Assembly (NCBI RefSeq): GCF_015689195.1
Contig: NZ_CP065044.1
Location: forward strand, 3,596,001-3,660,000
Direction of reading: 5' to 3'
Origin: Pectobacterium aroidearum
GTDB taxonomy: Bacteria; Pseudomonadota; Gammaproteobacteria; Enterobacterales; Enterobacteriaceae
DNA length: 64,000 bases
Shown piece by piece: positions 1-64,000 of this stretch. The translations under genes were made by a program, and so were the position numbers. Each line of letters opens with the position of its first letter. The stretch's first letter is position 1. The notes under the pieces were generated by a model. That model had not been told where the DNA came from. It worked only from the letters and a program-made list of their open reading frames with translations, and searched no databases.

Positions 1-1709
1 AAGCCGATATGGCGACAATGGAGAAAAAAGGCATGGCCACCGGCCTGTATGCGATTCACCCGTTGAACGGCGAGAAAGTCGCTATCTGGGTCGCCAACTT
101 CGTCCTGATGGAATACGGTACAGGTGCTGTGATGGCCGTTCCGGGTCACGACCAGCGCGACTGGGAATTCGCCACCAAATATGACTTGTCCATTAAGCCA
201 GTCATCCTGAACGCCGATGGCAGCGAGCCCGACCTGTCTGCTGAAGCCATGACGGAAAAAGGCAACCTGTTCAATTCCGGTGAATTTGACGGCCTGGATT
301 TCGATGCAGCCTTTAACGCCATTGCCGATAAGCTGGTAGAGAAAGGCATTGGCGAACGTAAAGTCAACTATCGCCTGCGCGACTGGGGTGTATCTCGTCA
401 GCGCTACTGGGGCGCGCCAATTCCAATGGTGACACTGGAAGACGGCACCGTTATCCCGACGCCAGAAGATCAGTTGCCAGTGATCCTGCCGGAAGATGTC
501 GTGATGGACGGCATCACCAGCCCGCTGAAATCTAACCCAGAATGGGCGAAGACCACCGTTAACGGTCAGCCTGCGCTGCGTGAAACCGACACGTTCGATA
601 CCTTTATGGAATCCTCCTGGTACTACGCGCGCTATACTTGCCCGCAGTACGATCAGGGAATGCTGGATCCGGCTGCCGCCAACTACTGGCTGCCCGTTGA
701 CCAATACGTTGGCGGTATCGAACACGCCATCATGCACCTGATGTATTTCCGCTTCTTCCACAAACTGATGCGCGACGCGGGTCTGGTTACTTCTGACGAA
801 CCTGCCAAACGTCTGCTGTGTCAGGGCATGGTGCTGGCCGATGCCTTCTACTATCTGGGCAACAACGGCGAGCGCGTCTGGGTTTCTCCTATCGACGTTA
901 ACGTTGAGCGTGATGAGAAAGGACGCATCGTCAAAGCCGTCGATAACGAAGGTCGCGACGTGATCTACGCCGGCATGAGCAAAATGTCGAAGTCGAAGAA
1001 CAACGGCATCGACCCGCAGGTCATGGTAGAGAAATACGGTGCAGATACCGTTCGTCTGTTCATGATGTTTGCTTCTCCGGCAGAAATGACGCTGGAATGG
1101 CAGGAATCCGGCGTAGAAGGCGCGAACCGCTTCCTGAAACGCGTCTGGAGACAAGCCTTTGAGCACACCGAGAAAGGCGCAACAACGGCGTTGGATGTCG
1201 CTACGCTGACGGAAGATCAGAAATCACTGCGCCGCGACCTGCACAAAACGATCGCGAAAGTGACCGATGATATCGGCCGCCGCCAGACCTTCAACACTGC
1301 GATCGCCGCCATCATGGAACTGATGAACAAACTGGCTAAAGCGCCGCAGGACAGCGATCAGGATCGCGCACTGACGCAGGAAACGCTGTTGGCCGTTGTT
1401 CGTATGCTCTATCCGTTCACGCCACATGTCTGCTTCACGCTGTGGCAGGCGCTGCAAGGCGAAGGCGACATCGATACGGCGCCGTGGCCGGTTGCCGATG
1501 AGAGCGCAATGGTTGAAGATTCCAAGCTGGTTGTTGTGCAGGTGAACGGTAAAGTACGTGGTAAAATTACCGTTGCCGCTGACGCAAGCGAAGAACAGGT
1601 TCGCGAACGCGCTGCTCAGGAACCGCTGGTCGCGAAATATCTGGACGGCGTCACGGTTCGTAAAGTGATTTATGTCCCTGGCAAACTGCTTAACCTGGTT
1701 GTGGGTTAA
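1..1709 (+). CDS. leuS: Leucyl-tRNA synthetase, C-terminal part (5' end outside window)
   Basis: Class I aminoacyl-tRNA synthetase that charges tRNA-Leu in the cytoplasm. The frame is open from the window edge (first full codon at 3). About 568 residues are present, roughly the last two thirds of the usual 860. What is visible is part of the editing domain, the catalytic-core end with the KMSKS loop ([10 protein letters not shown], coded near 975-1005), the anticodon-binding helical domain, and a C-terminal domain ending [11 protein letters not shown] as in E. coli. The N-terminal HIGH motif lies upstream of the window. lptE follows after 14 bp with its own strong ribosome binding site, the usual enterobacterial order. 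The identification is secure; only the 5' end is missing. Confidence 0.97.
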
Positions 1710-1723
1710 GGCAAGGAGGAACT

Positions 1724-2269
1724 GTGCGACATCGTCTATTCACGCTGTTGCTGGGGCTAGCGGTGTTAATCACCGCTGGCTGCGGTTTTCACCTGCGCGG
1801 CACGACACAAGTGCCTGCGCAGTTACAAACGCTGGTGCTTGACAGCAGTGACCCTTATGGCCCGCTCACGCGTGCGGTACGCGAGCAGCTCCGTCTCAGC
1901 GATGTGAAAATCGTTGACGATGCGACACGTCAGGATATCCCGTCTCTGCGGGTACTGGGCTCAAGCGAAACGCGCGATACTGTCTCTATTTTTCAGGATG
2001 GTAAAACGGCGGAGTACCAGATGGTGCTGACATTGCAGGCGCAGGTGCTGATGCCGGGTGAAGATATTTATCCGCTCAGCGTGACCGTGTTCCGCACGTT
2101 CTTTGATAACCCGCTGGCGGCACTGGCGAAAGATGCAGAACAGGACATCGTTCGTCAGGAAATGCGTGAGCAGGCTGCCCAGCAGTTGGTGCGTAAATTG
2201 CTGACCGTCAACGGTAGTCAGGAAGTCAAAAATCGGCAGCATTCCACCGCTGCCGCCACGCGTTCATGA
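1724..2269 (+). CDS. lptE: LPS-assembly lipoprotein LptE (RlpB)
   Basis: Outer-membrane lipoprotein that plugs the LptD barrel and helps deliver lipopolysaccharide to the cell surface. The GTG start at 1724 is supported by AAGGAGGA at 1713-1720. A short signal peptide ends in a lipobox LITAGC with lipidated Cys20, followed by [11 protein letters not shown], typical of the family. The length of 181 residues is slightly below the E. coli 193. The C-terminal tail is polar and low in complexity ([16 protein letters not shown]). It lies between leuS and holA and overlaps holA by 4 bp (ATGA), so the two are translationally coupled. Confidence 0.95.
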
Positions 2270-3291
2270 TTCGGCTTTACCCCGAGCAACTGACCGCGCA
2301 GCTCCATGAGGGGCTGCGCGGTTGTTATTTGGTCTTCGGGTCAGACCCACTCCTGCTACAGGAAAGCCTCGATAGCATCAAACGGGTCGCTCAACAGCAC
2401 GAGTTTAGCGAACATTTCAGCTTCATTCTGGATCCTCATACCGACTGGGATGCGATTTTCAGCACCTGTCAGGCGCTCAGCCTGTTTGCTTCACGCCAAT
2501 CGCTCTTACTGATCTTGCCGGAAAATGGCCCAAATGCCGCGATGAGCGAAAATCTGGTCAAGCTTTCCGGGCTATTGCATCCCGATATTTTGCTGATTCT
2601 GCGCGGTCATAAGCTGACCAAAGCGCAGGAAAACAGCGCCTGGTTCAAAGCACTCGCGCAAGACAGCGTCTATATCAATTGTCTGACGCCAGAACAGGCA
2701 CAGCTTCCCCGTTGGGTTTCACAGCGCGCCAAATCCATGAAGTTAACGCTGGATGAACAGGCTACGCAGCTCATTTGCTATTGCTATGAAGGCAATCTTC
2801 TTGCGCTTTCTCAGGCGTTAGAACGGCTGTCGCTGCTTTACCCTGATGGTAAGCTGACCCTGCCGCGTGTGGAAAGCGCAGTTAATGATGCCGCCCACTT
2901 CACGCCGTTCCACTGGCTCGATGCGCTACTGGCAGGGAAAAGCAAACGCGCCTGGCACATTTTACAGCAGCTACAGCAGGAAGATTGCGAACCGGTTATT
3001 TTGCTGCGCACGCTACAACGTGAGTTGCTGCAGCTGTTGGCGCTGAAGCGGCGTATGTCAGACACGCCGCTGCGTACGTTATTCGATCAGCAAAAGGTGT
3101 GGCAAAATCGGCGTGACCTGCTCACTCAGGCATTACAGCGGCTGTCTCTGCAACAGCTACAGCAGGCTGTGCGATTGCTGACGCAGGTGGAAATAACGCT
3201 AAAACAAGACTACGGTCAGCCCGTCTGGTCTGAACTTGAATCGCTTGCCATGCTGCTGTGCGGCAAAGCATTACCGGAGGCATTCATCTGA
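2266..3291 (+). CDS. holA: DNA polymerase III delta subunit
   Basis: Delta is the clamp-loader wrench that opens the beta sliding clamp during replication. The 341 residues (E. coli 343) begin [34 protein letters not shown], matching the delta N-terminal AAA-like domain, which lacks a Walker A motif. Domains I-II run through about residue 210, and the helical C-terminal collar domain follows. It overlaps lptE by 4 bp at its start. Its stop codon overlaps the proposed CTG start of nadD, so lptE-holA-nadD look like one translationally coupled unit. Confidence 0.96.
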
Positions 3292-3947
3292 ATCAGTCCC
3301 CCGCCACACCATCGCTAACCGCATTTTTTGGCGGCACGTTCGACCCGATTCATTACGGTCATCTCCAGCCAGTGACGGCACTGGCAAACCTCGTGGGGCT
3401 GACTCAGGTGGTTCTGCTGCCCAATAATGTTCCGCCGCATCGACAGCAGCCTGAAGCCAGTTCCCAACAGCGTTTTCATATGGCTGAGCTGGCTGTTGAA
3501 GGCAATCCGCTCTTTACCGTAGACGATCGTGAACTGCAACGGCAAACCCCCTCTTACACCATTGAAACATTGGAAGCGTTGAGGGCTGAAAAAGGCCGTA
3601 ATGCGCCGTTGGGTTTTATCATCGGGCAGGATTCGCTGCTGACGCTACACCACTGGCATCGCTGGCAGGATCTACTCGGCGTCTGTCATTTGCTGGTGTG
3701 CGCACGTCCCGGCTATCGCTCGACGCTGGAAACACCCGAATTACAACAGTGGCTGGACGACCATCTGACACACAGGCCAGACGATCTCCACCGCCAAGCG
3801 CAAGGGCGGATCTTTTTGGCAGACACGCCGCTGGTCACCATCTCCGCCACGGAAATTCGCCAACGTCGGCAGCAAGGTCTGGACTGCCACGATTTATTAC
3901 CTCCCGCCGTACTCAGTTATATCGACGAAAACAGCCTGTACCAATAA
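3288..3947 (+). CDS. nadD: Nicotinate-mononucleotide adenylyltransferase (CTG start proposed)
   Basis: Converts nicotinate mononucleotide and ATP to deamido-NAD in NAD synthesis. The nucleotidyltransferase motif [11 protein letters not shown] lies near the N-terminus and the second motif ISATEIRQR near the C-terminus. There is no ATG close to the family's normal start. The in-frame ATG at 3258 would add ten residues coded inside holA. ACCGGAGG at 3273-3280 lies 7 nt before CTG 3288, which would give 219 residues beginning (M)[15 protein letters not shown], close to the E. coli length of 213. CTG is therefore preferred over 3258, but this start is an inference. The holA stop TGA (3289-3291) overlaps this CTG. 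Confidence 0.9.
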
Positions 3948-4141
3948 CACCGCTTTTCCTGCCCATCAGCCACGGGCTTTATACCACTCGGTAAAAGTGC
4001 GTGATATACTCCGCGGCTGGTTTCAATCACCGGGAAAAGCGGAAATTCTCGGCAATTACTCGGTGATTCACGTTTTTCCTAAACAATTCAGCGCCACGCG
4101 CCTCTGTCAGTTGAAGACAGAACGCCATTGAGGGGGAACCT
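3948..4141 (+). other. nadD-rsfS intergenic region with a long inverted repeat
   Basis: This 194-bp gap contains a possible -10 (TGATATACT, about 4013-4020). It also has the inverted repeat AATCACCG (about 4025) / CGGTGATT (about 4061), which encloses an A-rich and G-rich loop and is followed by CACGTTTTT. It could be a terminator after nadD or part of the rsfS leader. E. coli carries cobC in this position; no cobC is present here. Confidence 0.35.
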
Positions 4142-4459
4142 TTGCAAGGCCAAGCACTCCAAGATTTCGTTATTGATAAGGTCGATGACTTAAAAGCTCA
4201 GGATATCGTTGCACTCAATGTGCAGGGTAAATCCAGCATTACCGATTACATGGTTATCTGTACGGGAACCTCTACGCGTCACGTCGCTTCTATTGCCGAT
4301 CACGTCGTGCAATCTTCACGTGCCGCGGGTCTGATCCCACTCGGTGTCGAAGGCGAAAGCGCCGCTGACTGGGTTGTTGTCGATTTGGGTGATGTGATGG
4401 TTCATGTCATGCAAGAAGAAAGCCGCCAGTTGTACGAATTGGAAAAACTGTGGGGCTAG
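4142..4459 (+). CDS. rsfS: Ribosomal silencing factor RsfS (YbeB)
   Basis: Binds ribosomal protein uL14 and blocks subunit joining in stationary phase or starvation. The start is TTG at 4142, preceded by GAGGGGGAA. The 105 residues equal the E. coli length, beginning [22 protein letters not shown] and ending YELEKLWG. The conserved core [20 protein letters not shown] is intact. It is followed after 1 bp by rlmH, as in most gammaproteobacteria, consistent with co-transcription. Confidence 0.96.
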
Positions 4460-4460
4460 T

Positions 4461-4931
4461 ATGAAACTGCAACTGGTCGCCGTTGGCACCAAAATGCCCG
4501 ACTGGGTGCAGACTGGTTTCACCGATTATCTGCGCCGTTTTCCCAAAGACATGCCTTTCGAATTACTCGAAATTCCAGCGGGGAAACGGGGTAAAAATGC
4601 GGACATCAAACGCATCCTGGAGCGCGAAGGCGAACAGATGCTGGCTGCGGTGGGTAAAGGCAACCGCATTGTTACGCTCGATATTCCAGGGACTCGCTGG
4701 GAGACGCCGCAGTTGGCGCAACAGCTGGAGCGTTGGAAACAGGACGGACGCGACGTCAGCCTGCTGATTGGCGGCCCTGAAGGACTTGCGCCAGAGTGCA
4801 AAGCCGCAGCGGAACAAAGCTGGTCACTCTCGCCATTAACGCTGCCGCACCCGCTCGTCCGTGTACTGGTGGCAGAGAGCCTGTATCGTGCATGGAGCAT
4901 TACGACTAATCACCCTTACCATCGGGAGTAA
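4461..4931 (+). CDS. rlmH: 23S rRNA (pseudouridine1915-N3)-methyltransferase RlmH
   Basis: SPOUT-class methyltransferase that methylates pseudouridine 1915 in helix 69 of 23S rRNA on assembled 70S ribosomes. Starting at ATG 4461 ([15 protein letters not shown]) it has 156 residues, against 155 in E. coli. The SAM-binding knot motif [14 protein letters not shown] and the C-terminal [17 protein letters not shown] are conserved. A longer reading from 4404 would lie inside rsfS and is not needed. It forms a tight pair with rsfS. Confidence 0.96.
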
Positions 4932-4964
4932 GGCGATACGATGAAACCTGTGAAATAACGCTGG

Positions 4965-6869
4965 ATGAAAGTAGAACGTAAACCCTTTCGTGATTATACG
5001 GCTGAGTCTGCCCTGTTTGTGCGCCGTGCTTTGGTCGCCTTTCTGGGCATTTTGCTGCTTTCCGGTGTATTAGTCGCTAACCTTTATCATCTGCAGATTG
5101 TGCGTGTTGATGACTACCGCACACGTTCTAATGAGAACCGCATTAAGCTGGTTCCTATCGCACCCAGCCGTGGCATCATCTATGACCGTAACGGCACACC
5201 GCTGGCGTTAAACCGCACCATCTACCAGTTAGAGCTGGTGCCCGACAAAGTAGACAACCTTAAAGAGACGCTGGAAGCGCTGCGGCCCGTCGTCGATCTG
5301 ACCGATGACGATCTGGAAAGTTTTGAAAAAGAGCGTAAGCGCTCACGCCGCTTTACCTCTATTCCGGTGAAAACCGGGCTCAATGAGATTCAGGTTGCCC
5401 GCTTTGCCGTCAATCAATATCGCTTCCCCGGCGTTGAAATTAAAGGCTACCAGCGCCGCTATTATCCTTATGGTTCTGCGCTGACGCACGTCACGGGCTA
5501 TGTCTCCAAAATCAACGATAAAGACGTAGAACGGCTGACCAAAGAAGAAAAAATCGCCGATTACGCCGCCACACATGACATCGGTAAGCTGGGCATCGAG
5601 CGTCATTACGAAGATTTACTGCACGGCAAACCCGGCTATGAGGAAGTTGAAGTCAACAACCGCGGCCGCGTAATCCGTCAGCTCCACGAGCAGCCACCGC
5701 AGGCCGGACGCGATATTTATCTGACGTTGGACCTGAGTCTGCAAATCTACATCGAAAAATTACTCGAAGGTAGCCGTGCCGCTGTCATCGTCACTGACCC
5801 GCGCGATGGCGGTATTCTGGCGATGGTTTCTACACCCAGTTACGACCCCAACCTCTTTGTCGACGGGATTTCCACCAAAAACTATAACAAACTACAAAAC
5901 GATCCTAATCGCCCGTTAATCAATCGCACAACGCAGGGGGTGTACCCACCCGCCTCCACCGTGAAACCCTATATCGCGGTTTCCGCTCTGACTACGGGTG
6001 TGATTACGACTAACACCAGCCTGTTTGATCCCGGCTGGTGGCAATTACCCGGTTCTGAAAAACGCTTTCGCGACTGGAAAAAATGGGGACATGGTCGCCT
6101 GAATCTCACCAAATCGCTGGAAGAGTCTGCGGATACCTTCTTCTATCAGGTCGCTTATGACATGGGTATCGACCGCCTGTCCGAATGGATGACCAAATTT
6201 GGTTACGGCGAGAAAACTGGTATCGATATTTCAGAAGAAAGCAAAGGCAATATGCCAACGCGCGAGTGGAAATTAGGACGATTCAAAAAACCCTGGTATC
6301 AGGGCGACACCATTCCCGTCGGGATCGGACAGGGCTACTGGACGGCAACGCCCATTCAGATGAATAAGGCGTTGGTTACACTGATCAATGACGGGCAGGT
6401 CAAAACGCCACATCTGCTGTATAGCTCGCGAGAAAATGGGGCGATTGTGCCTTACCGACAGGCTGAGAATCAGCAAATCGGCGATATCCACTCTGGCTAT
6501 TGGGAAGTAGCAAAAGATGGTATGTATGGCGTGGCGAATCGACCTAACGGCACCGCACACAAAAGCTTCGAGGATGCTCCCTATAAGATTGCGGCAAAAT
6601 CCGGTACAGCTCAGGTCTTCGGCCTGAAAGAAAACGAAACCTATAATGCGCACAAGATCGCAGAACATCTGCGTGACCATAAATTAATGGTTGCCTTTGC
6701 CCCGTACAAAAATCCTAAAGTAGCGGTATCGGTCATTCTGGAAAACGGTGGGGCTGGCCCGACCGTTGGCACCATCACTCGCCAGATCCTTGATCATATC
6801 CTGTTGGGTGATAACAATACTGATTTACCCAGTGCGCCCCCTGCGCCACCGGGTAGCGAGAGTGAGTAA
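4965..6869 (+). CDS. mrdA: Penicillin-binding protein 2, elongasome transpeptidase
   Basis: Inner-membrane class B PBP that cross-links peptidoglycan during rod elongation, paired with RodA. It has 634 residues (E. coli 633). A single transmembrane anchor lies at about 21-43, then the pedestal domain, then the transpeptidase domain. The catalytic motifs are STVK (Ser331, Lys334), SAD (388-390) and KSGT (545-548). The residue before the active serine is Ala in YPPASTVKP, where E. coli has Gly. The tail is proline-rich. rodA follows after 9 bp. The start at 4965 lacks a strong Shine-Dalgarno, but the N-terminal FRDYTAESALFVRRALVAFLG fits the family. Confidence 0.97.
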   Translation: MKVERKPFRDYTAESALFVRRALVAFLGILLLSGVLVANLYHLQIVRVDDYRTRSNENRIKLVPIAPSRGIIYDRNGTPLALNRTIYQLELVPDKVDNLKETLEALRPVVDLTDDDLESFEKERKRSRRFTSIPVKTGLNEIQVARFAVNQYRFPGVEIKGYQRRYYPYGSALTHVTGYVSKINDKDVERLTKEEKIADYAATHDIGKLGIERHYEDLLHGKPGYEEVEVNNRGRVIRQLHEQPPQAGRDIYLTLDLSLQIYIEKLLEGSRAAVIVTDPRDGGILAMVSTPSYDPNLFVDGISTKNYNKLQNDPNRPLINRTTQGVYPPASTVKPYIAVSALTTGVITTNTSLFDPGWWQLPGSEKRFRDWKKWGHGRLNLTKSLEESADTFFYQVAYDMGIDRLSEWMTKFGYGEKTGIDISEESKGNMPTREWKLGRFKKPWYQGDTIPVGIGQGYWTATPIQMNKALVTLINDGQVKTPHLLYSSRENGAIVPYRQAENQQIGDIHSGYWEVAKDGMYGVANRPNGTAHKSFEDAPYKIAAKSGTAQVFGLKENETYNAHKIAEHLRDHKLMVAFAPYKNPKVAVSVILENGGAGPTVGTITRQILDHILLGDNNTDLPSAPPAPPGSESE

Positions 6870-6878
6870 CAGACAGTC

Positions 6879-7991
6879 ATGACCGATAGCCAACAAAAGG
6901 GATCGTTCTGGGCGAAAATCCACATCGACCTCCCGTTTCTTCTCTGCATCCTGGCACTGCTGGGCTATAGCCTATTTGTCTTATGGAGCGCCAGCGGGCA
7001 AGACGTCGGTATGATGGAACGAAAAGTCGTTCAAATCGTACTGGGGTTTACGGTGATGATCGTGATGGCGCAAATCCCTCCCCGCGTGTATGAGGGCTGG
7101 GCTCCCTACCTCTACGTATTCTGCGTAATTTTGCTGCTCATCGTGGATATTTTCGGACAGATTAGTAAAGGTGCGCAGCGCTGGCTGGATCTGGGTTTTA
7201 TCCGTTTCCAACCGTCGGAAATTGCCAAGATCGCTGTACCGCTAATGGTCGCGCGTTTTATTAACCGTGATATGTGCCCGCCATCGCTAAAAAATACGGC
7301 AATCGCACTGGTGCTGATTTTTGTCCCTACGCTGCTGGTTGCCGCCCAGCCGGATTTAGGCACCTCGATTCTGGTCGCGCTCTCAGGGCTGTTTGTGCTT
7401 TTCCTCGCGGGTATGAGCTGGCGCTTGATTGGTATCGCCGTCCTGCTACTCGCCGCTTTTATTCCTATACTCTGGTTTTTCCTGATGCATGATTATCAGC
7501 GCGCCAGGGTCATGATGCTACTCGATCCAGAAAGCGACCCGCTTGGTGCCGGATACCATATTATTCAGTCGAAAATTGCGATAGGCTCGGGTGGCCTGTC
7601 TGGAAAAGGTTGGCTGCACGGCACACAGTCTCAGTTAGAGTTTTTGCCAGAACGCCACACCGACTTTATCTTTGCCGTACTGTCAGAAGAGCTCGGCTTA
7701 ATCGGCGTCTTGATTCTGCTCGCCATGTATCTGTTCATGATCATGCGCGGTCTGGTCATTGCTGCTAATGCGCAAACCTCGTTCGGCCGAGTGATGGTCG
7801 GCGGGCTGATGCTGATTCTGTTTTTCTATGTTTTCGTCAATATCGGGATGGTCAGCGGTATACTTCCCGTCGTTGGCGTGCCGCTACCGCTAATCAGCTA
7901 TGGCGGATCGGCGCTGGTCGTCTTAATGGCGGGGTTCGGTATCGTCATGTCGATACATACTCACCGCAAACTGCTATCCAAAAATTTATAA
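6879..7991 (+). CDS. rodA: Peptidoglycan glycosyltransferase RodA (MrdB)
   Basis: SEDS-family polytopic membrane protein that polymerises lipid II glycan strands in the elongasome with PBP2. The 370 residues equal the E. coli length. About ten membrane segments are visible. Family motifs include [10 protein letters not shown], the extracellular loop with [19 protein letters not shown], and the terminal [13 protein letters not shown]. It lies 9 bp downstream of mrdA and 13 bp upstream of rlpA. Confidence 0.97.
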
Positions 7992-8004
7992 CATGAGGTG
8001 AGCA

Positions 8005-9132
8005 ATGCGTAAGGATTGGCTTTGGATCGGCGTAGCAACTCTGGCGCTTGCTGCCTGTACCACCACGGAACAGCGACAGCCTGCCCCACCAGTGACTCAG
8101 GTTTATAGCGGCCCCGTCGAGGAAATCGGCGGTGCAGAACCGCGTTACGAACCCTACAATCAGGGGACGCTGCAGGACTACAGCATCAAAGGCAAGAGCT
8201 ATAAAATTGTCAAAGATCCACAAAACTTTAGTGAGACTGGCCTAGCCGCCTGGTACGGCGAAGAAGCCAGCGGTAATCGCACGTCAATCGGCGAAACGTT
8301 TGATCCTAACGCGATCACCGCCGCCCACCCAACGCTGCCGCTGCCAAGCTATGTCCGCGTCACCAACCTGAGTAACGGTCGCCGTCTGGTTGTGCGCGTG
8401 AATGACCGCGGGCCGTATACGCCGGGCAGAATTATCGATCTGTCGAAGGCTGCAGGCGATCGACTGAATATCTCGAACAATACCAAAGTAAAAGTGGACT
8501 TCATCAACGTCGCGCCAGATGGGACGCTCTCCGGTCCTGGAACCGTGGGCACCACCGTCGCCAAGCAAAGCTTCGCTCTGCCAGAGCGCCCGAGCTTCGG
8601 TGCCAGCGGGCTGGGGACGCCAATGATGGAAAGCACTTCACCAACGCCCAACAGCGCTGTTCGCCCAATCAGCAATAGCAGCCTGAGTGCCCCTACAGAA
8701 AACACGCAACCGCAGAGCAGCGCACCATCGCACAGCGGTGGTTTTCTGGGGGCTCCTTCTGCCCTGCGCGCTGGCGTAGTTGAGTCCAACGTGGCGCCAA
8801 CGGCAACATCGTCCCCATCTGCCGCACCACTGAACGTCGCACCAGCCGCGTCAGCTGCAGCGGTTGCCGCTCCCTCGGCGGTATCCTCCTCCGCCACGGG
8901 TCGCTATGTGGTACAGGTCGGGGCGCTGAGCGATCAGCAACGCGCGCAAACCTGGCAGCGCAGCCTGAGCGAACGCTTCCGCGTAGCCGGTAAAGTCACG
9001 GCGAGCGGTGGACTGTACCGTATCCAGCTAGGGCCATTCCAGAATCGTCAGCAAGCCGCTGAACTTCAACAACGTTTGTCAGTCGAAGCTCAGCAGCAGT
9101 CGTTTATTACCGCCGCACCCGGCACCCTCTAG
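8005..9132 (+). CDS. rlpA: Septal-ring lipoprotein RlpA (lytic transglycosylase family)
   Basis: Outer-membrane lipoprotein of the rare lipoprotein A family. Homologues bind or cleave denuded glycan at septa. The ribosome binding site is GAGGTGAG before ATG 8005. The lipobox is LALAAC with Cys18. A double-psi beta-barrel domain (about 70-175) carries VRVNDRGPY and GRIIDLSKAAGDRLN. A long Ala/Pro/Ser linker (about 180-295) follows, and a C-terminal SPOR domain (about 298-372, RYVVQVGALSDQQRAQTW) binds denuded peptidoglycan. The length of 375 is near E. coli 362. It sits between rodA and dacA. Confidence 0.95.
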   Translation: MRKDWLWIGVATLALAACTTTEQRQPAPPVTQVYSGPVEEIGGAEPRYEPYNQGTLQDYSIKGKSYKIVKDPQNFSETGLAAWYGEEASGNRTSIGETFDPNAITAAHPTLPLPSYVRVTNLSNGRRLVVRVNDRGPYTPGRIIDLSKAAGDRLNISNNTKVKVDFINVAPDGTLSGPGTVGTTVAKQSFALPERPSFGASGLGTPMMESTSPTPNSAVRPISNSSLSAPTENTQPQSSAPSHSGGFLGAPSALRAGVVESNVAPTATSSPSAAPLNVAPAASAAAVAAPSAVSSSATGRYVVQVGALSDQQRAQTWQRSLSERFRVAGKVTASGGLYRIQLGPFQNRQQAAELQQRLSVEAQQQSFITAAPGTL

Positions 9133-9166
9133 TCACGGATAATCGGCAGGCTTACCATGCGAAAAC

Positions 9167-9200
9167 GGCGGCTATGACATTGAACATACCGCCCTTTTGC
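9167..9200 (+). terminator. Possible rlpA terminator
   Basis: GGCGG plus TATG (9167-9176) can pair with CATA plus CCGCC (9185-9193), with one bulged base, followed by CTTTTG. It lies between rlpA and dacA. The U-tract is short, so termination may be partial. Confidence 0.4.
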
Positions 9201-9298
9201 AAAATCACGTAACGTAATGCCTGATGCCTGCCTATTCCCCATCTGCTATAGTGTGGCTCGTTTTTTAACTCATACCCACGGATGTTGTTGTTCCAATC

Positions 9299-10510
9299 AT
9301 GAATACTGTAAACACGTCTCGTTTTACTAAGCGTACTGCGCTTGGCGCACTGCTCGTCATTAGCGCCTCTTCCTTTGCCTATGCCGAAGATATCAATCTT
9401 AAAACGATGATCCCCGGCGTTCCGCAAATCGATGCTGAATCCTACATCCTGATTGATTACAACTCTGGAAAAGTGTTGGCGGAAATGAACGCTGACACGC
9501 GCCGCGATCCGGCCAGCTTAACGAAAATGATGACCAGCTACGTGATTGGTCAGGCGATTAAATCAGGAAAAATCAGCCCTAACGACATCGTTACCGTCGG
9601 TAAAGATGCCTGGGCAACCGGTAACCCAACCTTCCAGGGCTCTTCCCTGATGTTCCTGAAGCCGGGCGACCGTGTTCCCGTCTCCCAATTAAACCGCGGC
9701 ATTATCCTGCAATCCGGTAACGATGCCTGTGTCGCGATGGCCGACTACGTTGCGGGAAGTCAGGACGCCTTCGTTAACCTGATGAACGGTTACGTGAAAG
9801 CTCTGGGGCTGCAGAATACCAATTTTGAAACCGTGCACGGTCTGGATGCACCGGGCCAGTTCAGCTCGGCGCGTGATATGGCCCTGATCGGTCAGGCGCT
9901 GATTCGCGATGTTCCAGAAGAGTACGCAACCTACAAAGAGAAAGAGTTCACATTCAACAACATCCGCCAGCCTAACCGTAACGGTTTACTGTGGGATTCC
10001 AGCCTGAATGTTGACGGCATCAAAACAGGCCACACGTCATCAGCCGGCTTTAATCTGGTCGCTTCAGCCACAGAAGGTCAGATGCGTCTGATTTCTGCCG
10101 TACTGGGTGGACGTAATGCCAAAGGACGCGAATCCGAAAGTAAAAAACTGCTGACCTGGGGCTTCCGCTTCTTTGAAACCGTCGCACCGTTGAAAGCAGG
10201 CAAAGAGTTCGCTTCCGAGCCCGTCTGGTTTGGCGACAGCGACCGCGTTGCGCTGGGCGTTGAGAAAGATGCCTACCTGACCATTCCACGTGGCCGTATG
10301 AAAGATCTGAAAGCCAGCTATGTTCTGGACAACACGGAATTGCATGCGCCGTTAGCCAAAAATCAGGTTGTGGGTTCTATCAACTTCCAGCTCGATGGCA
10401 AAACCATCGATCAGCGCCCGCTGGTTGTGATGAACGAAGTGAAAGAAGGCGGGATCTTTGGCCGCATGATCGACTACATCAAATTGATGTTCCATCACTG
10501 GTTCGGTTAA
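9299..10510 (+). CDS. dacA: D-alanyl-D-alanine carboxypeptidase PBP5 (DacA)
   Basis: Periplasmic low-molecular-weight PBP that trims the terminal D-Ala from pentapeptides and helps maintain cell shape. It has 403 residues with a signal peptide ending near FAYA/ED (about residue 29). Catalytic motifs are SLTK (Ser73, Lys76), SGN (139-141) and KTG (242-244). A C-terminal amphipathic helix ([16 protein letters not shown]) anchors it to the inner membrane. A TATAGT-like -10 at about 9246 suggests its own promoter. Two downstream hairpins end the unit. Confidence 0.97.
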
Positions 10511-10556
10511 GCCCCCTTGTGTGGGGCGAAAACGCCCCCATATAGATAGCATCCAT

Positions 10557-10590
10557 AACTCCCGCAGACGCGGGAGTTATATTTTTTAGT
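10557..10590 (+). terminator. dacA rho-independent terminator
   Basis: AACTCCCGC (10557-10565), loop AGAC, GCGGGAGTT (10570-10578), then ATATTTTTTAG. A second GC hairpin, GGGGCG-AAAA-CGCCCC, lies just upstream at about 10523-10538. The 9-bp stem with a U-run is a convincing terminator. Confidence 0.8.
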
Positions 10591-10658
10591 ATGATGTACA
10601 TATGTCAGTGCTAATACCGTTGGAATAATACCGACGTATTACCCTCTCTGGAGCGCAA

Positions 10659-10922
10659 ATGAAAACCAAATTAAACGAACTGCTTGAATTCCCCTGCGTT
10701 TTTACCTACAAGGTCATGGGTGAGGCAAAACCAGAGCTGGTCGATCTGGTCGTTGAAGTGGTACAACGTCATGCGCCAGGCGACTACACGCCGCAGATCA
10801 AACCCAGCAGCAAGGGGAATTACCACTCCGTTTCCATCACCATCACTGCGACACATATTGAGCAGGTAGAAACGCTGTACGAAGAACTGGGCAACATCGA
10901 TATCGTGCGCATGGTTCTGTAA
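10659..10922 (+). CDS. ybeD: YbeD family protein (DUF493, ACT-like fold)
   Basis: Small conserved protein of 87 residues, the same length as E. coli YbeD, starting [21 protein letters not shown] and ending [11 protein letters not shown]. The family has an ACT-like ferredoxin fold, and its function is not firmly established. Its constant position between dacA and lipB led to proposals of a regulatory link with lipoate genes; that is inference. The start at 10659 follows CTCTGGAGCGCAA. Confidence 0.93.
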
Positions 10923-11079
10923 AGACGATTCTGTGAAGATAGTGTTGTAATAAAAACGGGCGGGAAAATTAGCGAGCACGGCATGTTTCTGCGATGCATG
11001 GTTTTATAATGCATAGTGATAGTGCTGTTCGCTGAAGTCTCCCGCCGTTATAATCCTCCCACCTTTCCTTAACCTGAAG

Positions 11080-11763
11080 ATGACACACTTGCTACAGGAT
11101 AAGATCATCGTACGCCAATTTGACGTACAGCCGTATGAACCCGTCTCTCTGGCGATGCATAATTTCACCGACCGACGCGATGATAAAACTCCAGATGAAA
11201 TCTGGCTGGTGCAGCATCCCCGCGTATTCACACAAGGTCAGGCGGGAAAAGCCGAACATGTCCTCATGCCCGGCGACATTCCGGTCATTCAGAGCGACAG
11301 AGGCGGTCAGGTGACCTACCACGGCCCCGGCCAGCAGGTCATGTACGTGTTGATTGACCTAAAGCGCCGTAAGCTTGGCGTTCGTCAGCTCGTCACCGCC
11401 ATTGAAAATACCGTGATTGGCACACTGGCGCACTTCCATATTGACGCCCATGCTCGCCCTGATGCGCCCGGTGTTTATGTGGGCGAGCGTAAAATCTGCT
11501 CGCTAGGACTGCGTATTCGCAAAGGCTGCTCTTTCCACGGGTTGGCGCTCAATATTGCTATGGATCTCTCCCCTTTCCTGCGTATCAACCCGTGTGGTTA
11601 TGCCGGTATGGAGATGACGCAAATCAGCGATCTGGTGCCGGGCGTCACGCTAGATGACACCGCTCCCGTGCTGGTGAACACCTTTTTGCAGTTAGTTGGC
11701 TATTCCGCGCCCGAGTTTATTCCGTGGAATCTGGACGTTCAGGGTGAGCCGCTTCCTGGTTGA
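11080..11763 (+). CDS. lipB: Octanoyl-[acyl-carrier-protein]:protein N-octanoyltransferase LipB
   Basis: Transfers octanoate from ACP to lipoyl domains, the first step of lipoate assembly. It has 227 residues. The conserved block [18 protein letters not shown], the catalytic Lys138 ([13 protein letters not shown]) and the nucleophile Cys172 ([14 protein letters not shown]) are all present. It lies 158 bp after ybeD and 227 bp before lipA. The intervening DNA is AT-rich and probably carries a lipA promoter. The start at ATG 11080 gives an N-terminus three or so residues longer than E. coli; ATG 11080 is the only nearby ATG. Confidence 0.96.
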
Positions 11764-11990
11764 CGTGTTTCATCCTGTCAATAAAAATCAGCAAGTTAGG
11801 CGATCGTTTTTTGATAAATTACATTTTATTCACATAATTTCTTCATTTTGATCGCGCAAAGGCTGATTGTGGTTAGGCAAGATGATATAATTTTTATAGT
11901 TTTTTAAAAAAAAGTTTAACCAAAAACATAATCCTTTGAATTTGAATAGCAAATTTAAAGAAACGATTCAGAACTGGAACTTACGCAAAC

Positions 11991-12956
11991 ATGAGTAAAC
12001 CGATTCAGATCGAACGCGGCGTCAAATACCGCGATGCCGATAAGATGGCGCTAATCCCGGTACGTACCGTCGTCACCGAACGCCAAGAGATTCTGCGCAA
12101 ACCTGAATGGATGAAGATTAAACTTCCGGCGGATTCGAGCCGTATTCAGGGAATCAAAGCGGCCATGCGCAAAAACGGGTTGCACTCAGTTTGCGAAGAA
12201 GCGTCCTGTCCGAATCTGGCGGAGTGTTTCAACCACGGCACCGCCACCTTCATGATTCTGGGCGCCATTTGTACGCGTCGCTGCCCATTCTGTGACGTTG
12301 CCCACGGCCGTCCGCTTACGCCGGATGCCAACGAGCCAGAGAAACTGGCACAGACCATCCATGACATGGGCTTGCGCTATGTCGTTATCACCTCGGTTGA
12401 CCGTGATGACCTGCGTGACGGTGGAGCACAGCACTTTGCGGACTGCATTAGCGCGATTCGCCGCAAAAACCCGAATATCCGCATCGAAACGCTGGTGCCA
12501 GACTTCCGTGGCCGTATGGATCGCGCGTTAGAAATTCTGACCGCCACACCACCGGATGTGTTCAATCACAATCTGGAAAACGTACCGCGCGTTTATCGTC
12601 AGGTTCGCCCTGGTGCAAACTATGAGTGGTCACTGAAGCTGCTGGAAAACTTCAAAAACGCGCACCCGGATATCCCGACCAAATCTGGCCTGATGGTTGG
12701 ATTGGGGGAAACCAATGCTGAAATCGTGGACGTGATGCGAGACCTGCGCCGCCACGGTGTGACGATGCTGACGCTGGGACAATATTTACAGCCGAGCCGC
12801 CATCACCTGCCGGTACAGCGCTACGTCAGCCCAGATGAATTTGACGAGATGAAAGCCGAAGCGATGGCGATGGGCTTCACCCACGCCGCATGTGGCCCAT
12901 TTGTACGCTCGTCTTACCATGCCGACCTGCAAGCCAAAGGCATCGAAGTAAAATAA
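11991..12956 (+). CDS. lipA: Lipoyl synthase LipA (radical SAM)
   Basis: Inserts two sulfurs into protein-bound octanoyl chains. It has 321 residues, the same as E. coli. The auxiliary cluster is held by Cys68, Cys73 and Cys79 ([12 protein letters not shown]), the radical-SAM cluster by Cys94, Cys98 and Cys101 (CTRRCPFC). The C-terminal RSSYHAD supplies the conserved serine ligand motif. It ends at a bidirectional terminator shared with tatE. Confidence 0.98.
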
Positions 12957-12990
12957 TCGCTCATAGTTTTTTACACATTTTTTGTGTGGA

Positions 12991-13024
12991 ATAAAAAACG
13001 GACGGCTATTGCCGTCCGTTTTGC
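12991..13024. terminator. Bidirectional terminator between lipA and tatE
   Basis: AAAACGGACGGC (12995-13006), loop TATT, GCCGTCCGTTTT (13011-13022): a 12-bp perfect stem with A/T tails on both sides. It serves lipA on the plus strand and tatE on the minus strand. Confidence 0.88.
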
Positions 13025-13038
13025 TGTGTGAGGCGTGC

Positions 13039-13236
13039 TCAGGATTCTTTGCGCGACGAATCATTCAGCGCTGCGGTATCATCCGTCTTTGCCGGCTGAT
13101 CGTCATTCATCGCCTTCTTGAAACCTTTAATCGCCGCGCCTAAATCACCGCCTAAGCTACGAAGTTTATTCGTACCGAACAGCAGAATGATTAATGCGCC
13201 AATCACCAACAGCTTGGCAATACTAATACCTTCCAT
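13039..13236 (-). CDS. tatE: Sec-independent translocase protein TatE (TatA family)
   Basis: A 65-residue TatA paralogue of the twin-arginine translocase. It has an N-terminal membrane helix ([18 protein letters not shown]), the FG hinge, and an amphipathic helix [22 protein letters not shown] short acidic/polar tail follows. The start MEGIS follows AGGTAGGT. A solitary copy beside lipA, not in a tatABC operon, identifies it as tatE. Confidence 0.93.
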
Positions 13237-13489
13237 ACAGACCTACCTGATTTACAGATGCTGGAGACGCCAGCGAGCGAGAACACGTACTTTTCGAACA
13301 AGGATTGTCGAACAATCGTTGTCGAAAAATTCTTTTATCCTATGTCCTCTATGTAAAACCTTACGCTGCACGACACAATCACCATCTGTAACAAAGTAAG
13401 ACGCTTTTCGCACGCATTCAGATTGCTTTACAACTTTCCCTCTCAGCCTCACTACAAAAAAACCATCTGAAGGCGTAAACTTCCATACT
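13237..13489. other. tatE-crcB intergenic stretch, upstream part
   Basis: About 250 bp of non-coding sequence between divergent tatE and the crcB riboswitch. It must hold the tatE promoter (right to left) and the crcB promoter (left to right). The repeated TCGAACAATCGTTGTCGA-type sequence near 13305-13326 is partly palindromic. I see no gene. Confidence 0.4.
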
Positions 13490-13585
13490 ATGCGGAGATG
13501 ACATTCCTCCCTACCCTGGGCAGCCAAAACGCTGACCGCCGCAAGACAGGGTACAAACCGCCACCCGGCTAATGATGTCTACGTC
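13490..13585 (+). promoter_or_regulatory. Fluoride riboswitch (crcB motif)
   Basis: Matches the fluoride aptamer from 5' to 3'. GGAG-ATGACATT-CCTCC (13494-13510) forms P1 with the conserved AUGA. Then come AAACCGCC (13555-13562) and GGCTAATGATGTCTACG (13567-13583), which supplies the pseudoknot partner and the conserved 3' block. Between the 5' and middle blocks is an extra helix, TACCCTG (13512-13518) with CAGGGTA (13547-13553). This corresponds to the variable insert of the family but is rather long. It precedes the fluoride channel gene by about 100 bp, exactly the expected context. The expression platform probably lies in 13586-13680. Confidence 0.85.
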
Positions 13586-13688
13586 CACCTCGCAGAGAGG
13601 GCGTAGCGTCCTGCCCAATACTCTCCGAGATCGTGAAAAACAAGCGATGTAAAAAGCATCCAAACAAAACAGGCCAGGAAAGGTTTCT

Positions 13689-14072
13689 ATGTTTAGTACA
13701 TTACTCGCGGTATTTATTGGCGGCGGAGTGGGTAGCGTCGCGCGCTGGCAGCTCGGCGTGAAGTTTAATAATCTGTATCCAACGTTGCCGTTGGGCACCC
13801 TGCTTGCCAATCTAATCGGTGCCTTTGTTATTGGTGGCGCACTCGCTTTCTTCCTGCGCCATCCTCATCTCTATCAGGACTGGAAAATATTGATTACCAC
13901 CGGGCTATGCGGTGGCTTAACGACGTTTTCTACCTTTTCCGCAGAGGTCATCATGTTCCTGCAAAGCGGGCAATTGGCAGCAGCGGGGTTACATGTGCTG
14001 TTGAATTTGGCAGGTTCGTTACTAATGACAGCACTGGCGTTTGCCTTGGTCACGTGGGTAACAACACACTGA
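13689..14072 (+). CDS. crcB: Fluoride ion channel FluC (CrcB)
   Basis: Small dual-topology membrane channel that exports fluoride. It has 127 residues and four hydrophobic segments. Family signatures [13 protein letters not shown] near the N-terminus, [11 protein letters not shown], and the conserved [15 protein letters not shown] of the pore are present. AGGAAAGG precedes ATG 13689. Expression is expected to be turned on by fluoride through the upstream riboswitch. It is convergent with cspE across a shared terminator. Confidence 0.95.
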
Positions 14073-14092
14073 TATGATGTGAAAAATGAAGC

Positions 14093-14120
14093 AAAAAAAA
14101 CCCGCCATTGGCGGGTTTTT
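14093..14120. terminator. Bidirectional terminator between crcB and cspE
   Basis: A-tract (14093-14100), stem AAAACCCGCC / GGCGGGTTTT (14097-14106 / 14110-14119) with a 3-nt loop ATT, then T-run. Serves both convergent genes. Confidence 0.87.
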
Positions 14121-14136
14121 CACGAAATCGGTATAA

Positions 14137-14346
14137 TTAAATAGCGTTAACGTTAGCAGCAGAAGGACCTTTGGCACCGTCAGTGATTTCGAACTCTACA
14201 CGCTGACCTTCAGCCAGAGTTTTGAAACCATTGCTCTGGATGGCAGAGAAGTGTACGAACACGTCTTTGCTACCATCTTCAGGAGTAATGAAACCGAAGC
14301 CTTTGGACTCATTAAACCACTTAACACTACCTTTAATCTTAGACAT
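14137..14346 (-). CDS. cspE: Cold-shock-like protein CspE
   Basis: Single-stranded nucleic acid chaperone and transcription antiterminator of the cold-shock family. It has 69 residues, as in E. coli, starting [23 protein letters not shown]1 (KGFGFI) and RNP2 (VFVHF) are intact. An in-frame upstream codon at 14376 would add ten residues but is not family-like. Highly expressed csp genes usually have long leaders, and the 200 bp upstream is non-coding. Confidence 0.95.
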
Positions 14347-14564
14347 CAAACTTACCTTTACATGAATGAAAGACACAAAATCTGTGTCAGGTACAGTACA
14401 ACAATAGATTGGCCTTTTGTCCAGTTGAAGTTGGATAAAAAGTGATAAAAATCGCTAAAAAGATATACCGGACGACCTTGCTGCCCTATTTTAACTCGAT
14501 GCAGAACGCAGAGCGCTCGGTTCGGGCTGATTCATCACTTTTTATGATATCGAAGGAAGGTAGT

Positions 14565-15275
14565 ATGGTAAGCAAAACGCTAGGTCTGATCGGGGGAATG
14601 AGTTGGGAATCCACCATCCCGTATTACCGTATCATCAACGAGTATGTGAAAGGCCAACTTGGTGGCCTGCACTCCGCCAAAATCATCCTGCACAGCGTCG
14701 ATTTCCACGAGATAGAACGATTGCAGGCACAAGGTGATTGGGAGCAGTCAGCCGCCGTACTCGGCAATATCGCGGTGGGATTACGTCAGGCAGGCGCGGA
14801 TGCTATCGTCATCTGTACCAACACCATGCATAAAGTGGCAGATGACGTTGAACGCGCCTGCCAGCTTCCTCTTTTACATATTGCCGATGCCACCGGCGCC
14901 AGCCTGAAACAACACGGACTGAAGAAAGTCGGCCTGCTTGGAACCCGCTATACCATGGAGCAGGATTTTTACCGCCAGCGCATTCAGGAACGATTTGGAG
15001 TGGAGGTAGTGGTTCCCGACCATGAGGGGAAAGAGATCGTTAACCGCATCATTTACGACGAACTCTGTCTGGGGAACATTAACGACGTCTCACGGCAGGC
15101 CTATCGGGACATTATCCAGCAGCTTGAACAGCAAGGCGCAGAAGGCATCATCTTGGGTTGTACAGAAATTCCGTTACTGATCGGTGACCAAGATGCGACA
15201 GTTCCTCTTTTTGACACCAGCAAGCTGCACGCGATTGCCGCAGCAAAATTTGCGCTTAACCAATCATCACGATGA
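14565..15275 (+). CDS. Aspartate/glutamate racemase family amino-acid racemase (YgeA/RacX-like)
   Basis: PLP-independent racemase fold with paired catalytic cysteines: Cys84 in VICTNTMHK and Cys199 in ILGCTEIPLL. The GLIGGMSWEST start and the 236-residue length match E. coli YgeA, a broad-specificity amino-acid racemase. The start MVSKTLGLIGG at 14565 follows GAAGGAAGG; the longer in-frame extension to 14442 lacks family similarity. The exact substrate cannot be read from sequence. It stands alone between cspE and ypfM. Confidence 0.9.
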   Translation: MVSKTLGLIGGMSWESTIPYYRIINEYVKGQLGGLHSAKIILHSVDFHEIERLQAQGDWEQSAAVLGNIAVGLRQAGADAIVICTNTMHKVADDVERACQLPLLHIADATGASLKQHGLKKVGLLGTRYTMEQDFYRQRIQERFGVEVVVPDHEGKEIVNRIIYDELCLGNINDVSRQAYRDIIQQLEQQGAEGIILGCTEIPLLIGDQDATVPLFDTSKLHAIAAAKFALNQSSR

Positions 15276-15440
15276 ATTAATTGAATAAAAGGGAAATCAC
15301 TCGCGAACTTAATAATACCCTCTTTTATTCACTCAGGTTTCCCCTTTTTGCATAGAAAAAAAGCAGTATTGAGAGACTCAATACTGCTTATTCGTATGAT
15401 TTTATTCCTGGTATGCAATGACTAACAGTACTTCTCGTTA
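15276..15440. terminator. Racemase 3' region and ypfM terminator
   Basis: AAGCAGTATTGAG (15361-15373), loop AGA, CTCAATACTGCTT (15377-15389) is a perfect 13-bp stem. On the minus strand it is followed by a T-run (A-run 15354-15362 on the plus strand), so it terminates ypfM. A looser pairing of AAAAGGGAAA (15287-15296) with TTTCCCCTTTT (15338-15348) may end the racemase transcript on the plus strand. Confidence 0.75.
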
Positions 15441-15500
15441 TTATTTACGTAACATTGCTTCAATAAAATCTTTCCAAGTACTCACTTCTACTTCTACCAT
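15441..15500 (-). CDS. ypfM: Small protein YpfM (19 residues)
   Basis: Reading the minus strand from ATG at 15500 gives a 19-residue peptide, MVEVEVSTWKDFIEAMLRK, then TAA. E. coli YpfM is also 19 residues, and from memory shares W-K-D-F-I-E-x-M-L-R-K, and likewise lies near yffB. AGAGGT sits 6-7 nt upstream of the ATG, and a perfect 13-bp terminator lies 52 bp past the stop. The peptide is amphipathic. Its function is not known to me. The gene is too short for routine gene finders. Confidence 0.85.
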   Translation of the reverse strand: MVEVEVSTWKDFIEAMLRK

Positions 15501-15733
15501 GCGAACCTCTTGGTGATTAACGGCGACGTATTATACGCACACTTTTTAATCAGGTAAAAGTGTTATGAAAGTATAAAAAGTGTACTACGCCTTATTTCTG
15601 CTACACAGTTCACAGTAGATCTCCCCGCCTTTTTTCGGCATGCTGGGCTATCGCACGATCAGGCCCCGTCGGGCCGTGCTGTCGAGTACAGCAATCGTCA
15701 TGCAACCCAATAAGCAGAAAGGATTTTACCCCT

Positions 15734-16111
15734 ATGGCGCTGACCATGTACGGCATCAAAAACTGTGACACCATAAAGAAAGCGCGCCGCTGGCTGGAAG
15801 ATCAACAGGTGGCGTATCGCTTCCATGATTACCGTACCGACGGTCTGGATGAACAGTTGCTCCAGCGCTTTATCGACCAACTGGGGTTTCAGGCCTTACT
15901 CAACACACGTGGAACAACCTGGCGTAAGCTCAGTGAAGAACTGCGTGAACGCATTAACAGCGATAACCACGACAGCGCAGAGGCCGCCAAAAACCTGATG
16001 CTGGAGCAACCGGCGGTCATTAAACGGCCGTTGCTGATTGCCGATGACGGTAACGCGCTGCTGGGGTTCAGTATCGACAGCTACCAGAAATTTATTGCGG
16101 AGAAAAAATAA
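15734..16111 (+). CDS. yffB: ArsC/Spx-family protein YffB
   Basis: Thioredoxin-fold protein of the ArsC/Spx family with 125 residues (E. coli about 118). The N-terminal [16 protein letters not shown] carries the single conserved Cys. RGTTWRKL and the C-terminal KRPLL are family landmarks. It lacks a CXXC motif. E. coli YffB is described as glutathione-binding; its physiological role is unclear. It ends 1 bp before the dapE GTG, so the two are probably co-transcribed. Confidence 0.9.
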
Positions 16112-16112
16112 C

Positions 16113-17240
16113 GTGTCTTGCCCAGTCATAGAGCTCGCTCAACAGTTAATTAAACGCCCTTCCCTCAGCCCGAACGACGAGGGCTGCCAGGCGCTCATGA
16201 TTGAACGCCTGACGGCGATGGGCTTTACCGTCGAAGCAATGGATTTTGGCGATACCCAAAATTTCTGGGCATGGCGCGGCACAGGAAAAACGCTGGCCTT
16301 CGCCGGACACACTGACGTAGTCCCCAGCGGAGATGAAAGCCAGTGGCAGCATCCACCGTTTGAGCCGATCATTCGCGACGGCATGCTGTACGGTCGTGGC
16401 GCGGCGGACATGAAAGGTTCACTGGCCGCGATGGTGATTGCCGCCGAGCGCTTTGTCGCCGCCCACCCGAATCATCAAGGGCGTCTTGCGTTTCTGATTA
16501 CCTCGGACGAAGAAGCCAGCGCCGTTAACGGCACGGTAAAAGTAGTTGAGGCGCTGATGGCACGCAACGAGCGATTGGACTACTGTCTGGTCGGTGAGCC
16601 GTCCAGTACGCACGTCGTGGGCGATGTGGTAAAAAATGGCCGACGTGGCTCCATCACAGCGAACCTGCGCGTACACGGCGTACAGGGGCACGTTGCCTAC
16701 CCTCATCTGGCGGACAACCCTGTTCATCGTGCAGCACCAGCGCTGAACGAGCTGATCGCCACCGAATGGGATCGGGGCAACGATTTCTTCCCACCAACCA
16801 CCATGCAGATTGCCAATATTCAGGCAGGCACCGGCAGCAATAACGTCATCCCCGGCGAACTGTTTGTGCAGTTTAATTTCCGTTTCAGCACCGAATTAAC
16901 GGATGTGTTAATCCAGCAGCGCGTCGCGGAACTGCTGGATCGCCACCAGCTCAATTACACCATTGACTGGAAGCTTTCCGGCCAGCCATTCCTGACCGCA
17001 CGCGGCGAACTGGTCGATGCCGTGGTAAATGCCGTCAAGCACTACAATGAGGTTACCCCAGAGCTGCTGACGAATGGTGGCACTTCCGATGGCCGCTTCA
17101 TCGCACGTATGGGCGCGCAGGTGGTTGAACTGGGCCCCGTTAATGCCACGATCCATAAAGTGGACGAATGCGTCAGCGCCGCAGATCTGCAACTGCTAAG
17201 CCGCATGTACCAGCGCATTATGGAGCAGCTCATCGCATGA
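16113..17240 (+). CDS. dapE: Succinyl-diaminopimelate desuccinylase
   Basis: Zn-dependent M20 amidohydrolase that frees LL-diaminopimelate in lysine and peptidoglycan synthesis. From GTG 16113 it has 375 residues, exactly the E. coli length. Metal and catalytic residues are seen: His66 and Asp68 (AGHTDVV), Asp99 (GAADMKG), and Glu133-Glu134 ([10 protein letters not shown]). GTSDGRFIA near residue 320 is also conserved. It overlaps the next gene (ATGA). Confidence 0.97.
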
Positions 17241-17911
17241 TGACGTCAGCTATGTTAACCGGTAAAAGTGACCAGCATCTGGTTGCTTTAGACGGTCGCC
17301 ATCGCCTTCAGCCAGAAGCGGTAACCGCGTTTCTGGCGCTACAGCGGGCAGCAAAGACGGCGGGATTTAACCTGCAACCAGCCAGTACGTTCCGTGATTT
17401 CGAGCGCCAACGTCAGATCTGGAATGGCAAGTTCCGCGGCGAGCGTCCCGTCATGGATGCCAACAGCCAGCCGCTGAATGTGTCGTCTTTGGACGAAGGC
17501 GATCGCTGTGAAGCGATTCTACGCTGGTCAGCCATGCCGGGCTCCAGCCGTCACCATTGGGGCAGCGATCTCGATATCTACGATCCCGATTTATTACCCG
17601 CAGGCAGCTCGCTCCAGTTGGAACCGTGGGAATATGAAGAAGGCGGTTATTTTGCCGCATTGAACGCGTGGCTGAGCACGCACATGCATGAATACGGTTT
17701 TTATCGACCTTATGCGCACGATCTCGGCGGTGTCGCAGTCGAACCCTGGCATATCAGCTATTATCCATTAGCACAGTATGCGGAAGAACAGCTTACACCC
17801 GATCTCATCCTTGCCGCCTGGCAAGATGAAGATATTGCAGGCTACCACTGGCTTTGCCAGCACTTGCCGCAGCTGTTTACCCGTTATATTCATAATGTTG
17901 ATGAGGCGTAA
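17237..17911 (+). CDS. M15 family (VanY/LdcB-like) zinc carboxypeptidase
   Basis: A 224-residue metallopeptidase. The M15B signature S-x-H-x6-D is seen as [10 protein letters not shown] (His106, Asp113), and the third zinc ligand with its catalytic partner as EPWH (Glu169, His172). Family members cleave D-Ala-D-Ala or LD-peptide bonds in peptidoglycan or its fragments. No signal peptide or membrane segment is visible, so a cytoplasmic role in muropeptide processing is possible. The start ATGATG at 17237/17240 overlaps the dapE stop, so it is translationally coupled to diaminopimelate synthesis. E. coli has no gene here. Substrate is unknown. Confidence 0.85.
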
Positions 17912-17913
17912 CC

Positions 17914-18105
17914 ATGGCATGGCTGGCTGATTACTGGTGGATAATTCTGATTATCCTGATAGGCATGCTGATTAACGGCATCAAAGAATTGCGTAATGTT
18001 GACCATACGCGTTTTCTGCTCAACAAACCCAAATTGCCCCCACATCGTGACAACAACGACAAATGGGACGATGAAGACGACGACTGGCCGAAGAAAAAAC
18101 CCTGA
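17914..18105 (+). CDS. ypfN: Small membrane protein YpfN (UPF0370)
   Basis: A 63-residue protein with one N-terminal membrane helix ([21 protein letters not shown]). A polar tail follows: [24 protein letters not shown]. It closely resembles E. coli YpfN, which also follows dapE. It starts 2 bp after the M15 peptidase stop. Function unknown. Confidence 0.92.
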
Positions 18106-18168
18106 TATCAGTCATCACCAAACCGCCTGCACGCGAGCTAAACCCCGCGCTGCGGGCAGTTTGGATTC

Positions 18169-19068
18169 TCACGCGGCGGGAACAAAACTTTCCGCCCGCT
18201 CCAGAAGAAAATCATAAAACTCTTTCGCACATACGGAAAGCTGACGCTCCCTATCCGTCACCAGATAGATACCGCGCTGCAGCGATAAATCCCGAAACGG
18301 AATAATCGCAATGTCTTTGTGCTGAAACTGGAACAGCGTCAGCCCCGTCACAATACTCACACCATAATTTGCCGCCACCAGCCCCATCATGGTGGTCAAC
18401 TGACGCACTTCCAGCACGTAGTTAAAACCTTCCGGCTCGATAAGCTGATCGGTGTACTGCCGAATGCTGGTGCCTTTGCAAAACCCGACAAACGGGTATT
18501 GCGCCACATCGGCCACATCAACACTGTCGCGCTGCGCCAGCGGGTGCGAGTTCTGGCAGATCAGATAAAAACTGTCGGCAAACAGCATGTGAGAGCTGAA
18601 CGTTCCCGGCGACGGCTGCCCTGCTGTCAGCGCCAGATCGGCGCGCCCATCCAGCACCGCCTTCAGGCAGCGATCCCACTGCGTATCCAGCAGTTCAACC
18701 TTAATCTTGGGATAAGCACGGTGATATTGCGCCAGCACCTGAGGCAACCATTCCACCGCCATTGACGGCAATACCGCCAGCACAATCTTCCCCTTGTACC
18801 CCGTGGCATACGACTTGATCTCACCGACGGCATCATCATGGGTTTGCACCAGCCGACGGGCAATATCAATGAAATGAAGGCCATCGGCGTTGAGTTGCAC
18901 TTTACGTGTATCGCGATCAAATAGCCTATAGCCGACCTCTTCCTCCAACCCGGCGATTAATGAACTAAATGCTGGCTGAGAGAGATTTATTTTCTGAGCA
19001 GCGCGCGTGAAATTATCGGTTTCTGTCAACGCGATAAAGGCTCGTAATTGTTTTATCGATAAGTTCAT
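18169..19068 (-). CDS. LysR-family transcriptional regulator
   Basis: A 299-residue LysR-type regulator starting MNLSIKQLRAFIALTETDNFTRAAQKINLSQPAFSSLI, the standard winged helix-turn-helix (about 1-60). A linker helix and a periplasmic-binding-protein-like effector domain (about 90-295) follow. It is transcribed away from the CitMHS/AtuA operon across a 483-bp gap. This is the usual layout of a LysR activator that senses the pathway substrate. An in-frame upstream start at 19137 lacks family similarity. Confidence 0.9.
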   Translation of the reverse strand: MNLSIKQLRAFIALTETDNFTRAAQKINLSQPAFSSLIAGLEEEVGYRLFDRDTRKVQLNADGLHFIDIARRLVQTHDDAVGEIKSYATGYKGKIVLAVLPSMAVEWLPQVLAQYHRAYPKIKVELLDTQWDRCLKAVLDGRADLALTAGQPSPGTFSSHMLFADSFYLICQNSHPLAQRDSVDVADVAQYPFVGFCKGTSIRQYTDQLIEPEGFNYVLEVRQLTTMMGLVAANYGVSIVTGLTLFQFQHKDIAIIPFRDLSLQRGIYLVTDRERQLSVCAKEFYDFLLERAESFVPAA

Positions 19069-19551
19069 AGTGTTTTTATATAAATAAAATGAAGTCTCCG
19101 GTAAGAAAGGAACAAATTCAATAAAAAAAATCGGCAACTACCATTTTTATGATCCTTCCCGCATTTATTTAATTCCATTCAAACAACGTCCACTATTCAT
19201 AAAAATGGACATTCTCGATAAATATCACAAATTATAAAAAACAATTAAGTAAAAAGACTTAACTATGCAAACCAAATCAATCAATTAGCCATTAATAAGA
19301 AAATCAAAACGATTCATATCATTAACAAATAAAATAAACCCATCAGATTTACGAATAAAATCATTTCGATTACGAGTTAGTATAAAGAGGGTTGAGGGTG
19401 ATAAAAATAGTGCAGACAAAAAATCAAATGACTCTGGGGTAAGCACTCATTTGTTTTGTTAATTATGACAAGGATTGTTATTGAGTTGTTTAATTTATTG
19501 TAAATAAAACAAATAGGCAACATACAAATATATTATTAAAGAGGATCTTTT
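19069..19551. promoter_or_regulatory. Divergent control region between LysR gene and CitMHS operon
   Basis: A 483-bp, strongly AT-rich non-coding gap. It should contain LysR binding sites (T-N11-A type) and both promoters. No unique operator can be pinned down by eye. AGAGGATC just before 19552 is the CitMHS ribosome binding site. No gene seen. Confidence 0.45.
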
Positions 19552-20874
19552 ATGCTAGCTCTCATCGGGGTGCTAACCATAGCCACCCTGCTCTTTTTCA
19601 TCATGACCAAACGAATGTCGCCTCTGGTGGCGCTTATCGTGATACCCGTTCTTGGCGCGCTCGCGGCAGGCAGCGGCACCGATACCGCGAAATACGTGGT
19701 GGACGGCATCACCAAACTAGCCCCGATGGCGGCGATGTTTGTGTTTGCCATCGCCTTTTTCGGTGTCGTCACCGATGCAGGCATGTTTGATCCTATCATC
19801 AAAGGGATCTTACGCATGGTCGGCACCAGCCCGGTAAAAATCATTATCGGCACGGGCGTATTAGCACTGATCGCGCACCTGGACGGTAACGGTGCCGTCA
19901 CCTTCCTGATCACCATTCCTGCGATGCTGCCGCTGTTTAATAAGCTCGGCATGGACAAGCGCATTCTGGTCGGTATTACCGCGCTCAGTGCGGGTGTTAA
20001 CTTCCTGCCGTGGACCGGGCCGATGATCCGCGCCGCCGCCGCGTTAAACACCACCACACACGACCTGTTTATTCCGCTTATCCCAGCACAACTTTGCGGT
20101 CTGACCTTCATGGTGCTCATGGGCTATTACTGGGGCAAGAAAGAAGAGAAGCGTCTGGGATTAGCGTCGGGCAATCCGCTGGCTGGCAGCTCGCCGTCCA
20201 TTGCGGCCGAAGCGCATGTAAAAGAACTGACCGATGCGGAAAAAGTATTACGTCGTCCTAAGATGTTCTGGGTCAACATCGCGCTGGTGCTTGCCGTTAT
20301 CGGCACGATGGTGTTTACCAAAATTTCACCTACGGTCGCCTTCATGATCGCGCTGACGCTGGCACTGATGTTCAACTACCCCAACGTTGAAATGCAGAAA
20401 GAGCGCATTAATGCCCATGCCAAAGCGGCGCTGATGATGGCCAGCATCCTGTTTGCTGCGGGTGCGTTCACCGGCATCATGAGTGGCACCGGTATGCTGA
20501 AAGCCATGTCGCTCTCGGCGGTCAGCTTTGTGCCGGAATCTTTTGCCTCCCACATTCCATTTATCGTCGGTCTGATCTCCATGCCGTTGAGTCTGGTGTT
20601 TGACCCTGATTCGTACTACTTCGGCATCATGCCAGTCATTGCCCACACCGTGGACATGCTGGGTGTACCACCGATTCAGGTCGCGCAGGCTTCCGTATTA
20701 GGACAGATGACTACAGGCTTCCCGGTTAGTCCGCTGACGCCAGCCACCTTCCTACTGGTCAGTCTGGCGGGTGTCGATCTCGCCGATCACCAGAAGTTCT
20801 CTATCCCTGTGCTCTGGGCCGCCAGCGTCATCATGACGTTCGCCTGCGTCATCTTCGGGGTCTTCCCCTTATAG
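19552..20874 (+). CDS. CitMHS-family carboxylate:cation symporter
   Basis: A polytopic inner-membrane transporter of 440 residues with about 11-12 hydrophobic segments. The start MLALIGVLTIATLLFFIMTKRMSPLVALIVIPVLGAL and the internal DGNGAVTFLITIPAMLPL and FDPDSYYFGIMPV motifs are typical of CitMHS/citrate transporter proteins, which take up metal-citrate or related di- and tricarboxylates. It is the first gene of the operon. Since the downstream enzymes do not metabolise citrate, the substrate is probably another carboxylate; this is inference. Confidence 0.85.
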   Translation: MLALIGVLTIATLLFFIMTKRMSPLVALIVIPVLGALAAGSGTDTAKYVVDGITKLAPMAAMFVFAIAFFGVVTDAGMFDPIIKGILRMVGTSPVKIIIGTGVLALIAHLDGNGAVTFLITIPAMLPLFNKLGMDKRILVGITALSAGVNFLPWTGPMIRAAAALNTTTHDLFIPLIPAQLCGLTFMVLMGYYWGKKEEKRLGLASGNPLAGSSPSIAAEAHVKELTDAEKVLRRPKMFWVNIALVLAVIGTMVFTKISPTVAFMIALTLALMFNYPNVEMQKERINAHAKAALMMASILFAAGAFTGIMSGTGMLKAMSLSAVSFVPESFASHIPFIVGLISMPLSLVFDPDSYYFGIMPVIAHTVDMLGVPPIQVAQASVLGQMTTGFPVSPLTPATFLLVSLAGVDLADHQKFSIPVLWAASVIMTFACVIFGVFPL

Positions 20875-20935
20875 GGAACGTATGGTTCCCCATTGATTAC
20901 GCCAACAGACACATTTCATTGATAAAGGTAAGTTT

Positions 20936-22276
20936 ATGAAGACAATTCGTATTGGTTCCGGCGCTGGCTATGCTGGCGATCGCATCGAACCGGCCGTAGA
21001 ACTGGCTCAAAAAGGCGACATTCAGTATCTGGTATTTGAATGTCTGGCGGAACGCACTATCGCTATCGGCCAAAAGCAGAAGCAGCAGAACCCGGAAAAG
21101 GGCTACAACGAACTGCTGGCTGACCGCATGCACGCCGTGCTGCCGCTCTGTCTGGAAAAAGGCATCAAGATCATCACCAACATGGGCTCGGCTAACCCTG
21201 TCGCAGCCGGTCAGCGCGTATTGGAAATCGCCAAAGAGATTGGTGCAGACAAGCTGAAAATCGCCGTCGTGACTGGTGATGATGTGCACTCAGTGCTGAT
21301 TGCACAGGATTCCAAGCTGGATGAGATGGGTCAGCCGGTTTCACGCTGCGGCAAAGACATTATTTCCGCCAATGCCTATCTGGGCGCGGATGCGCTGGTA
21401 GAGGCTCTGCGTCAGGGTGCAGACGTGATTATTGCCGGACGCGTTTCCGACCCGTCGCTGTTCCTGTCCGCCATGATGTATGAATTCAACTGGGCAGCCG
21501 ATGACTGGGATCATCTGGGCAAAGGTACCTGCCTCGGTCACCTGTTGGAATGTGCAGGTCAAATCACTGGCGGCTACTACGCCGATCCTGGTGTTAAAGA
21601 CATCCCTCATCTTGATCGTTTGGGCTTCCCAATCGCGGAAATTAGCGAAGATGGCAGCGCCGTGATTACCAAAGTTGAAGGTTCCGGCGGCCGCGTCTGT
21701 GTGGATACCTGCAAAGAACAGCTGCTGTACGAAATCCACCGCCCGGATAGCTATATCACTCCAGACGTGATTGCCGATTTCAGCCACGTCACGTTTACCC
21801 AAGACGGTGAAAACCGCGTACGCGTACAGGGTGCAACCGGACACGCGAAAACCGATACGCTGAAAGTCTCCGTCGGCTATCAGGACGGGTTCATCGGCGA
21901 AGGCGAAATTTCTTACGCCGGTCCCGGTGCCGTCGCGCGCGGCCGTTTAGCGCTGGATATCGTCAAAGGGCGCTTTGCGGTGTGCCAGATCGATTTTCAG
22001 GAAGTACGCTATGACCTGATCGGTGTCGATGCCCTGCACGGTGCGCAACGGTCGCAAAGCAGCGAACCGTATGAAGTGCGCGCGCGCGTCGCAGCACGCT
22101 GCACCTCCAGAGCACAGGCGGTCAAAGTGGGTAACGAAGTTGAAACGCTCTATACCAACGGCCCGGCAGGCGGCGGCGGTGTTAACAAAGCGGTGAAAGA
22201 AATACTGGCGATGGATTCTACCCTGCTGTCTCGCGCCTGCGTCACACCAGCCGTTGATTATCTGGAGATTAAATAA
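20936..22276 (+). CDS. AtuA family protein (DUF1446)
   Basis: A 446-residue member of the acyclic terpene utilisation AtuA (DUF1446) family. It begins MKTIRIGSGAGYAGDRIEPAVELAQKGDIQYLVFECLAERT and carries IAGRVSDPSLFL, GKGTCLGHLLECAGQITGG and NGPAGGGGVNKAVKE. The biochemical activity of the family is not established as far as I know. It overlaps the next gene by 1 bp (TAATG). In many relatives the C-terminal small domain is fused; here it is a separate gene. Confidence 0.85.
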   Translation: MKTIRIGSGAGYAGDRIEPAVELAQKGDIQYLVFECLAERTIAIGQKQKQQNPEKGYNELLADRMHAVLPLCLEKGIKIITNMGSANPVAAGQRVLEIAKEIGADKLKIAVVTGDDVHSVLIAQDSKLDEMGQPVSRCGKDIISANAYLGADALVEALRQGADVIIAGRVSDPSLFLSAMMYEFNWAADDWDHLGKGTCLGHLLECAGQITGGYYADPGVKDIPHLDRLGFPIAEISEDGSAVITKVEGSGGRVCVDTCKEQLLYEIHRPDSYITPDVIADFSHVTFTQDGENRVRVQGATGHAKTDTLKVSVGYQDGFIGEGEISYAGPGAVARGRLALDIVKGRFAVCQIDFQEVRYDLIGVDALHGAQRSQSSEPYEVRARVAARCTSRAQAVKVGNEVETLYTNGPAGGGGVNKAVKEILAMDSTLLSRACVTPAVDYLEIK

Positions 22277-22575
22277 TGAAACTGCGTGAAATTGCTCATT
22301 CCCGTACCGGCGATAAAGGAAATACCTCCAATATTTCGCTGATTGCCTACCGGGCAGAAGACTATGACGTGCTGAAAGAGAAGATCACCGCCGAGAAAGT
22401 AAAGGCCTGGTTTGCCGATATCGTGACAGGTGATGTCGTTCGCTATGAGCTACCCGCGATCGGTGCCCTGAACTTCGTTATGTACGGTGCTCTGGGCGGT
22501 GGTGTTACACGTTCACTGGCGCTGGATATGCACGGCAAAGGATTAAGCTCGGCCATACTGGATATCGATATTTAA
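22276..22575 (+). CDS. AtuA-associated small protein (AtuA-like ferredoxin-fold domain)
   Basis: A 99-residue protein, MKLREIAHSRTGDKGNTSNISLIAY, with a glycine-rich GALGGGVTRSLALD. It corresponds to the C-terminal domain of longer AtuA proteins. The overlapping TAATG with the upstream gene implies coupled translation and probably a stoichiometric complex. Precise function unknown. Confidence 0.8.
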   Translation: MKLREIAHSRTGDKGNTSNISLIAYRAEDYDVLKEKITAEKVKAWFADIVTGDVVRYELPAIGALNFVMYGALGGGVTRSLALDMHGKGLSSAILDIDI

Positions 22576-22587
22576 TCCGATAACAGA

Positions 22588-22675
22588 GAGCAGGTGGCGG
22601 TTATTTACCCCCCTGCTCCCGCTAAATAACTGACATGTGCCGCAATAATTAACAGGTATTTATTTACCTGTGGGG
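22588..22675 (+). promoter_or_regulatory. Intra-operon hairpins between the AtuA and CoA-transferase modules
   Basis: GAGCAGG (22588-22594) pairs with CCTGCTC (22612-22618). Further on, ACAGGTA pairs with TACCTGT around 22650-22672. No U-run follows either stem. They may stabilise the upstream transcript or attenuate readthrough into the CoA-transferase genes. Confidence 0.45.
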
Positions 22676-22737
22676 ATTCGTGCGGCCATTTTTCAGAGTC
22701 ATCGCTTTAAGAGCCATCATTTAAGAGTAAATACGCA

Positions 22738-23394
22738 ATGAATAATAAAGTCATTGATGCCAGCCATTTCCGTTCTTATTTATTTGACGGAATGACAATT
22801 ATGTTCGGTGGTTTTATGGGCGTCGGAACACCGAAATTATTGGTAGATGAGATCATTAAATCCGGCGTCTCTGATTTAACCCTGATCGGAAATGATACCG
22901 GTTTTGTCGATACCGGCGTTGGACCGTTAATTGTCAGCGGTCAGGTAAAAAAACTGATTACCTCACATATTGGTACGAACCCGGAAACCGGACGCCGTAT
23001 GCTCGCTGGTGAACTGGACGTAGAGCTGGTGCCGCAAGGAACGCTGGCAGAGCGTATTCGCAGCGGCGGCGCAGGCTTAGGTGGCTTTCTGACGCCAACG
23101 GGCGTTGGCACCATTGTCGAAGAGAATAAACAAAAAATAACCATTAACGATATTACCTATTTATTAGAACTGCCCATTAAGGCCGATCTCGCCATATTAC
23201 AGGCCAGTATTGCCGACACCAGCGGAAACCTTATTTACCATCTCACCGCCCGTAATTTTAACCCGCTCATTGCGCTCGCCGCGAAGAAAGTCGTAGCGCA
23301 ATGCGAGCAGGTTATTCCGGTCGGTCAATTAGCACCGGAATGTATTGTCACCCCAGCGGCGCTGGTCGATCACCTTTATTTGGGAGAAAAATAA
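22738..23394 (+). CDS. 3-oxoacid CoA-transferase subunit A (AtoD-like)
   Basis: A 218-residue alpha subunit of a family I CoA-transferase, starting [32 protein letters not shown]. The CoA-binding GGFMGVGTP and the [16 protein letters not shown] block are conserved. With the next gene it would move CoA from an acyl-CoA donor to a carboxylic (probably 3-oxo) acid. The substrate is not known. It overlaps subunit B by 1 bp. Confidence 0.9.
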
Positions 23395-24041
23395 TGGATG
23401 CGAAAGAATTAATCGCCCGCCGCGTCGCACTGGAGCTGAAAAACGGCGACGTGGTGAATTTGGGTATTGGTTTGCCCACCAAAGTCGCGAATTACGTACC
23501 ACACGGCATTGAAGTCACCTTCCAGTCGGAGAACGGCTTTTTAGGGTTGGGGGCAATCACCGAACCGGACAGCAATCTGGTGAATGCCGGTGGTCAGGCA
23601 TGCGGCATGGTGCCTGGCGCAGCCATGTTCGACAGCGCGTTTTCCTTTGCGCTGATTCGCGGCGGCCATGTCGATGTCTGCGTGCTGGGCGGCTTGCAGG
23701 TGGACGAGCACGGTAGCCTCGCCAACTGGATGGTACCGGGGAAAATGGTGCCCGGCATGGGCGGCGCGATGGATCTGGTTGTCGGCGCGAAGAAGGTCAT
23801 CATCGCCCTGGATCACTGCGCCAAAAATGGCGATGCGAAACTATTGCACCAGTGCACCTACCCGCTAACCGCCGCCAATAAAGTCAGCATGGTCGTCACA
23901 GAACTGGCGGTCTTCCAGTTTATCGACCAACAAATGGTGCTGACCGAAATCAGCCCTGACATCACCGTGGACGAACTGCGCCAAAAAACCGAGGCGAACT
24001 TCATCGTGTCCGCCGATTTAAAACCCTTCAGCATCCATTAA
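23394..24041 (+). CDS. 3-oxoacid CoA-transferase subunit B (AtoA-like)
   Basis: A 215-residue beta subunit. The catalytic glutamate is Glu46 in the SENG motif ([11 protein letters not shown]), which forms the glutamyl-CoA intermediate. [23 protein letters not shown] is conserved. It starts at ATG 23394, overlapping the TAA of subunit A, so the subunits are coupled. The thiolase follows after 11 bp, which suggests that the acyl-CoA formed is a 3-ketoacyl-CoA. Confidence 0.92.
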
Positions 24042-24052
24042 TCGAGGCGACC

Positions 24053-25231
24053 ATGAACGACTCCGTTGTTATTGTTAATGCCAAGCGCACCGCAATCGGT
24101 AAATTCGCAGGCAGTCTGGCCAACACATCCGCTATCGAGATGGCGTCAGCCACCATTCGTGACTGTCTGTCGACGCTGCCGGACACGCTGGCGATCGATG
24201 AAGTGATTCTCGGCAATGTGCTGCAAGCTGGTCTGGGACAAAACCCGGCACATCAAGCGAGTCAGGCTGCCGGTCTCTCTTTTGAGACTCCCTCGCTGAC
24301 CGTCAGCAAAGTCTGTGGATCCGGCCTGAAGGCCGTCGTGCTCGGCGCACAGTCTATTCTGTCCGGCGATAATCAGGTCTGTGTAACGGGCGGGATGGAA
24401 AACATGAGCGCCGCGCCTTACCTGCTGGAAAAAGCGCGCCACGGTTACCGCATGGGGAATGGCAAGCTCGTTGATATCATGATTAACGATGGCCTGTGGT
24501 GTGCGTTTAACGATTACCACATGGGCACCACGGCGGAAAACATCGCCGAGCGCTACCAGCTTACGCGTGAAGAACAAGATCGGGTGGCGCTGGCGTCCCA
24601 GCAGAAAGCCGTCGCCGCGATTGAGGCTGGCCGCTTCAAGGCGGAAATTACTCCACTGTCACTGCGTAACAAGAAAGAGACGCGGATCTTCGATCGGGAC
24701 GAATTCCCTCGTGCGGATACCACGCTAGCGTCGCTGGCAGCGCTACGTCCGGCATTCTCCGCGAACGGCACCGTCACCGCAGGCAATGCGTCCGGCATTA
24801 ACGATGCGGCCGCGACGCTGGTGTTAATGCGTGAATCCGAAGCGAAAAAACAGGGGATTACCCCGCTAGCGCGTATCCGCAGTTGGGCATCAGCCGGTGT
24901 ACCGAGTGAGGTCATGGGACTGGGACCAATTCCCGCGACGCAGAAAGCGCTACTCAAAGCCGGGCTGACAATCGGCGATATCGACCTGATTGAAGCCAAC
25001 GAAGCCTTTGCCGCGCAGTTTCTAGCTGTACAGCGCGATCTCCAGCTCGATCCAGAAAAAGTGAACGTCAACGGCGGTGCGATTGCGCTGGGCCACCCTA
25101 TCGGGGCAAGCGGCGCGCGCATTCTTGTCACGTTGGTACACGCGCTGCACAGCTACAACAAAACGCTGGGGCTGGCGACGCTGTGCATCGGCGGTGGGCA
25201 AGGTATCGCGATGATCGTCGAGCGCATTTAA
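24053..25231 (+). CDS. Acetyl-CoA C-acyltransferase (thiolase)
   Basis: A 392-residue degradative thiolase with the acyl-accepting Cys88 (VSKVCGSG), His348 ([14 protein letters not shown]) and Cys378 (TLCIGGGQG). It would cleave a 3-ketoacyl-CoA, such as acetoacetyl-CoA, to acetyl-CoA and a shorter acyl-CoA. It closes the CitMHS-AtuA-CoA-transferase operon. The position after a CoA-transferase resembles ato operons, but atoE is replaced by CitMHS and AtuA is added. Confidence 0.93.
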
Positions 25232-25350
25232 AACGGGTTGTTGGTCGAAACATGTGTCAGAGAATAAAGTAATCCGACCATCGACAAACCTATTTGCAGA
25301 ACGAAAACGGGAGTAACGGAATAGAAGAGTAAAGCGTTTGCGCCAGGGAC

Positions 25351-25422
25351 AAAAACGTCAGGAACGTTTTTGAACGTCGCTTGCGACGGCCCTGAAAGGG
25401 TGAATCTCAGGGATGAGATTCA
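25351..25422 (+). repeat. Dispersed structured repeat B, copy 1
   Basis: Stem AAAAACGT / ACGTTTTT (25351-25358 / 25364-25371), then GTCGCTTGCGAC, then the stem TGAATCTCA-GGGA-TGAGATTCA (about 25401-25422). It shares layout and sequence with copies near 42015 and 57318. It lies between the thiolase and the convergent chemoreceptor gene. The rest of this 311-bp gap (25423-25542) shows no gene. Confidence 0.65.
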
Positions 25423-25542
25423 TATCTGCGCAAGCCGAGCGCACAGGGATGTGTTTACAGCGTCTTTACGATCTATCCGTTACTACCGCTCTACGGACGG
25501 TTTTTATTGTTTTAACTGGGGAACAGCAGCACGATTCCTCCG

Positions 25543-27213
25543 CTAAAACGTTTCCCAGTTCGCATTTGCCGAGCCAGCAGATGCGGGTTTGGGCAACAGT
25601 GATGTCGGTAATGCAGCAAGATACAGCGCACTCTCGGCGCGATGTTCCTGTGCTGCCGATTGATTAATTTTGAACACCGCCACCGCGTTCTGTAAATATC
25701 TGGCCTGCTCTTCCAATGCCGCCGCGGCAGAAGCCGATTCCTCCACCAGCGAGGCGTTTTGCTGGGTGACGCGATCCATTTCATTGACCGCCTGCCCGAC
25801 CTGCTCGATCCCCCGGCTTTGCTCATCGGACGCCGACGCGATTTCCCCCATGATATCCGTTACCCGACTCACGGCGCTGACGATTTCTTTCATCGTATCG
25901 CCCGCGTCTTTTACCTGCACAGAGCCGGTATTGGTGCGGCTAACCGAATCATCAATCAGCGTTTTGATCTCTTTGGCGGCCTGAGCGCTGCGCTGCGCCA
26001 GCGTTCGCACCTCCCCTGCCACCACGGCAAAGCCTCGTCCTTGCTCACCAGCACGCGCGGCTTCTACCGCAGCATTCAGTGCCAGAATATTGGTCTGGAA
26101 AGCGATGCCATCAATCACGCTGGTAATGTGGGCGATTTTTTGTGAGCTGTCGGCGATCTCATTCATCGTTTTCACGACATTATCGACGACAGTGCCGCCT
26201 TTATTCGCCGTATCTGACGCATTTTTTGCCAGCTGCGTAGCCTGACGCGCATTGTCTGAGTTTTGTTTCACCGTCGATGTTAGCTGTTCCATGCTGGCGG
26301 CTGTTTCCTGTAGCGAGGCGGCCTGTTGCTCCGTACGCGAAGACAGATCGTTGCTGCCGACCGAGATTTCACTCGCCCCAGAGTGGATGGAGTGGGAACT
26401 GTCGCGCACCAAACTCACGGTGCGGATTAATGACTGCTGCATATGGTGCAGCCCTGCCGCGAGCTGGCTCATCTCATTGCGGCCTGTGGTATCAATCGGA
26501 TGCGTCAGATTACCCTCGGCGATAGCGCTAATATGCTGCATGAGCGTACGCAGCGGGTGCAAAAGAATACGCTGCAACCCGATCCAACTGAGGATAATCA
26601 CCAGCACGACGACGACGGACAGTGCGCCCAGCAACCACAGCATCGTTTCAAACGCCGCGTGGTTTTCCTTGAGGCCGTCATCCGACAGCTGGTTTTGCGC
26701 CGCACGCCACGTAATGTAGGCGTCCTGCATGGCCACGTTAAGCGGCGTTGCCCCACTACTCAACTTCATCGCCGCCCCCGCCAACCCGCCGGAAAGCGAA
26801 TCAACAATATCATTCAGTAGCTTGTCGTAAGCGGTATAGCTCGCCTCAAGTTTTTTGGATAACGCGTCATCCAATCCGGGTGTATTAGGCAAAGATAAAT
26901 AGTGTTTATAACTACTCTCGGAGGCAGCCAATTGCGTTTTTGCCTGCTGTAAGAGCGCCTGCATAGCTTCTTTATCCGCATTCCCCATCATCATGTTCTG
27001 TATAATAGAACCGATAGCGATGCGCGTCTGATTCATCATAATCCATGCATCGGTAAAGGCGGCCACATTCTGGTTAGAGCGTTGGGAAACAAGGAATCCC
27101 TCTCTGTCATTAATCAGTGCCCGAACGGATAGCGCACCGGTTAAGAATTGAGATATCCCCAAGACGAACAATAAGATAACAAGGATGGTAATGACTTTTA
27201 TGCGTTTAAACAT
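25543..27213 (-). CDS. Methyl-accepting chemotaxis protein (Tar/Tsr type)
   Basis: A 556-residue transmembrane chemoreceptor. TM1 lies at about 7-30 and TM2 at about 191-213. Between them is a four-helix-type periplasmic ligand domain of about 160 residues. A HAMP domain (about 214-270), methylation helices and the highly conserved signalling tip ([30 protein letters not shown]) follow. The C-terminus ends NWETF, the pentapeptide that tethers CheR and CheB, so it is a major, adaptation-competent receptor. The ligand cannot be inferred. A sigma-28-like promoter lies upstream. Confidence 0.95.
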
Positions 27214-27248
27214 GGCACACCCTCTTTTTCCATAAGGACGTAATCTTT

Positions 27249-27275
27249 ATATCGGAAAAAAGAAGATAAATATTG
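27249..27275 (-). promoter_or_regulatory. Sigma-28 (FliA)-like promoter of the chemoreceptor
   Basis: Read on the minus strand: CAATATTT, 11 nt, TCCGATAT, against the FliA consensus TAAAGTTT-N11-GCCGATAA. The spacing is exact and 6 of 8 bases of the -10 match. It is 36 bp upstream of the start codon. This fits co-regulation with flagella. Confidence 0.5.
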
Positions 27276-27576
27276 AACACTCAACACAAATAAAAACATT
27301 GCCTATATTATTTAACATCCAAATATGGATTATTTTATTTTTAATATGGATAAAAACTCATTCCCTAAATGACATACTCTAATTTGAATAGGAAAGTGCA
27401 TAAACAAACAATAAGACAATCTGATGGAATAAACGCTAAATAATTCGAGTGGTGTGATAACACCTTCGCGTATTGCGCGACACAAGGCCGTGTTCCTGTA
27501 AAGCCAGCCCTGTAACGGACCGGCCTGTAAAGGAAACCAACGAGCAAGTAGATTAAAGTATGGCGGAAATAGCCGG
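27276..27576. other. Chemoreceptor-ypfH intergenic region
   Basis: About 300 bp. The left part is very AT-rich. The right part (27450-27540) has GC-rich inverted sequence around AAGGCCGTG and GGACCGGCCT, possibly the ypfH 3' end. A 60-codon minus-strand frame (27365-27547) has no recognisable features and is not called. Confidence 0.4.
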
Positions 27577-28194
27577 TTATTTGAGGTAGGCCAACGCCTG
27601 TTTCAACATCCGCTCATCAATGCCGTGCCCAACAGCAGGCACGATATCCAACGTAAACGCGGTCCCCAGTTTCTGAAAACGCTCAGCGGCAGCATGAGCG
27701 TGCCCAACCACAATCACACCGTCCGCTTCACCGTGAATCAGGTGTACTGCGACATCAGCAAAGGCTTTTTCTGGCAATACGGCAAAGCGGCCGCTGAACG
27801 CGATAATGTGCCCGGCCAGCGAGGACGCTGACTTCAACGCCTCCAGCGACATAATGCTGCCCTGAGAAAAGCCCACCAGCACAGTTTGTTCCGCGCTAAT
27901 GCCGCTTTGTTCCTGCCAGTGGCGTACGGTATCCACAAAGCGCGGCAGGTTCGCTTCAATACGAGATAAACGATTCTCTTCCGTGATCCCCTGCACAGAG
28001 AACCACTGCCGACCGTCGCCATAGCCAGTGCCGAACGGCCCGGCAATACTGATCACCATCGCCTGCGGCAAAGCAGCGGCAAAATAGCGCCCAATCTGAG
28101 CCATGCCCGCGGCGGTATCGCCCACGCCATGAAACAACAGGATTAACCGATTCGCCGCCGAAGGCTGCTGAACAACAACATAATCTTGATTCAC
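27577..28194 (-). CDS. ypfH: Alpha/beta-hydrolase esterase YpfH
   Basis: A carboxylesterase/phospholipase-family hydrolase. The nucleophile elbow GFSQGS, the N-terminal LLFHGVGD oxyanion-hole motif and the terminal GHGID histidine are present. The best start is GTG at 28194 (minus strand), with CAGGAGAG just upstream, giving 205 residues. A longer frame to 28230 includes the ribosome binding site itself. E. coli YpfH also has GRQWFSVQGITE, seen here. It lies near tmcA, as in E. coli. Confidence 0.9.
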   Translation of the reverse strand: MNQDYVVVQQPSAANRLILLFHGVGDTAAGMAQIGRYFAAALPQAMVISIAGPFGTGYGDGRQWFSVQGITEENRLSRIEANLPRFVDTVRHWQEQSGISAEQTVLVGFSQGSIMSLEALKSASSLAGHIIAFSGRFAVLPEKAFADVAVHLIHGEADGVIVVGHAHAAAERFQKLGTAFTLDIVPAVGHGIDERMLKQALAYLK

Positions 28195-28363
28195 GTTTCT
28201 CTCCTGAGAGCCTGCGCCGAACGCCATCATCTGCCAGCATTCGTCATAAAGTACGGTTAATTCTCACTATACGCCGCGTGCTGAAAGGAGAAATCGGGAA
28301 TTACTGAACGAGATGTTCCATTTTTTGCAACGACAGCGGAGATATGTCGCCTTCCTCGCCCTG

Positions 28364-28591
28364 TCAGTGCGGTTTAACGATACGGATCGTTGAAGCCGGA
28401 TCGTTCACCAGGCAGCGTGCCGGACGCACAGGCCGTTTGACCAATCCACCGCCGCAGTTCGGACAGGCGTGGTGAAACACGGTATCCGCACAGTCAGGAC
28501 AGAACGTACATTCATAGGAGCAGATATACGTTTCGGCGTCCGGCGGCAAATCACAATCGCAGTGTTCACAGTTGGGGCGTAATTCCAGCAT
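28364..28591 (-). CDS. DUF1272 domain protein, cysteine-rich
   Basis: A 75-residue protein, MLELRPNCEHCDCDLPPDAETYICSYECTFC, with CxxC-type pairs (CEHC, CTFCPDC, CPNC) arranged like a small zinc ribbon. This matches the DUF1272 family. The C-terminal tail KRPVRPARCLVNDPASTIR is typical. The function is unknown; zinc binding is inferred from the cysteines. It lies between ypfH and tmcA on the same strand. Confidence 0.85.
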   Translation of the reverse strand: MLELRPNCEHCDCDLPPDAETYICSYECTFCPDCADTVFHHACPNCGGGLVKRPVRPARCLVNDPASTIRIVKPH

Positions 28592-28638
28592 CGGCTTATC
28601 CTGAAAGGGACAGAGGGGAATTTACAACTTATCAGATT

Positions 28639-30681
28639 TCACAAAACTCGGGAAACCCATTCACGACAGCGTTGCGCGTCAAGATCGAACAACGCATTGG
28701 CTGCTTCTTCGCGCCAACGTTTCAGGAGCGCTTTCTTGCCAGTCAGCCCCAATGTAGCCGCTATCTGTTCGCCTTCTTCCGGCTTTTCCACCAGCAAGCG
28801 TAGCGCAGGCAGCGGCAACGAGGTGTGGATGAGCAGACGACAGATCGCCGCGAAACTGGCCTCCATCGGTCGATATGCAAAGGCAAATCCTGCTAGCTCA
28901 CGCCAGTCGTCTTCATTCAATGCATTACTGTCTGTCTGCGGTAGCGCAAGGTTCAGCGGAATCAGACGCTGTAAACAGCGCCAGTCGCGCGCCAATTGCT
29001 GGTACCCCTGCTGCGCCAGTTGATGCCCCGCTTCGCTCAGCGGCAATATCGCCATCGCACTGTAACAGCCGCTGCTGGCCTCAAGATGGCTACCGATACG
29101 CACCAGTTGAAACCCACACGACTGCCAAAACTCCCACAGGTCTGGCTGATAGCCGAAGCTAACCGACAGGTAATCCAGCCCTTGTCGTTGCGCTTCGCGC
29201 GTCTGCTCTGCGATTAACGCTCGCCCGATTCCCTGTCGGCGGTATGCCGATGCCACCGCAATTCGGCTTACGCGGCGCGCGCGCAGCGTCGGTGCATGCC
29301 ACAACCCGGCGTGTGCCGCCAGCGACTGCGCCACCAGATTGCCACGTGGGCGTCGCCGTCCTGCCCATACCTCATGAGCCAGTGAGTCTGACAACCCGCC
29401 TTCTTCCACCAGCCACAGTACGCCACATAGGTTGCCAGCCACCTGTACGCTGGTAACCTGCATGCCCGGTGCATCCATCAGGCGGCGCAAATCCAACGGC
29501 GAAGTACGGTAATGCGCGCTGCACAATAGCGCGTAGCACCACGCCAGTCGCTCAGGGTGCGTTAACCAGTCGTCGGTGCGCTCGATGCGACTTTCCAGCG
29601 TCAAAGGAGAAATAGGTAGGGCAGCCTGCGGTGTGGAATAAAACGCTTCAGGCTCATTGAATAGCAATGCTTGATCCAACACCCGCTCCAGCGGATCGTT
29701 AGCGGCCCAGCGTAGAGGGTCATCGAGCGTAAACGCTTTCCACTGCGGCAGCGTCGCACAAAATTTCAGTAGAAATCCCCGTCCGGTGCCTTCATATCCC
29801 TGTACCGTCGTGGTCATCAGAATACGGGAAAAATAGGGTAACAGCGCGGAGAGAACGGAAGACGGAATCGCCGCCGCTTCATCAATTAACAACCAGTCGA
29901 TATCGGGCGTGCCATGAAGGCGGCAGTGTGCCAACAGCGCATCCGGTGCCCAGAATTGCGCATCGGTGCGTGCGTGCTGTTGCAGAATATCCGCCGCCAC
30001 GCGAGAAGGGGCGGTGATCCAGCATGCTCCGCGACTCCGCTGTGTCAGCATACCCGCCAGTGCCGATTTCCCCCGCCCGCGCGGTGCAGTAATGACAAAT
30101 ATGCCAGATTCTGCGACGCTCAGCGCATCCAGGATATGCTGCTGTCGCGTGGTCGGTTCACCGTTCGCAGGCTGCCAGTCAGCGCGTCCGGCCAGTGGCC
30201 GGACGACACTATCCTGACCCTGTTGCCAGAGCACCACGTCCTCATCGGCTGACAGCTGGCGCTGGAAATGATGGATAAAATGCGGGGTGGCAATCGGCTG
30301 GTCTTGTTCGCTCCAGCGCAGGCTGTCTTCATCCGGAAAGGTCGGCCATGACTGCCACGGCGGCACCAGCATAATCAGCCAGCTACCGGCCTGTAGGGTG
30401 CCTGACAGCATCGCCAGCGCCTCGACGTCCACGCCTTTGCGTGCATCAAACACCGCATGGAGAAACTCCCGTCCCAGCAGCGTCCGCACTCGGCTGGCTG
30501 GCAGTGAGGTAACGGAAGCTGACGCGGATTCGCCGATCCACAGCCAGTCACCGGGCAATGAGTTGCTAAGCGCCAACGCCTGCTCTTCACACCAGTTCGC
30601 TTCACCGCTCAGCACCAGCAGGCGTCGGACGCCATAGCGCTGCTGCTGGAGTTGGCTGTGGAGAAAATCACGCAGCATCAT
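28639..30681 (-). CDS. tmcA: tRNA(Met) cytidine acetyltransferase TmcA
   Basis: Forms N4-acetylcytidine at the wobble base of elongator tRNA-Met, using ATP/GTP and acetyl-CoA. It has an N-terminal DUF1726 region (LLVLSGE, LLGREF.HAVFDAR), then an RNA-helicase-like domain with Walker A GRGKS (about 202-206) and Walker B LLIDEAAAI. A GNAT domain (VSRIAVASAYRRQGIGRALI) and a tRNA-binding tail follow. From ATG 30681 it has 680 residues (E. coli 671). An open extension upstream to 30900 lies antisense-free inside the preceding gene and is not family-like. Confidence 0.93.
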   Translation of the reverse strand: MMLRDFLHSQLQQQRYGVRRLLVLSGEANWCEEQALALSNSLPGDWLWIGESASASVTSLPASRVRTLLGREFLHAVFDARKGVDVEALAMLSGTLQAGSWLIMLVPPWQSWPTFPDEDSLRWSEQDQPIATPHFIHHFQRQLSADEDVVLWQQGQDSVVRPLAGRADWQPANGEPTTRQQHILDALSVAESGIFVITAPRGRGKSALAGMLTQRSRGACWITAPSRVAADILQQHARTDAQFWAPDALLAHCRLHGTPDIDWLLIDEAAAIPSSVLSALLPYFSRILMTTTVQGYEGTGRGFLLKFCATLPQWKAFTLDDPLRWAANDPLERVLDQALLFNEPEAFYSTPQAALPISPLTLESRIERTDDWLTHPERLAWCYALLCSAHYRTSPLDLRRLMDAPGMQVTSVQVAGNLCGVLWLVEEGGLSDSLAHEVWAGRRRPRGNLVAQSLAAHAGLWHAPTLRARRVSRIAVASAYRRQGIGRALIAEQTREAQRQGLDYLSVSFGYQPDLWEFWQSCGFQLVRIGSHLEASSGCYSAMAILPLSEAGHQLAQQGYQQLARDWRCLQRLIPLNLALPQTDSNALNEDDWRELAGFAFAYRPMEASFAAICRLLIHTSLPLPALRLLVEKPEEGEQIAATLGLTGKKALLKRWREEAANALFDLDAQRCREWVSRVL

Positions 30682-30698
30682 CACACGCGCCGGATGAA

Positions 30699-31151
30699 TC
30701 AGGTCTTGCCGATCAGCAGAGAAAGCAGCCCAGCGGCGATCAGTGGCCCGACGGGAACACCGCGAAACAGCGCCACGCCCATGACCGTACCCACCAGCAG
30801 CCCTGCCACAACGGAGGGTTGATTGCTCATCAGCGACACGCCGCGTCCGCCGAGCCAGGATACGGCGACACCAATGAGGATCGCCAACAGGGATTTCCAA
30901 TGCAGGAAAGAATGCATGACTTCACCGGCAGTAATTTTTCCGCTGGCAATCGGCGCCATCACACCAATCGTCAGAATAACGATACCGATGCTAAGACCGT
31001 ATTTTTCTACCCACGGAAAATAGCTGTTCAACGGTGTGATGCGTATCGCCAGCAGAACCAGAATCGCCAGCGTGACGGTCATGTTATGGCTGATAATACC
31101 CAGCCCCGCCAGGACGAGCAGAATTAACAATGTTGGATCTAAGTAGGCCAT
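30699..31151 (-). CDS. DUF441 family membrane protein (YeaL-like)
   Basis: A 150-residue protein with four membrane segments, [23 protein letters not shown]. The conserved [22 protein letters not shown] and [28 protein letters not shown] closely match E. coli YeaL (148 residues). Function unknown. tmcA follows 17 bp downstream and is probably co-transcribed; in E. coli the two genes are unlinked. Confidence 0.9.
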
Positions 31152-31371
31152 GGATGCGAGTCTGTCGAAAAGTAGTCAGGTTGCGCGTTAAGCAAACCGC
31201 GATGATAGCATTAATCGGCGTCAGGGGCAGGAATCGAAGTAAGAGAGAGATCGGTAAATTCTTCAGGCGGAGACGAGGAATAAGAAGGTTGCTTTCGAGC
31301 GGAAAATAGTTAAAACATTCAGGCCGTCAGCCTATTGTCGACCGGCGACCTGAACGTAAACGATTGCGCAG

Positions 31372-32085
31372 TTAGTCTAATTTTACGCCGATACGGTGCG
31401 CAACTTCTTCATACGCTTCAATCAAACCACCGAGGCTCTGACGGAAACGGTCTTTATCCATTTTGTTCAGCGTTTCTTTGTCCCACAGGCGGCTACCGTC
31501 TGGTGAGAACTCATCACCCAGCACGACTTCGCCTTTGAACAGACCAAACTCCAGCTTGAAATCGACCAGAATCAGCCCGGCGTCGCCAAACAGTTTGCTC
31601 AGCACGTCATTCGCCTTGTAGCTCAGCTCTTTCATGCGAGCCAGATTCTCTTCGTTCACCCAGCCGAACGTCTTGCAGTAAGACTCGTTCACCATCGGGT
31701 CATGCATCGCATCGTTTTTCAGGAACAGATCGAACAATGGCGGATTCAGCTCGATACCTTCTTCGATTCCCAGACGTTTTACCAGCGATCCCGCCGCACG
31801 GTTGCGTACGACGCACTCGACCGGCACCATCTCCAGCTTTTTCACCAGCACTTCATTGTCAGACAGCAGGCTCACCATTTGCGTTGGGATTCCGGCTTCT
31901 TCCAGTTTGCTCATGATGAAATGGTTGAACTTGTTATTCACCATTCCTTTACGGTCAAACTGCTCAATGCGCGCACCGTCTCCTGCTGATGTATCATTGC
32001 GGAACTCCAGCACCAGTAGATCGGGATCTTCGGTGGTGTAGACGGTTTTCGCCTTTCCACGATACAGCTCAGCTAGCTTTTGCAT
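31372..32085 (-). CDS. purC: Phosphoribosylaminoimidazole-succinocarboxamide synthase (SAICAR synthase)
   Basis: Joins CAIR and aspartate with ATP in purine synthesis. It has 237 residues, as in E. coli, starting [39 protein letters not shown]. The signature [17 protein letters not shown] and [10 protein letters not shown] are intact. It follows bamC on the minus strand after 143 bp that include a possible terminator. No clear PurR operator was seen upstream. Confidence 0.97.
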
Positions 32086-32195
32086 CTTTAATTACTCCAC
32101 ACAGTGAGGGTCAACAAGTACGACCCGATATTTAACGCTTCCCCGAGCGGTTGCCGATAGCGACCATCAATTCGGGTAGAGATTGTTGAATGAAG

Positions 32196-32218
32196 AAGGG
32201 CCGGATAATCCGACCCTT
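32196..32218. terminator. Possible bamC terminator
   Basis: AAGGG-C-CGGA (32196-32205) with TCCG-A-CCCTT (32209-32218), one internal mismatch, 3-nt loop. It lies just past the bamC stop on the minus strand. There is only a weak U-tract (TTCTTC), so it may reduce rather than stop transcription into purC. Confidence 0.4.
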
Positions 32219-32228
32219 GGTTTATGCG

Positions 32229-33266
32229 TTATTTACTGAACGCCGCCTGGAATACGGCCACCAGCGCATCGTTCTGAGACTGGGTTAGCGTATGCCCTTT
32301 AGAATCGATAAATTGCAGACTGCTGCGGTTATCTAAATCGCCGACCTGCAATTTGTAATCGCCATTAGGCAGTTCAGGATTTTTCGCGCCCAGATCATCC
32401 CAGGTTCCGCCGCTCGGCGCTCTATACTTGACGGAAACCGAGCCCTGCGGACGGCTGCGATCGCTAACTTCCATTCCGATTTTACTCAGCGCGGTTGGCA
32501 GACGATCCCACACTACCGTGTACGGGCCGCGTACAATCAGCAGTGGCAGACCTGTGTCATCCGCCCCGCTCTGCACATCCAGCGAACCAATGGTGCGGTT
32601 TGCCAGTGCGTTTTCGCGCGCGGTTGCCTGAGCATCCAGACCATTACTGAGCGCATTCAGCATCAGACCGGCGTAGCGCTGATTTTGATCGCTCGTCGTC
32701 ACTGGCTGGCCGTTCAGCTGTAGTCCCAGCAGTTTCACGATCAGTGCGACCTGATAACCCTGCTGCTGCACGGAAATCTGATAACGTCCCTGATACGGTA
32801 CGTTTTCATCTTCACGCGGCCATGAGATCCAGTCGGTCGTCAGCGTTTGGCTGGCGTCCTGACGACTGGCAATGGTGTACGCTTTGTCTTGCAACACGCG
32901 GATAACCTGAGACCAGAGCTGACTGTTTTGCGAACTGTTTTCTAACAGCAGCGTTGCCGTATCTCCAGAGATCTGGGTGCGGGAACCATTCAACAAGGCC
33001 AATGGTTGCACTGGAGGACGAATATCCAGTTCCTTGCCGACCGCGCCATTCAGGGTAACGGGCGGTATATCATAATCCCCGTTCTGCACCGGTAAAATCA
33101 TCCCGGCTGGCGTATTCAGCGCGTGCTGCGCCGGTGCCTTCAGATAGGATTCATCGCCACTCACCTGACGCTTATAGCGCTGATCGGAGGAACAAGCCGC
33201 CAGCAGCATCACGAGTGATATGCCAACGACTTTCGCCACCATCGACTTTTGTAATGAATAACTCAT
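32229..33266 (-). CDS. bamC: Outer membrane assembly lipoprotein BamC (NlpB)
   Basis: Lipoprotein subunit of the BAM beta-barrel assembly machine. The lipobox is LLAAC with Cys25. The unstructured lasso ([20 protein letters not shown]) that binds BamD follows, and two helix-grip domains complete the 345 residues (E. coli 344). It starts 17 bp after dapA, matching the dapA-bamC-purC order of E. coli. Confidence 0.96.
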
Positions 33267-33282
33267 TAAATCTCCCTAACGA

Positions 33283-34161
33283 TTACAGCAAACCCGCTTG
33301 CTTAAGTGCTTGCCCCATTACCGTACGACCGGAATCGGTCAGCGGTGTCATCGGCAGGCGCAGCGTATCGGTCGCCATGAGTCCCAATTCCTTACAGGCC
33401 CACTTCACCGGAATAGGATTGGGTTCAACAAATAATTTCTGATGCAATGGCATCAGGCGCTGATTTAAACGGCGCGCTTCGACAAAATTGCCCTGCGCCG
33501 CCAGCTTGCAAAGTTCCGCCATTTCACGCGCAGCAATGTTCGCCGTTACGGAAATCACACCTTTACCGCCGAGTTGCATAAAGTCCAGACCGCTGGCGTC
33601 ATCGCCGCTCAGCAAAATGAAGTCTTCACTAACCAGCTCTTGGATCTGGCTTACCCGACTTAAGTTCCCCGTCGCTTCTTTAATTGCGACAATATTTTTC
33701 ACTTCGGACAAACGGGCAACGGTTTCCGGCAGCATGTCACAACCAGTACGGGAAGGTACGTTATACAGGATTTGCGGCAGATCGGTATGCTCGGCAATCG
33801 CTTTGAAGTGCTGGTACAGGCCTTCCTGCGTCGGTTTATTGTAGTACGGCGTGACCGTCAGGCAGCCCACAACGCCAGTGCCGTGAAAACGTTTAGTCAG
33901 TGAAACGCCTTCGGCGGTCGCGTTAGCACCGGTACCCGCGATGACAGGAATACGTCCGTCGCTCAGCTCCAGCGTCAGCATCACGACATCGCCATGTTCG
34001 TCATGGCTCAGCGTGGCGGATTCACCCGTCGTGCCGACAGAGACAATCGCCGATGTACCGCTAGCGACATGATAATCAATCAGTTTTTTCAAGCTCGCCC
34101 GATCGACGGCGCCTTTGGCGTCCATCGGCGTAACCAGCGCAACAATACTTCCCGTAAACAT
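33283..34161 (-). CDS. dapA: 4-hydroxy-tetrahydrodipicolinate synthase
   Basis: Condenses pyruvate and aspartate semialdehyde, the first committed step of diaminopimelate/lysine synthesis. The start [13 protein letters not shown] at 34161 gives 292 residues, exactly the E. coli length. The Schiff-base lysine is Lys161 (VAIKEATGN). Thr44-Thr45 (GTTGES), Tyr133 and Arg138 are present. A six-residue longer frame (34179) is less likely. Confidence 0.97.
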
Positions 34162-34375
34162 TGGCCATCCCCTCCACAAACAAGTGCTTCATGGTACTTT
34201 TGACTTCTATGCAAAAGCAAGCGGACAAGGGCGTTGTCGGCGTCTGACGCAGGTTTTTTTATGACGCAGTAAACGAAATTAAAAATGCTTCTGACGTTTT
34301 GCGCCAAAAGCAGCCCGTTTACTGCGACTTATCCGTCACTCGCGGGATGTTTCAGGTTATTTTTCACCCAACCGA

Positions 34376-34738
34376 TCAAATCCAAATATCATTTTCAGCC
34401 GTCCGCTCACCGCCTTCATGACCCGTATTCAGCACGCCTTTTGGTTCAATGAGCAGCATTTTTACTTCGTGTTCTGCATAAGGCTTATGTTCAACGCCGC
34501 GTGAGACAACGTACATTTCCCCAGCATTGATGTGCACATCGCCGTCACGAAAATCGATTCTCAGTTGGCCTTCCAGCACGATGAATGTTTCGTCCGTTTC
34601 GGGATGGGAATGCCAGATGAAATCGCCCTGAATTTTCACGATTTTAAACTGATAGTCATTCATCTCCGCGATCACTTTCGGCTGCCAGCGATCGTCGAAT
34701 AACGCTAACTTTTGGGCAAAATTAATGGATTTATACAT
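34376..34738 (-). CDS. Cupin-domain protein
   Basis: A single-domain cupin of 120 residues. Metal-binding motif 1 is visible as HSHPETDETFIVLEGQL, and motif 2 as GEMYVVSRGVEHKPY. GGAGAG lies before the start. The substrate is unknown. It is downstream of the AraC gene, on the same strand, with 76 bp between them, and may be its target or belong to the same response. Confidence 0.8.
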   Translation of the reverse strand: MYKSINFAQKLALFDDRWQPKVIAEMNDYQFKIVKIQGDFIWHSHPETDETFIVLEGQLRIDFRDGDVHINAGEMYVVSRGVEHKPYAEHEVKMLLIEPKGVLNTGHEGGERTAENDIWI

Positions 34739-34814
34739 ACCGTCTCTCCTTATGATGACGCCCTCAGACTAGCGAAGCAGAGTACCGGCTGTATTGAACG
34801 ATTGTGCAAGTAGA

Positions 34815-35627
34815 TTAAAACGTAGTGAACATTCGCTGCCAGTGACCCGGTGAAAGGCCAAATGCCTTCACGAAATGACGCGTCATATGGCTTTGGTCCG
34901 CGAAACCCGCCCGAGCGGCGATATCGACGAGGCTGTCACCGGCCAGCATACCTCGCCGACAGTGTTCGAGACGGCGCATGGTGACGTAGCGGTACGGCGT
35001 CGTGCCGAAAAGTGCGCGGAAATCGCGCGTCAGGCTCCAGCGGTCCCGACCGCTCACCAGTGCCAGCTCATCAAGCGTAATGGCCTTATCAAAGGCATCA
35101 TGAATATATTCACGTGCCCGTTCGGCAGCGTGGTAGTCGAACAAACGCCGCGGATGCCGCTGTCCACCCACAGCCGATAGAGCCTGCGCCAGATCGTAGA
35201 GCACATCATCTTCTTCCAGTTCATCGAATCCCTCCTCCATCGCTCTGAGCAACGGTTCCGTTGCCGCAAACAGACGCGGATCGTTAGATATGCCGCCGTT
35301 AACGAAGGGCAGAGGTTTACCACCGAGTATTTTTTGAATCAGCGCCGGCTCAACGTAAATCATGCGGTACTGAAAGCCGTCGGCAGAACCCGCTTCGCCA
35401 TCATGAATCTCATCCGGATGAAGTACCAGCGTTCCCCCCGGCACGCTATTGCACAGGCTGCCACGATAGTGAAAACGCTGCACGCCGGATAACGTCCGCC
35501 CAATCGCATAGGTGTCGTGCCGATGGGGATCGTAACCGTGCCCACGGAAGAAAGCCTCAATTCGTTCGAACGAGGCGGGATGCTGAGCCTGCTTTACCCA
35601 GTCGTTATTTATTTGATGCCGTCGCAT
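34815..35627 (-). CDS. AraC-family transcriptional regulator
   Basis: A 270-residue regulator. The N-terminal cupin-like ligand domain contains GHGYDPHRHDTYAIGRTLSGVQRFHYRG, and the C-terminal double helix-turn-helix contains SLVDIAARAGFADQSHMTRHFVKAFGLSPGHW. The ligand is unknown. It is transcribed away from gcvR. Confidence 0.88.
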   Translation of the reverse strand: MRRHQINNDWVKQAQHPASFERIEAFFRGHGYDPHRHDTYAIGRTLSGVQRFHYRGSLCNSVPGGTLVLHPDEIHDGEAGSADGFQYRMIYVEPALIQKILGGKPLPFVNGGISNDPRLFAATEPLLRAMEEGFDELEEDDVLYDLAQALSAVGGQRHPRRLFDYHAAERAREYIHDAFDKAITLDELALVSGRDRWSLTRDFRALFGTTPYRYVTMRRLEHCRRGMLAGDSLVDIAARAGFADQSHMTRHFVKAFGLSPGHWQRMFTTF

Positions 35628-35784
35628 GATGAAAGGCGCTTTATCTCTGGTGACCAGAATTCACCTTAACGCGGAATGCCCACAATCACGAAATATTGTC
35701 TAAGCGACGGCAAGCGGCGTTAAAAATTGCTCCAGGCAATTTTTTATGTTTACCATGTGATTAATGGGAAAAAAGACAGGAAGC

Positions 35785-36339
35785 ATGATGTTGCCAAGCT
35801 CACAAGAATACTATCTGGTTATTACCGCACTGGGGGTTGATCGCCCTGGTATTGTCAATGCGATTACCCGCCACGTCAGTAGCTGTGGCTGCAATATCGA
35901 AGATAGCCGTCTTGCCATGCTGGGCAAAGAATTTACCTTCATTATGTTGCTGTCCGGTAGCTGGAACGCGATAACGCTGATCGAATCAACCCTGCCGCTG
36001 AAAGGCGCAGAGATGGATCTGCTGATCGTGATGAAGCGGACGGAGTCACAGGCCAGCCAGCCGACGCCCTCTACCGTCTGGGTGAAAGTTGACGTTGCCG
36101 ACTCCCCTCACATCATCGAGCGTTTTACCGATTTATTCGATTCTCATCAGTTAAACATTGCTGAGCTGGTGTCAAAAACACAGCCCGCCGAGGGCGGCAA
36201 ACCGCCGCAGTTGTATATTCAGATTGCCGCACACAGTTCTGCCACGCTGGATAGCTCAATTATTGAGCCAGCCTTTCATCAGCTATGTACAGAATTGAAC
36301 GCACAAGGCAGTATTAGCGTCGTTAACTATGCCCAGTAG
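35785..36339 (+). CDS. gcvR: Glycine cleavage system transcriptional repressor GcvR
   Basis: Binds GcvA and blocks activation of the glycine cleavage operon when glycine is scarce. It has two ACT domains (about 5-85 and 95-175). From ATG 35785, preceded by ACAGGAAGC, it has 184 residues; an upstream in-frame ATG at 35764 adds seven residues and is less well supported. SSCGCNIEDSRLAMLGKEFTFIMLLSGSW is near identical to E. coli. It pairs with bcp, as in E. coli. Confidence 0.95.
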   Translation: MMLPSSQEYYLVITALGVDRPGIVNAITRHVSSCGCNIEDSRLAMLGKEFTFIMLLSGSWNAITLIESTLPLKGAEMDLLIVMKRTESQASQPTPSTVWVKVDVADSPHIIERFTDLFDSHQLNIAELVSKTQPAEGGKPPQLYIQIAAHSSATLDSSIIEPAFHQLCTELNAQGSISVVNYAQ

Positions 36340-36447
36340 TATTTGGCGCCCAATAGTATTTGTGCCCAATAGCATAACGCTGCCATTATTATTGCGAATA
36401 GCATGGGTATATCCACAGCATGAAGAGAAACAAGACGGAGAGTCGTG

Positions 36448-36915
36448 ATGAACACACTGAAAGCCGGTGATATTGCACCGAAATTTAGCTTGCCCGACCA
36501 AGATGGCGAACAAGTAAATTTAACCGACTTCCAGGGACAGAAAGTGTTGGTGTATTTCTACCCTAAAGCGATGACGCCAGGATGCACCGTTCAAGCCTGC
36601 GGCCTGCGCGATAACATGGACGATCTGAAAAAATATGGCGTTGAAGTTCTCGGTATCAGCACGGACAAATCAGAAAAACTGTCCCGCTTTGTCGAGAAAG
36701 AAGTCTTAAATTTCACGCTGCTTTCTGATGAAGACCATCAGGTTTCAGAAGGATTTGGCGTTTGGGGAGAAAAAACCTTCATGGGGAAAACCTATGATGG
36801 TATTCATCGTATCAGTTTCCTGATCGATGAAAACGGCAAGGTCGAGAAGGTTTTTGACGACTTCAAAACCAGCAACCACCACGACATCGTTCTCGATTAT
36901 TTAAAAAACGCCTGA
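36448..36915 (+). CDS. bcp: Thiol peroxidase Bcp (peroxiredoxin)
   Basis: Thioredoxin-dependent peroxiredoxin that reduces hydrogen peroxide and organic peroxides. It has 155 residues from ATG 36448 (GTG 36445 is also in frame), with CGGAGAG upstream. Peroxidatic Cys46 and resolving Cys51 lie in TPGCTVQACGLRDN. A clear terminator follows. Confidence 0.96.
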   Translation: MNTLKAGDIAPKFSLPDQDGEQVNLTDFQGQKVLVYFYPKAMTPGCTVQACGLRDNMDDLKKYGVEVLGISTDKSEKLSRFVEKEVLNFTLLSDEDHQVSEGFGVWGEKTFMGKTYDGIHRISFLIDENGKVEKVFDDFKTSNHHDIVLDYLKNA

Positions 36916-36936
36916 TTCGCGGTTTTTAAATCCTCT

Positions 36937-36966
36937 ACCGGCACCGTCATACGTGCCGGTTTTTCC
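36937..36966 (+). terminator. bcp terminator
   Basis: ACCGGCAC (36937-36944) pairs with GTGCCGGT (36953-36960), followed by TTTT (run of T from 36960). Confidence 0.85.
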
Positions 36967-37084
36967 TGTTATTCTTCCTCTTCACTACGTTTTTCCCGCT
37001 CGGGCATTTCTTTGTCTGCCATCGCTGGCTAAGATAGTTGGCAGAATGCTTTCACGTTAGCTGTTGATAAGGTTATCTTCCGTT

Positions 37085-38548
37085 ATGTCTATTCGGTTAA
37101 GAAAAACGGTCATGTCCGTGCTGTTTGGGGCACTACTGGCTGGCAACCTGCTTCCTGCTCAGGCCGACACGCAGGATCGGCTGCCGGATATCGGCACCAC
37201 CGCAGGCGGTACGCTCAGTATCAATCAGGAACTGGCAATGGGGGATTTTTACGTCCGCCAACTGCGTGCCGGCGCACCGCTTATCAACGATCCACTGCTG
37301 TCGAATTACATTAATCAACTCGGTAACAGATTGGTCAAACAGGCCGATTCCGTGCGTACGCCGTTTCATTTTTACCTGATCCGTAATGACGACATTAACG
37401 CCTTTGCCTTCTTTGGCGGCAACGTGGTGCTGCATTCCGCGCTGTTCCGCTATGCCGATAGCGAAAGTGAACTGGCCTCCGTGCTGGCACATGAAATCTC
37501 TCACGTTACCCAACGTCACCTGGCGCGTAGCATGGAATCACAGCAACGTAGCGCACCGCTTACGTGGGTCGGCGCGCTCGGTTCCATACTGTTGGCGATG
37601 GCTAATCCACAGTTGGGGATGGCGGCACTTAGCGGTACGCTGGCGGGTGCGCAGCAGGGCATGATTACGTTCACGCAGGCGAATGAACAAGAGGCAGACC
37701 GCATCGGGATTCAGGTCTTGCAGCGTGCGGGCTTCGATCCGCAAGCCATGCCAAATTTCCTGCAAAAGCTGGCGGATCAGTCGCGTTACGCTTCCAGACC
37801 GCCGGAAATGCTGTTGACTCACCCCTTGCCGGAAAGTCGCCTGTCCGACGCCCGCAACCGCGCCAACCAGATGCGTTCAACGCCGGTACAATCTTCTCAG
37901 GATTTCCTGTTCGCCAAAATACGGACCTTTGGCATGTATGGCTCACCGGATCGTCCGCTGAGCAACGATCTGCTGGAGCAATGGGAAAAAGGCAACGTGC
38001 GGGAACAACTGGCCGCGAAGTATGGCCGGGCGATTCAGTTTTATCAGGCGAAGAAGTACGATGAGGCGCGCAATGTACTGCAACCGCTGCTAAGCAGCGC
38101 GCCTGAAAACCCGTGGTTTCTGGATATGATGACCGATATCGATCTGGGACAAAACCGCGCGGCTCAGGCTATCAGCCGCTTACAAAACGCTCCCGGTGCG
38201 CAGGCTAATCCGGTACTTCAGCTTAATCTGGCGAATGCCTATGTGGAAGGGAAGCAGCCTGCTGCTGCCAGCAAAATACTCTATCGCTATACCTACGCTC
38301 ACCCTGACGACTCGAACGGCTGGGATCTGCTGGCACAAGCCGCAGCAGCACAAGGACAGCGAGCAGAAGAACTGGCCGCACGCGCAGAGAGTCTGGCGCT
38401 CAGTGGCCAGCTCGATCAAGCTATTCGGCTACTGAGCAACGCGAGCTCACTGGTTAAATTGGGGAGTCTGGAACAGGCGCGCTACGACGCCCGCATCGAC
38501 CAGCTGCGCCAATTGCAGCAGCGTTTCCGCCAGTACCAGAAATCCTGA
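37085..38548 (+). CDS. bepA: Periplasmic metalloprotease/chaperone BepA (YfgC)
   Basis: M48 zinc protease with a TPR domain that assists or degrades LptD and other barrels at the BAM complex. From ATG 37085 it has 487 residues, the same as E. coli. A signal peptide ends near AQA/DTQD. The zinc site is HEISH (His136, His140), with Glu137 catalytic and the third ligand Glu201 (NEQEADRIG). The TPR region runs from about residue 310. A TTG start at 37064 would add seven residues with no ribosome site. Confidence 0.95.
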
Positions 38549-38562
38549 TAAGGAGCATGACG

Positions 38563-38934
38563 ATGACACAATCTTCAACCCAAACATCCGTGACGATTTA
38601 CCACAACCCGCGCTGCTCCAAAAGCCGTGAAACACTAGCGCTGTTGCAGGAACACAATGTCACGCCCGACGTCGTGCTCTATCTCGACACGCCGCCCGAT
38701 GCCGTGACGCTGGCTCAGCTTATTCAACAATTGGGCTTTAACAGCGCACGTGAGTTAATGAGAACCAAAGAAGAGCGTTATCAGCAGTTGGGGCTGTCCG
38801 ATACCGCGCTGACAGAAACGCAGCTGATTCAGGCAATGGTCGATAATCCGAAGCTCATCGAGCGTCCTATCGTCGTGGCGCACGGTCAGGCACGTATTGG
38901 TCGCCCGCCGGAACAGGTGCTGGAAATACTGTAG
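38563..38934 (+). CDS. yfgD: ArsC-family arsenate-reductase-like protein YfgD
   Basis: A thioredoxin-fold protein of 123 residues with the ArsC active-site loop HNPRCSKSR and the substrate-binding tail RPIVVAHGQARIGRPPEQVLEIL. AGGAG at 38551-38555 is better spaced for ATG 38563 than for ATG 38557. True arsenate reduction is not proven for this chromosomal paralogue. It lies 14 bp after bepA and is convergent with hda. Confidence 0.92.
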   Translation: MTQSSTQTSVTIYHNPRCSKSRETLALLQEHNVTPDVVLYLDTPPDAVTLAQLIQQLGFNSARELMRTKEERYQQLGLSDTALTETQLIQAMVDNPKLIERPIVVAHGQARIGRPPEQVLEIL

Positions 38935-39032
38935 TTGTAAAAATGACTGTTAAATGATGGTTGTTAAACAATGATTGTTAAGCGGCAGGCATGAGCGATC
39001 CTCAACGACGATCTTTTAACAACGATCGTCAA

Positions 39033-39734
39033 CTACAGCCCGAGGATCTCTTTCACAAAGGGAATGGTCAGCTTGCGCTGTGCGGTGATGGAAGCGTGGT
39101 CAAGCTGATCGAGCGTCATAAATAACGTCCGCATTTCCCGATCCAGACGTTTAAGCAGAAAACGGCTCACGTCTTCCGGCAATTCGAACCCTCGTAGTCT
39201 GGCGCGCAGCTGTAACGCTTCCCCTTTCTCATCATCCGACAGCGGTTGCAGCTTGTAGATTTGTCCCCAGTCGAGACGAGAAGCCAAATCGGGCAGGTGT
39301 AAATTCAGCTGACGCGGCGGACGATCGCCGGTAATCAACAGTCGAGCACGTCCCGTTTCCTGAATGCGGTTATACAAGTTAAACACCGCCATTTCCCACT
39401 CTTCATCACCCGCAATCGATTCGATGTTATCGATACACACCAGCGCCAGTTGCTCCATACCTTCCAACACATCCGGCACAAAATAGGCGCGTTTATCTAA
39501 CGGCACGTAGCCCACCGCGCGTTCCTGACGCGACAGTTCAGCGCAGGCAGCATGCAGCAGATGGCTGCGCCCGCCCCCTTCGCGTGACCAGAAATAGATG
39601 TAGCTGCCGTGTTCCTGGTGCAAAGCATTATTAATGGCGGCAAGAAGAGACGCATTTTCACCCGGATAGAAACTGGCAAAGGTTTCGTCATCGGGTAAGT
39701 AGAGGGGCAATGAAAGCTGTGCCGGCGTGTTCAG
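39033..39734 (-). CDS. hda: DnaA regulatory inactivator Hda (CTG start proposed)
   Basis: AAA+ protein that, with the DNA-loaded beta clamp, stimulates DnaA-ATP hydrolysis and prevents over-initiation. The N-terminal clamp-binding motif QLSLPLYLP is intact. The AAA+ core carries [28 protein letters not shown] and sensor 2 near [11 protein letters not shown] at 39734 is preceded by GAGGTGATT and gives 233 residues, exactly the E. coli length. E. coli hda has been reported to start at a non-ATG codon. The alternative TTG at 39749 would give 238 residues. Confidence 0.93.
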
Positions 39735-39839
39735 AATCACCTCAAGCAAAACGGGCAGGAAATCGGATCGAGTTTATCACAGAAACCGTGCCCTGTTGAG
39801 GACGCGATAGTGACGGCCTCAACAGGGGAACTAATGCGG

Positions 39840-41129
39840 TTATGAACGTGTGTCGTTCTCTTCCGGCGCATCGAGGATCTCTTCCTCTTTGCGGAACAGG
39901 CTGATGACCTTAAACACCAGGCTCATCCCAATACCGACAACCGTCGCCAGCGCCATGCCTTTCAGCTCAGTCGCGCCCAGATGCACTTTTGCGCCGCTGA
40001 CGCCAATGATCAGGATCACAGAGGTCAGGATCAGGTTTTGCGCTTTGTTGTAATCCACTTTGGATTCAATCAGTACGCGAATACCAGACGCCCCAATCAC
40101 GCCGTACAGCAACAGCGATACACCGCCCATGACAGGAACCGGTACAGCCTGAATCGCCGCCGCCAGTTTGCCCACGCAGGAGAGCAGAATCGCGAGGATC
40201 GCTGCACCGCCGATAACCCAGGTGCTGTACACTTTGGTAATCGCCAGCACGCCGATGTTTTCACCGTAGGTTGTGTTCGGCGTAGAACCAAAGAAGCCGG
40301 ACAGCACGGTAGAAATGCCGTTGGCGAACATGGAGCGATGCAGCCCCGGTTCACGCATCAGATCTTTCTTCACGATATTCGCCGTCACGACCAAGTGACC
40401 GACGTGTTCTGCAATCACCACCAGCGCCGCAGGCAGAATCGCCAGAATGGCAAACCATTCAAAGCGCGGCGTGTAGAATGTTGGCATCGCAAACCAGTGC
40501 GCTTCACGAATCGGGGTCAAATCCACCACGCCCAGCGCGAACGACAGCGCATAGCCTGCCAGTACCCCGATCAGAATCGGGATGATCGCCAGAAAACCGC
40601 GAAACAGTACCGATCCCAGAATGGTGATTGCCAGCGTCGCCAGTGAAATCGTCACCGCGGTAGAATCGACAGAAGCGCCATCGGCAGGCAACAAGCCAGC
40701 CATTCCCGCCGCCACACCGGCCAGTTCAAGGCCGATAACCGCCACAATCGCCCCCATCGCCGCAGGGGGGAACAGCACATTCAGCCAGCCAGTCCCCGCT
40801 TTCTTAACAATCAGCGCCACCAGACAGAACAACACGCCGCACATGATGAAACCACCTAGTGCGACCTCATACCCCAGTGGCAACAGCAGTAAAACCGGAG
40901 AAATGAACGCGAAGCTCGACCCCAGATACGCCGGGATTTTCCCCTTACAAATGAATAAATAAAGCAGCGTACCGACACCGTTGAATAACAGTACGGTTGC
41001 CGGATTGATCTTGAACAGAATGGGTACCAGAACGGTAGCGCCAAACATCGCAAACAGATGCTGGAAACTCAACGGGATGGTTTGTAACAAGGGTGGTCGT
41101 TCACTTACCCCGATGGCGCGACGAGTCAT
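39840..41129 (-). CDS. uraA: Uracil permease UraA
   Basis: Uracil:proton symporter of the NCS2 family. It has 429 residues (as in E. coli) from ATG 41129, with AGAGGATATT upstream. About 14 membrane segments are present. Conserved sequences include AYLGSSFAFISPVLLLLPLGYEVALGG, the transport motif AEHVGHLVVT with the substrate Glu, and NTTYGENIGV. Downstream of upp on the same strand. Confidence 0.97.
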   Translation of the reverse strand: MTRRAIGVSERPPLLQTIPLSFQHLFAMFGATVLVPILFKINPATVLLFNGVGTLLYLFICKGKIPAYLGSSFAFISPVLLLLPLGYEVALGGFIMCGVLFCLVALIVKKAGTGWLNVLFPPAAMGAIVAVIGLELAGVAAGMAGLLPADGASVDSTAVTISLATLAITILGSVLFRGFLAIIPILIGVLAGYALSFALGVVDLTPIREAHWFAMPTFYTPRFEWFAILAILPAALVVIAEHVGHLVVTANIVKKDLMREPGLHRSMFANGISTVLSGFFGSTPNTTYGENIGVLAITKVYSTWVIGGAAILAILLSCVGKLAAAIQAVPVPVMGGVSLLLYGVIGASGIRVLIESKVDYNKAQNLILTSVILIIGVSGAKVHLGATELKGMALATVVGIGMSLVFKVISLFRKEEEILDAPEENDTRS

Positions 41130-41325
41130 CTTCAATATCCTCTGTAGTGTTGTTATCGAGTGTTGCTATTTGTGTGTGCAGGTAGACCCGCACTTATTAT
41201 CACAGCCAGACTCACCCCGCCCCACCGTAGCGAAGCAGGAGAATGGTGACTGCTGATGTATAAAAGAACCGCGTGTGACGTAACACAGGCTGTGGCGCAC
41301 CATAGGAAATACTTAGGTTGGCGCC

Positions 41326-41352
41326 AAAAAAAAGCCGACTATAAGTCGGCTT
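41326..41352 (-). terminator. upp terminator/attenuator
   Basis: AAGCCGACT (41332-41340), loop ATA, AGTCGGCTT (41344-41352), with an A-run 41326-41333 that is a U-run on the minus strand. It begins only 5 nt past the upp stop, so uraA needs readthrough or its own promoter in the remaining 196 bp. Confidence 0.8.
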
Positions 41353-41357
41353 ACCTG

Positions 41358-41984
41358 TTATTTCGTACCAAATATTTTATCGCCCGCATCGCCCAGACCC
41401 GGCATGATGTAACCCTGCTCGTTGAGGCCTTTATCGATGGATGCCGTGTAAAGCTCAATATCCGGGTGAGCTTTTTCCAGTGCGGCAATCCCTTCTGGCG
41501 CCGCGACCAACACCAGCACCTTAATGCTGTGACAACCCGCTTTTTTCAGCAGATCGATCGTCGCAATCATTGAACCGCCGGTTGCCAACATAGGGTCAAC
41601 CACCAGCGCCATGCGCTCTTCGATATTGGAAACCAGCTTTTGGAAATAAGGAACAGGCTCTAGCGTCTCTTCATCACGGTAGATACCGACAACGCTGATA
41701 CGCGCGCTAGGGACATTTTCCAGCACGCCTTCCATCATCCCTAATCCTGCACGGAGAATTGGTACGACGGTAATTTTCTTGCCTTTGATCTGATCGACTT
41801 CAACTGGACCGCACCAGCCATCAATGGTGACTTTTTCGGTTGCCAGGTCAGCCGTCGCTTCGTAAGTCAGCAAACTTCCCACTTCGGAAGCCAGTTCACG
41901 AAAACGCTTCGTACTAATATCGTTCTCTCGCATCAAACCCAGTTTGTGTTTGACGAGCGGGTGTTTCACCTCGACGATCTTCAT
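41358..41984 (-). CDS. upp: Uracil phosphoribosyltransferase
   Basis: Salvages uracil to UMP with PRPP. The start [24 protein letters not shown] at 41984 gives 208 residues, identical in length to E. coli. The PRPP site [11 protein letters not shown] is intact. A longer frame to 42041 reads through the leader and is not family-like. It is divergent from purM across a region with a repeat and a PurR-type operator. Confidence 0.97.
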
Positions 41985-42014
41985 CATTATCTCCCCATCG
42001 GCTAGTGGACGGAC

Positions 42015-42092
42015 AAAAACGCCAAACGCGTTTTTAAACACCGCTTGCGGCGGCCCGCAGGGCGGCGGGCACGAGAGCCCGTCGTAAAAAAA
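42015..42092 (+). repeat. Dispersed structured repeat B, copy 2
   Basis: AAAAACGC / GCGTTTTT stem (42015-42022 / 42029-42036), then CCGCTTGCGG, then GGCGGCCCGCAGGGCGG and GACGGGC-type stem GCGGGC-ACGAGA-GCCCGT (about 42065-42082), closing with an A-run. It resembles the copies at 25351 and 57318 and lies in the upp leader region. Confidence 0.7.
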
Positions 42093-42208
42093 ATCGCGGG
42101 ATTATACCGCCTTTTTTACTTAGCGCCATATGATTAAGCCTGATCCAGATCAACCGAGGAGAGAAATTGTCGCCGTTAGCGAAAAATAGCCAGCCGATGA
42201 CTCATCGC

Positions 42209-42224
42209 TCGCAAACGATTGCCT
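42209..42224. promoter_or_regulatory. PurR operator of purMN
   Basis: TCGCAAACGATTGCCT matches the PurR consensus ACGCAAACGTTTNCGT in the central GCAAACGNTTGC block. It lies about 100 bp upstream of the purM GTG, as in E. coli. Confidence 0.75.
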
Positions 42225-42321
42225 ACACTGTTAGAATTAGCGCGCATTATTTTTACCACAGTATGTTTTCTAAATACCGTGTTTTCTGAATACGACCCGT
42301 AACCTTCGTGGGGACTCAGCA

Positions 42322-43359
42322 GTGACCGACAAAACCTCTCTCAGCTATAAAGACGCAGGCGTGGATATCGATGCGGGTAATGCATTGGTAGACCGTATTA
42401 AAGGTGTAGTGAAACAGACCCGTCGCCCGGAAGTTATGGGTGGATTGGGTGGTTTCGGTGCCTTGTGCGCCTTACCGCAAAAATACCGCGAACCGATTCT
42501 GGTTTCCGGCACTGACGGAGTCGGCACCAAACTGCGCCTGGCGATGGACCTGAAGCGCCACGATACCATTGGTATCGATCTGGTTGCGATGTGCGTGAAC
42601 GATCTGGTGGTTCAGGGTGCAGAACCACTGTTCTTCCTCGACTATTACGCTACGGGCAAACTGGATGTCGATACGGCTGCCAGCGTGATTACCGGTATCG
42701 CGGAAGGCTGTAAGCAGTCAGGCTGTGCGCTGGTCGGTGGCGAAACCGCCGAAATGCCGGGCATGTACCATGGCGAAGACTACGACGTTGCCGGCTTCTG
42801 CGTCGGTGTCGTAGAAAAATCAGAAATCATTGACGGCAGCAAAGTCCAGAACGGCGATGTTCTGGTTGCCCTCGCGTCCAGCGGGCCGCACTCAAACGGT
42901 TATTCTCTGGTACGTAAAGTGCTTGAAGTCAGCAAAACCGATCCAGAGCAGTTCGAACTGGAAGGCAAACCGCTGGCCGATCACCTGCTGGCACCGACCA
43001 AAATCTACGTGAAATCCATCCTGTCCCTGATTGAGAAAGTGGACGTCCATGCGATTTCTCACCTGACTGGCGGCGGCTTCTGGGAAAATATCCCACGCGT
43101 TCTGCCAGAAGGTATGCAGGCGACTATCGATGAATCCAGCTGGCAATGGCCTGCGGTGTTCAACTGGCTGCAACAGGCCGGGAACGTTAGCCGTCACGAA
43201 ATGTATCGTACTTTTAACTGCGGTGTTGGTATGATCATCGCACTGCCAGCCGAACAGGCAGACGAGGCCGTTGCATTACTCAACAGCAGCGGTGAAAACG
43301 CATGGAAAATCGGCGTCATTACTCAAACCGATGCCGGAGACGCAGTGGTTATTAACTGA
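42322..43359 (+). CDS. purM: Phosphoribosylformylglycinamidine cyclo-ligase (AIR synthase)
   Basis: Fifth step of purine synthesis, FGAM to AIR with ATP. It has 345 residues from GTG 42322, as in E. coli. The signatures [39 protein letters not shown] and [24 protein letters not shown] are present. It overlaps purN by 1 bp (TGATG). Confidence 0.98.
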
Positions 43360-43997
43360 TGAAAAACATCGTTGTGCTGATTTCAGGTCATGGAAGCAAC
43401 TTGCAGGCGTTGATTGACGCCTGTAAGAACGGACGTCTCAAAGGAAAGATCGTCGCCGTATTCAGTAATAATGCGGAGGCCTACGGGCTGGAACGCGCGC
43501 AGAATGCGGATATTCCTACGTGCGTCCTGAACCCTGAAGATTTTGCCGATCGCGCCGCATTTGATGCCGCACTGGCAAATGAAATTGAGCAATATGAGCC
43601 GGCGCTGGTGGTTCTGGCAGGTTACATGCGGATTCTTAGCCCGGAATTTGTTGCCCAATTTGCCGGCAAAATGCTGAACATTCACCCTTCTCTGCTGCCC
43701 AAATATCCCGGCCTGCATACACACCGCAAGGCGCTGGAAAATGGCGATCGGGAACATGGGACTTCTGTGCATTTTGTCACGGATGAGCTGGATGGCGGCC
43801 CACTGATTCTGCAAGCGAAGGTGCCTGTATTTAGTGACGACACCGAAGAAAGCCTGAGCGAACGCGTGAAAACGCACGAGCACACGATTTATCCGATGGT
43901 CATTAACTGGTTCCTGAACGGCAGACTGGTGATGCGGGATAATGAAGCCTGGCTGGACAGCGTGCGTATTCCGCCACAGGGCTACGCTGCTGAGTAA
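43359..43997 (+). CDS. purN: Phosphoribosylglycinamide formyltransferase 1
   Basis: Transfers formyl from 10-formyltetrahydrofolate to GAR. It has 212 residues, as in E. coli. The phosphate loop ISGHGSNLQAL and catalytic motif NIHPSLLPKYPGLHTH with the downstream Asp in ELDGGPLI are present. Coupled to purM by TGATG; a hairpin follows the stop. Confidence 0.98.
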   Translation: MKNIVVLISGHGSNLQALIDACKNGRLKGKIVAVFSNNAEAYGLERAQNADIPTCVLNPEDFADRAAFDAALANEIEQYEPALVVLAGYMRILSPEFVAQFAGKMLNIHPSLLPKYPGLHTHRKALENGDREHGTSVHFVTDELDGGPLILQAKVPVFSDDTEESLSERVKTHEHTIYPMVINWFLNGRLVMRDNEAWLDSVRIPPQGYAAE

Positions 43998-44018
43998 TTC
44001 TGTCTCTTCATCATCTTA

Positions 44019-44060
44019 GTAAGGCTCCCACTACGGAGCCTTACTCACCTCCTCTTCCTG
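44019..44060 (+). terminator. purMN terminator
   Basis: GTAAGGCTCC (44019-44028) pairs with GGAGCCTTAC (44035-44044). A pyrimidine-rich tract follows (TCACCTCCTCTTCC). Confidence 0.7.
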
Positions 44061-44242
44061 CTTTTTCTTCTTACCTCCTCTTCTCCGCATATTTCTTCCC
44101 TACACACGCGACACATCGCTATTTTCAGCCCTATCCGCGCTTTAAATATTTACTAATCTTTACTAAGCGAACACTAAGACTCAGATAAAAAAGAACATTT
44201 CTATCAACCGGAATTACACCCACTTTTCATCGGTTGAAAACG

Positions 44243-44261
44243 AAAATGACAATGATTATCT
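44243..44261. promoter_or_regulatory. Fur box
   Basis: AAAATGACAATGATTATCT closely resembles the 19-bp Fur consensus GATAATGATAATCATTATC (ATGA-x-AATgATTATC). It lies 31 bp upstream of the first gene of the iron uptake pair. Confidence 0.75.
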
Positions 44262-44291
44262 TTCCCCATCCTAAATTCTGTGAACTCCCCC

Positions 44292-45398
44292 ATGCGTACT
44301 GTCTTACTGCTTTGTCTGCTTTTCCTCAGCCCATTCCTACAAGCAAAAACGGTCACCGATATGTTGGGCCGACAGGTGGAAATACCAGACAATCCCCAAC
44401 GCATCATTCTGGGTGAGAGCCGCATGCTATATACGCTGGCACTGCTTCAGCCTGATAACCCGGCAAAGCATGTTGTCGGCTGGCCGGGAGATATGGCGCG
44501 CTACGATGCGCAAAGCTGGTCACGCTATACCGAAAAATTCCCACAGCTTAACCAGATCCCACAGTTAGGTAACGGCAGCCTGCAAGCAATGAACGCGGAG
44601 ATGCTGCTGCCGCTAAAACCCGATCTGGTCATTCTTCCCCGGCTGGCAAAAAACGCGGCCAATGAAGATCTGCTGCAACAAACGCTGACTCGTGCGGGGA
44701 TCCCGTTTATTTACGTCGACCTGCGTATCGACCTGCTTAACAACACATTACCCAGTATTCGCCTGCTCGGCGAGGTGCTGAATCAGCCCCAACGCGCTGC
44801 CGCCTTCAGCAATTTCTATCAGCAGCATATGGACGTGGTTCGCCAGCGTATCGCGCAATACCACGGTAAAAAACCGACGGTCATGCTGCATTTGCATCTG
44901 GGTAGACGTGATACCTGCTGTACCACAGCGGTCGGCGGCAGCCTTGGCGACCTGCTGACTTTCGCCGGTGGCGAGAATATTGCCAATGGCACCATCAACA
45001 GCGTCTACGGAGAGTTGAGCCCAGAGCGCGTGCTGGCTGCCAATCCTGATGTCTACATCGCCACCGGCATGGCCGGGCCGGAAGGCAAACGTTTCTCCAG
45101 TCTGATGCTCGGGCCGCTGGTGAACGCCGCGCAGGCAAAAGAGAGCTTCGACACGCTTATCCGTCAGGAACCTATTTTGTCTCACCTGCAAGCCGTGCAA
45201 ACAGGCCGAGCCTGGAGCATGTGGCACAACTTCTACCTCAGCCCGTACCACGTCGTGATGGTCGAAATGTTTGCCAAGGCGCTTTACCCGGATCGGTTTG
45301 CCGATATCGATCCGCAACAAACACTACAACAACTCTACCAACAGTTTTTACCTATTGAATTTTCAGGGATTTATTGGAGTCAGATTTCGCATGAATAA
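44292..45398 (+). CDS. Periplasmic iron-siderophore-type binding protein
   Basis: A FepB/BtuF-type (COG0614) substrate-binding protein of 368 residues. A signal peptide (MRTVLLLCLLFLSPFLQA) ends near AKT. The N-lobe contains TDMLGRQVEIPDNPQRII, and the C-lobe contains LSPERVLAANPDVYIATG. The start ATG 44292 is chosen over GTG 44280; neither has a good ribosome site. The reading frame overlaps the receptor gene by 8 bp. No ABC permease or ATPase gene is adjacent, so it must use components encoded elsewhere. The ligand is unknown. Confidence 0.85.
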   Translation: MRTVLLLCLLFLSPFLQAKTVTDMLGRQVEIPDNPQRIILGESRMLYTLALLQPDNPAKHVVGWPGDMARYDAQSWSRYTEKFPQLNQIPQLGNGSLQAMNAEMLLPLKPDLVILPRLAKNAANEDLLQQTLTRAGIPFIYVDLRIDLLNNTLPSIRLLGEVLNQPQRAAAFSNFYQQHMDVVRQRIAQYHGKKPTVMLHLHLGRRDTCCTTAVGGSLGDLLTFAGGENIANGTINSVYGELSPERVLAANPDVYIATGMAGPEGKRFSSLMLGPLVNAAQAKESFDTLIRQEPILSHLQAVQTGRAWSMWHNFYLSPYHVVMVEMFAKALYPDRFADIDPQQTLQQLYQQFLPIEFSGIYWSQISHE

Positions 45399-47517
45399 GT
45401 TTGCCATAAGAAAGACCACGTTCCGCCACGGCTGGCCGCTGCTGGCGCTGTTGCCGTTTAGCATTCAGGCCGCCATTGTTGATGGCAAAGAAGACACTAT
45501 GGTAGTGAGCGCAACACCTGGCGAGCAGACGGGAAAAGAGACAGGTTATCAGCCGCATAAAACCGTGACCGGCACCCGTACCGAAAGCCGCCTGCTGGAT
45601 GTGCCACAGGCCGTCAACGTCGTGCCGACTCAGGTACTTGACGATCGTGCGGTACGCAACATCGATGAAGCGCTGTATAACGTCAGCGGTATCACCCAGT
45701 CGAATACGCTGGGCGGCACACAGGATGCCATAATCAAACGCGGCTTCGGCGATAACCGCGACGGTTCGATCTTCCGCGATGGCGTACGCTCCATTCAGGC
45801 ACGCAACTTTACGCCCAGCAGCGAGCGCGTCGAAGTGCTGAAAGGCCCAGCCTCCATGCTCTACGGCATGGGAGAACCCGGCGGCGTGATCAATATCATC
45901 AGCAAAAAGCCTGAACTGGTACAGAAAACGCACATTGAAGGCTGGGGAAGCAGCTTCAAGGGCGGCGGCGGCCAGTTGGATGTCACTGGTCCGTTAGGTA
46001 CGTCCGGTCTGGCTTACCGTATGGTGGTCGATCATGATGAAACTGATTACTGGCGCAACTTCGGGCGTAACCGCCAGACGACGGTTGCGCCATCCCTCAT
46101 GTGGTACGGCGAAGACACCACGGTACGTGTTTCCTACGAACATATGGAATACCTGACACCTTTCGATCGCGGCACCCTTATCGATCCGAAGACAGGCAAG
46201 CCGGTTAATACGCCGCGCGATCGCCGCTTTGATGAAAGCTACAATGCGACACGTGGCGATCAGGACAGCGTCACCATGCAGGTTGATCGCAATCTAAATG
46301 ACCGCTGGAAAAGCAGCCTGACCTATTCGTATAACCGCAACCGCTACAGCGATAATCAGGCGCGTGCTACAAAATACAATGCCAATACGGGAGTCCTGAC
46401 ACGTCAGCCAGACGCTACAGGCTATGCGCATAGCCAGGCGCAAATTGTCCAGCTTACGCTGAATGGCGACGTTGACTGGGGTCGCATCAATCACCAGTTG
46501 CTGTTTGGGTTTGACTATGAAGCGGATAGAACATTCCGTGGCGATATGATCCGCGGTACAGCGGCTTCAGGATTCAACATCTATAACCCGGTGTACGGCC
46601 AGCAACCAGCCTCTACTGCCGTTAACGCGAAAGACAGTGACCAGCGCGAGAATATCGACAGCAAAGCTTTATTTATGCAGGACGCTATCCGCCTTAACGA
46701 TCGCTGGCAGTTACTGGGTGGTTTGCGTTATGACACGTTCGATGTGATGGCGGGTAAAGGACGCCCTTTCATCACCAATACGGACAGCTCATACCACCGC
46801 GTCGTACCGCGTGCAGGCGTCATTTACAGCCTGACGTCGTATTCATCGCTCTATGCCAGCTACAGCGGTTCATTTAAGCCCAACAGCAATATTGCCAATA
46901 ACATCGGTGCCCTTCCGCCCGAAATCGGCAAGTCTTACGAAATCGGTGCCAAACTGGATCTGCCCAACCGTATTACCGGTAACGTAGCCTTGTTCGACAT
47001 TGAAAAACAAAACGTGATGGTCAAGGTCGATGACAATCTTTACCGTACAGCAGGGAAAGTGCGCTCGCAGGGCGTTGAACTGGATCTGGCAGGTAGCCTC
47101 ACCGATACCTTAAGCCTGATCGGTTCTTATGCCTACACCGATGCTCGCGTCACCGCTGACCCGGAAAACACCGGTAAACGGATGCCGAATGCCGCACGTC
47201 ATACCGCCTCGCTGTTCCTGACGCAGGACTTCGGCAATATTGGCCTGGCCGCTGGTGACGATCTACGCGCGGGTGCGGGCGCGCGCTACGTCAGCCGCCG
47301 CGCGGGCGATGCAGCAAACACCTTCTATCTGGATGATTACACTGTCGCCGATGCGTTTATTGCCTATAGCCTGCCGCTCAACGGTTACAAGGTGAAATGG
47401 CAGTTGAACGTGAAGAATCTGTTCGACCAGACCTATTACCCCTCCAGCGGTAACAACCTGCGTGTCGCCATCGGCGAGCCGCGTCAGGTGGTGCTGCGCG
47501 CCAGCGTCGATTTCTAA
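45391..47517 (+). CDS. TonB-dependent siderophore receptor
   Basis: Outer-membrane gated barrel of 708 residues. It has a signal peptide, a TonB box near EDTMVVSATP, a plug domain (VPQAVNVVPTQVLDDRAVRNIDEALYNVSGI, VLKGPASMLYGMGEPGGVINIISKKP) and a beta-barrel ending in Phe (RQVVLRASVDF). The plug layout matches FhuA/FoxA-type ferric-hydroxamate receptors, but the ligand cannot be set by eye. It starts inside the end of the binding-protein gene, so the two form a Fur-controlled operon. Confidence 0.92.
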   Translation: MNKFAIRKTTFRHGWPLLALLPFSIQAAIVDGKEDTMVVSATPGEQTGKETGYQPHKTVTGTRTESRLLDVPQAVNVVPTQVLDDRAVRNIDEALYNVSGITQSNTLGGTQDAIIKRGFGDNRDGSIFRDGVRSIQARNFTPSSERVEVLKGPASMLYGMGEPGGVINIISKKPELVQKTHIEGWGSSFKGGGGQLDVTGPLGTSGLAYRMVVDHDETDYWRNFGRNRQTTVAPSLMWYGEDTTVRVSYEHMEYLTPFDRGTLIDPKTGKPVNTPRDRRFDESYNATRGDQDSVTMQVDRNLNDRWKSSLTYSYNRNRYSDNQARATKYNANTGVLTRQPDATGYAHSQAQIVQLTLNGDVDWGRINHQLLFGFDYEADRTFRGDMIRGTAASGFNIYNPVYGQQPASTAVNAKDSDQRENIDSKALFMQDAIRLNDRWQLLGGLRYDTFDVMAGKGRPFITNTDSSYHRVVPRAGVIYSLTSYSSLYASYSGSFKPNSNIANNIGALPPEIGKSYEIGAKLDLPNRITGNVALFDIEKQNVMVKVDDNLYRTAGKVRSQGVELDLAGSLTDTLSLIGSYAYTDARVTADPENTGKRMPNAARHTASLFLTQDFGNIGLAAGDDLRAGAGARYVSRRAGDAANTFYLDDYTVADAFIAYSLPLNGYKVKWQLNVKNLFDQTYYPSSGNNLRVAIGEPRQVVLRASVDF

Positions 47518-47526
47518 TCCGCTTTG

Positions 47527-47556
47527 CCCCGCATCTCAGCGATGCGGGGTCTCTTG
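47527..47556 (+). terminator. Terminator after the TonB-dependent receptor
   Basis: CCCCGCATC (47527-47535), loop TCAGC, GATGCGGGG (47541-47549), then TCTCTT. The stem is strong and the U-tract modest. Confidence 0.7.
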
Positions 47557-47683
47557 CGATGTTTCATTCCACATTACGCGTTCAGCGCCAGCCTATCCGC
47601 CGCTATACTAGCGTTGGCATACCCATGCCAACGTGACTCCGGAAACCTCGGTTCACGTCCCTTTTATCAATTAAGGATTCACT

Positions 47684-48259
47684 ATGTCCGGTACGAGCAA
47701 TTCCGTTCGGCTACGACCGCTGGAGCGGGACGATCTCACTTTTGTTCATCAGTTAGATAACAATGCCAGTGTGATGCGTTATTGGTTTGAAGAGCCTTAC
47801 GAGGCCTTTGTCGAACTCAGCGATCTGTACGACAAGCATATTCATGACCAGAGCGAGCGGCGCTTCATTATTGAACACGAACAGACCAAAGTTGGTCTGG
47901 TTGAACTGGTGGAAATTAACCATATCCACCGTCGCGCGGAATTTCAGATCATCATCGATCCGGCCTATCAAGGCCGCGGCTACGCCAGCACAGCGGCCAA
48001 ACTGGCCATGGATTACGGCTTCTCGGTATTGAACCTCTACAAGCTGTATTTGATTGTGGATAAGGAAAACCAGAAAGCGATCCACATCTACAGCAAATTA
48101 GGGTTTGAGGTCGAAGGCGAACTGATCCATGAGTTCTTCATCAACGGTGAATATCGCAACACGATCCGCATGTGTATTTTCCAGCATCAATATCTGGCGA
48201 AACACAAAACCGTGACGGGAACCGGCGGCGAAGCACCGGGAAGTTCTATCAGCCAGTAA
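47684..48259 (+). CDS. speG: Spermidine N1-acetyltransferase
   Basis: GNAT enzyme that acetylates spermidine and spermine to prevent polyamine toxicity. It has 191 residues (E. coli 186). [38 protein letters not shown] is nearly identical to E. coli SpeG, as is the acetyl-CoA loop [19 protein letters not shown]. The C-terminal tail ([15 protein letters not shown]) differs. No ribosome-site oddity. Alone in its transcript, with a hairpin 10 bp past the stop. Confidence 0.96.
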
Positions 48260-48262
48260 GGT

Positions 48263-48290
48263 AAAAAGGCCAGCTCGCTGGCCTAAAGCG
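48263..48290. terminator. Hairpin between speG and the ybbP repeat region
   Basis: AGGCCAG (48267-48273), loop CTCG, CTGGCCT (48278-48284). The A-run at 48263-48267 makes it a better terminator on the minus strand, for readthrough from ybbP, than for speG. Confidence 0.55.
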
Positions 48291-48656
48291 ATTTATTGCT
48301 CCTTTAGCCCTGCCTCTTAAGTTCGTTTATGTAGGCTTAGAGGCGGTTTCGTGCGCCACAATACCGCTATTCTCATGCTACCTCGTAGCACGCGCCCGAC
48401 GCAGGGCGCTCAATCGCCGCCGCCCTGCGAACCCAGGCTTCCGGCTAAATTATGCCGCTGCGCGGTTCCATCGGTGTTCATGACCGCTAATCGAGCCGTC
48501 AGTGACGCGTTCCCGACGCGGCACTGACTTTCGCGACGTCCTGTCGCTCACTCGGCGTTCATGTCCACCGCTGCATAATTTTTTACGCCGGATGATGCTA
48601 AAAACCATCGAGTCATAGCGCTTATGTATAAGAGATTAACGCTCGAAAAATAAATG
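48285..48656. repeat. Intergenic region holding dispersed repeat A, copy 1 (48393-48569)
   Basis: A gene-free region of about 370 bp. The block 48393-48569 aligns through most of its length with 54397-54576. The best part is a 35-bp core (48495-48529), identical to 54501-54535 except one base. The core contains GTCAGTG...CACTGAC, a stem, and the left part has the imperfect palindrome GCAGGGCG...CGCCCTGC. No ORF or IS end is seen. It looks like a mobile or structured non-coding element. Confidence 0.7.
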
Positions 48657-51086
48657 TTAACCCGCGAACTGGCGGAAAAGAGCTTTACCGCGTAAGAGTC
48701 GTAGCCCCAGCCAGCCGCCGCAGAGCGACAGCAGGAACGCCGCGATTAGCGGGAGCGTTATCCACATCGTGACATTCGGTTCCCAGGCAAAGTTAAATAC
48801 TTTACGCTGCAACAGCCACAGGGCAGATTCTGCGCCAATCGCCGCTGCCGTTCCTGCTACCAGCCCCAGTACCGCGAATTCACACCACAGCGTGGTGCGC
48901 AGCAGGCGTAGCCCAGCTCCCAGCGTTCGATATACCATCAGTTCCTGACGCCGTTGACGCATCCCGACCTGAATTTGTGCCAACAACAGCAGCACGCCGC
49001 AGAACAGTACCAGAATGACCATAATCTCCAGCGCCCGGCTTACCTGCTGTAAGACCTGCCCCACCTGACGCAGAATACTGCCGATATCCAGCACGCTCAC
49101 CGTCGGGAACTGGCGATTCAGTTGCGTAATCATCTTCTCATCGCCATCATAGCGGAAGCTGGTCAGCCAGGACTGCGGCTGGTTATCCAACGCTCCTACA
49201 GGGAAAATGAAGAAGAAGTTCGGACGCAGGCTTTCCCAATCCACCTGACGGAAGCTGGTCACCGTGGCGCTAAACGGCTGCGTATCACCGGTAAAGGTCA
49301 GCGTATCGCCAATCTTGATCCCCATCTCTTTGGCTTCTTTCGCTTCCATAGAGACTTCACCCGGCTTCGGCGCTTCGCCTTCCACCAGTACGTTGTGCGG
49401 CGGAATCCCATTCATCCAGGTCAGGTTCAGCTCACGGTTCACCGTGTTGCCGCCCGGATCGTCCTCGTGGATCACTTCCGTCGCAATCTGCTGATTAATT
49501 TCCGTCAGACGCGCACGAATAATCGGGAAGAATTGCTCCGGCGTCACGTCATGCTGAGAGAGGAAATCTTCAACCTGTGGCACCTGCTCCTTCGTGATAT
49601 TCAGCAGGAAATAGTTCGGGCTGCCCGGCGGCAATTGCTGCTGCCAGCGATCCAGCAAGTCACCGCGCATCACCAACAGGAGTGCCAAGAGCATAAAGGA
49701 CAGCGAAAAGGCGGCCAGTTGGCTGAGCGTCGACCACGGCTGGCGCAACAGGCGATTAATGGCCAGACGCAATGCCAGTCGTTTAACCGTCAAGCGTCGT
49801 AATAACAGCAACCCGCCCCAACCGATAACGCCCAACAGTAACGACAGCACCGCCATACCGCCGAGCAGCGACCACAGCAGCACGCCGCCACCGGACAACA
49901 CGGCCAGCAGGCCGACGACAATAAGCAGGACAATCGGCAGGTAGTAGCGCAGCGGCCACACGTTCGCCACCACATCCTGACGTAACACGCGCAGCGGTTG
50001 TGTCGCTAGCAGCAGTCGATACGGGCGCAGGCCAACCAGCAGCGAGATCAGAACCAGCGATCCCAGCGCCCATACCCACGGCCACAGCCCAGAAGCTGGC
50101 AGTGTGGCGGGCAGCACCGGTGCCAGCATTTTCATCAACAGCGCCTCAAATCCCAGACCGAGCACGCTGCCGCACACCGCCGCCAGCCCGAGCACGGAAA
50201 GCCACTGCCCGATGATTAAGCGCCTCAGCGCTTGTCTGCCTGCACCCAGCGTTTTCAGGATAGCGACCAAATCATAACGGCTGCGGCAGTAGTGCCCCAT
50301 CGCCACCGCCACTGCGGCAATAGACAACAGCAGCGTCAGCAGCGCCGACAACAACAGGAACTGCTGCGACCGCTTTAACGACTGGCTCAGCGCGCCTTCA
50401 GAATCCTCCATGCCATACCAGCGCTGATCGGGCTTAAGCTGTGGTTTGATGAAGTTGCTGAATTCACTAATTTGCTTCTCATTGCCGGAAAACATGTAGC
50501 GCCAGGTAATGCGTCCCCCCGGCTGAATCGCACCGGTTTTCTCGACATCGTCCAGATTCATCAGAATACGCGGCGCGGTCTCAAACGGATTGAAGCCGGC
50601 ATCCGGCTCCTGAATCAGCTCGCCGCTGATGCGCAGTGAAGTATCGCCGACGTCCAGCATATCACCGACTTTCAGCCCAAGTAGCGCCAGCAGGCGCGGC
50701 GCTACCAGCACCGTTCCCGCTTCCGCATGCAGCCCTTCAGGACGCGTCTGCAAATTGCCATACAACGGATAACGCTGGTCAGTGGCTTTAACCTGTGCCA
50801 GCTGTGGCGTATCGCCCGCGAACGTCATGGTCATGAAAGAAATCTGTCTACTGAGCGTCAGCCCGCGCTGCTGCGCGTCCTGAAGCCAGGCTTCCGCGAC
50901 AGGCCGTGAAGCACGCAGCACGCGGTCGCCAGCCAGAAAATCACGGCTCTGCTGACTGAGCCCTTTTTCCATGCGATCGCTGATCGTACCCAGCGCCAGC
51001 ACACAAGCGACAGCCAGCGTTAATGCCAACCAGACAATCAGTAAGGAAGGAGAGCGCCATTCGCGCCAGAACCACCGCCAGATCAT
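48657..51086 (-). CDS. ybbP: FtsX-like ABC transporter permease YbbP
   Basis: A large inner-membrane permease of 809 residues with a MacB/FtsX architecture. An N-terminal helix is followed by a periplasmic domain (about 40-250), a group of membrane segments, a second periplasmic domain (about 490-690) and a last membrane group. It pairs with the ATPase YbbA (ATGA 4-bp overlap). Homologues are annotated as putative lysophospholipase-associated or lipoprotein-type ABC permeases; the substrate is unknown. Confidence 0.93.
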   Translation of the reverse strand: MIWRWFWREWRSPSLLIVWLALTLAVACVLALGTISDRMEKGLSQQSRDFLAGDRVLRASRPVAEAWLQDAQQRGLTLSRQISFMTMTFAGDTPQLAQVKATDQRYPLYGNLQTRPEGLHAEAGTVLVAPRLLALLGLKVGDMLDVGDTSLRISGELIQEPDAGFNPFETAPRILMNLDDVEKTGAIQPGGRITWRYMFSGNEKQISEFSNFIKPQLKPDQRWYGMEDSEGALSQSLKRSQQFLLLSALLTLLLSIAAVAVAMGHYCRSRYDLVAILKTLGAGRQALRRLIIGQWLSVLGLAAVCGSVLGLGFEALLMKMLAPVLPATLPASGLWPWVWALGSLVLISLLVGLRPYRLLLATQPLRVLRQDVVANVWPLRYYLPIVLLIVVGLLAVLSGGGVLLWSLLGGMAVLSLLLGVIGWGGLLLLRRLTVKRLALRLAINRLLRQPWSTLSQLAAFSLSFMLLALLLVMRGDLLDRWQQQLPPGSPNYFLLNITKEQVPQVEDFLSQHDVTPEQFFPIIRARLTEINQQIATEVIHEDDPGGNTVNRELNLTWMNGIPPHNVLVEGEAPKPGEVSMEAKEAKEMGIKIGDTLTFTGDTQPFSATVTSFRQVDWESLRPNFFFIFPVGALDNQPQSWLTSFRYDGDEKMITQLNRQFPTVSVLDIGSILRQVGQVLQQVSRALEIMVILVLFCGVLLLLAQIQVGMRQRRQELMVYRTLGAGLRLLRTTLWCEFAVLGLVAGTAAAIGAESALWLLQRKVFNFAWEPNVTMWITLPLIAAFLLSLCGGWLGLRLLRGKALFRQFAG

Positions 51087-51814
51087 GCGTCCTCCCGCAG
51101 CTTGCCGTCGACTAAACGCAGGCGTCGTTCACAGCGCGCCGCCAGTTGTTCATCGTGCGTTACCAGAATCAACGTAGTGGCATAGTCGCGGTTGAGGGAA
51201 AACAGCAGATCAACGATGCGTTCACCGGTTTTACGATCCAGATTCCCAGTAGGCTCATCGGCAAACAAGACGTTGGGACGACCGCTGAACGCACGCGCCA
51301 GCGCCACACGCTGCTGCTCACCGCCAGAAAGCTGAGCAGGAAGATGATGTAAGCGCTCACCCAACCCGAGCTGTTGTAACAGTTGTTCAGCCTGTCCACG
51401 GCTGTGGCTGTCGCTTTCACCACGCAGCAACGCGGGTAATTGCACGTTCTCCAATGCATTCAGCGTCGGCACCAGCATGAAAGACTGAAAGACAAAGCCG
51501 ACATGCTGAGCGCGCAGCGCCGCACGGCCTTCCTCATCCAGCGCGTTTAGCGACTTGCCCATCAGGCCCACCTCGCCTTCCGTGCCATCATCCAGCCCGG
51601 CCAAAATTCCCAGCAAGGTCGATTTCCCCGAACCGGATTCCCCAATCAGGGCAATTGTCTGCGCAGGTTTGACAATAAGCTCAACTCCGGTAAGGATGGA
51701 AAGCCGATTTTCTCCCTGACCAACGTGCTTACTAAGATGATGAACTTCAAGAATGTTTTCTACGTGCGCAGTTTTGCTTGGCGTAGCACTCGCTGGGCTG
51801 GTCTTCGCAAACAT
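51083..51814 (-). CDS. ybbA: ABC transporter ATP-binding protein YbbA
   Basis: A 243-residue ATPase (E. coli 228). Walker A is GESGSGKSTLL, the signature LSGGEQQRVALARA, and Walker B VLFADEPTGNLD. The N-terminus MFAKTSPASATPSKTAHVENILEVHH is about 15 residues longer than E. coli MPAENIVEVHH. No internal ATG, GTG or TTG fits between the N-terminus and the ABC domain. Its first 26 codons lie antisense to the first 26 codons of tesA. It is coupled to ybbP. Confidence 0.92.
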   Translation of the reverse strand: MFAKTSPASATPSKTAHVENILEVHHLSKHVGQGENRLSILTGVELIVKPAQTIALIGESGSGKSTLLGILAGLDDGTEGEVGLMGKSLNALDEEGRAALRAQHVGFVFQSFMLVPTLNALENVQLPALLRGESDSHSRGQAEQLLQQLGLGERLHHLPAQLSGGEQQRVALARAFSGRPNVLFADEPTGNLDRKTGERIVDLLFSLNRDYATTLILVTHDEQLAARCERRLRLVDGKLREDA

Positions 51815-52420
51815 GTTTTCGTCCTTTTGCTTCTGGGATTATGCAGCGTACGCGCTTTCGCCGCTGACACATTATTAATTCTGGGCGATAGCCTTAGCGC
51901 GGGCTACCAAATGCCGGCCGCTAACGCGTGGCCAACGCTGTTGAACACACAGTGGCAAACGCAGAAAAAAGGCATCGCTGTGGTTAACGCCAGCATTAGC
52001 GGTGACACCACCGCACAAGGGCTGGCGCGACTTCCTGCCTTGTTAAAACAGCATCAGCCACGTTGGGTGTTGATTGAACTGGGCGGCAATGACGGGCTAC
52101 GGGGATTTCCGGCCCCTAATATCGAGCAGGATCTGGCAAAAATCATCACGCTGGTCAAACAGGCTAACGCTCAGCCTCTGATTATGCAGATCCGTTTGCC
52201 GACCAACTATGGCCGTCGCTACACCGAGTCATTCAGCAATATTTACCCCAAATTGGCGGAGCAGTTTGCACTTCCGCTGCTGCCTTTCTTTATGGAGCAG
52301 GTGTATCTTAAACCGGAGTGGATGATGGAAGATGGCATCCATCCAACCCGGGATGCCCAACCGTTTATCGCAGAATGGATGGCGAAGCAGCTGGAACCCT
52401 TAGTTAACCATGAGTCTTAA
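51737..52420 (+). CDS. tesA: Acyl-CoA thioesterase I / protease I / lysophospholipase L1 (TesA)
   Basis: Periplasmic SGNH hydrolase with thioesterase and lysophospholipase activity. Block I is GDSLSAGY (Ser52 in the precursor), block III GGNDG, and block V DGIHP (Asp and His). From ATG 51737 the 227-residue precursor has a long positively charged n-region (FYVRSFAWRSTRWAGLRKH) before the hydrophobic core and an AFA/ADTLL cleavage site. E. coli TesA is 208, with a shorter n-region. The extra codons are antisense to the extended YbbA N-terminus. ATG 51740 and GTG 51725 are alternatives. Confidence 0.93.
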   Translation: MMNFKNVFYVRSFAWRSTRWAGLRKHVFVLLLLGLCSVRAFAADTLLILGDSLSAGYQMPAANAWPTLLNTQWQTQKKGIAVVNASISGDTTAQGLARLPALLKQHQPRWVLIELGGNDGLRGFPAPNIEQDLAKIITLVKQANAQPLIMQIRLPTNYGRRYTESFSNIYPKLAEQFALPLLPFFMEQVYLKPEWMMEDGIHPTRDAQPFIAEWMAKQLEPLVNHES

Positions 52421-52448
52421 TAAATAGGCTTTTGAATTAGGTAAAGTT

Positions 52449-53219
52449 ATGCAAAAAACGGTCTTCATTACGGGTTGCTCCAGCGGTATTGGCCTGATTG
52501 CCGCTCAGGATCTGCAAAAGCGCGGCTATCGCGTGATTGCGGCCTGCCGTCGCGCAGAGGATGTTGCGCGCCTGAACGCGCTGGGTCTGGAAGCGATTAC
52601 GCTCGATCTGGATGACAGCGCCAGCGTTGAACAAGCCGCCGCAGAGGTGATCAGACTGACCGATAACCGCCTGTACGGGTTGTTTAATAACGCCGGATAC
52701 GGTCTGTATGGCCCGCTGAATACCATTTCGCGCCAGCAGCTCGAACAGCAGTTTTCCAGCAACCTGTTCGGCACGCATCAGCTCACGCAATTACTGCTGC
52801 CCGCTATGCTGCCGCACGGCGAAGGCCGTATCATCCAGACCAGTTCGGTGTTAGGGCTGGTGTCAACGCCGGGGCGCGGCGCGTATGCCGCCAGCAAATA
52901 TGCGTTGGAAGCGTGGTCAGATGCGCTGCGCATGGAGTTACACGGCAGCGGCCTGCACGTCAGCCTGATCGAGCCCGGCCCAATTAGCACACGCTTTACT
53001 CATAACGTGGCGCAAACGCAGACGGACAAACCGGTGACCAACCCCGGCATCGCTAAGCGTTTCACTCTGCCGCCGGAAGCGATATTGCCGAAGCTCCATC
53101 ATGCGCTGGAAAGTTCGCGGCCTAAATTACGCTATCCCGTCACGCTGGTCGCTCACGCCTTAACCTGGCTGCGCCGCCTGCTACCGGGGTGTTTGCTGGA
53201 TAAAGTATTACGAGGATAA
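52449..53219 (+). CDS. ybbO: Short-chain dehydrogenase/aldehyde reductase YbbO
   Basis: A classical SDR of 256 residues (E. coli 269). The nucleotide-binding motif TGCSSGIG (8-15), NNAG (80-83), and the catalytic Ser132/133, Tyr146 and Lys150 (YAASK) are present. Homologue YbbO is an NADP-dependent aldehyde reductase; the physiological substrate here is an inference. It follows tesA by 28 bp, as in E. coli. Confidence 0.92.
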   Translation: MQKTVFITGCSSGIGLIAAQDLQKRGYRVIAACRRAEDVARLNALGLEAITLDLDDSASVEQAAAEVIRLTDNRLYGLFNNAGYGLYGPLNTISRQQLEQQFSSNLFGTHQLTQLLLPAMLPHGEGRIIQTSSVLGLVSTPGRGAYAASKYALEAWSDALRMELHGSGLHVSLIEPGPISTRFTHNVAQTQTDKPVTNPGIAKRFTLPPEAILPKLHHALESSRPKLRYPVTLVAHALTWLRRLLPGCLLDKVLRG

Positions 53220-53328
53220 ACCTCAGAAGGTGAGGTATTGCACACTTGCCTCTGTACGAGGCTTGCAAGTGACACCGACAGGCCCCATCTAAGGGTCAAA
53301 CGCATTCAGGAAGTAAGAGAGACTACTC

Positions 53329-54189
53329 ATGTTAGAACAACAAGCGACTATCATTGACGTCAACGAATCCAACCTGCGTCAGGTGTTGGACCACTCCATG
53401 ACACTGCCAGTCCTGTTTTACTTCTGGTCGGCGCGTAGCCAGCACTGTCTGGAACTGGAACCGGTGCTGGACAGGCTGGCGCAGGAATATGCAGGACAGT
53501 TTGTTCTGGCGAAGGTTGACTGTGATGCCGAACAGCGCGTCGCGGCTCAGTTTGGCCTGCGCTCAATCCCCACCGTTTATCTCGTTAAAGATGCTCAGCC
53601 GCTGGACGGTTTTCAGGGGCCACAGCCGGAAGAAGCCATTCGTGAATTGCTGAAACGCGCATTGCCGAAAGAAGAAGAGCTGAAAGTCGCGCAGGCACAG
53701 CTGTTGATTCAGGAAGACAAACTGTCAGAAGCAATGCACTTGCTGAAAGACGCCTGGCAACTCAGCCAGCAGCGCAGCGATATCGGTCTGATGCTGGCGG
53801 AAGTGCAGATTCAGATTAAACGTAGTGAAGAGGCAGAAGCGGTATTAGCCACCATTCCTTTGCAAGATCAAGATACCCGCTATCACAGTCTCGTCGCGCA
53901 GATTGAGTTGCTGAAACAGGCGGCAGATACGCCGGAAATTCAGCATCTACAGCAAAAATTGGATGCTGCCCCGCAAAATGCGGAACTGGCGGTACAGCTG
54001 GCGCTGCAACTGCATCAGGTCGGTCGTAATGAAGAAGCCCTTGAACTGCTGATGGGATTCCTGAAGAAAGATCTGGCCGTTGCTAACGGCAGCGCACGCA
54101 AAACGCTGATGGACATCATGGCCGCCCTCGGCACCGGCGACGCCCTCGCCGCCCGCTACCGTCGGCAGCTCTACTCGCTACTGTATTAA
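53329..54189 (+). CDS. cnoX: Chaperedoxin CnoX (YbbN)
   Basis: Thioredoxin-fold (about 1-110) plus TPR (about 115-286) protein that protects proteins from oxidation and passes them to GroEL and DnaK. It has 286 residues (E. coli 284). The active-site position is SQHC (37-40) rather than CXXC, as in E. coli YbbN, so it is not a classical reductase. A clear terminator follows. Confidence 0.94.
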
Positions 54190-54199
54190 TTCTCTTGTG

Positions 54200-54231
54200 A
54201 AAAAGGCCAGAACATTGATTCTGGCCTTTTT
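54200..54231 (+). terminator. cnoX terminator
   Basis: AAAAAGGCCAGAA (54200-54212), 6-nt loop, TTCTGGCCTTTTT (54219-54231). Perfect 13-bp stem with a T-run. Confidence 0.9.
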
Positions 54232-54252
54232 ATTTGCAGGTAAGCATTAGCC

Positions 54253-54332
54253 ATCGGCTTATCGGCTTATCGGCTTATCGGCTTATCGGCTTATCGGCTT
54301 ATCGGCTTATCGGCTTATCGGCTTATCGGCTT
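54253..54332 (+). repeat. 8-bp tandem repeat (ATCGGCTT) x10
   Basis: Ten perfect consecutive copies of ATCGGCTT, 80 bp in total, start right after the cnoX terminator. Not within a coding region. Such arrays change length by slippage. Confidence 0.95.
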
Positions 54333-54396
54333 ATGCTAGATTGATGTGATCGTTTCGGGCGTACTAACCACCCTACTTTTCTGTCATTTCATCACT

Positions 54397-54576
54397 CGCC
54401 CGACAAGGAGCGCTCAATCGCCGCAGCTCCTTGACCTCTGGCTATTTGGCGGACGTTGTGCCGCTTCGCGGTATCTTCGGCGTTCGTGCCCGTTATTCGG
54501 GCCGTCAGTGACGCGTTCCTGACGCGGCACTGACTCTCGCCGCGTCCATGCGGCTCATCCGACGGTCACGCCCACC
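54397..54576. repeat. Dispersed repeat A, copy 2
   Basis: Aligns with 48393-48569. Shared parts are CGCCCGAC-x-AGG, GCGCTCAATCGCCGC, CCGCTKCGCGGT, and the 35-bp core 54501-54535, which carries a 7-bp stem GTCAGTG/CACTGAC (54504-54510 / 54528-54534). Located in the 479-bp gap between cnoX and yfaY with the tandem repeat. No ORF. Confidence 0.8.
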
Positions 54577-54668
54577 TCAGCACAGCGTTTGACGCCAGAA
54601 AATGAAAAACAGAAAAATCAGAGAACATACATACTTTTTTATATGTTTAATATTATTACGTTTTTACT

Positions 54669-55862
54669 CTATAACGTCTTCAACACCGTGATCCAGCCGT
54701 GCCCGCCGTACACTGACCAGCCGTTTAGCCAGCGGCGCAGCATGTTCATCACCAGCATAGCAACAACCTCTTGATGGGTTTTCAGGCTGTAGCGCTGTAC
54801 GTTGAACTGTATCGTTTGGGCGAAAGCCCCTTCCGGCGTATGCAGCGCTAATGACAGTTCTGCATCATTCCGACTTCCCACAACCAGCGCTAACGACGCG
54901 CCCTGACGCTCCGCCAGATGACGAGCATAATCCGCTAGCCCAGACAGGCTGGTGTCCTCAACGCGTGCCAGCAGTTCCCCGCCCACTAGCGGCGTATTCG
55001 CCGACTGGAGCTGCCAGTTGAGCAATCCTGCCGTGAAGTGTTCACTCACTGCCAGCGTCATATCACGTTCAGCCAGACGCCGTGCAAGCTGCGCTGGCAG
55101 CCCTTCCGTTCCTTCAAAGAGGGTATTTTCCCCAGCTACGGCGCGCACCGTTTCCCACAGTTGCACCATCTTTTCCTGCTGAGCGGCTGGCCCTGTCAGC
55201 TTCAGCTCGATAATCGGCATAGAAGAGCGGTAGCCCAGCACCACGCCCGGCGGTAACGCCATACCATCCAGCTGACTTGCCAGATCGCTCTCGGAACGAC
55301 CAAAGGTGGTCAGGCGCAGGCACAGCGGGGCATCGGCAACAGCAAAACGCTCGCGCAAGCGCGGCATAATTTGCTGATCGACCATGACCTTAAACTCAGA
55401 CGGGACTCCCGGAGTGAAAAACATCAGACACTTATTCAAGTGCAGTGCAAAACCACAGGCGGTACCAACCGGGTTATCTACCATTTCCGCGCTGGCGGGG
55501 ATTTGTGCCTGTTTGCGGTTACTCGGCGCCATCACTCTGCCGCGCTCGGCAAAAAAAGCCTCCATCCGCGCCAGCCATTCTGCGTGCTCAACCAGCCCTT
55601 CACCCGCTGCGGTGGCCGCCGCCAACGCGCTGAGATCGTCGCTGGTCGGCCCCAAACCACCGTTTACAATCAGGATATCGGCGATCTGGCTACGCTGTGT
55701 TATCGCCGTCACCAACGCATCGAGATCGTCCCCAACCGTCATCCGGCTGGTCATCGGTAATCCCTGTTGAAACAAATAATCCGCCAACCAGGCCGCATTG
55801 GTATCAATAATCTGACCATGCAGCACTTCATCGCCGGTACACAACATCTCGACCCTAAGCAT
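54669..55862 (-). CDS. yfaY: CinA-like protein YfaY
   Basis: A CinA/NMN-deamidase-related protein of 397 residues. The N-terminal molybdopterin-binding-like domain has MLCTGDEVLHGQIIDTNAAWLADYL and VNGGLGPTSDD. The C-terminal CinA-type domain (about 240-397) has AVSEHFTAGLLNWQ, where active NMN deamidases have a SCTGG motif. Deamidase activity is therefore doubtful. E. coli YfaY shares this family and, like here, lies near yfaZ. Confidence 0.9.
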   Translation of the reverse strand: MLRVEMLCTGDEVLHGQIIDTNAAWLADYLFQQGLPMTSRMTVGDDLDALVTAITQRSQIADILIVNGGLGPTSDDLSALAAATAAGEGLVEHAEWLARMEAFFAERGRVMAPSNRKQAQIPASAEMVDNPVGTACGFALHLNKCLMFFTPGVPSEFKVMVDQQIMPRLRERFAVADAPLCLRLTTFGRSESDLASQLDGMALPPGVVLGYRSSMPIIELKLTGPAAQQEKMVQLWETVRAVAGENTLFEGTEGLPAQLARRLAERDMTLAVSEHFTAGLLNWQLQSANTPLVGGELLARVEDTSLSGLADYARHLAERQGASLALVVGSRNDAELSLALHTPEGAFAQTIQFNVQRYSLKTHQEVVAMLVMNMLRRWLNGWSVYGGHGWITVLKTL

Positions 55863-55973
55863 TTTTTTATTCCTCGTGACGATCCTGAAACCACTTTAAA
55901 AAGTCGGATGAACAAACACAATGTTTCTTTCAGCCAGCTCGATAGCACCACGCAGCCGCTGAGTCTCGTCCAG

Positions 55974-55991
55974 TGTAAATATAAAATTACA
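55974..55991. promoter_or_regulatory. TyrR box upstream of tyrP
   Basis: TGTAAA-TATAAA-ATTACA matches the TyrR consensus TGTAAA-N6-TTTACA except one base in the right arm. It lies just upstream of the putative promoter TTGACA (56009-56014), 17 bp, TACCCT (56032-56037). It is divergent from yfaY. Confidence 0.75.
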
Positions 55992-56008
55992 CCCCTCGTA
56001 ACGGCGTT

Positions 56009-56037
56009 TTGACAGAAATCACTGAATACTCTACCCT
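56009..56037 (+). promoter_or_regulatory. Putative tyrP promoter
   Basis: -35 TTGACA (56009-56014), 17-bp spacer, -10 TACCCT (56032-56037). About 45 bp before the GTG start and 17 bp downstream of a TyrR box. Confidence 0.55.
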
Positions 56038-56082
56038 GCTGCCAAAAATATCTGGATAGCCACGCTATATATAGAGGAATAG

Positions 56083-57291
56083 GTGAAAAATCGTACTCTT
56101 GGCAGTATTTTTATCGTTGCTGGTACCACAATTGGAGCAGGAATGTTGGCGATGCCGCTGGCAACGGCTGGCGTCGGATTTGGCACGACATTGATGATAT
56201 TAATCGGTCTGTGGGCACTGATGTGTTACAGCGCCCTGCTGCTGGTTGAAGTGTATCAACATCAGCCGTCGCACACCGGATTAGGCACGTTGGCAAAAAT
56301 CTACCTCGGCCGCTGGGGACAATGGATTACCGGTTTCAGTATGCTATTTCTGATGTATGCGCTCACCGCGGCCTATATCAGCGGCGCAGGCGAACTGCTC
56401 GCCACCAGCATCAGCCAATGGAGTGGCTACTCACTTCCGCTGTCCGCCGGTATTCTACTCTTCACGCTGGTTGCCGGCGGCGTCGTCTGTATCGGGACTT
56501 CCTCCGTCGATTTGTTTAACCGCATTCTGTTTAGCGGCAAAGTGCTCATGCTCGTCATTATGCTGGCCGTCATGGTTCCACATATTCAGCGTGTAAATCT
56601 CTTAACGCTCCCACTGCAACAGGGTCTGACGCTCTCGGCATTACCCGTCATTCTGACGTCATTCGGCTTTCACGGCAGTATCCCCAGTATTGTGCATTAC
56701 ATGGGTGGTGACAGCCGTAAGTTGCGCCGGATATTTCTTATCGGTAGCGTGATACCGCTGATTGCCTACATTTTCTGGCAGCTCGCGATGCTAGGCAGCC
56801 TCAGTTCTTCAACATTCAATGCGATTTTGACCGATCAGGCAGGGTTGAATGGACTGATGCAGGCTATTCGTACGCTGGTGGCTTCACCGCACGTTGAACT
56901 GGCCGTCCACCTGTTTGCCGATCTGGCGCTGGCGACCTCTTTCCTCGGCGTGGCGCTTGGGCTATTCGATTATTTAGCCGATCTGTTTAAGCGTAAAAAT
57001 AGCGTCACCGGACGTGCCCAAACGGGTTTGCTGACCTTTATCCCACCTCTGGTGTTTGCACTCTTTTATCCGCAAGGGTTCGTGATGGCGCTGGGTTATG
57101 CGGCGATCTCACTGGCCGTGCTGGCACTGCTTATTCCCGTCCTGCTGAGCTGGCAGGTGCGCAAACAGCGTCCTGAAATACGTGCGACGCGAGGTGGTGC
57201 TCCAGTTCTGGCGCTGGTTTTCGCCAGCGGCGTAGGCATCATCCTGATCCAACTGGCGATGGTCGCAGGCTGGCTACCGTCGATTAGTTAA
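56083..57291 (+). CDS. tyrP: Tyrosine-specific permease TyrP
   Basis: Proton-driven tyrosine importer of the aromatic amino acid (HAAAP) family. It has 402 residues (E. coli 403) from GTG 56083, with AGAGGAATAG upstream. About 11 membrane helices are present. Near-identical segments to E. coli TyrP are [46 protein letters not shown] and [27 protein letters not shown]. TyrR control is indicated by the upstream box. Confidence 0.95.
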
Positions 57292-57317
57292 CCTTCTCAT
57301 CGGTTAATCCAAGATAT

Positions 57318-57390
57318 AAAAAAACGCTGGGAGCGTTTTTCAACGTTGCGCAGCAACGGCCCGCAGGGTGACGGACAAGGATGCCCGTCA
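57318..57390 (+). repeat. Dispersed structured repeat B, copy 3
   Basis: AAAAACGCT / AGCGTTTTT stem (about 57320-57328 / 57332-57340), CGTTGCGCAGCAACG stem, CGGCCCGCAGGG, then GACGGACA-AGGA-TGCCCGTC stem and an A-run. It resembles copies at 25351 and 42015. Sits between convergent tyrP and yfaZ. Confidence 0.7.
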
Positions 57391-57393
57391 TAA

Positions 57394-57428
57394 AAAAAGA
57401 GCGTGAATTCAACATTCACGCTCTTTTT
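57394..57428. terminator. Bidirectional terminator between tyrP and yfaZ
   Basis: AAAAAGAGCGTGAAT (57394-57408), 5-nt loop, ATTCACGCTCTTTTT (57414-57428). Perfect 15-bp stem with A and T tails. Confidence 0.9.
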
Positions 57429-57496
57429 CTTTCCAGCAGCGATACGTCACATGGCCAAAAGCCAACACACCTGCGGCTTGAAGTATGACGGGTATA

Positions 57497-58036
57497 TCAG
57501 AAGCTCAGACCAACGCCGACATAAGCAGAATCAGCCAGTTTGTTGTCCGGTCCATTCTCACGCGCCATATTGATGTAGCGGTAACCCACATCAACGCTCA
57601 GCGGTGCAAAGACCTGCCAGCGTACGCCTGCTTTCCCTTCAACGTAGTGATCGACATGACTGGAGAAAGCATCCGGTGAATAGTAGCCTTCACCATACAG
57701 CGAGAACTGACGGCTCAGCGGCCACTGCACGCCACCGCCCAGAGCAACGCCATAGCCATCATTGCCGTGGTCCTGATTCAGGTACAGCGCTTTACCGCCC
57801 AGAGTCAGTTTAAGTGGGCCAACAGGGATGGTGTATCCCAGACCGAAGCCGTAGACGTCATTGTTATTGTCGCCGTGGGCATAGCTCACATTACCCGCAA
57901 GCCCAGGAATGCCCAGACCGAAGCCCGCACTGGCACCGGCGTAATCGCGACCTGCTTCCCCGGAAAGGCTAATGGCATGTACAGAAGCACTTGCAAGTAA
58001 CAGGCTTCCCGCACAGGCAATCACAAACTTTTTCAT
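57497..58036 (-). CDS. yfaZ: YfaZ family outer membrane protein
   Basis: A 179-residue predicted beta-barrel precursor. The signal peptide MKKFVIACAGSLLLASASVHA is followed by mature ISLSGEAGRDYAGASAGFG, glycine-rich alternating strands, and a terminal Phe (AYVGVGLSF) typical of BAM substrates. From ATG 58036 with AAGGATATT upstream. The family function is unknown. It neighbours yfaY and tyrP. Confidence 0.9.
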   Translation of the reverse strand: MKKFVIACAGSLLLASASVHAISLSGEAGRDYAGASAGFGLGIPGLAGNVSYAHGDNNNDVYGFGLGYTIPVGPLKLTLGGKALYLNQDHGNDGYGVALGGGVQWPLSRQFSLYGEGYYSPDAFSSHVDHYVEGKAGVRWQVFAPLSVDVGYRYINMARENGPDNKLADSAYVGVGLSF

Positions 58037-58287
58037 TTTCAATATCCTTAAAACCGTCGTTAAACGCGCGTGTAAAGATGTTATCGTTGCCGATTCTACC
58101 CGAAACGCCCCCTCACTCCAGCACGAAATTGCCCTGAGCAGCGATTTATTCTTTTAATAATCATGAAAATTTTCATTCAGCGCTGCTGACAATAGCAACA
58201 ATAAGCGCGGCCTATTTGCTCAAAGAAGACAAAGTGAACAATAGTACTCACCATGGATGACGACAAAACAGGCAGAAGGAAACGATG

Positions 58288-58509
58288 ATGAGAGAAGGAA
58301 AATTAGCGACAGGAAAGCGTGCCGCAGCGATGGATACCCCTCATACGGTGCATGCCGACATGCGCACCCCGATGCGGTTTCAGGACATGTGGTTTCTGGA
58401 AAAGCTGGCGCTGTTTGATCGGGAAACCAACGCCAGCTATCAGACGACTCATCAAACTATCCAGCAAAAAAAGGTGACGAAACCCGGTGCCAACGCGTCG
58501 GATAGCTAG
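58288..58509 (+). CDS. Small protein resembling the N-terminus of catalase
   Basis: A 73-residue frame from ATG 58288 (or 58285) with a good ribosome site (GAAGGAAACG). Residues about 27-48, R-T-P-M-R-F-QDMWFLEKLALFDRE, match the start of the catalase core, where the family has GPxLLQDxWxxEKLAHFDRER. The downstream Pfam catalase body (heme ligand, catalytic His) is absent and the next gene, menE, is convergent and overlaps by 4 bp. It may be a remnant of a catalase or a small derived protein. I cannot decide if it is expressed. Confidence 0.6.
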   Translation: MREGKLATGKRAAAMDTPHTVHADMRTPMRFQDMWFLEKLALFDRETNASYQTTHQTIQQKKVTKPGANASDS

Positions 58510-59969
58510 CGACCAGCCGCGCTGAGCGACCTATTGGACGAAGGGTATATCGCTTTTACCCAGCTTTTCACCTGCTGACGAGAGAGCTTAATTCCACCAT
58601 TTTTCAGTTCAGTCGGCAGCGCATAATACGCGACCGGACGCTGAAATCCGGCAAGCTGTGGCTGTAGCCAATCACGTACGGCATCAAGCGTCGTGGTTTG
58701 TGCTAACTCCACCACCGCGACAGGACGGTGGCCGAACTCCACGTCTTCAACGGGTACAACACAGGCCTGTTGAACATCGGGATGCGTCAACAGCACGGCT
58801 TCAATGTTCTCCGGCTGGATCCCTTCCCCACCGCTGAAAAATTGGTTATCCAGACGCCCCAAAATCTGCCATTCGCCCTCGGCAAAGCGCCCGCGATCCC
58901 GCGTATGAAACCAGCCATCATCATCGACCAGTGGAATCAGTTTCCCATCACGCCAATAGCCAGCGGCCAGCGTGCTGCCGCGCAGCAGAATTTCATCATC
59001 AACCAGCCGGATCTCCCGCCCGTGTAGAGGCAGGCCGACACCCGAACGTCCATCGGCGCGTTTTGCGCAGGCTGTAGACGCCAGTTCCGTCAGACCATAA
59101 CCACACCAGCAGCTCACACCTCGGGCTTCCGCCTGCTGCGTCAGCGCCTGCGGAATCATCGCGCCGCCAAGCAATACAGCTTTCAGTGCCGCGGGGAGAA
59201 TGTCCTCCGACAACAGTCGCCACAGCTGCGTTGGCACCAGAGAAGCATGGGTACAATCGCGTAGCGCACTGTCCAGAGGCTGATGCGCACGAACCACTAT
59301 CGTGGCTCCCGTGGCAAGCCAGCGCCAGACAATACCCTGCCCAGACACGTGGAACAGTGGAAGTGACAGCAGCCAGCTGTCGCTGGCAGAAAACGCCATC
59401 ATCCGTACCACCCCTTCCGCGCTGGAGATATGAGCCGCGAACGTGTGCGCCACCGCTTTCGGCATCCCGCTGGAGCCGGATGTCAGCGTCAGCGTCGCCA
59501 GCCGATCGGCCTGCCAGCGCAAATCAGCACGGCAGCGTTCTTCGATATCGTCGGATAGCAAAGATCCTGATGGTAAAGAAATGGGAGCTAAAGAAAGCGG
59601 GCGTACGGCATTCGGCCAGGGATTATCATTCAGGCACAGGCCATACGTCACATTAAGCGAGGGCAGCAGCGCCTCAGTTACCGCCTCGGGCAACTGTGGG
59701 TTCAGTGGTAGCACGCGTGCACCACACTGCAATAACGCCAGATAGCTGAACAGCATCTGGACGCTATTCTTACCACGTAGCGCAACCGTACTGTCGGCCG
59801 TCACGCCCTGCTGTGTGAAATGATGCACCAGACAATCCACCTGCCGGGCAAGCGCCTGCCAGCTCCAGCGGGTTTCGTCTGCAATCAACGCGACAGGCTC
59901 ATTCAACGAAACAGACTGGGGCGTTTGGCTAGCCCAGTGTCGCCACGGCCAGTCGGTCAGGATTGCCAT
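58506..59969 (-). CDS. menE: o-succinylbenzoate-CoA ligase
   Basis: AMP-forming ligase that activates o-succinylbenzoate in menaquinone synthesis. It has 487 residues. The P-loop [16 protein letters not shown], the A5-type [11 protein letters not shown] and [30 protein letters not shown] motif are present. The catalytic lysine is in [11 protein letters not shown]. It overlaps menC by 13 bp and is the last gene of the men operon. Confidence 0.95.
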
Positions 59970-60928
59970 ACCACGTCCAGTTGCTCAGCAGCCAGCAGCG
60001 GCAACGTGCTCTCCGGCCAGCCCTGAATCACCTGCGCCTGCATCAGATCCAACGTATCCAGCCCGGGAATCGTGTCCGGCGTCAGCCAGTGCGCCAGACG
60101 CGCCAACTGCGTTAAGCCCAAACTCGATTCAATACTGGAACTGATCACCGCCGTTAACCCAGCCTGATGCGTGTCCTTCACCAGTTGCTGGCAGCGTGCG
60201 AGGCTGCCGACCAGCGTCGGCTTAATGACAATCGCACTCACGCCCGGCTCGGCTTCCACCCGAAAATCCGCCTCGCGCACGCTTTCATCCCAGGCAATGC
60301 TGATACCCGTTTCCCGCGCAAATTCGCGAGATTCTTCACGGGTTTTGCAAGGTTCTTCGAGGAAGGCAATGCGTGAACGCAATGACGGCGCGACATAGCG
60401 GGCAAAACCGTCCGCTTTGGCGCGCGTCCAACTGCGGTTGGCATCCAGACGAAGTTTCAGATCCGGCAAGGCTTCCAGCAGCACGTTAACGATCATGCCG
60501 TCACGCACCGCTTCGTAAAGACCGACTTTGATCTTTGCCACTTTCTCGCCCGGCATCGCCTGTAGCATCTCGAACAACTCATCGGGGTCGCCATTACACA
60601 ATGGCGCTTTACGATAGTCCGCCGCCTGCGGCAGGTGCTGATCCAGTTCGGCCTGTGCACAGCTCAAGCCAAAGGCAACAGATGGTGGAAGATCGTCAGA
60701 AAATGTCTGCCCTGCTACCCACGATTGCAGTTGTTCAAGCGCAGCTGATTCCGCCTCCGCCAGCGTTTCCACGCTGAATTCTGGCAGCGGTGCAATCTCG
60801 CCCCAGCCCAACCGTTCGCCTTCTTGCAGGCGAACGATAAGACCATCGCGGGTTTTCAGGCGCTGATTGCGCAGCACCACCCCGGCTTCCATCGGCACGC
60901 TGTAACGATAGAGAGTGACCCGACGCAT
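59957..60928 (-). CDS. menC: o-succinylbenzoate synthase
   Basis: Enolase-superfamily dehydratase that forms o-succinylbenzoate from SHCHC. It has 323 residues (E. coli 320). The catalytic lysine is in AKIKVGLYE, the metal ligands are in [19 protein letters not shown] and AWDESVRE, and the second lysine is in [10 protein letters not shown]. The start ATG overlaps the menB stop (TAATG). Confidence 0.96.
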
Positions 60929-61785
60929 TACGGATTCCGTTTGAATTTGCTGAAGTCAGGCTGGCGTTTTTCATTAAACGCGTTACGGCCTTCCTGCCCT
61001 TCGTCCGTCATGTAGAACAGCATGGTGGCGTTACCCGCCAGTTCCTGCAAGCCCGCCTGACCGTCGCAGTCCGCGTTCAGTGCCGCTTTCAGGCAGCGCA
61101 GCGCCATCGGGCTGTTTTGCAGCATTTCGCGGCACCAGCGCACGGTCTCTTTTTCCAGATCGGCCAGCGGAACCACGGTGTTTACCAGTCCCATATCCAG
61201 CGCTTGCGCCGCATCGTACTGACGGCACAGGAACCAGATTTCACGCGCTTTCTTCTGGCCGACGATGCGCGCCATGTAAGACGCGCCCCAGCCGCCGTCA
61301 AAGGAGCCGACACGCGGACCGGTTTGACCGAAGATGGCGTTCTCTGCCGCAATGGTCAGATCGCACATCATGTGCAGAACGTGTCCACCGCCGATGGAAT
61401 AGCCAGCTACCATCGCGACAACCGGCTTCGGACAGGTACGGATCTGGCGCTGGAAATCCAGCACGTTCAGGTGATGCACACCGCTGTCGTCCTGATAGCC
61501 GCCGTAGTCGCCACGTACTTTCTGATCGCCGCCGGAACAGAATGCTTTATCACCCGCACCGGTCAGGATGATCGTGCCAATCCCGTCATCGTGACGCGCA
61601 TTGTCGAGCGCCTGAATCATCTCTTTTACCGTTTGCGGACGGAACGCATTGCGTACCTGAGGACGGTTAATGGTGATTTTGGCAATGCCATCGGCGGATT
61701 TGTGGTAGAGGATATCGGCGAAATCGCCGCTGCAATCGTGCCATTCAATCGGTGCGTAAAGCAGTTCTTCACTCGGATAAAGCAT
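60928..61785 (-). CDS. menB: 1,4-dihydroxy-2-naphthoyl-CoA synthase
   Basis: Crotonase-family ring-closing enzyme of menaquinone synthesis. From ATG 61785 it has 285 residues, as in E. coli. Oxyanion-hole and active-site segments [31 protein letters not shown] and [18 protein letters not shown] are intact. A TTG at 61794 would add three residues. It starts 13 bp after the menH stop and overlaps menC by 1 bp. Confidence 0.97.
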
Positions 61786-61797
61786 AGTTATCAATCC

Positions 61798-62622
61798 TTA
61801 ACGGGATGCAAAAAGAAAATCGCGAACCCGCTCGGCATACGCCGTTGGATTCGCCTGATGAGCATTATGGCCCGCCTGCGCGACGCTCAGTAACGGCAGG
61901 CCGTAGTGCGCCGCCAGCGTTTGAAATTTCACGTCGCTGGCACCGCATAAGTAAGCAAAAGGTATCGACAGATGTCGAAGGCGTTCAGCCAAAAAAGGCT
62001 GTCGCCCCAGCGAGGTGGCTTCCAACATGGCCGCGACAGATGCACCATGATTCTCGCTGCGACGCGTAATCAGCTGTTCACGCTGTTCTGAATCCACATC
62101 AGCAAAGACCGCCTGCTGATACCAGTCCTGCAAGACCGCAGGCAGAGGTTCCTGACGAAAGCGCTGCGCCCAGCGTGCATCATGGTGGGTACGCTCCGTA
62201 CGCAGCTCGGGCGTCGCCAGACCGGGGTGTCCCCCTTCGACCAATAGCCCCAGCATGCCGTCATGCTGTCCGGTGCAGGCGTGATACATCGCGATACGCC
62301 CACCGAGCGAATAGCCCAGCAGCCAATAGCGCGTAATACCCTGCACCAGCAGCGTGGCGCTTAGCTGGCGACTCACATCGGCAAAATCGGCAGTGGCAAT
62401 CGTTCGCGACGCACCGTGCCCGGGTAAATCCACCAACAGCACAGGCCAGTCACGACAAAATGGCAGGACGGGTAACCAGTCCTCGCCACTGCCTAATAAA
62501 CCATGCAGGCACACCAGCCACGGCTGCCCAGAAGCCACAGCGCCATGCGTCACCTTCCGGCAGCTTAGCTCTTGAAAGCCTAGACTCTGAGGAACCAGCC
62601 TCTGAGCATCTAGTGCGCCCAT
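61798..62622 (-). CDS. menH: SHCHC synthase MenH (alpha/beta hydrolase)
   Basis: Eliminates pyruvate from SEPHCHC to give SHCHC. The nucleophile elbow is GYSLGGR (Ser105), VEGGHPGL is the family motif, and the terminal catalytic His252 lies in [11 protein letters not shown]. Its 274 residues are about 22 longer than E. coli. The start ATG 62622 overlaps the menD stop by 13 bp; a shorter start inside cannot be excluded. Confidence 0.9.
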
Positions 62623-64000
62623 GTCGCCACCTGCGCGACCAGTTCGTTAAGCGTTGCTGCGCCTTCCTTCGGTTCAACCACAACCTCCAGCAGCGTGACG
62701 CCACCTTGTGCCCAGCAATCCATCACCGTATTTGCCAGTTGTTCCCAGTTATCAGCACGCACGTAATTGAGGCCAAACATCGCAGCGGCGTGGCCGAACT
62801 CCACATTTTGCGGCATGCAGTAAAACGTTTCGCGCTGTGCAACCGGCGTCGGCAGCAGGGAAAATATCTGGCCGCCGTTATTGTTCACCACAATCAACAC
62901 CAGCGGTGCGGGAGCCTGACGCAGCAGCGCCAGCGCATTCAAATCGTATAACGCAGAAAGATCGCCGACGATGCCCAGCGTCGGTTTTGCCGTGGCACGC
63001 TGCACGCCTGCCAGCGTGGAGATCAGACCATCAATACCGCTGGCACCACGATTACCGTACACCGGATACCCCTGCGGGAGCTGCGCCAGCGCGTCGATCA
63101 GCCTCACAACAAGGCTGTTGCCGACAAACAGCTGTCCATCCGGCGGCAACAGCGCCGGGATGCGCTGTGCCAGTTGCGCTTCCCCAAAGCGAGAAGCCAG
63201 ATGGGTATCAATCTGCCGCTGCGTTTTATCGGCAATATCCACCAACATATCCGCCCACGGCGTCTGCTTATGCGCCGGGTGCGCAGAAAGCCATTCGCCC
63301 ACGTCGGCGACCAGACGGCGTCCGCGATGGTGGGCCGGATCCAGCCGTCCCGGCAGATCGTCAATTAACCAAAATTCTTGCGGCTGGCACTGTTCCTGCC
63401 ATTGCAGCAGACGTTTACCCGTCAGGCTACCGCCGAACTGCAAGACAATCTCCGCCTGCCGTAAGCGATCCACCGCGTCGGGATGCGCCAGCCAGATATC
63501 CGCGCAGGGTAACGGCTGCCCGCTTTGCGACAGGACATCACCAATCAGCGGCCAGCCTAATTCGTTCGCCCACGCGGCGAGGCGCGCCCCCTGTTCCGGA
63601 CTCACGCGACCGGCGAGAACGACGCCGCGCTTCTGCCGCCACTGCGGCCAGTCCGGCTGTACCGCCAGAGTGCTCTGGCGCATTTCACGCAGCCAAGGCT
63701 CACGGCTGCCCCACCAGTCGCCCAGCGCCATCAGCCAATCCTGATACGCCGTGCCGTCATCGGCACCGTACAGCGGTTCAGCAAAGGGGCAATTAATGTG
63801 CAGCGCGCCGTGCGCCAGCCGCGCCATCGCGCTATCCACAGAGGAAACCAGCCAGCTAGCCGGGATATCAGGCGTGGGACGCGGCAAATCCAGCGCCAGC
63901 GTAGGATGTGAAGCATACAGTGCATGCTGACGAATCGCCTGATTCGCCCCGCAGTCAATCAGCTCCGGCGGGCGGTCGGCCGTCAGCACCACCAGCCGTT
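62610..64000 (-). CDS. menD: SEPHCHC synthase MenD, C-terminal part (5' end outside window)
   Basis: Thiamine-diphosphate enzyme that joins isochorismate and 2-oxoglutarate. The frame stays open to the window edge on the minus strand, so the N-terminus is missing. About 462 residues are seen, starting within [20 protein letters not shown]-type sequence. It covers the middle domain and the ThDP-binding C-terminal domain ([29 protein letters not shown]). Ends 13 bp inside menH. Confidence 0.95.

Follow-up and report, generated by a model that had tools for sequence, protein, structure and literature searches.

Gene content and organization of the locus

We analyzed a 64,000-nt stretch of Pectobacterium aroidearum DNA, hereafter the window, in which ORF and domain searches revealed a seven-gene operon locus with a LysR-type regulator diverging from genes for a CitMHS symporter, AtuA, a small AtuA partner, CoA-transferase subunits A and B and a thiolase. 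The regulator (18169..19068, minus strand; PF00126 and PF03466) has an ATG start and a length of 299 aa. The remaining genes lie on the plus strand, which are as follows: the CitMHS symporter (19552..20874; TIGR00784, PF03600), here proposed as an importer of 3-hydroxy-3-methylglutarate (HMG); AtuA (20936..22276), the large subunit of a proposed HMG:acetate lyase and a member of the AtuA family (PF07287, 540.7 bits over residues 4-441, cut-off 22.8); its AtuA_ferredoxin-like small subunit (22276..22575; PF23544, 130 bits, cut-off 27); the AtoD-like CoA-transferase subunit A (22738..23394); the AtoA-like subunit B (23394..24041); and an AtoB-like short-chain thiolase (24053..25231; PF00108/PF02803). 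Every gene named in the initial annotation was recovered by domain and family model scores, and a residue check likewise confirmed Glu46 of subunit B and Cys88, His348 and Cys378 of the thiolase. The tight junctions described in that annotation comprise two 1-bp TAATG overlaps (AtuA/partner and subunit A/subunit B) and short gaps of 61 bp (CitMHS/AtuA) and 11 bp (subunit B/thiolase), but a 162-bp gap between the partner and subunit A had gone unmentioned.

This 162-nt gap folds with -49.1 kcal/mol (z -3.68 against 200 shuffles) and contains two plus-strand hairpins at 22588..22693, the second followed by TTTTT, which may form an attenuator or mRNA processing element. Alignment of 15 intergenic regions revealed two conserved non-coding blocks. 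The block TTTTTATGATC-N5-CGCATTTATTTAA (19144..19172) is strongly but not invariantly kept and is a candidate LysR binding site, and the block GAGTTAGTATAA...GATAAAAATA (19374..19409) is a candidate activation site or promoter. A sigma-70 consensus scan found no site at 19374..19409, and a promoter and terminator scan yielded no excess over shuffled sequence (promoter-like, 2 vs 6.9; terminator-like, 8 vs 8.9). The LysR gene is divergent from CitMHS in all 24 loci examined from the same taxonomic order, and its product is the probable activator of the operon.

Acetoacetate as a probable intermediate

The last three genes of the operon share 67% DNA identity with E. coli atoD-atoA-atoB over 88% of the stretch. 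Subunit A scores 385.9 bits on PRK09920, the acetate CoA-transferase alpha/AtoD equivalog model (cut-off 315), subunit B 307.9 bits on TIGR02428 (pcaJ_scoB family; cut-off 243.55) and the thiolase 466.2 bits on TIGR01930 (cut-off 240.55). The CoA-transferase pair of the operon are the only PF01144 proteins over the cut-off in their genome. The operon is not an atoDAEB operon, as AtoE is absent. One relative (L104) displays the order CitMHS-AtuA-partner-atoD-atoA-atoE-atoB, with an AtoE-type transporter scoring 723.6 bits. Since the last three genes represent the atoDAB set and this relative keeps the full atoDAEB order, acetoacetate is a probable intermediate, and it is most probably the 3-oxoacid of the pathway.

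CitMHS scores 417.3 bits on the citrate:proton symporter model TIGR00784 (cut-off 259.7) and belongs to this family. Its gene adjoins AtuA in 41 of 59 loci, as would fit a citrate-like acid. HMG is citrate with a methyl group replacing the central carboxylate.

Conservation of the operon and its neighborhoods

The 59 loci compared were restricted to those longer than 9 kb with an AtuA of at least 45% identity. They comprise 24 loci from the same order and 35 from outside it, the latter chosen largely for high scores, and include redundant relatives and two same-genome pairs (L030/L143 and L031/L144). A comparison of neighborhoods in other genomes, suggested as a check in the initial annotation, showed that the arrangement is kept, the whole gene order being complete in 23 of the 24 same-order loci. 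Of 25 Pectobacterium genomes, 15 carry both AtuA and the operon thiolase and the other ten carry neither. This conserved order and shared distribution are more than would be expected by chance.

In distant phyla, AtuA and its partner form the conserved core, and ato-type genes are mostly absent. Outside the order, a recognised transporter gene lies near AtuA and its partner in 28 of 35 loci, and a clear acetoacetate gene in three of 35: a CoA-transferase gene in L034, and acetoacetate-decarboxylase-family genes in L030 and L031. In two Firmicutes loci, a gene of the latter type directly follows the AtuA partner. Against a cut-off of 150 on the NCBIfam model for acetoacetate decarboxylase, the proteins of this family reach 22.5 and 31.5 bits. 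A further locus outside the order (L088) has a weak thiolase match (36%). These patterns bear on the counter-case named in the initial annotation, a plain acetoacetate (or citrate) utilization operon with a dispensable AtuA. The atoDAB homology is in line with such an operon, but we give this reading hardly any credence, because the window has CitMHS in front rather than atoE between subunit B and the thiolase, because the AtuA-partner core persists in phyla where the ato-type genes are mostly absent, and because AtuA and the thiolase come and go together among the Pectobacterium genomes.

Roughly a quarter of the sampled genomes encode AtuA/DUF1446 proteins in each of two phyla: 93 of 397 in that of the window and, counted over the cut-off, 98 of 398 in that to which a Flavonifractor genome belongs. 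Database records still name these proteins after terpene use.

Next to the operon lies a chemoreceptor gene (25543-27213), whose product is best scored by a citrate transducer model (708.8, cut-off 900). It is present in 22 of 25 Pectobacterium genomes (E 1e-200 or better), including seven of the ten without the operon. It is therefore not tied to the operon, and was rejected as a part of the system.

Homology of AtuA and its partner to citramalate lyase

A profile built from 22 divergent AtuA proteins matched PDB 9erq_A (citramalate lyase subunit A; E 8.3e-188), and a DUF4387 profile matched 9erq_B (citramalate lyase subunit B; E 5.3e-39). A DUF4387 gene lies directly downstream of 21 of the 22 divergent AtuA genes, and such a pair is deposited as citramalate lyase under 9ERQ/9EVF, the activity being the name given by the PDB depositors. 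The divergent AtuA of locus L097 (PF07287, 70.3 bits, cut-off 22.8) scores 980 bits against 9erq_A with all 456 residues aligned, and sits in a glutamate-mutase/methylaspartate ammonia-lyase/fumarase cluster. Its AtuA-DUF4387 stretch gave no match in E. coli by megablast and was found there by a more distant search mode.

The window AtuA aligns to the citramalate-lyase clade with an hhalign value of 99.3% (E 3.9e-20). The small subunits, window versus DUF4387 (CmlB clade), reach 91.9% (E 6.9e-7), a good though not overwhelming match, and the window small subunit is probably homologous to DUF4387. Judged by these profile comparisons, the window AtuA and its partner are distantly homologous to the deposited citramalate lyase. 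In both clades the partner lies directly downstream, the window genes overlapping by 1 bp. Furthermore, the polar residues Arg169, Asp172, Glu205, Cys206, Tyr265, Glu266 and Lys310, together with Pro270 and Gly363, do not vary in any of 69 AtuA sequences from four groups, a hand-picked set with groups named by identity (L088 and L106 were missed by the simple gene caller). Together with the homology and the downstream partner, the shared polar residues support placing the window AtuA among the putative AtuA/Cml acetate-releasing lyases, a grouping proposed in this analysis.

Nevertheless, the window AtuA is not a CmlAB proper. Its partner belongs to PF23544, not DUF4387, and its group forms a clade of its own (26 of 26 sequences, support 0.88) outside the 9erq clade. 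At about 18% identity to the citramalate-lyase clade, the substrate and even the reaction of the window AtuA could differ. A direct PDB search with the window AtuA found nothing convincing. For a 17-sequence window AtuA profile, 9erq_A (E 0.004) ranked below a partial match to the unnamed entry 9qkx_A (E 0.00089), and the small-subunit profile matched nothing in the PDB. The direct AtuA searches being unconvincing, the link to 9erq_A came via the divergent clade. The AtuA alignment used 17 of 28 sequences (the window and 27 loci), after dropping near-identical or redundant ones and L020 and L023 with a broken AtuA match; the small-protein set used 20 of 21 sequences, omitting L159. The initial annotation had described AtuA as a protein without a proven reaction. 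We found none for the window clade either, but the family does include a named citramalate lyase, provided that the depositors' name is right.

A proposed CoA-free route for HMG

Cleavage of citramalate gives acetate and pyruvate, and the same cut on HMG gives acetate and acetoacetate. Based on homology and gene context, we consider it reasonably probable that the operon encodes a catabolic pathway for free HMG with a CoA-free lyase. LysR would sense HMG or a product and switch the operon on, and HMG would enter via CitMHS. AtuA and its partner would then act as the lyase, detaching one CH2COO- arm from the tertiary alcohol carbon to release acetate and acetoacetate without coenzyme A, a step posited from the deposited citramalate lyase and the gene context. 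By established family chemistry, the AtoDA-type CoA-transferase would activate acetoacetate with CoA taken from acetyl-CoA, and the resulting acetoacetyl-CoA would be split by the thiolase into two acetyl-CoA.

The idea in the initial annotation that AtuA turns the imported acid into a 3-oxoacid, from which CoA-transferase and thiolase yield acetyl-CoA, is probably right in outline; the hydration or dehydration it envisaged for this step is disfavored. That AtuA is a hydratase or dehydratase making the 3-oxoacid precursor appears very improbable to us: its sole point is the general logic that some step must make the 3-oxoacid, with no result in support, and the nearest relatives with a named reaction are citramalate lyases. 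Among the neighbor families listed (the first 25, from genes of a simple gene caller), fumarase and aconitase-family genes lie beside divergent AtuA and enoyl-CoA hydratase near the middle AtuA group. A separate hydratase near AtuA in these three other contexts suggests that AtuA more likely follows with the C-C cleavage.

The choice of HMG over other acids draws on haloarchaeal loci. In Salinigranum, whose AtuA is 36% identical to that of the window, a degradative HMG-CoA reductase (TIGR00532, 430.7 bits, cut-off 259.95) overlaps AtuA by 4 bp. A degradative HMG-CoA reductase, as annotated, also overlaps AtuA in Halalkalicoccus, where the AtuA partner is assigned by position only. Rhodococcus carries an HMG-CoA lyase in the position where the haloarchaea have AtuA beside the reductase. 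Among the nine reductase loci examined, two had the AtuA link, two an HMG-CoA lyase nearby and five neither. As precedent, the unrelated Rv2498c cuts both (S)-citramalyl-CoA and (R)-HMG-CoA according to PMC6689899.

We regard it as unlikely that another tertiary hydroxy acid is cut to release acetate, such as citrate (giving oxaloacetate), citramalate (giving pyruvate) or a larger 3-hydroxy-3-alkylglutarate. The CitMHS family is named for citrate, the divergent AtuA clade holds the deposited citramalate lyase, a clear acetoacetate gene is missing from the neighborhood in 32 of the 35 loci outside the order, and the citrate transducer model is the best, below its cut-off, for the neighboring chemoreceptor. 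An atoDAB set would be needless for citrate or citramalate, however, the L104 operon holds a complete atoDAEB, and the window group and citramalate clade are separate.

The substrate of the haloarchaeal AtuA could be HMG-CoA, and AtuA following HMG-CoA reductase there fits a route that we hold to be rather unlikely for the window, in which HMG-CoA is first formed by the CoA-transferase, AtuA and its partner then remove the free arm as acetate, and the thiolase takes over the remaining acetoacetyl-CoA. Genes encoding CoA-thioester enzymes, namely enoyl-CoA hydratase, carboxylase and acyl-CoA dehydrogenase, likewise surround Atu/Liu-like relatives, and the Atu step is written as acetate release from a CoA ester in PMC4847356. 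Against this order of events, the deposited homologue bears the name of a lyase for free citramalate, subunit A passes the AtoD acetate CoA-transferase model, and in 34 of 35 loci outside the taxonomic order AtuA lacks a nearby CoA-transferase of this type, although one may be elsewhere in the genome.

Returning to cleavage of free HMG, a wider generalization seems to us about evenly balanced. A widespread, undescribed CoA-free HMG route would rely on a two-subunit lyase that needs neither thioester nor acyl-carrier protein to form acetate and acetoacetate. Reduced to regulator, transporter and lyase, it would still be a complete pathway, and this barest form occurs in Proteobacteria, Firmicutes and Bacteroidota. 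In that case, all of the AtuA superfamily would act as lyases that release acetate from tertiary hydroxy acids, be they HMG, citramalate or HMG-like CoA esters, with one active site and an invariant Glu-Cys pair. If so, this pair would allow a covalent acyl-cysteine mechanism, a "citrate lyase in miniature".

A literature search turned up nothing published on CmlAB, on an association of AtuA with CitMHS or on HMG cleavage without CoA, which is weak evidence of absence, as subscription papers and preprints were mostly outside its coverage. LumX, a retro-aldolase yielding acetoacetate and pyruvate, was set aside, the main text of PMC12746152 not containing the word AtuA.

Implications

Free HMG occurs in plant esters and in mammals and can be purchased, and the pathway reading predicts it to be a bacterial carbon source. 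Tying the AtuA family to acetate-releasing lyase chemistry would provide a testable function for many genes. It would also offer an enzyme for the citramalate step, the fate of which in E. coli O157:H7 is called unclear in PMC4682846.

Comparison with known systems

CmlA/CmlB (9ERQ, 9EVF) resemble the window pair in having a PF07287 large subunit followed by a partner of about 100 aa and the same invariant polar residues. As the depositors' name implies, they convert a tertiary hydroxy acid to acetate and a keto acid, like the proposed window lyase, with pyruvate as the keto product versus the acetoacetate predicted for the window. They differ in sequence (about 18% identity), in the Pfam family of the small subunit and in context, with glutamate mutase, ammonia-lyase and fumarase genes in their clusters instead of the importer and ato genes of the window operon. 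E. coli atoDAEB shares CoA-transferase A, B and thiolase with the window in the same order and at 67% DNA identity, whereas the window lacks atoE, carries CitMHS-AtuA-partner in front and has LysR rather than AtoSC.

AtuA of the Pseudomonas atu cluster belongs to the same Pfam family and also has the small domain, which is fused in the six fused-type proteins used, and the atu pathway handles a homologue of HMG that has a longer side chain. It forms a clade separate from the window group (median 35% identity), however, and its cluster encodes a CoA-ester pathway with carboxylase and dehydrogenases. A review (PMC4097962) credits LiuE, rather than AtuA, with acetate release by a lyase in the terpene pathway, contrary to PMC4847356. 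HMG-CoA lyase (mvaB/LiuE) and Rv2498c break the same kind of bond, in HMG-CoA, and form acetoacetate (PMC6689899). In contrast to the window AtuA, to which they have no detected relation, they act on a CoA thioester and release acetyl-CoA rather than acetate.

Operon structure and inheritance

The reading frames, protein families and catalytic residues that the initial annotation assigned to the operon (18169-25231; a LysR gene on the minus strand divergent from CitMHS, AtuA, its small partner, CoA-transferase A and B, and thiolase) were all recovered by gene calls, profile scores and a residue check. The window is of Pectobacterium chromosomal origin, its AtuA being 97-98% identical to those of Pectobacterium sp. 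PL152, P. polonicum and Pectobacterium sp. CFBP8739. From CitMHS to thiolase, two junctions are 1-bp TAATG overlaps and the other three are spacers of 61, 11 and 162 bp, the longest of which separates the small-subunit and CoA-transferase genes (22576-22737). The predicted RNA fold of this 162-nt gap is unusually good (z -3.68) with TTTTT directly after the second hairpin, making it a possible attenuator between the proposed lyase genes and the ato genes. Two blocks of the intergenic region 19069-19551, conserved across 15 genomes of several genera, would fit a LysR recognition and activation site.

Our locus table (AtuA at least 45% identical, locus >9 kb) holds 59 loci, 24 from Enterobacterales and 35 from outside this order. 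The former represent Pectobacterium, Samsonia, Brenneria, Symbiopectobacterium, Prodigiosinella, Yersinia, Leminorella, Budvicia, Limnobaculum, Acerihabitans and Kosakonia, together with records named Serratia and Martelella, one MAG, and two loci of another family (L104 and L105). The comparison of gene neighbourhoods suggested in the initial annotation shows the whole operon order to be kept, with the full set from LysR to thiolase present in 23 of these 24 loci. L105 ends after the partner gene, and L104 carries one additional gene, AtoE, ahead of the thiolase. Across the sampled order the operon is rare (5/197 genomes matched, one weakly: G036, 29% over 114 residues). AtuA occurs in 15 of 25 Pectobacterium genomes and the operon thiolase (at least 96% identity) in exactly the same 15, the other ten holding only thiolases of at most 44% identity; within Pectobacterium the operon is gained or lost as a single piece. 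A Tar-type chemoreceptor directly behind it (25543-27213, minus strand) has a citrate transducer as its top NCBIfam model (708.8 bits, under the cut-off of 900); it is present in 22 of the 25 genomes and is therefore not co-inherited with the operon. In the Symbiopectobacterium symbionts (L020, L023), AtuA and CitMHS matches are shortened and the neighbours kept, as if the operon were decaying.

Acetoacetate as the probable intermediate

The last three genes share 67% DNA identity with E. coli atoD-atoA-atoB over 88% of the stretch. In L104, CitMHS-AtuA-partner is followed by the E. coli order atoD-atoA-atoE-atoB, including an AtoE-type transporter (723.6 bits). Apart from the window pair, no protein of their genome passes the PF01144 CoA-transferase cut-off, and one further match lies below it. 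For these reasons the intermediate is most probably acetoacetate. Several short-chain thiolase models match the thiolase, and of those listed only the general one, TIGR01930, has its cut-off reached; a slightly longer 3-oxoacid may also suit this enzyme but is the less probable reading.

Relationship to citramalate lyase

Used as a direct query, the window's AtuA matched no convincing solved structure. For a divergent AtuA clade (22 loci sampled), with DUF4387 as partner, an acetate-releasing lyase role was inferred from gene setting before the structure search. Profiles of this AtuA and of DUF4387 then matched PDB 9erq_A, 'Citramalate lyase, subunit A (cmlA)' (8.3e-188), and 9erq_B, 'subunit B (cmlB)' (5.3e-39), the activity being a name given by the depositors; our literature search found no paper on it. 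A clade member from the window's own family (L097) scores 980 bits to 9erq_A across its entire length.

Of 5426 complete E. coli genomes, 1084 carry the ammonia-lyase-AtuA-DUF4387 stretch, 1080 of these matching over 80% of its length. In E. coli PT62 (L175, 3102767-3119689), AtuA-DUF4387 lies between methylaspartate ammonia-lyase and symporter and fumarase genes. A 2015 study of this cluster describes a DUF1446 gene of then-unknown function behind the ammonia-lyase in Enterobacteriaceae and calls the fate of (S)-citramalate unclear; extracts of E. coli ATCC 700728 grown on citrate, acetate or propionate showed no citramalate lyase activity, and a condition that expressed the cluster was not found (PMC4682846). 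Together with 9ERQ, the L175 pair offers a candidate enzyme for that step. In L102 (5115-11348), CitMHS, a D-2-hydroxyacid dehydrogenase, divergent AtuA, DUF4387 and both aconitase-family domains stand in a row, probably a further citramalate-type pathway with its own hydratase; L091 (4088-9639) resembles it by eye.

Profile-profile comparison aligned the window's pair with the citramalate clade in both the large (99.3% probability, E 3.9e-20, 306 columns) and the small subunit (91.9%, E 6.9e-7, 78 columns). Arg169, Asp172, Glu205, Cys206, Tyr265, Glu266, Pro270, Lys310 and Gly363 (window numbering) are unchanged in 69 aligned AtuA of four groups, and because polar residues are shared this speaks for a common active site and one type of chemistry, as judged from the alignment. 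The window's group (26 sequences) forms a separate clade (support 0.88), with a median identity of 18% to the citramalate clade; against six fused terpene-type AtuA the median is 35%.

3-Hydroxy-3-methylglutarate as a candidate substrate

Citramalate is -OOC-C(OH)(CH3)-CH2COO-, and release of acetate leaves pyruvate. The starting acid for an equivalent cut yielding acetoacetate is 3-hydroxy-3-methylglutarate (HMG), the methyl analogue of citrate, and we infer that this resemblance makes it well suited to transport by a CitMHS-like carrier.

An independent link to HMG comes from plasmids of Salinigranum marinum and Halalkalicoccus sp. FCH27, where an annotated degradative HMG-CoA reductase gene overlaps the AtuA start by 4 bp. 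The Salinigranum reductase scores 430.7 bits on TIGR00532 (cut-off 259.95), and the gene after AtuA is the AtuA partner (PF23544, 101.7 bits); Halalkalicoccus has a hypothetical gene of suitable size in this position. Behind this trio, Salinigranum encodes a 156-aa protein matching no Pfam or NCBIfam model (L171:10690-11157), and Halalkalicoccus has a gene of similar length at the equivalent position. Among nine reductase loci inspected out of 37 matching records, two carry AtuA and another two have an annotated HMG-CoA lyase in the vicinity (immediately downstream in Rhodococcus; also in Rhizobium), so AtuA can occupy the lyase's place; the other five had neither within the annotated 5 kb, plasmid annotation being incomplete.

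Close to the AtuA genes of another subgroup, the middle group, are genes for a carboxylase, an acyl-CoA dehydrogenase and an enoyl-CoA hydratase. In this leucine- or terpene-like setting the hydratase would form HMG-CoA or a homologue. The counterpart step of the terpene pathway releases acetate from 3-hydroxy-3-isohexenylglutaryl-CoA; one account places AtuA there, in a list of enzymes 'characterized or tentatively identified' (PMC4847356), and the pathway as given in another names LiuE, not AtuA (PMC4097962). Two naphthalene-operon proteins are tabulated as 'AtuA-like lyase', the table entry giving no further detail (PMC12016498). Rv2498c, as described in PMC6689899, is a precedent for one active site handling citramalate- and HMG-type substrates. 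The case as a whole is built on homology and gene context, with HMG as the substrate less firmly supported than lyase chemistry for the family.

A smaller core outside Enterobacterales

Near AtuA and partner, 17 of the 35 loci outside the order have CitMHS by homology and 11 a transporter gene of the tripartite tricarboxylate, TRAP or ABC type (some matches at only 23-29% identity); in seven, our queries recognised no transporter. A frequent arrangement, illustrated by several annotated loci, consists of regulator, transporter, AtuA and partner with no further genes, and AtuA with its partner therefore seems sufficient to turn the imported acid into a product usable by the cell. A clear acetoacetate gene is near AtuA in three of the 35 loci, with an additional weak thiolase match in L088. 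CoA-transferase A and B follow the pair in Azospirillum thermophilum (L034), and in two Firmicutes loci the gene immediately after the partner belongs to the acetoacetate decarboxylase family (PF06314; 74.1 and 85.9 bits against a cut-off of 29.8), both proteins falling short of the NCBIfam acetoacetate decarboxylase cut-off. Two Firmicutes genomes, G542 (L030, L143) and G543 (L031, L144), each hold two CitMHS-AtuA-partner modules, one preceding the decarboxylase-family gene and the other not; the two may serve different acids. Esterase-like genes come after the module in L028 and L032 (Peptidase_S15/PepX_C), in L033 by homology and in Sphingomonas (Abhydrolase_10), and in Microvirga a 3HB-oligomer hydrolase and a tannase lie beyond a binding-protein gene. 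Such neighbours would suit an acid encountered in ester form.

Proposed mechanism and comparison with known systems

Most likely, the tertiary hydroxyl of HMG would be deprotonated and the C-C bond to one CH2COO- arm broken, so that acetate departs and acetoacetate stays. A divalent metal, as used by isocitrate lyase-type enzymes, could stabilise the acetate carbanion without a thioester. Alternatively, and speculatively, invariant Cys206, next to invariant Glu205, might be transiently acylated, and the enzyme would be its own citrate lyase.

The AtuA family, a two-subunit relative whose function is named in a PDB deposit, the classical ato genes and a tentative lyase label for the terpene AtuA are already known, and this is therefore not a new kind of system. 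Within the literature searched, what appears to be new is the predicted pathway of HMG import and CoA-free cleavage by the AtuA-partner pair, with the ato genes as an optional addition.
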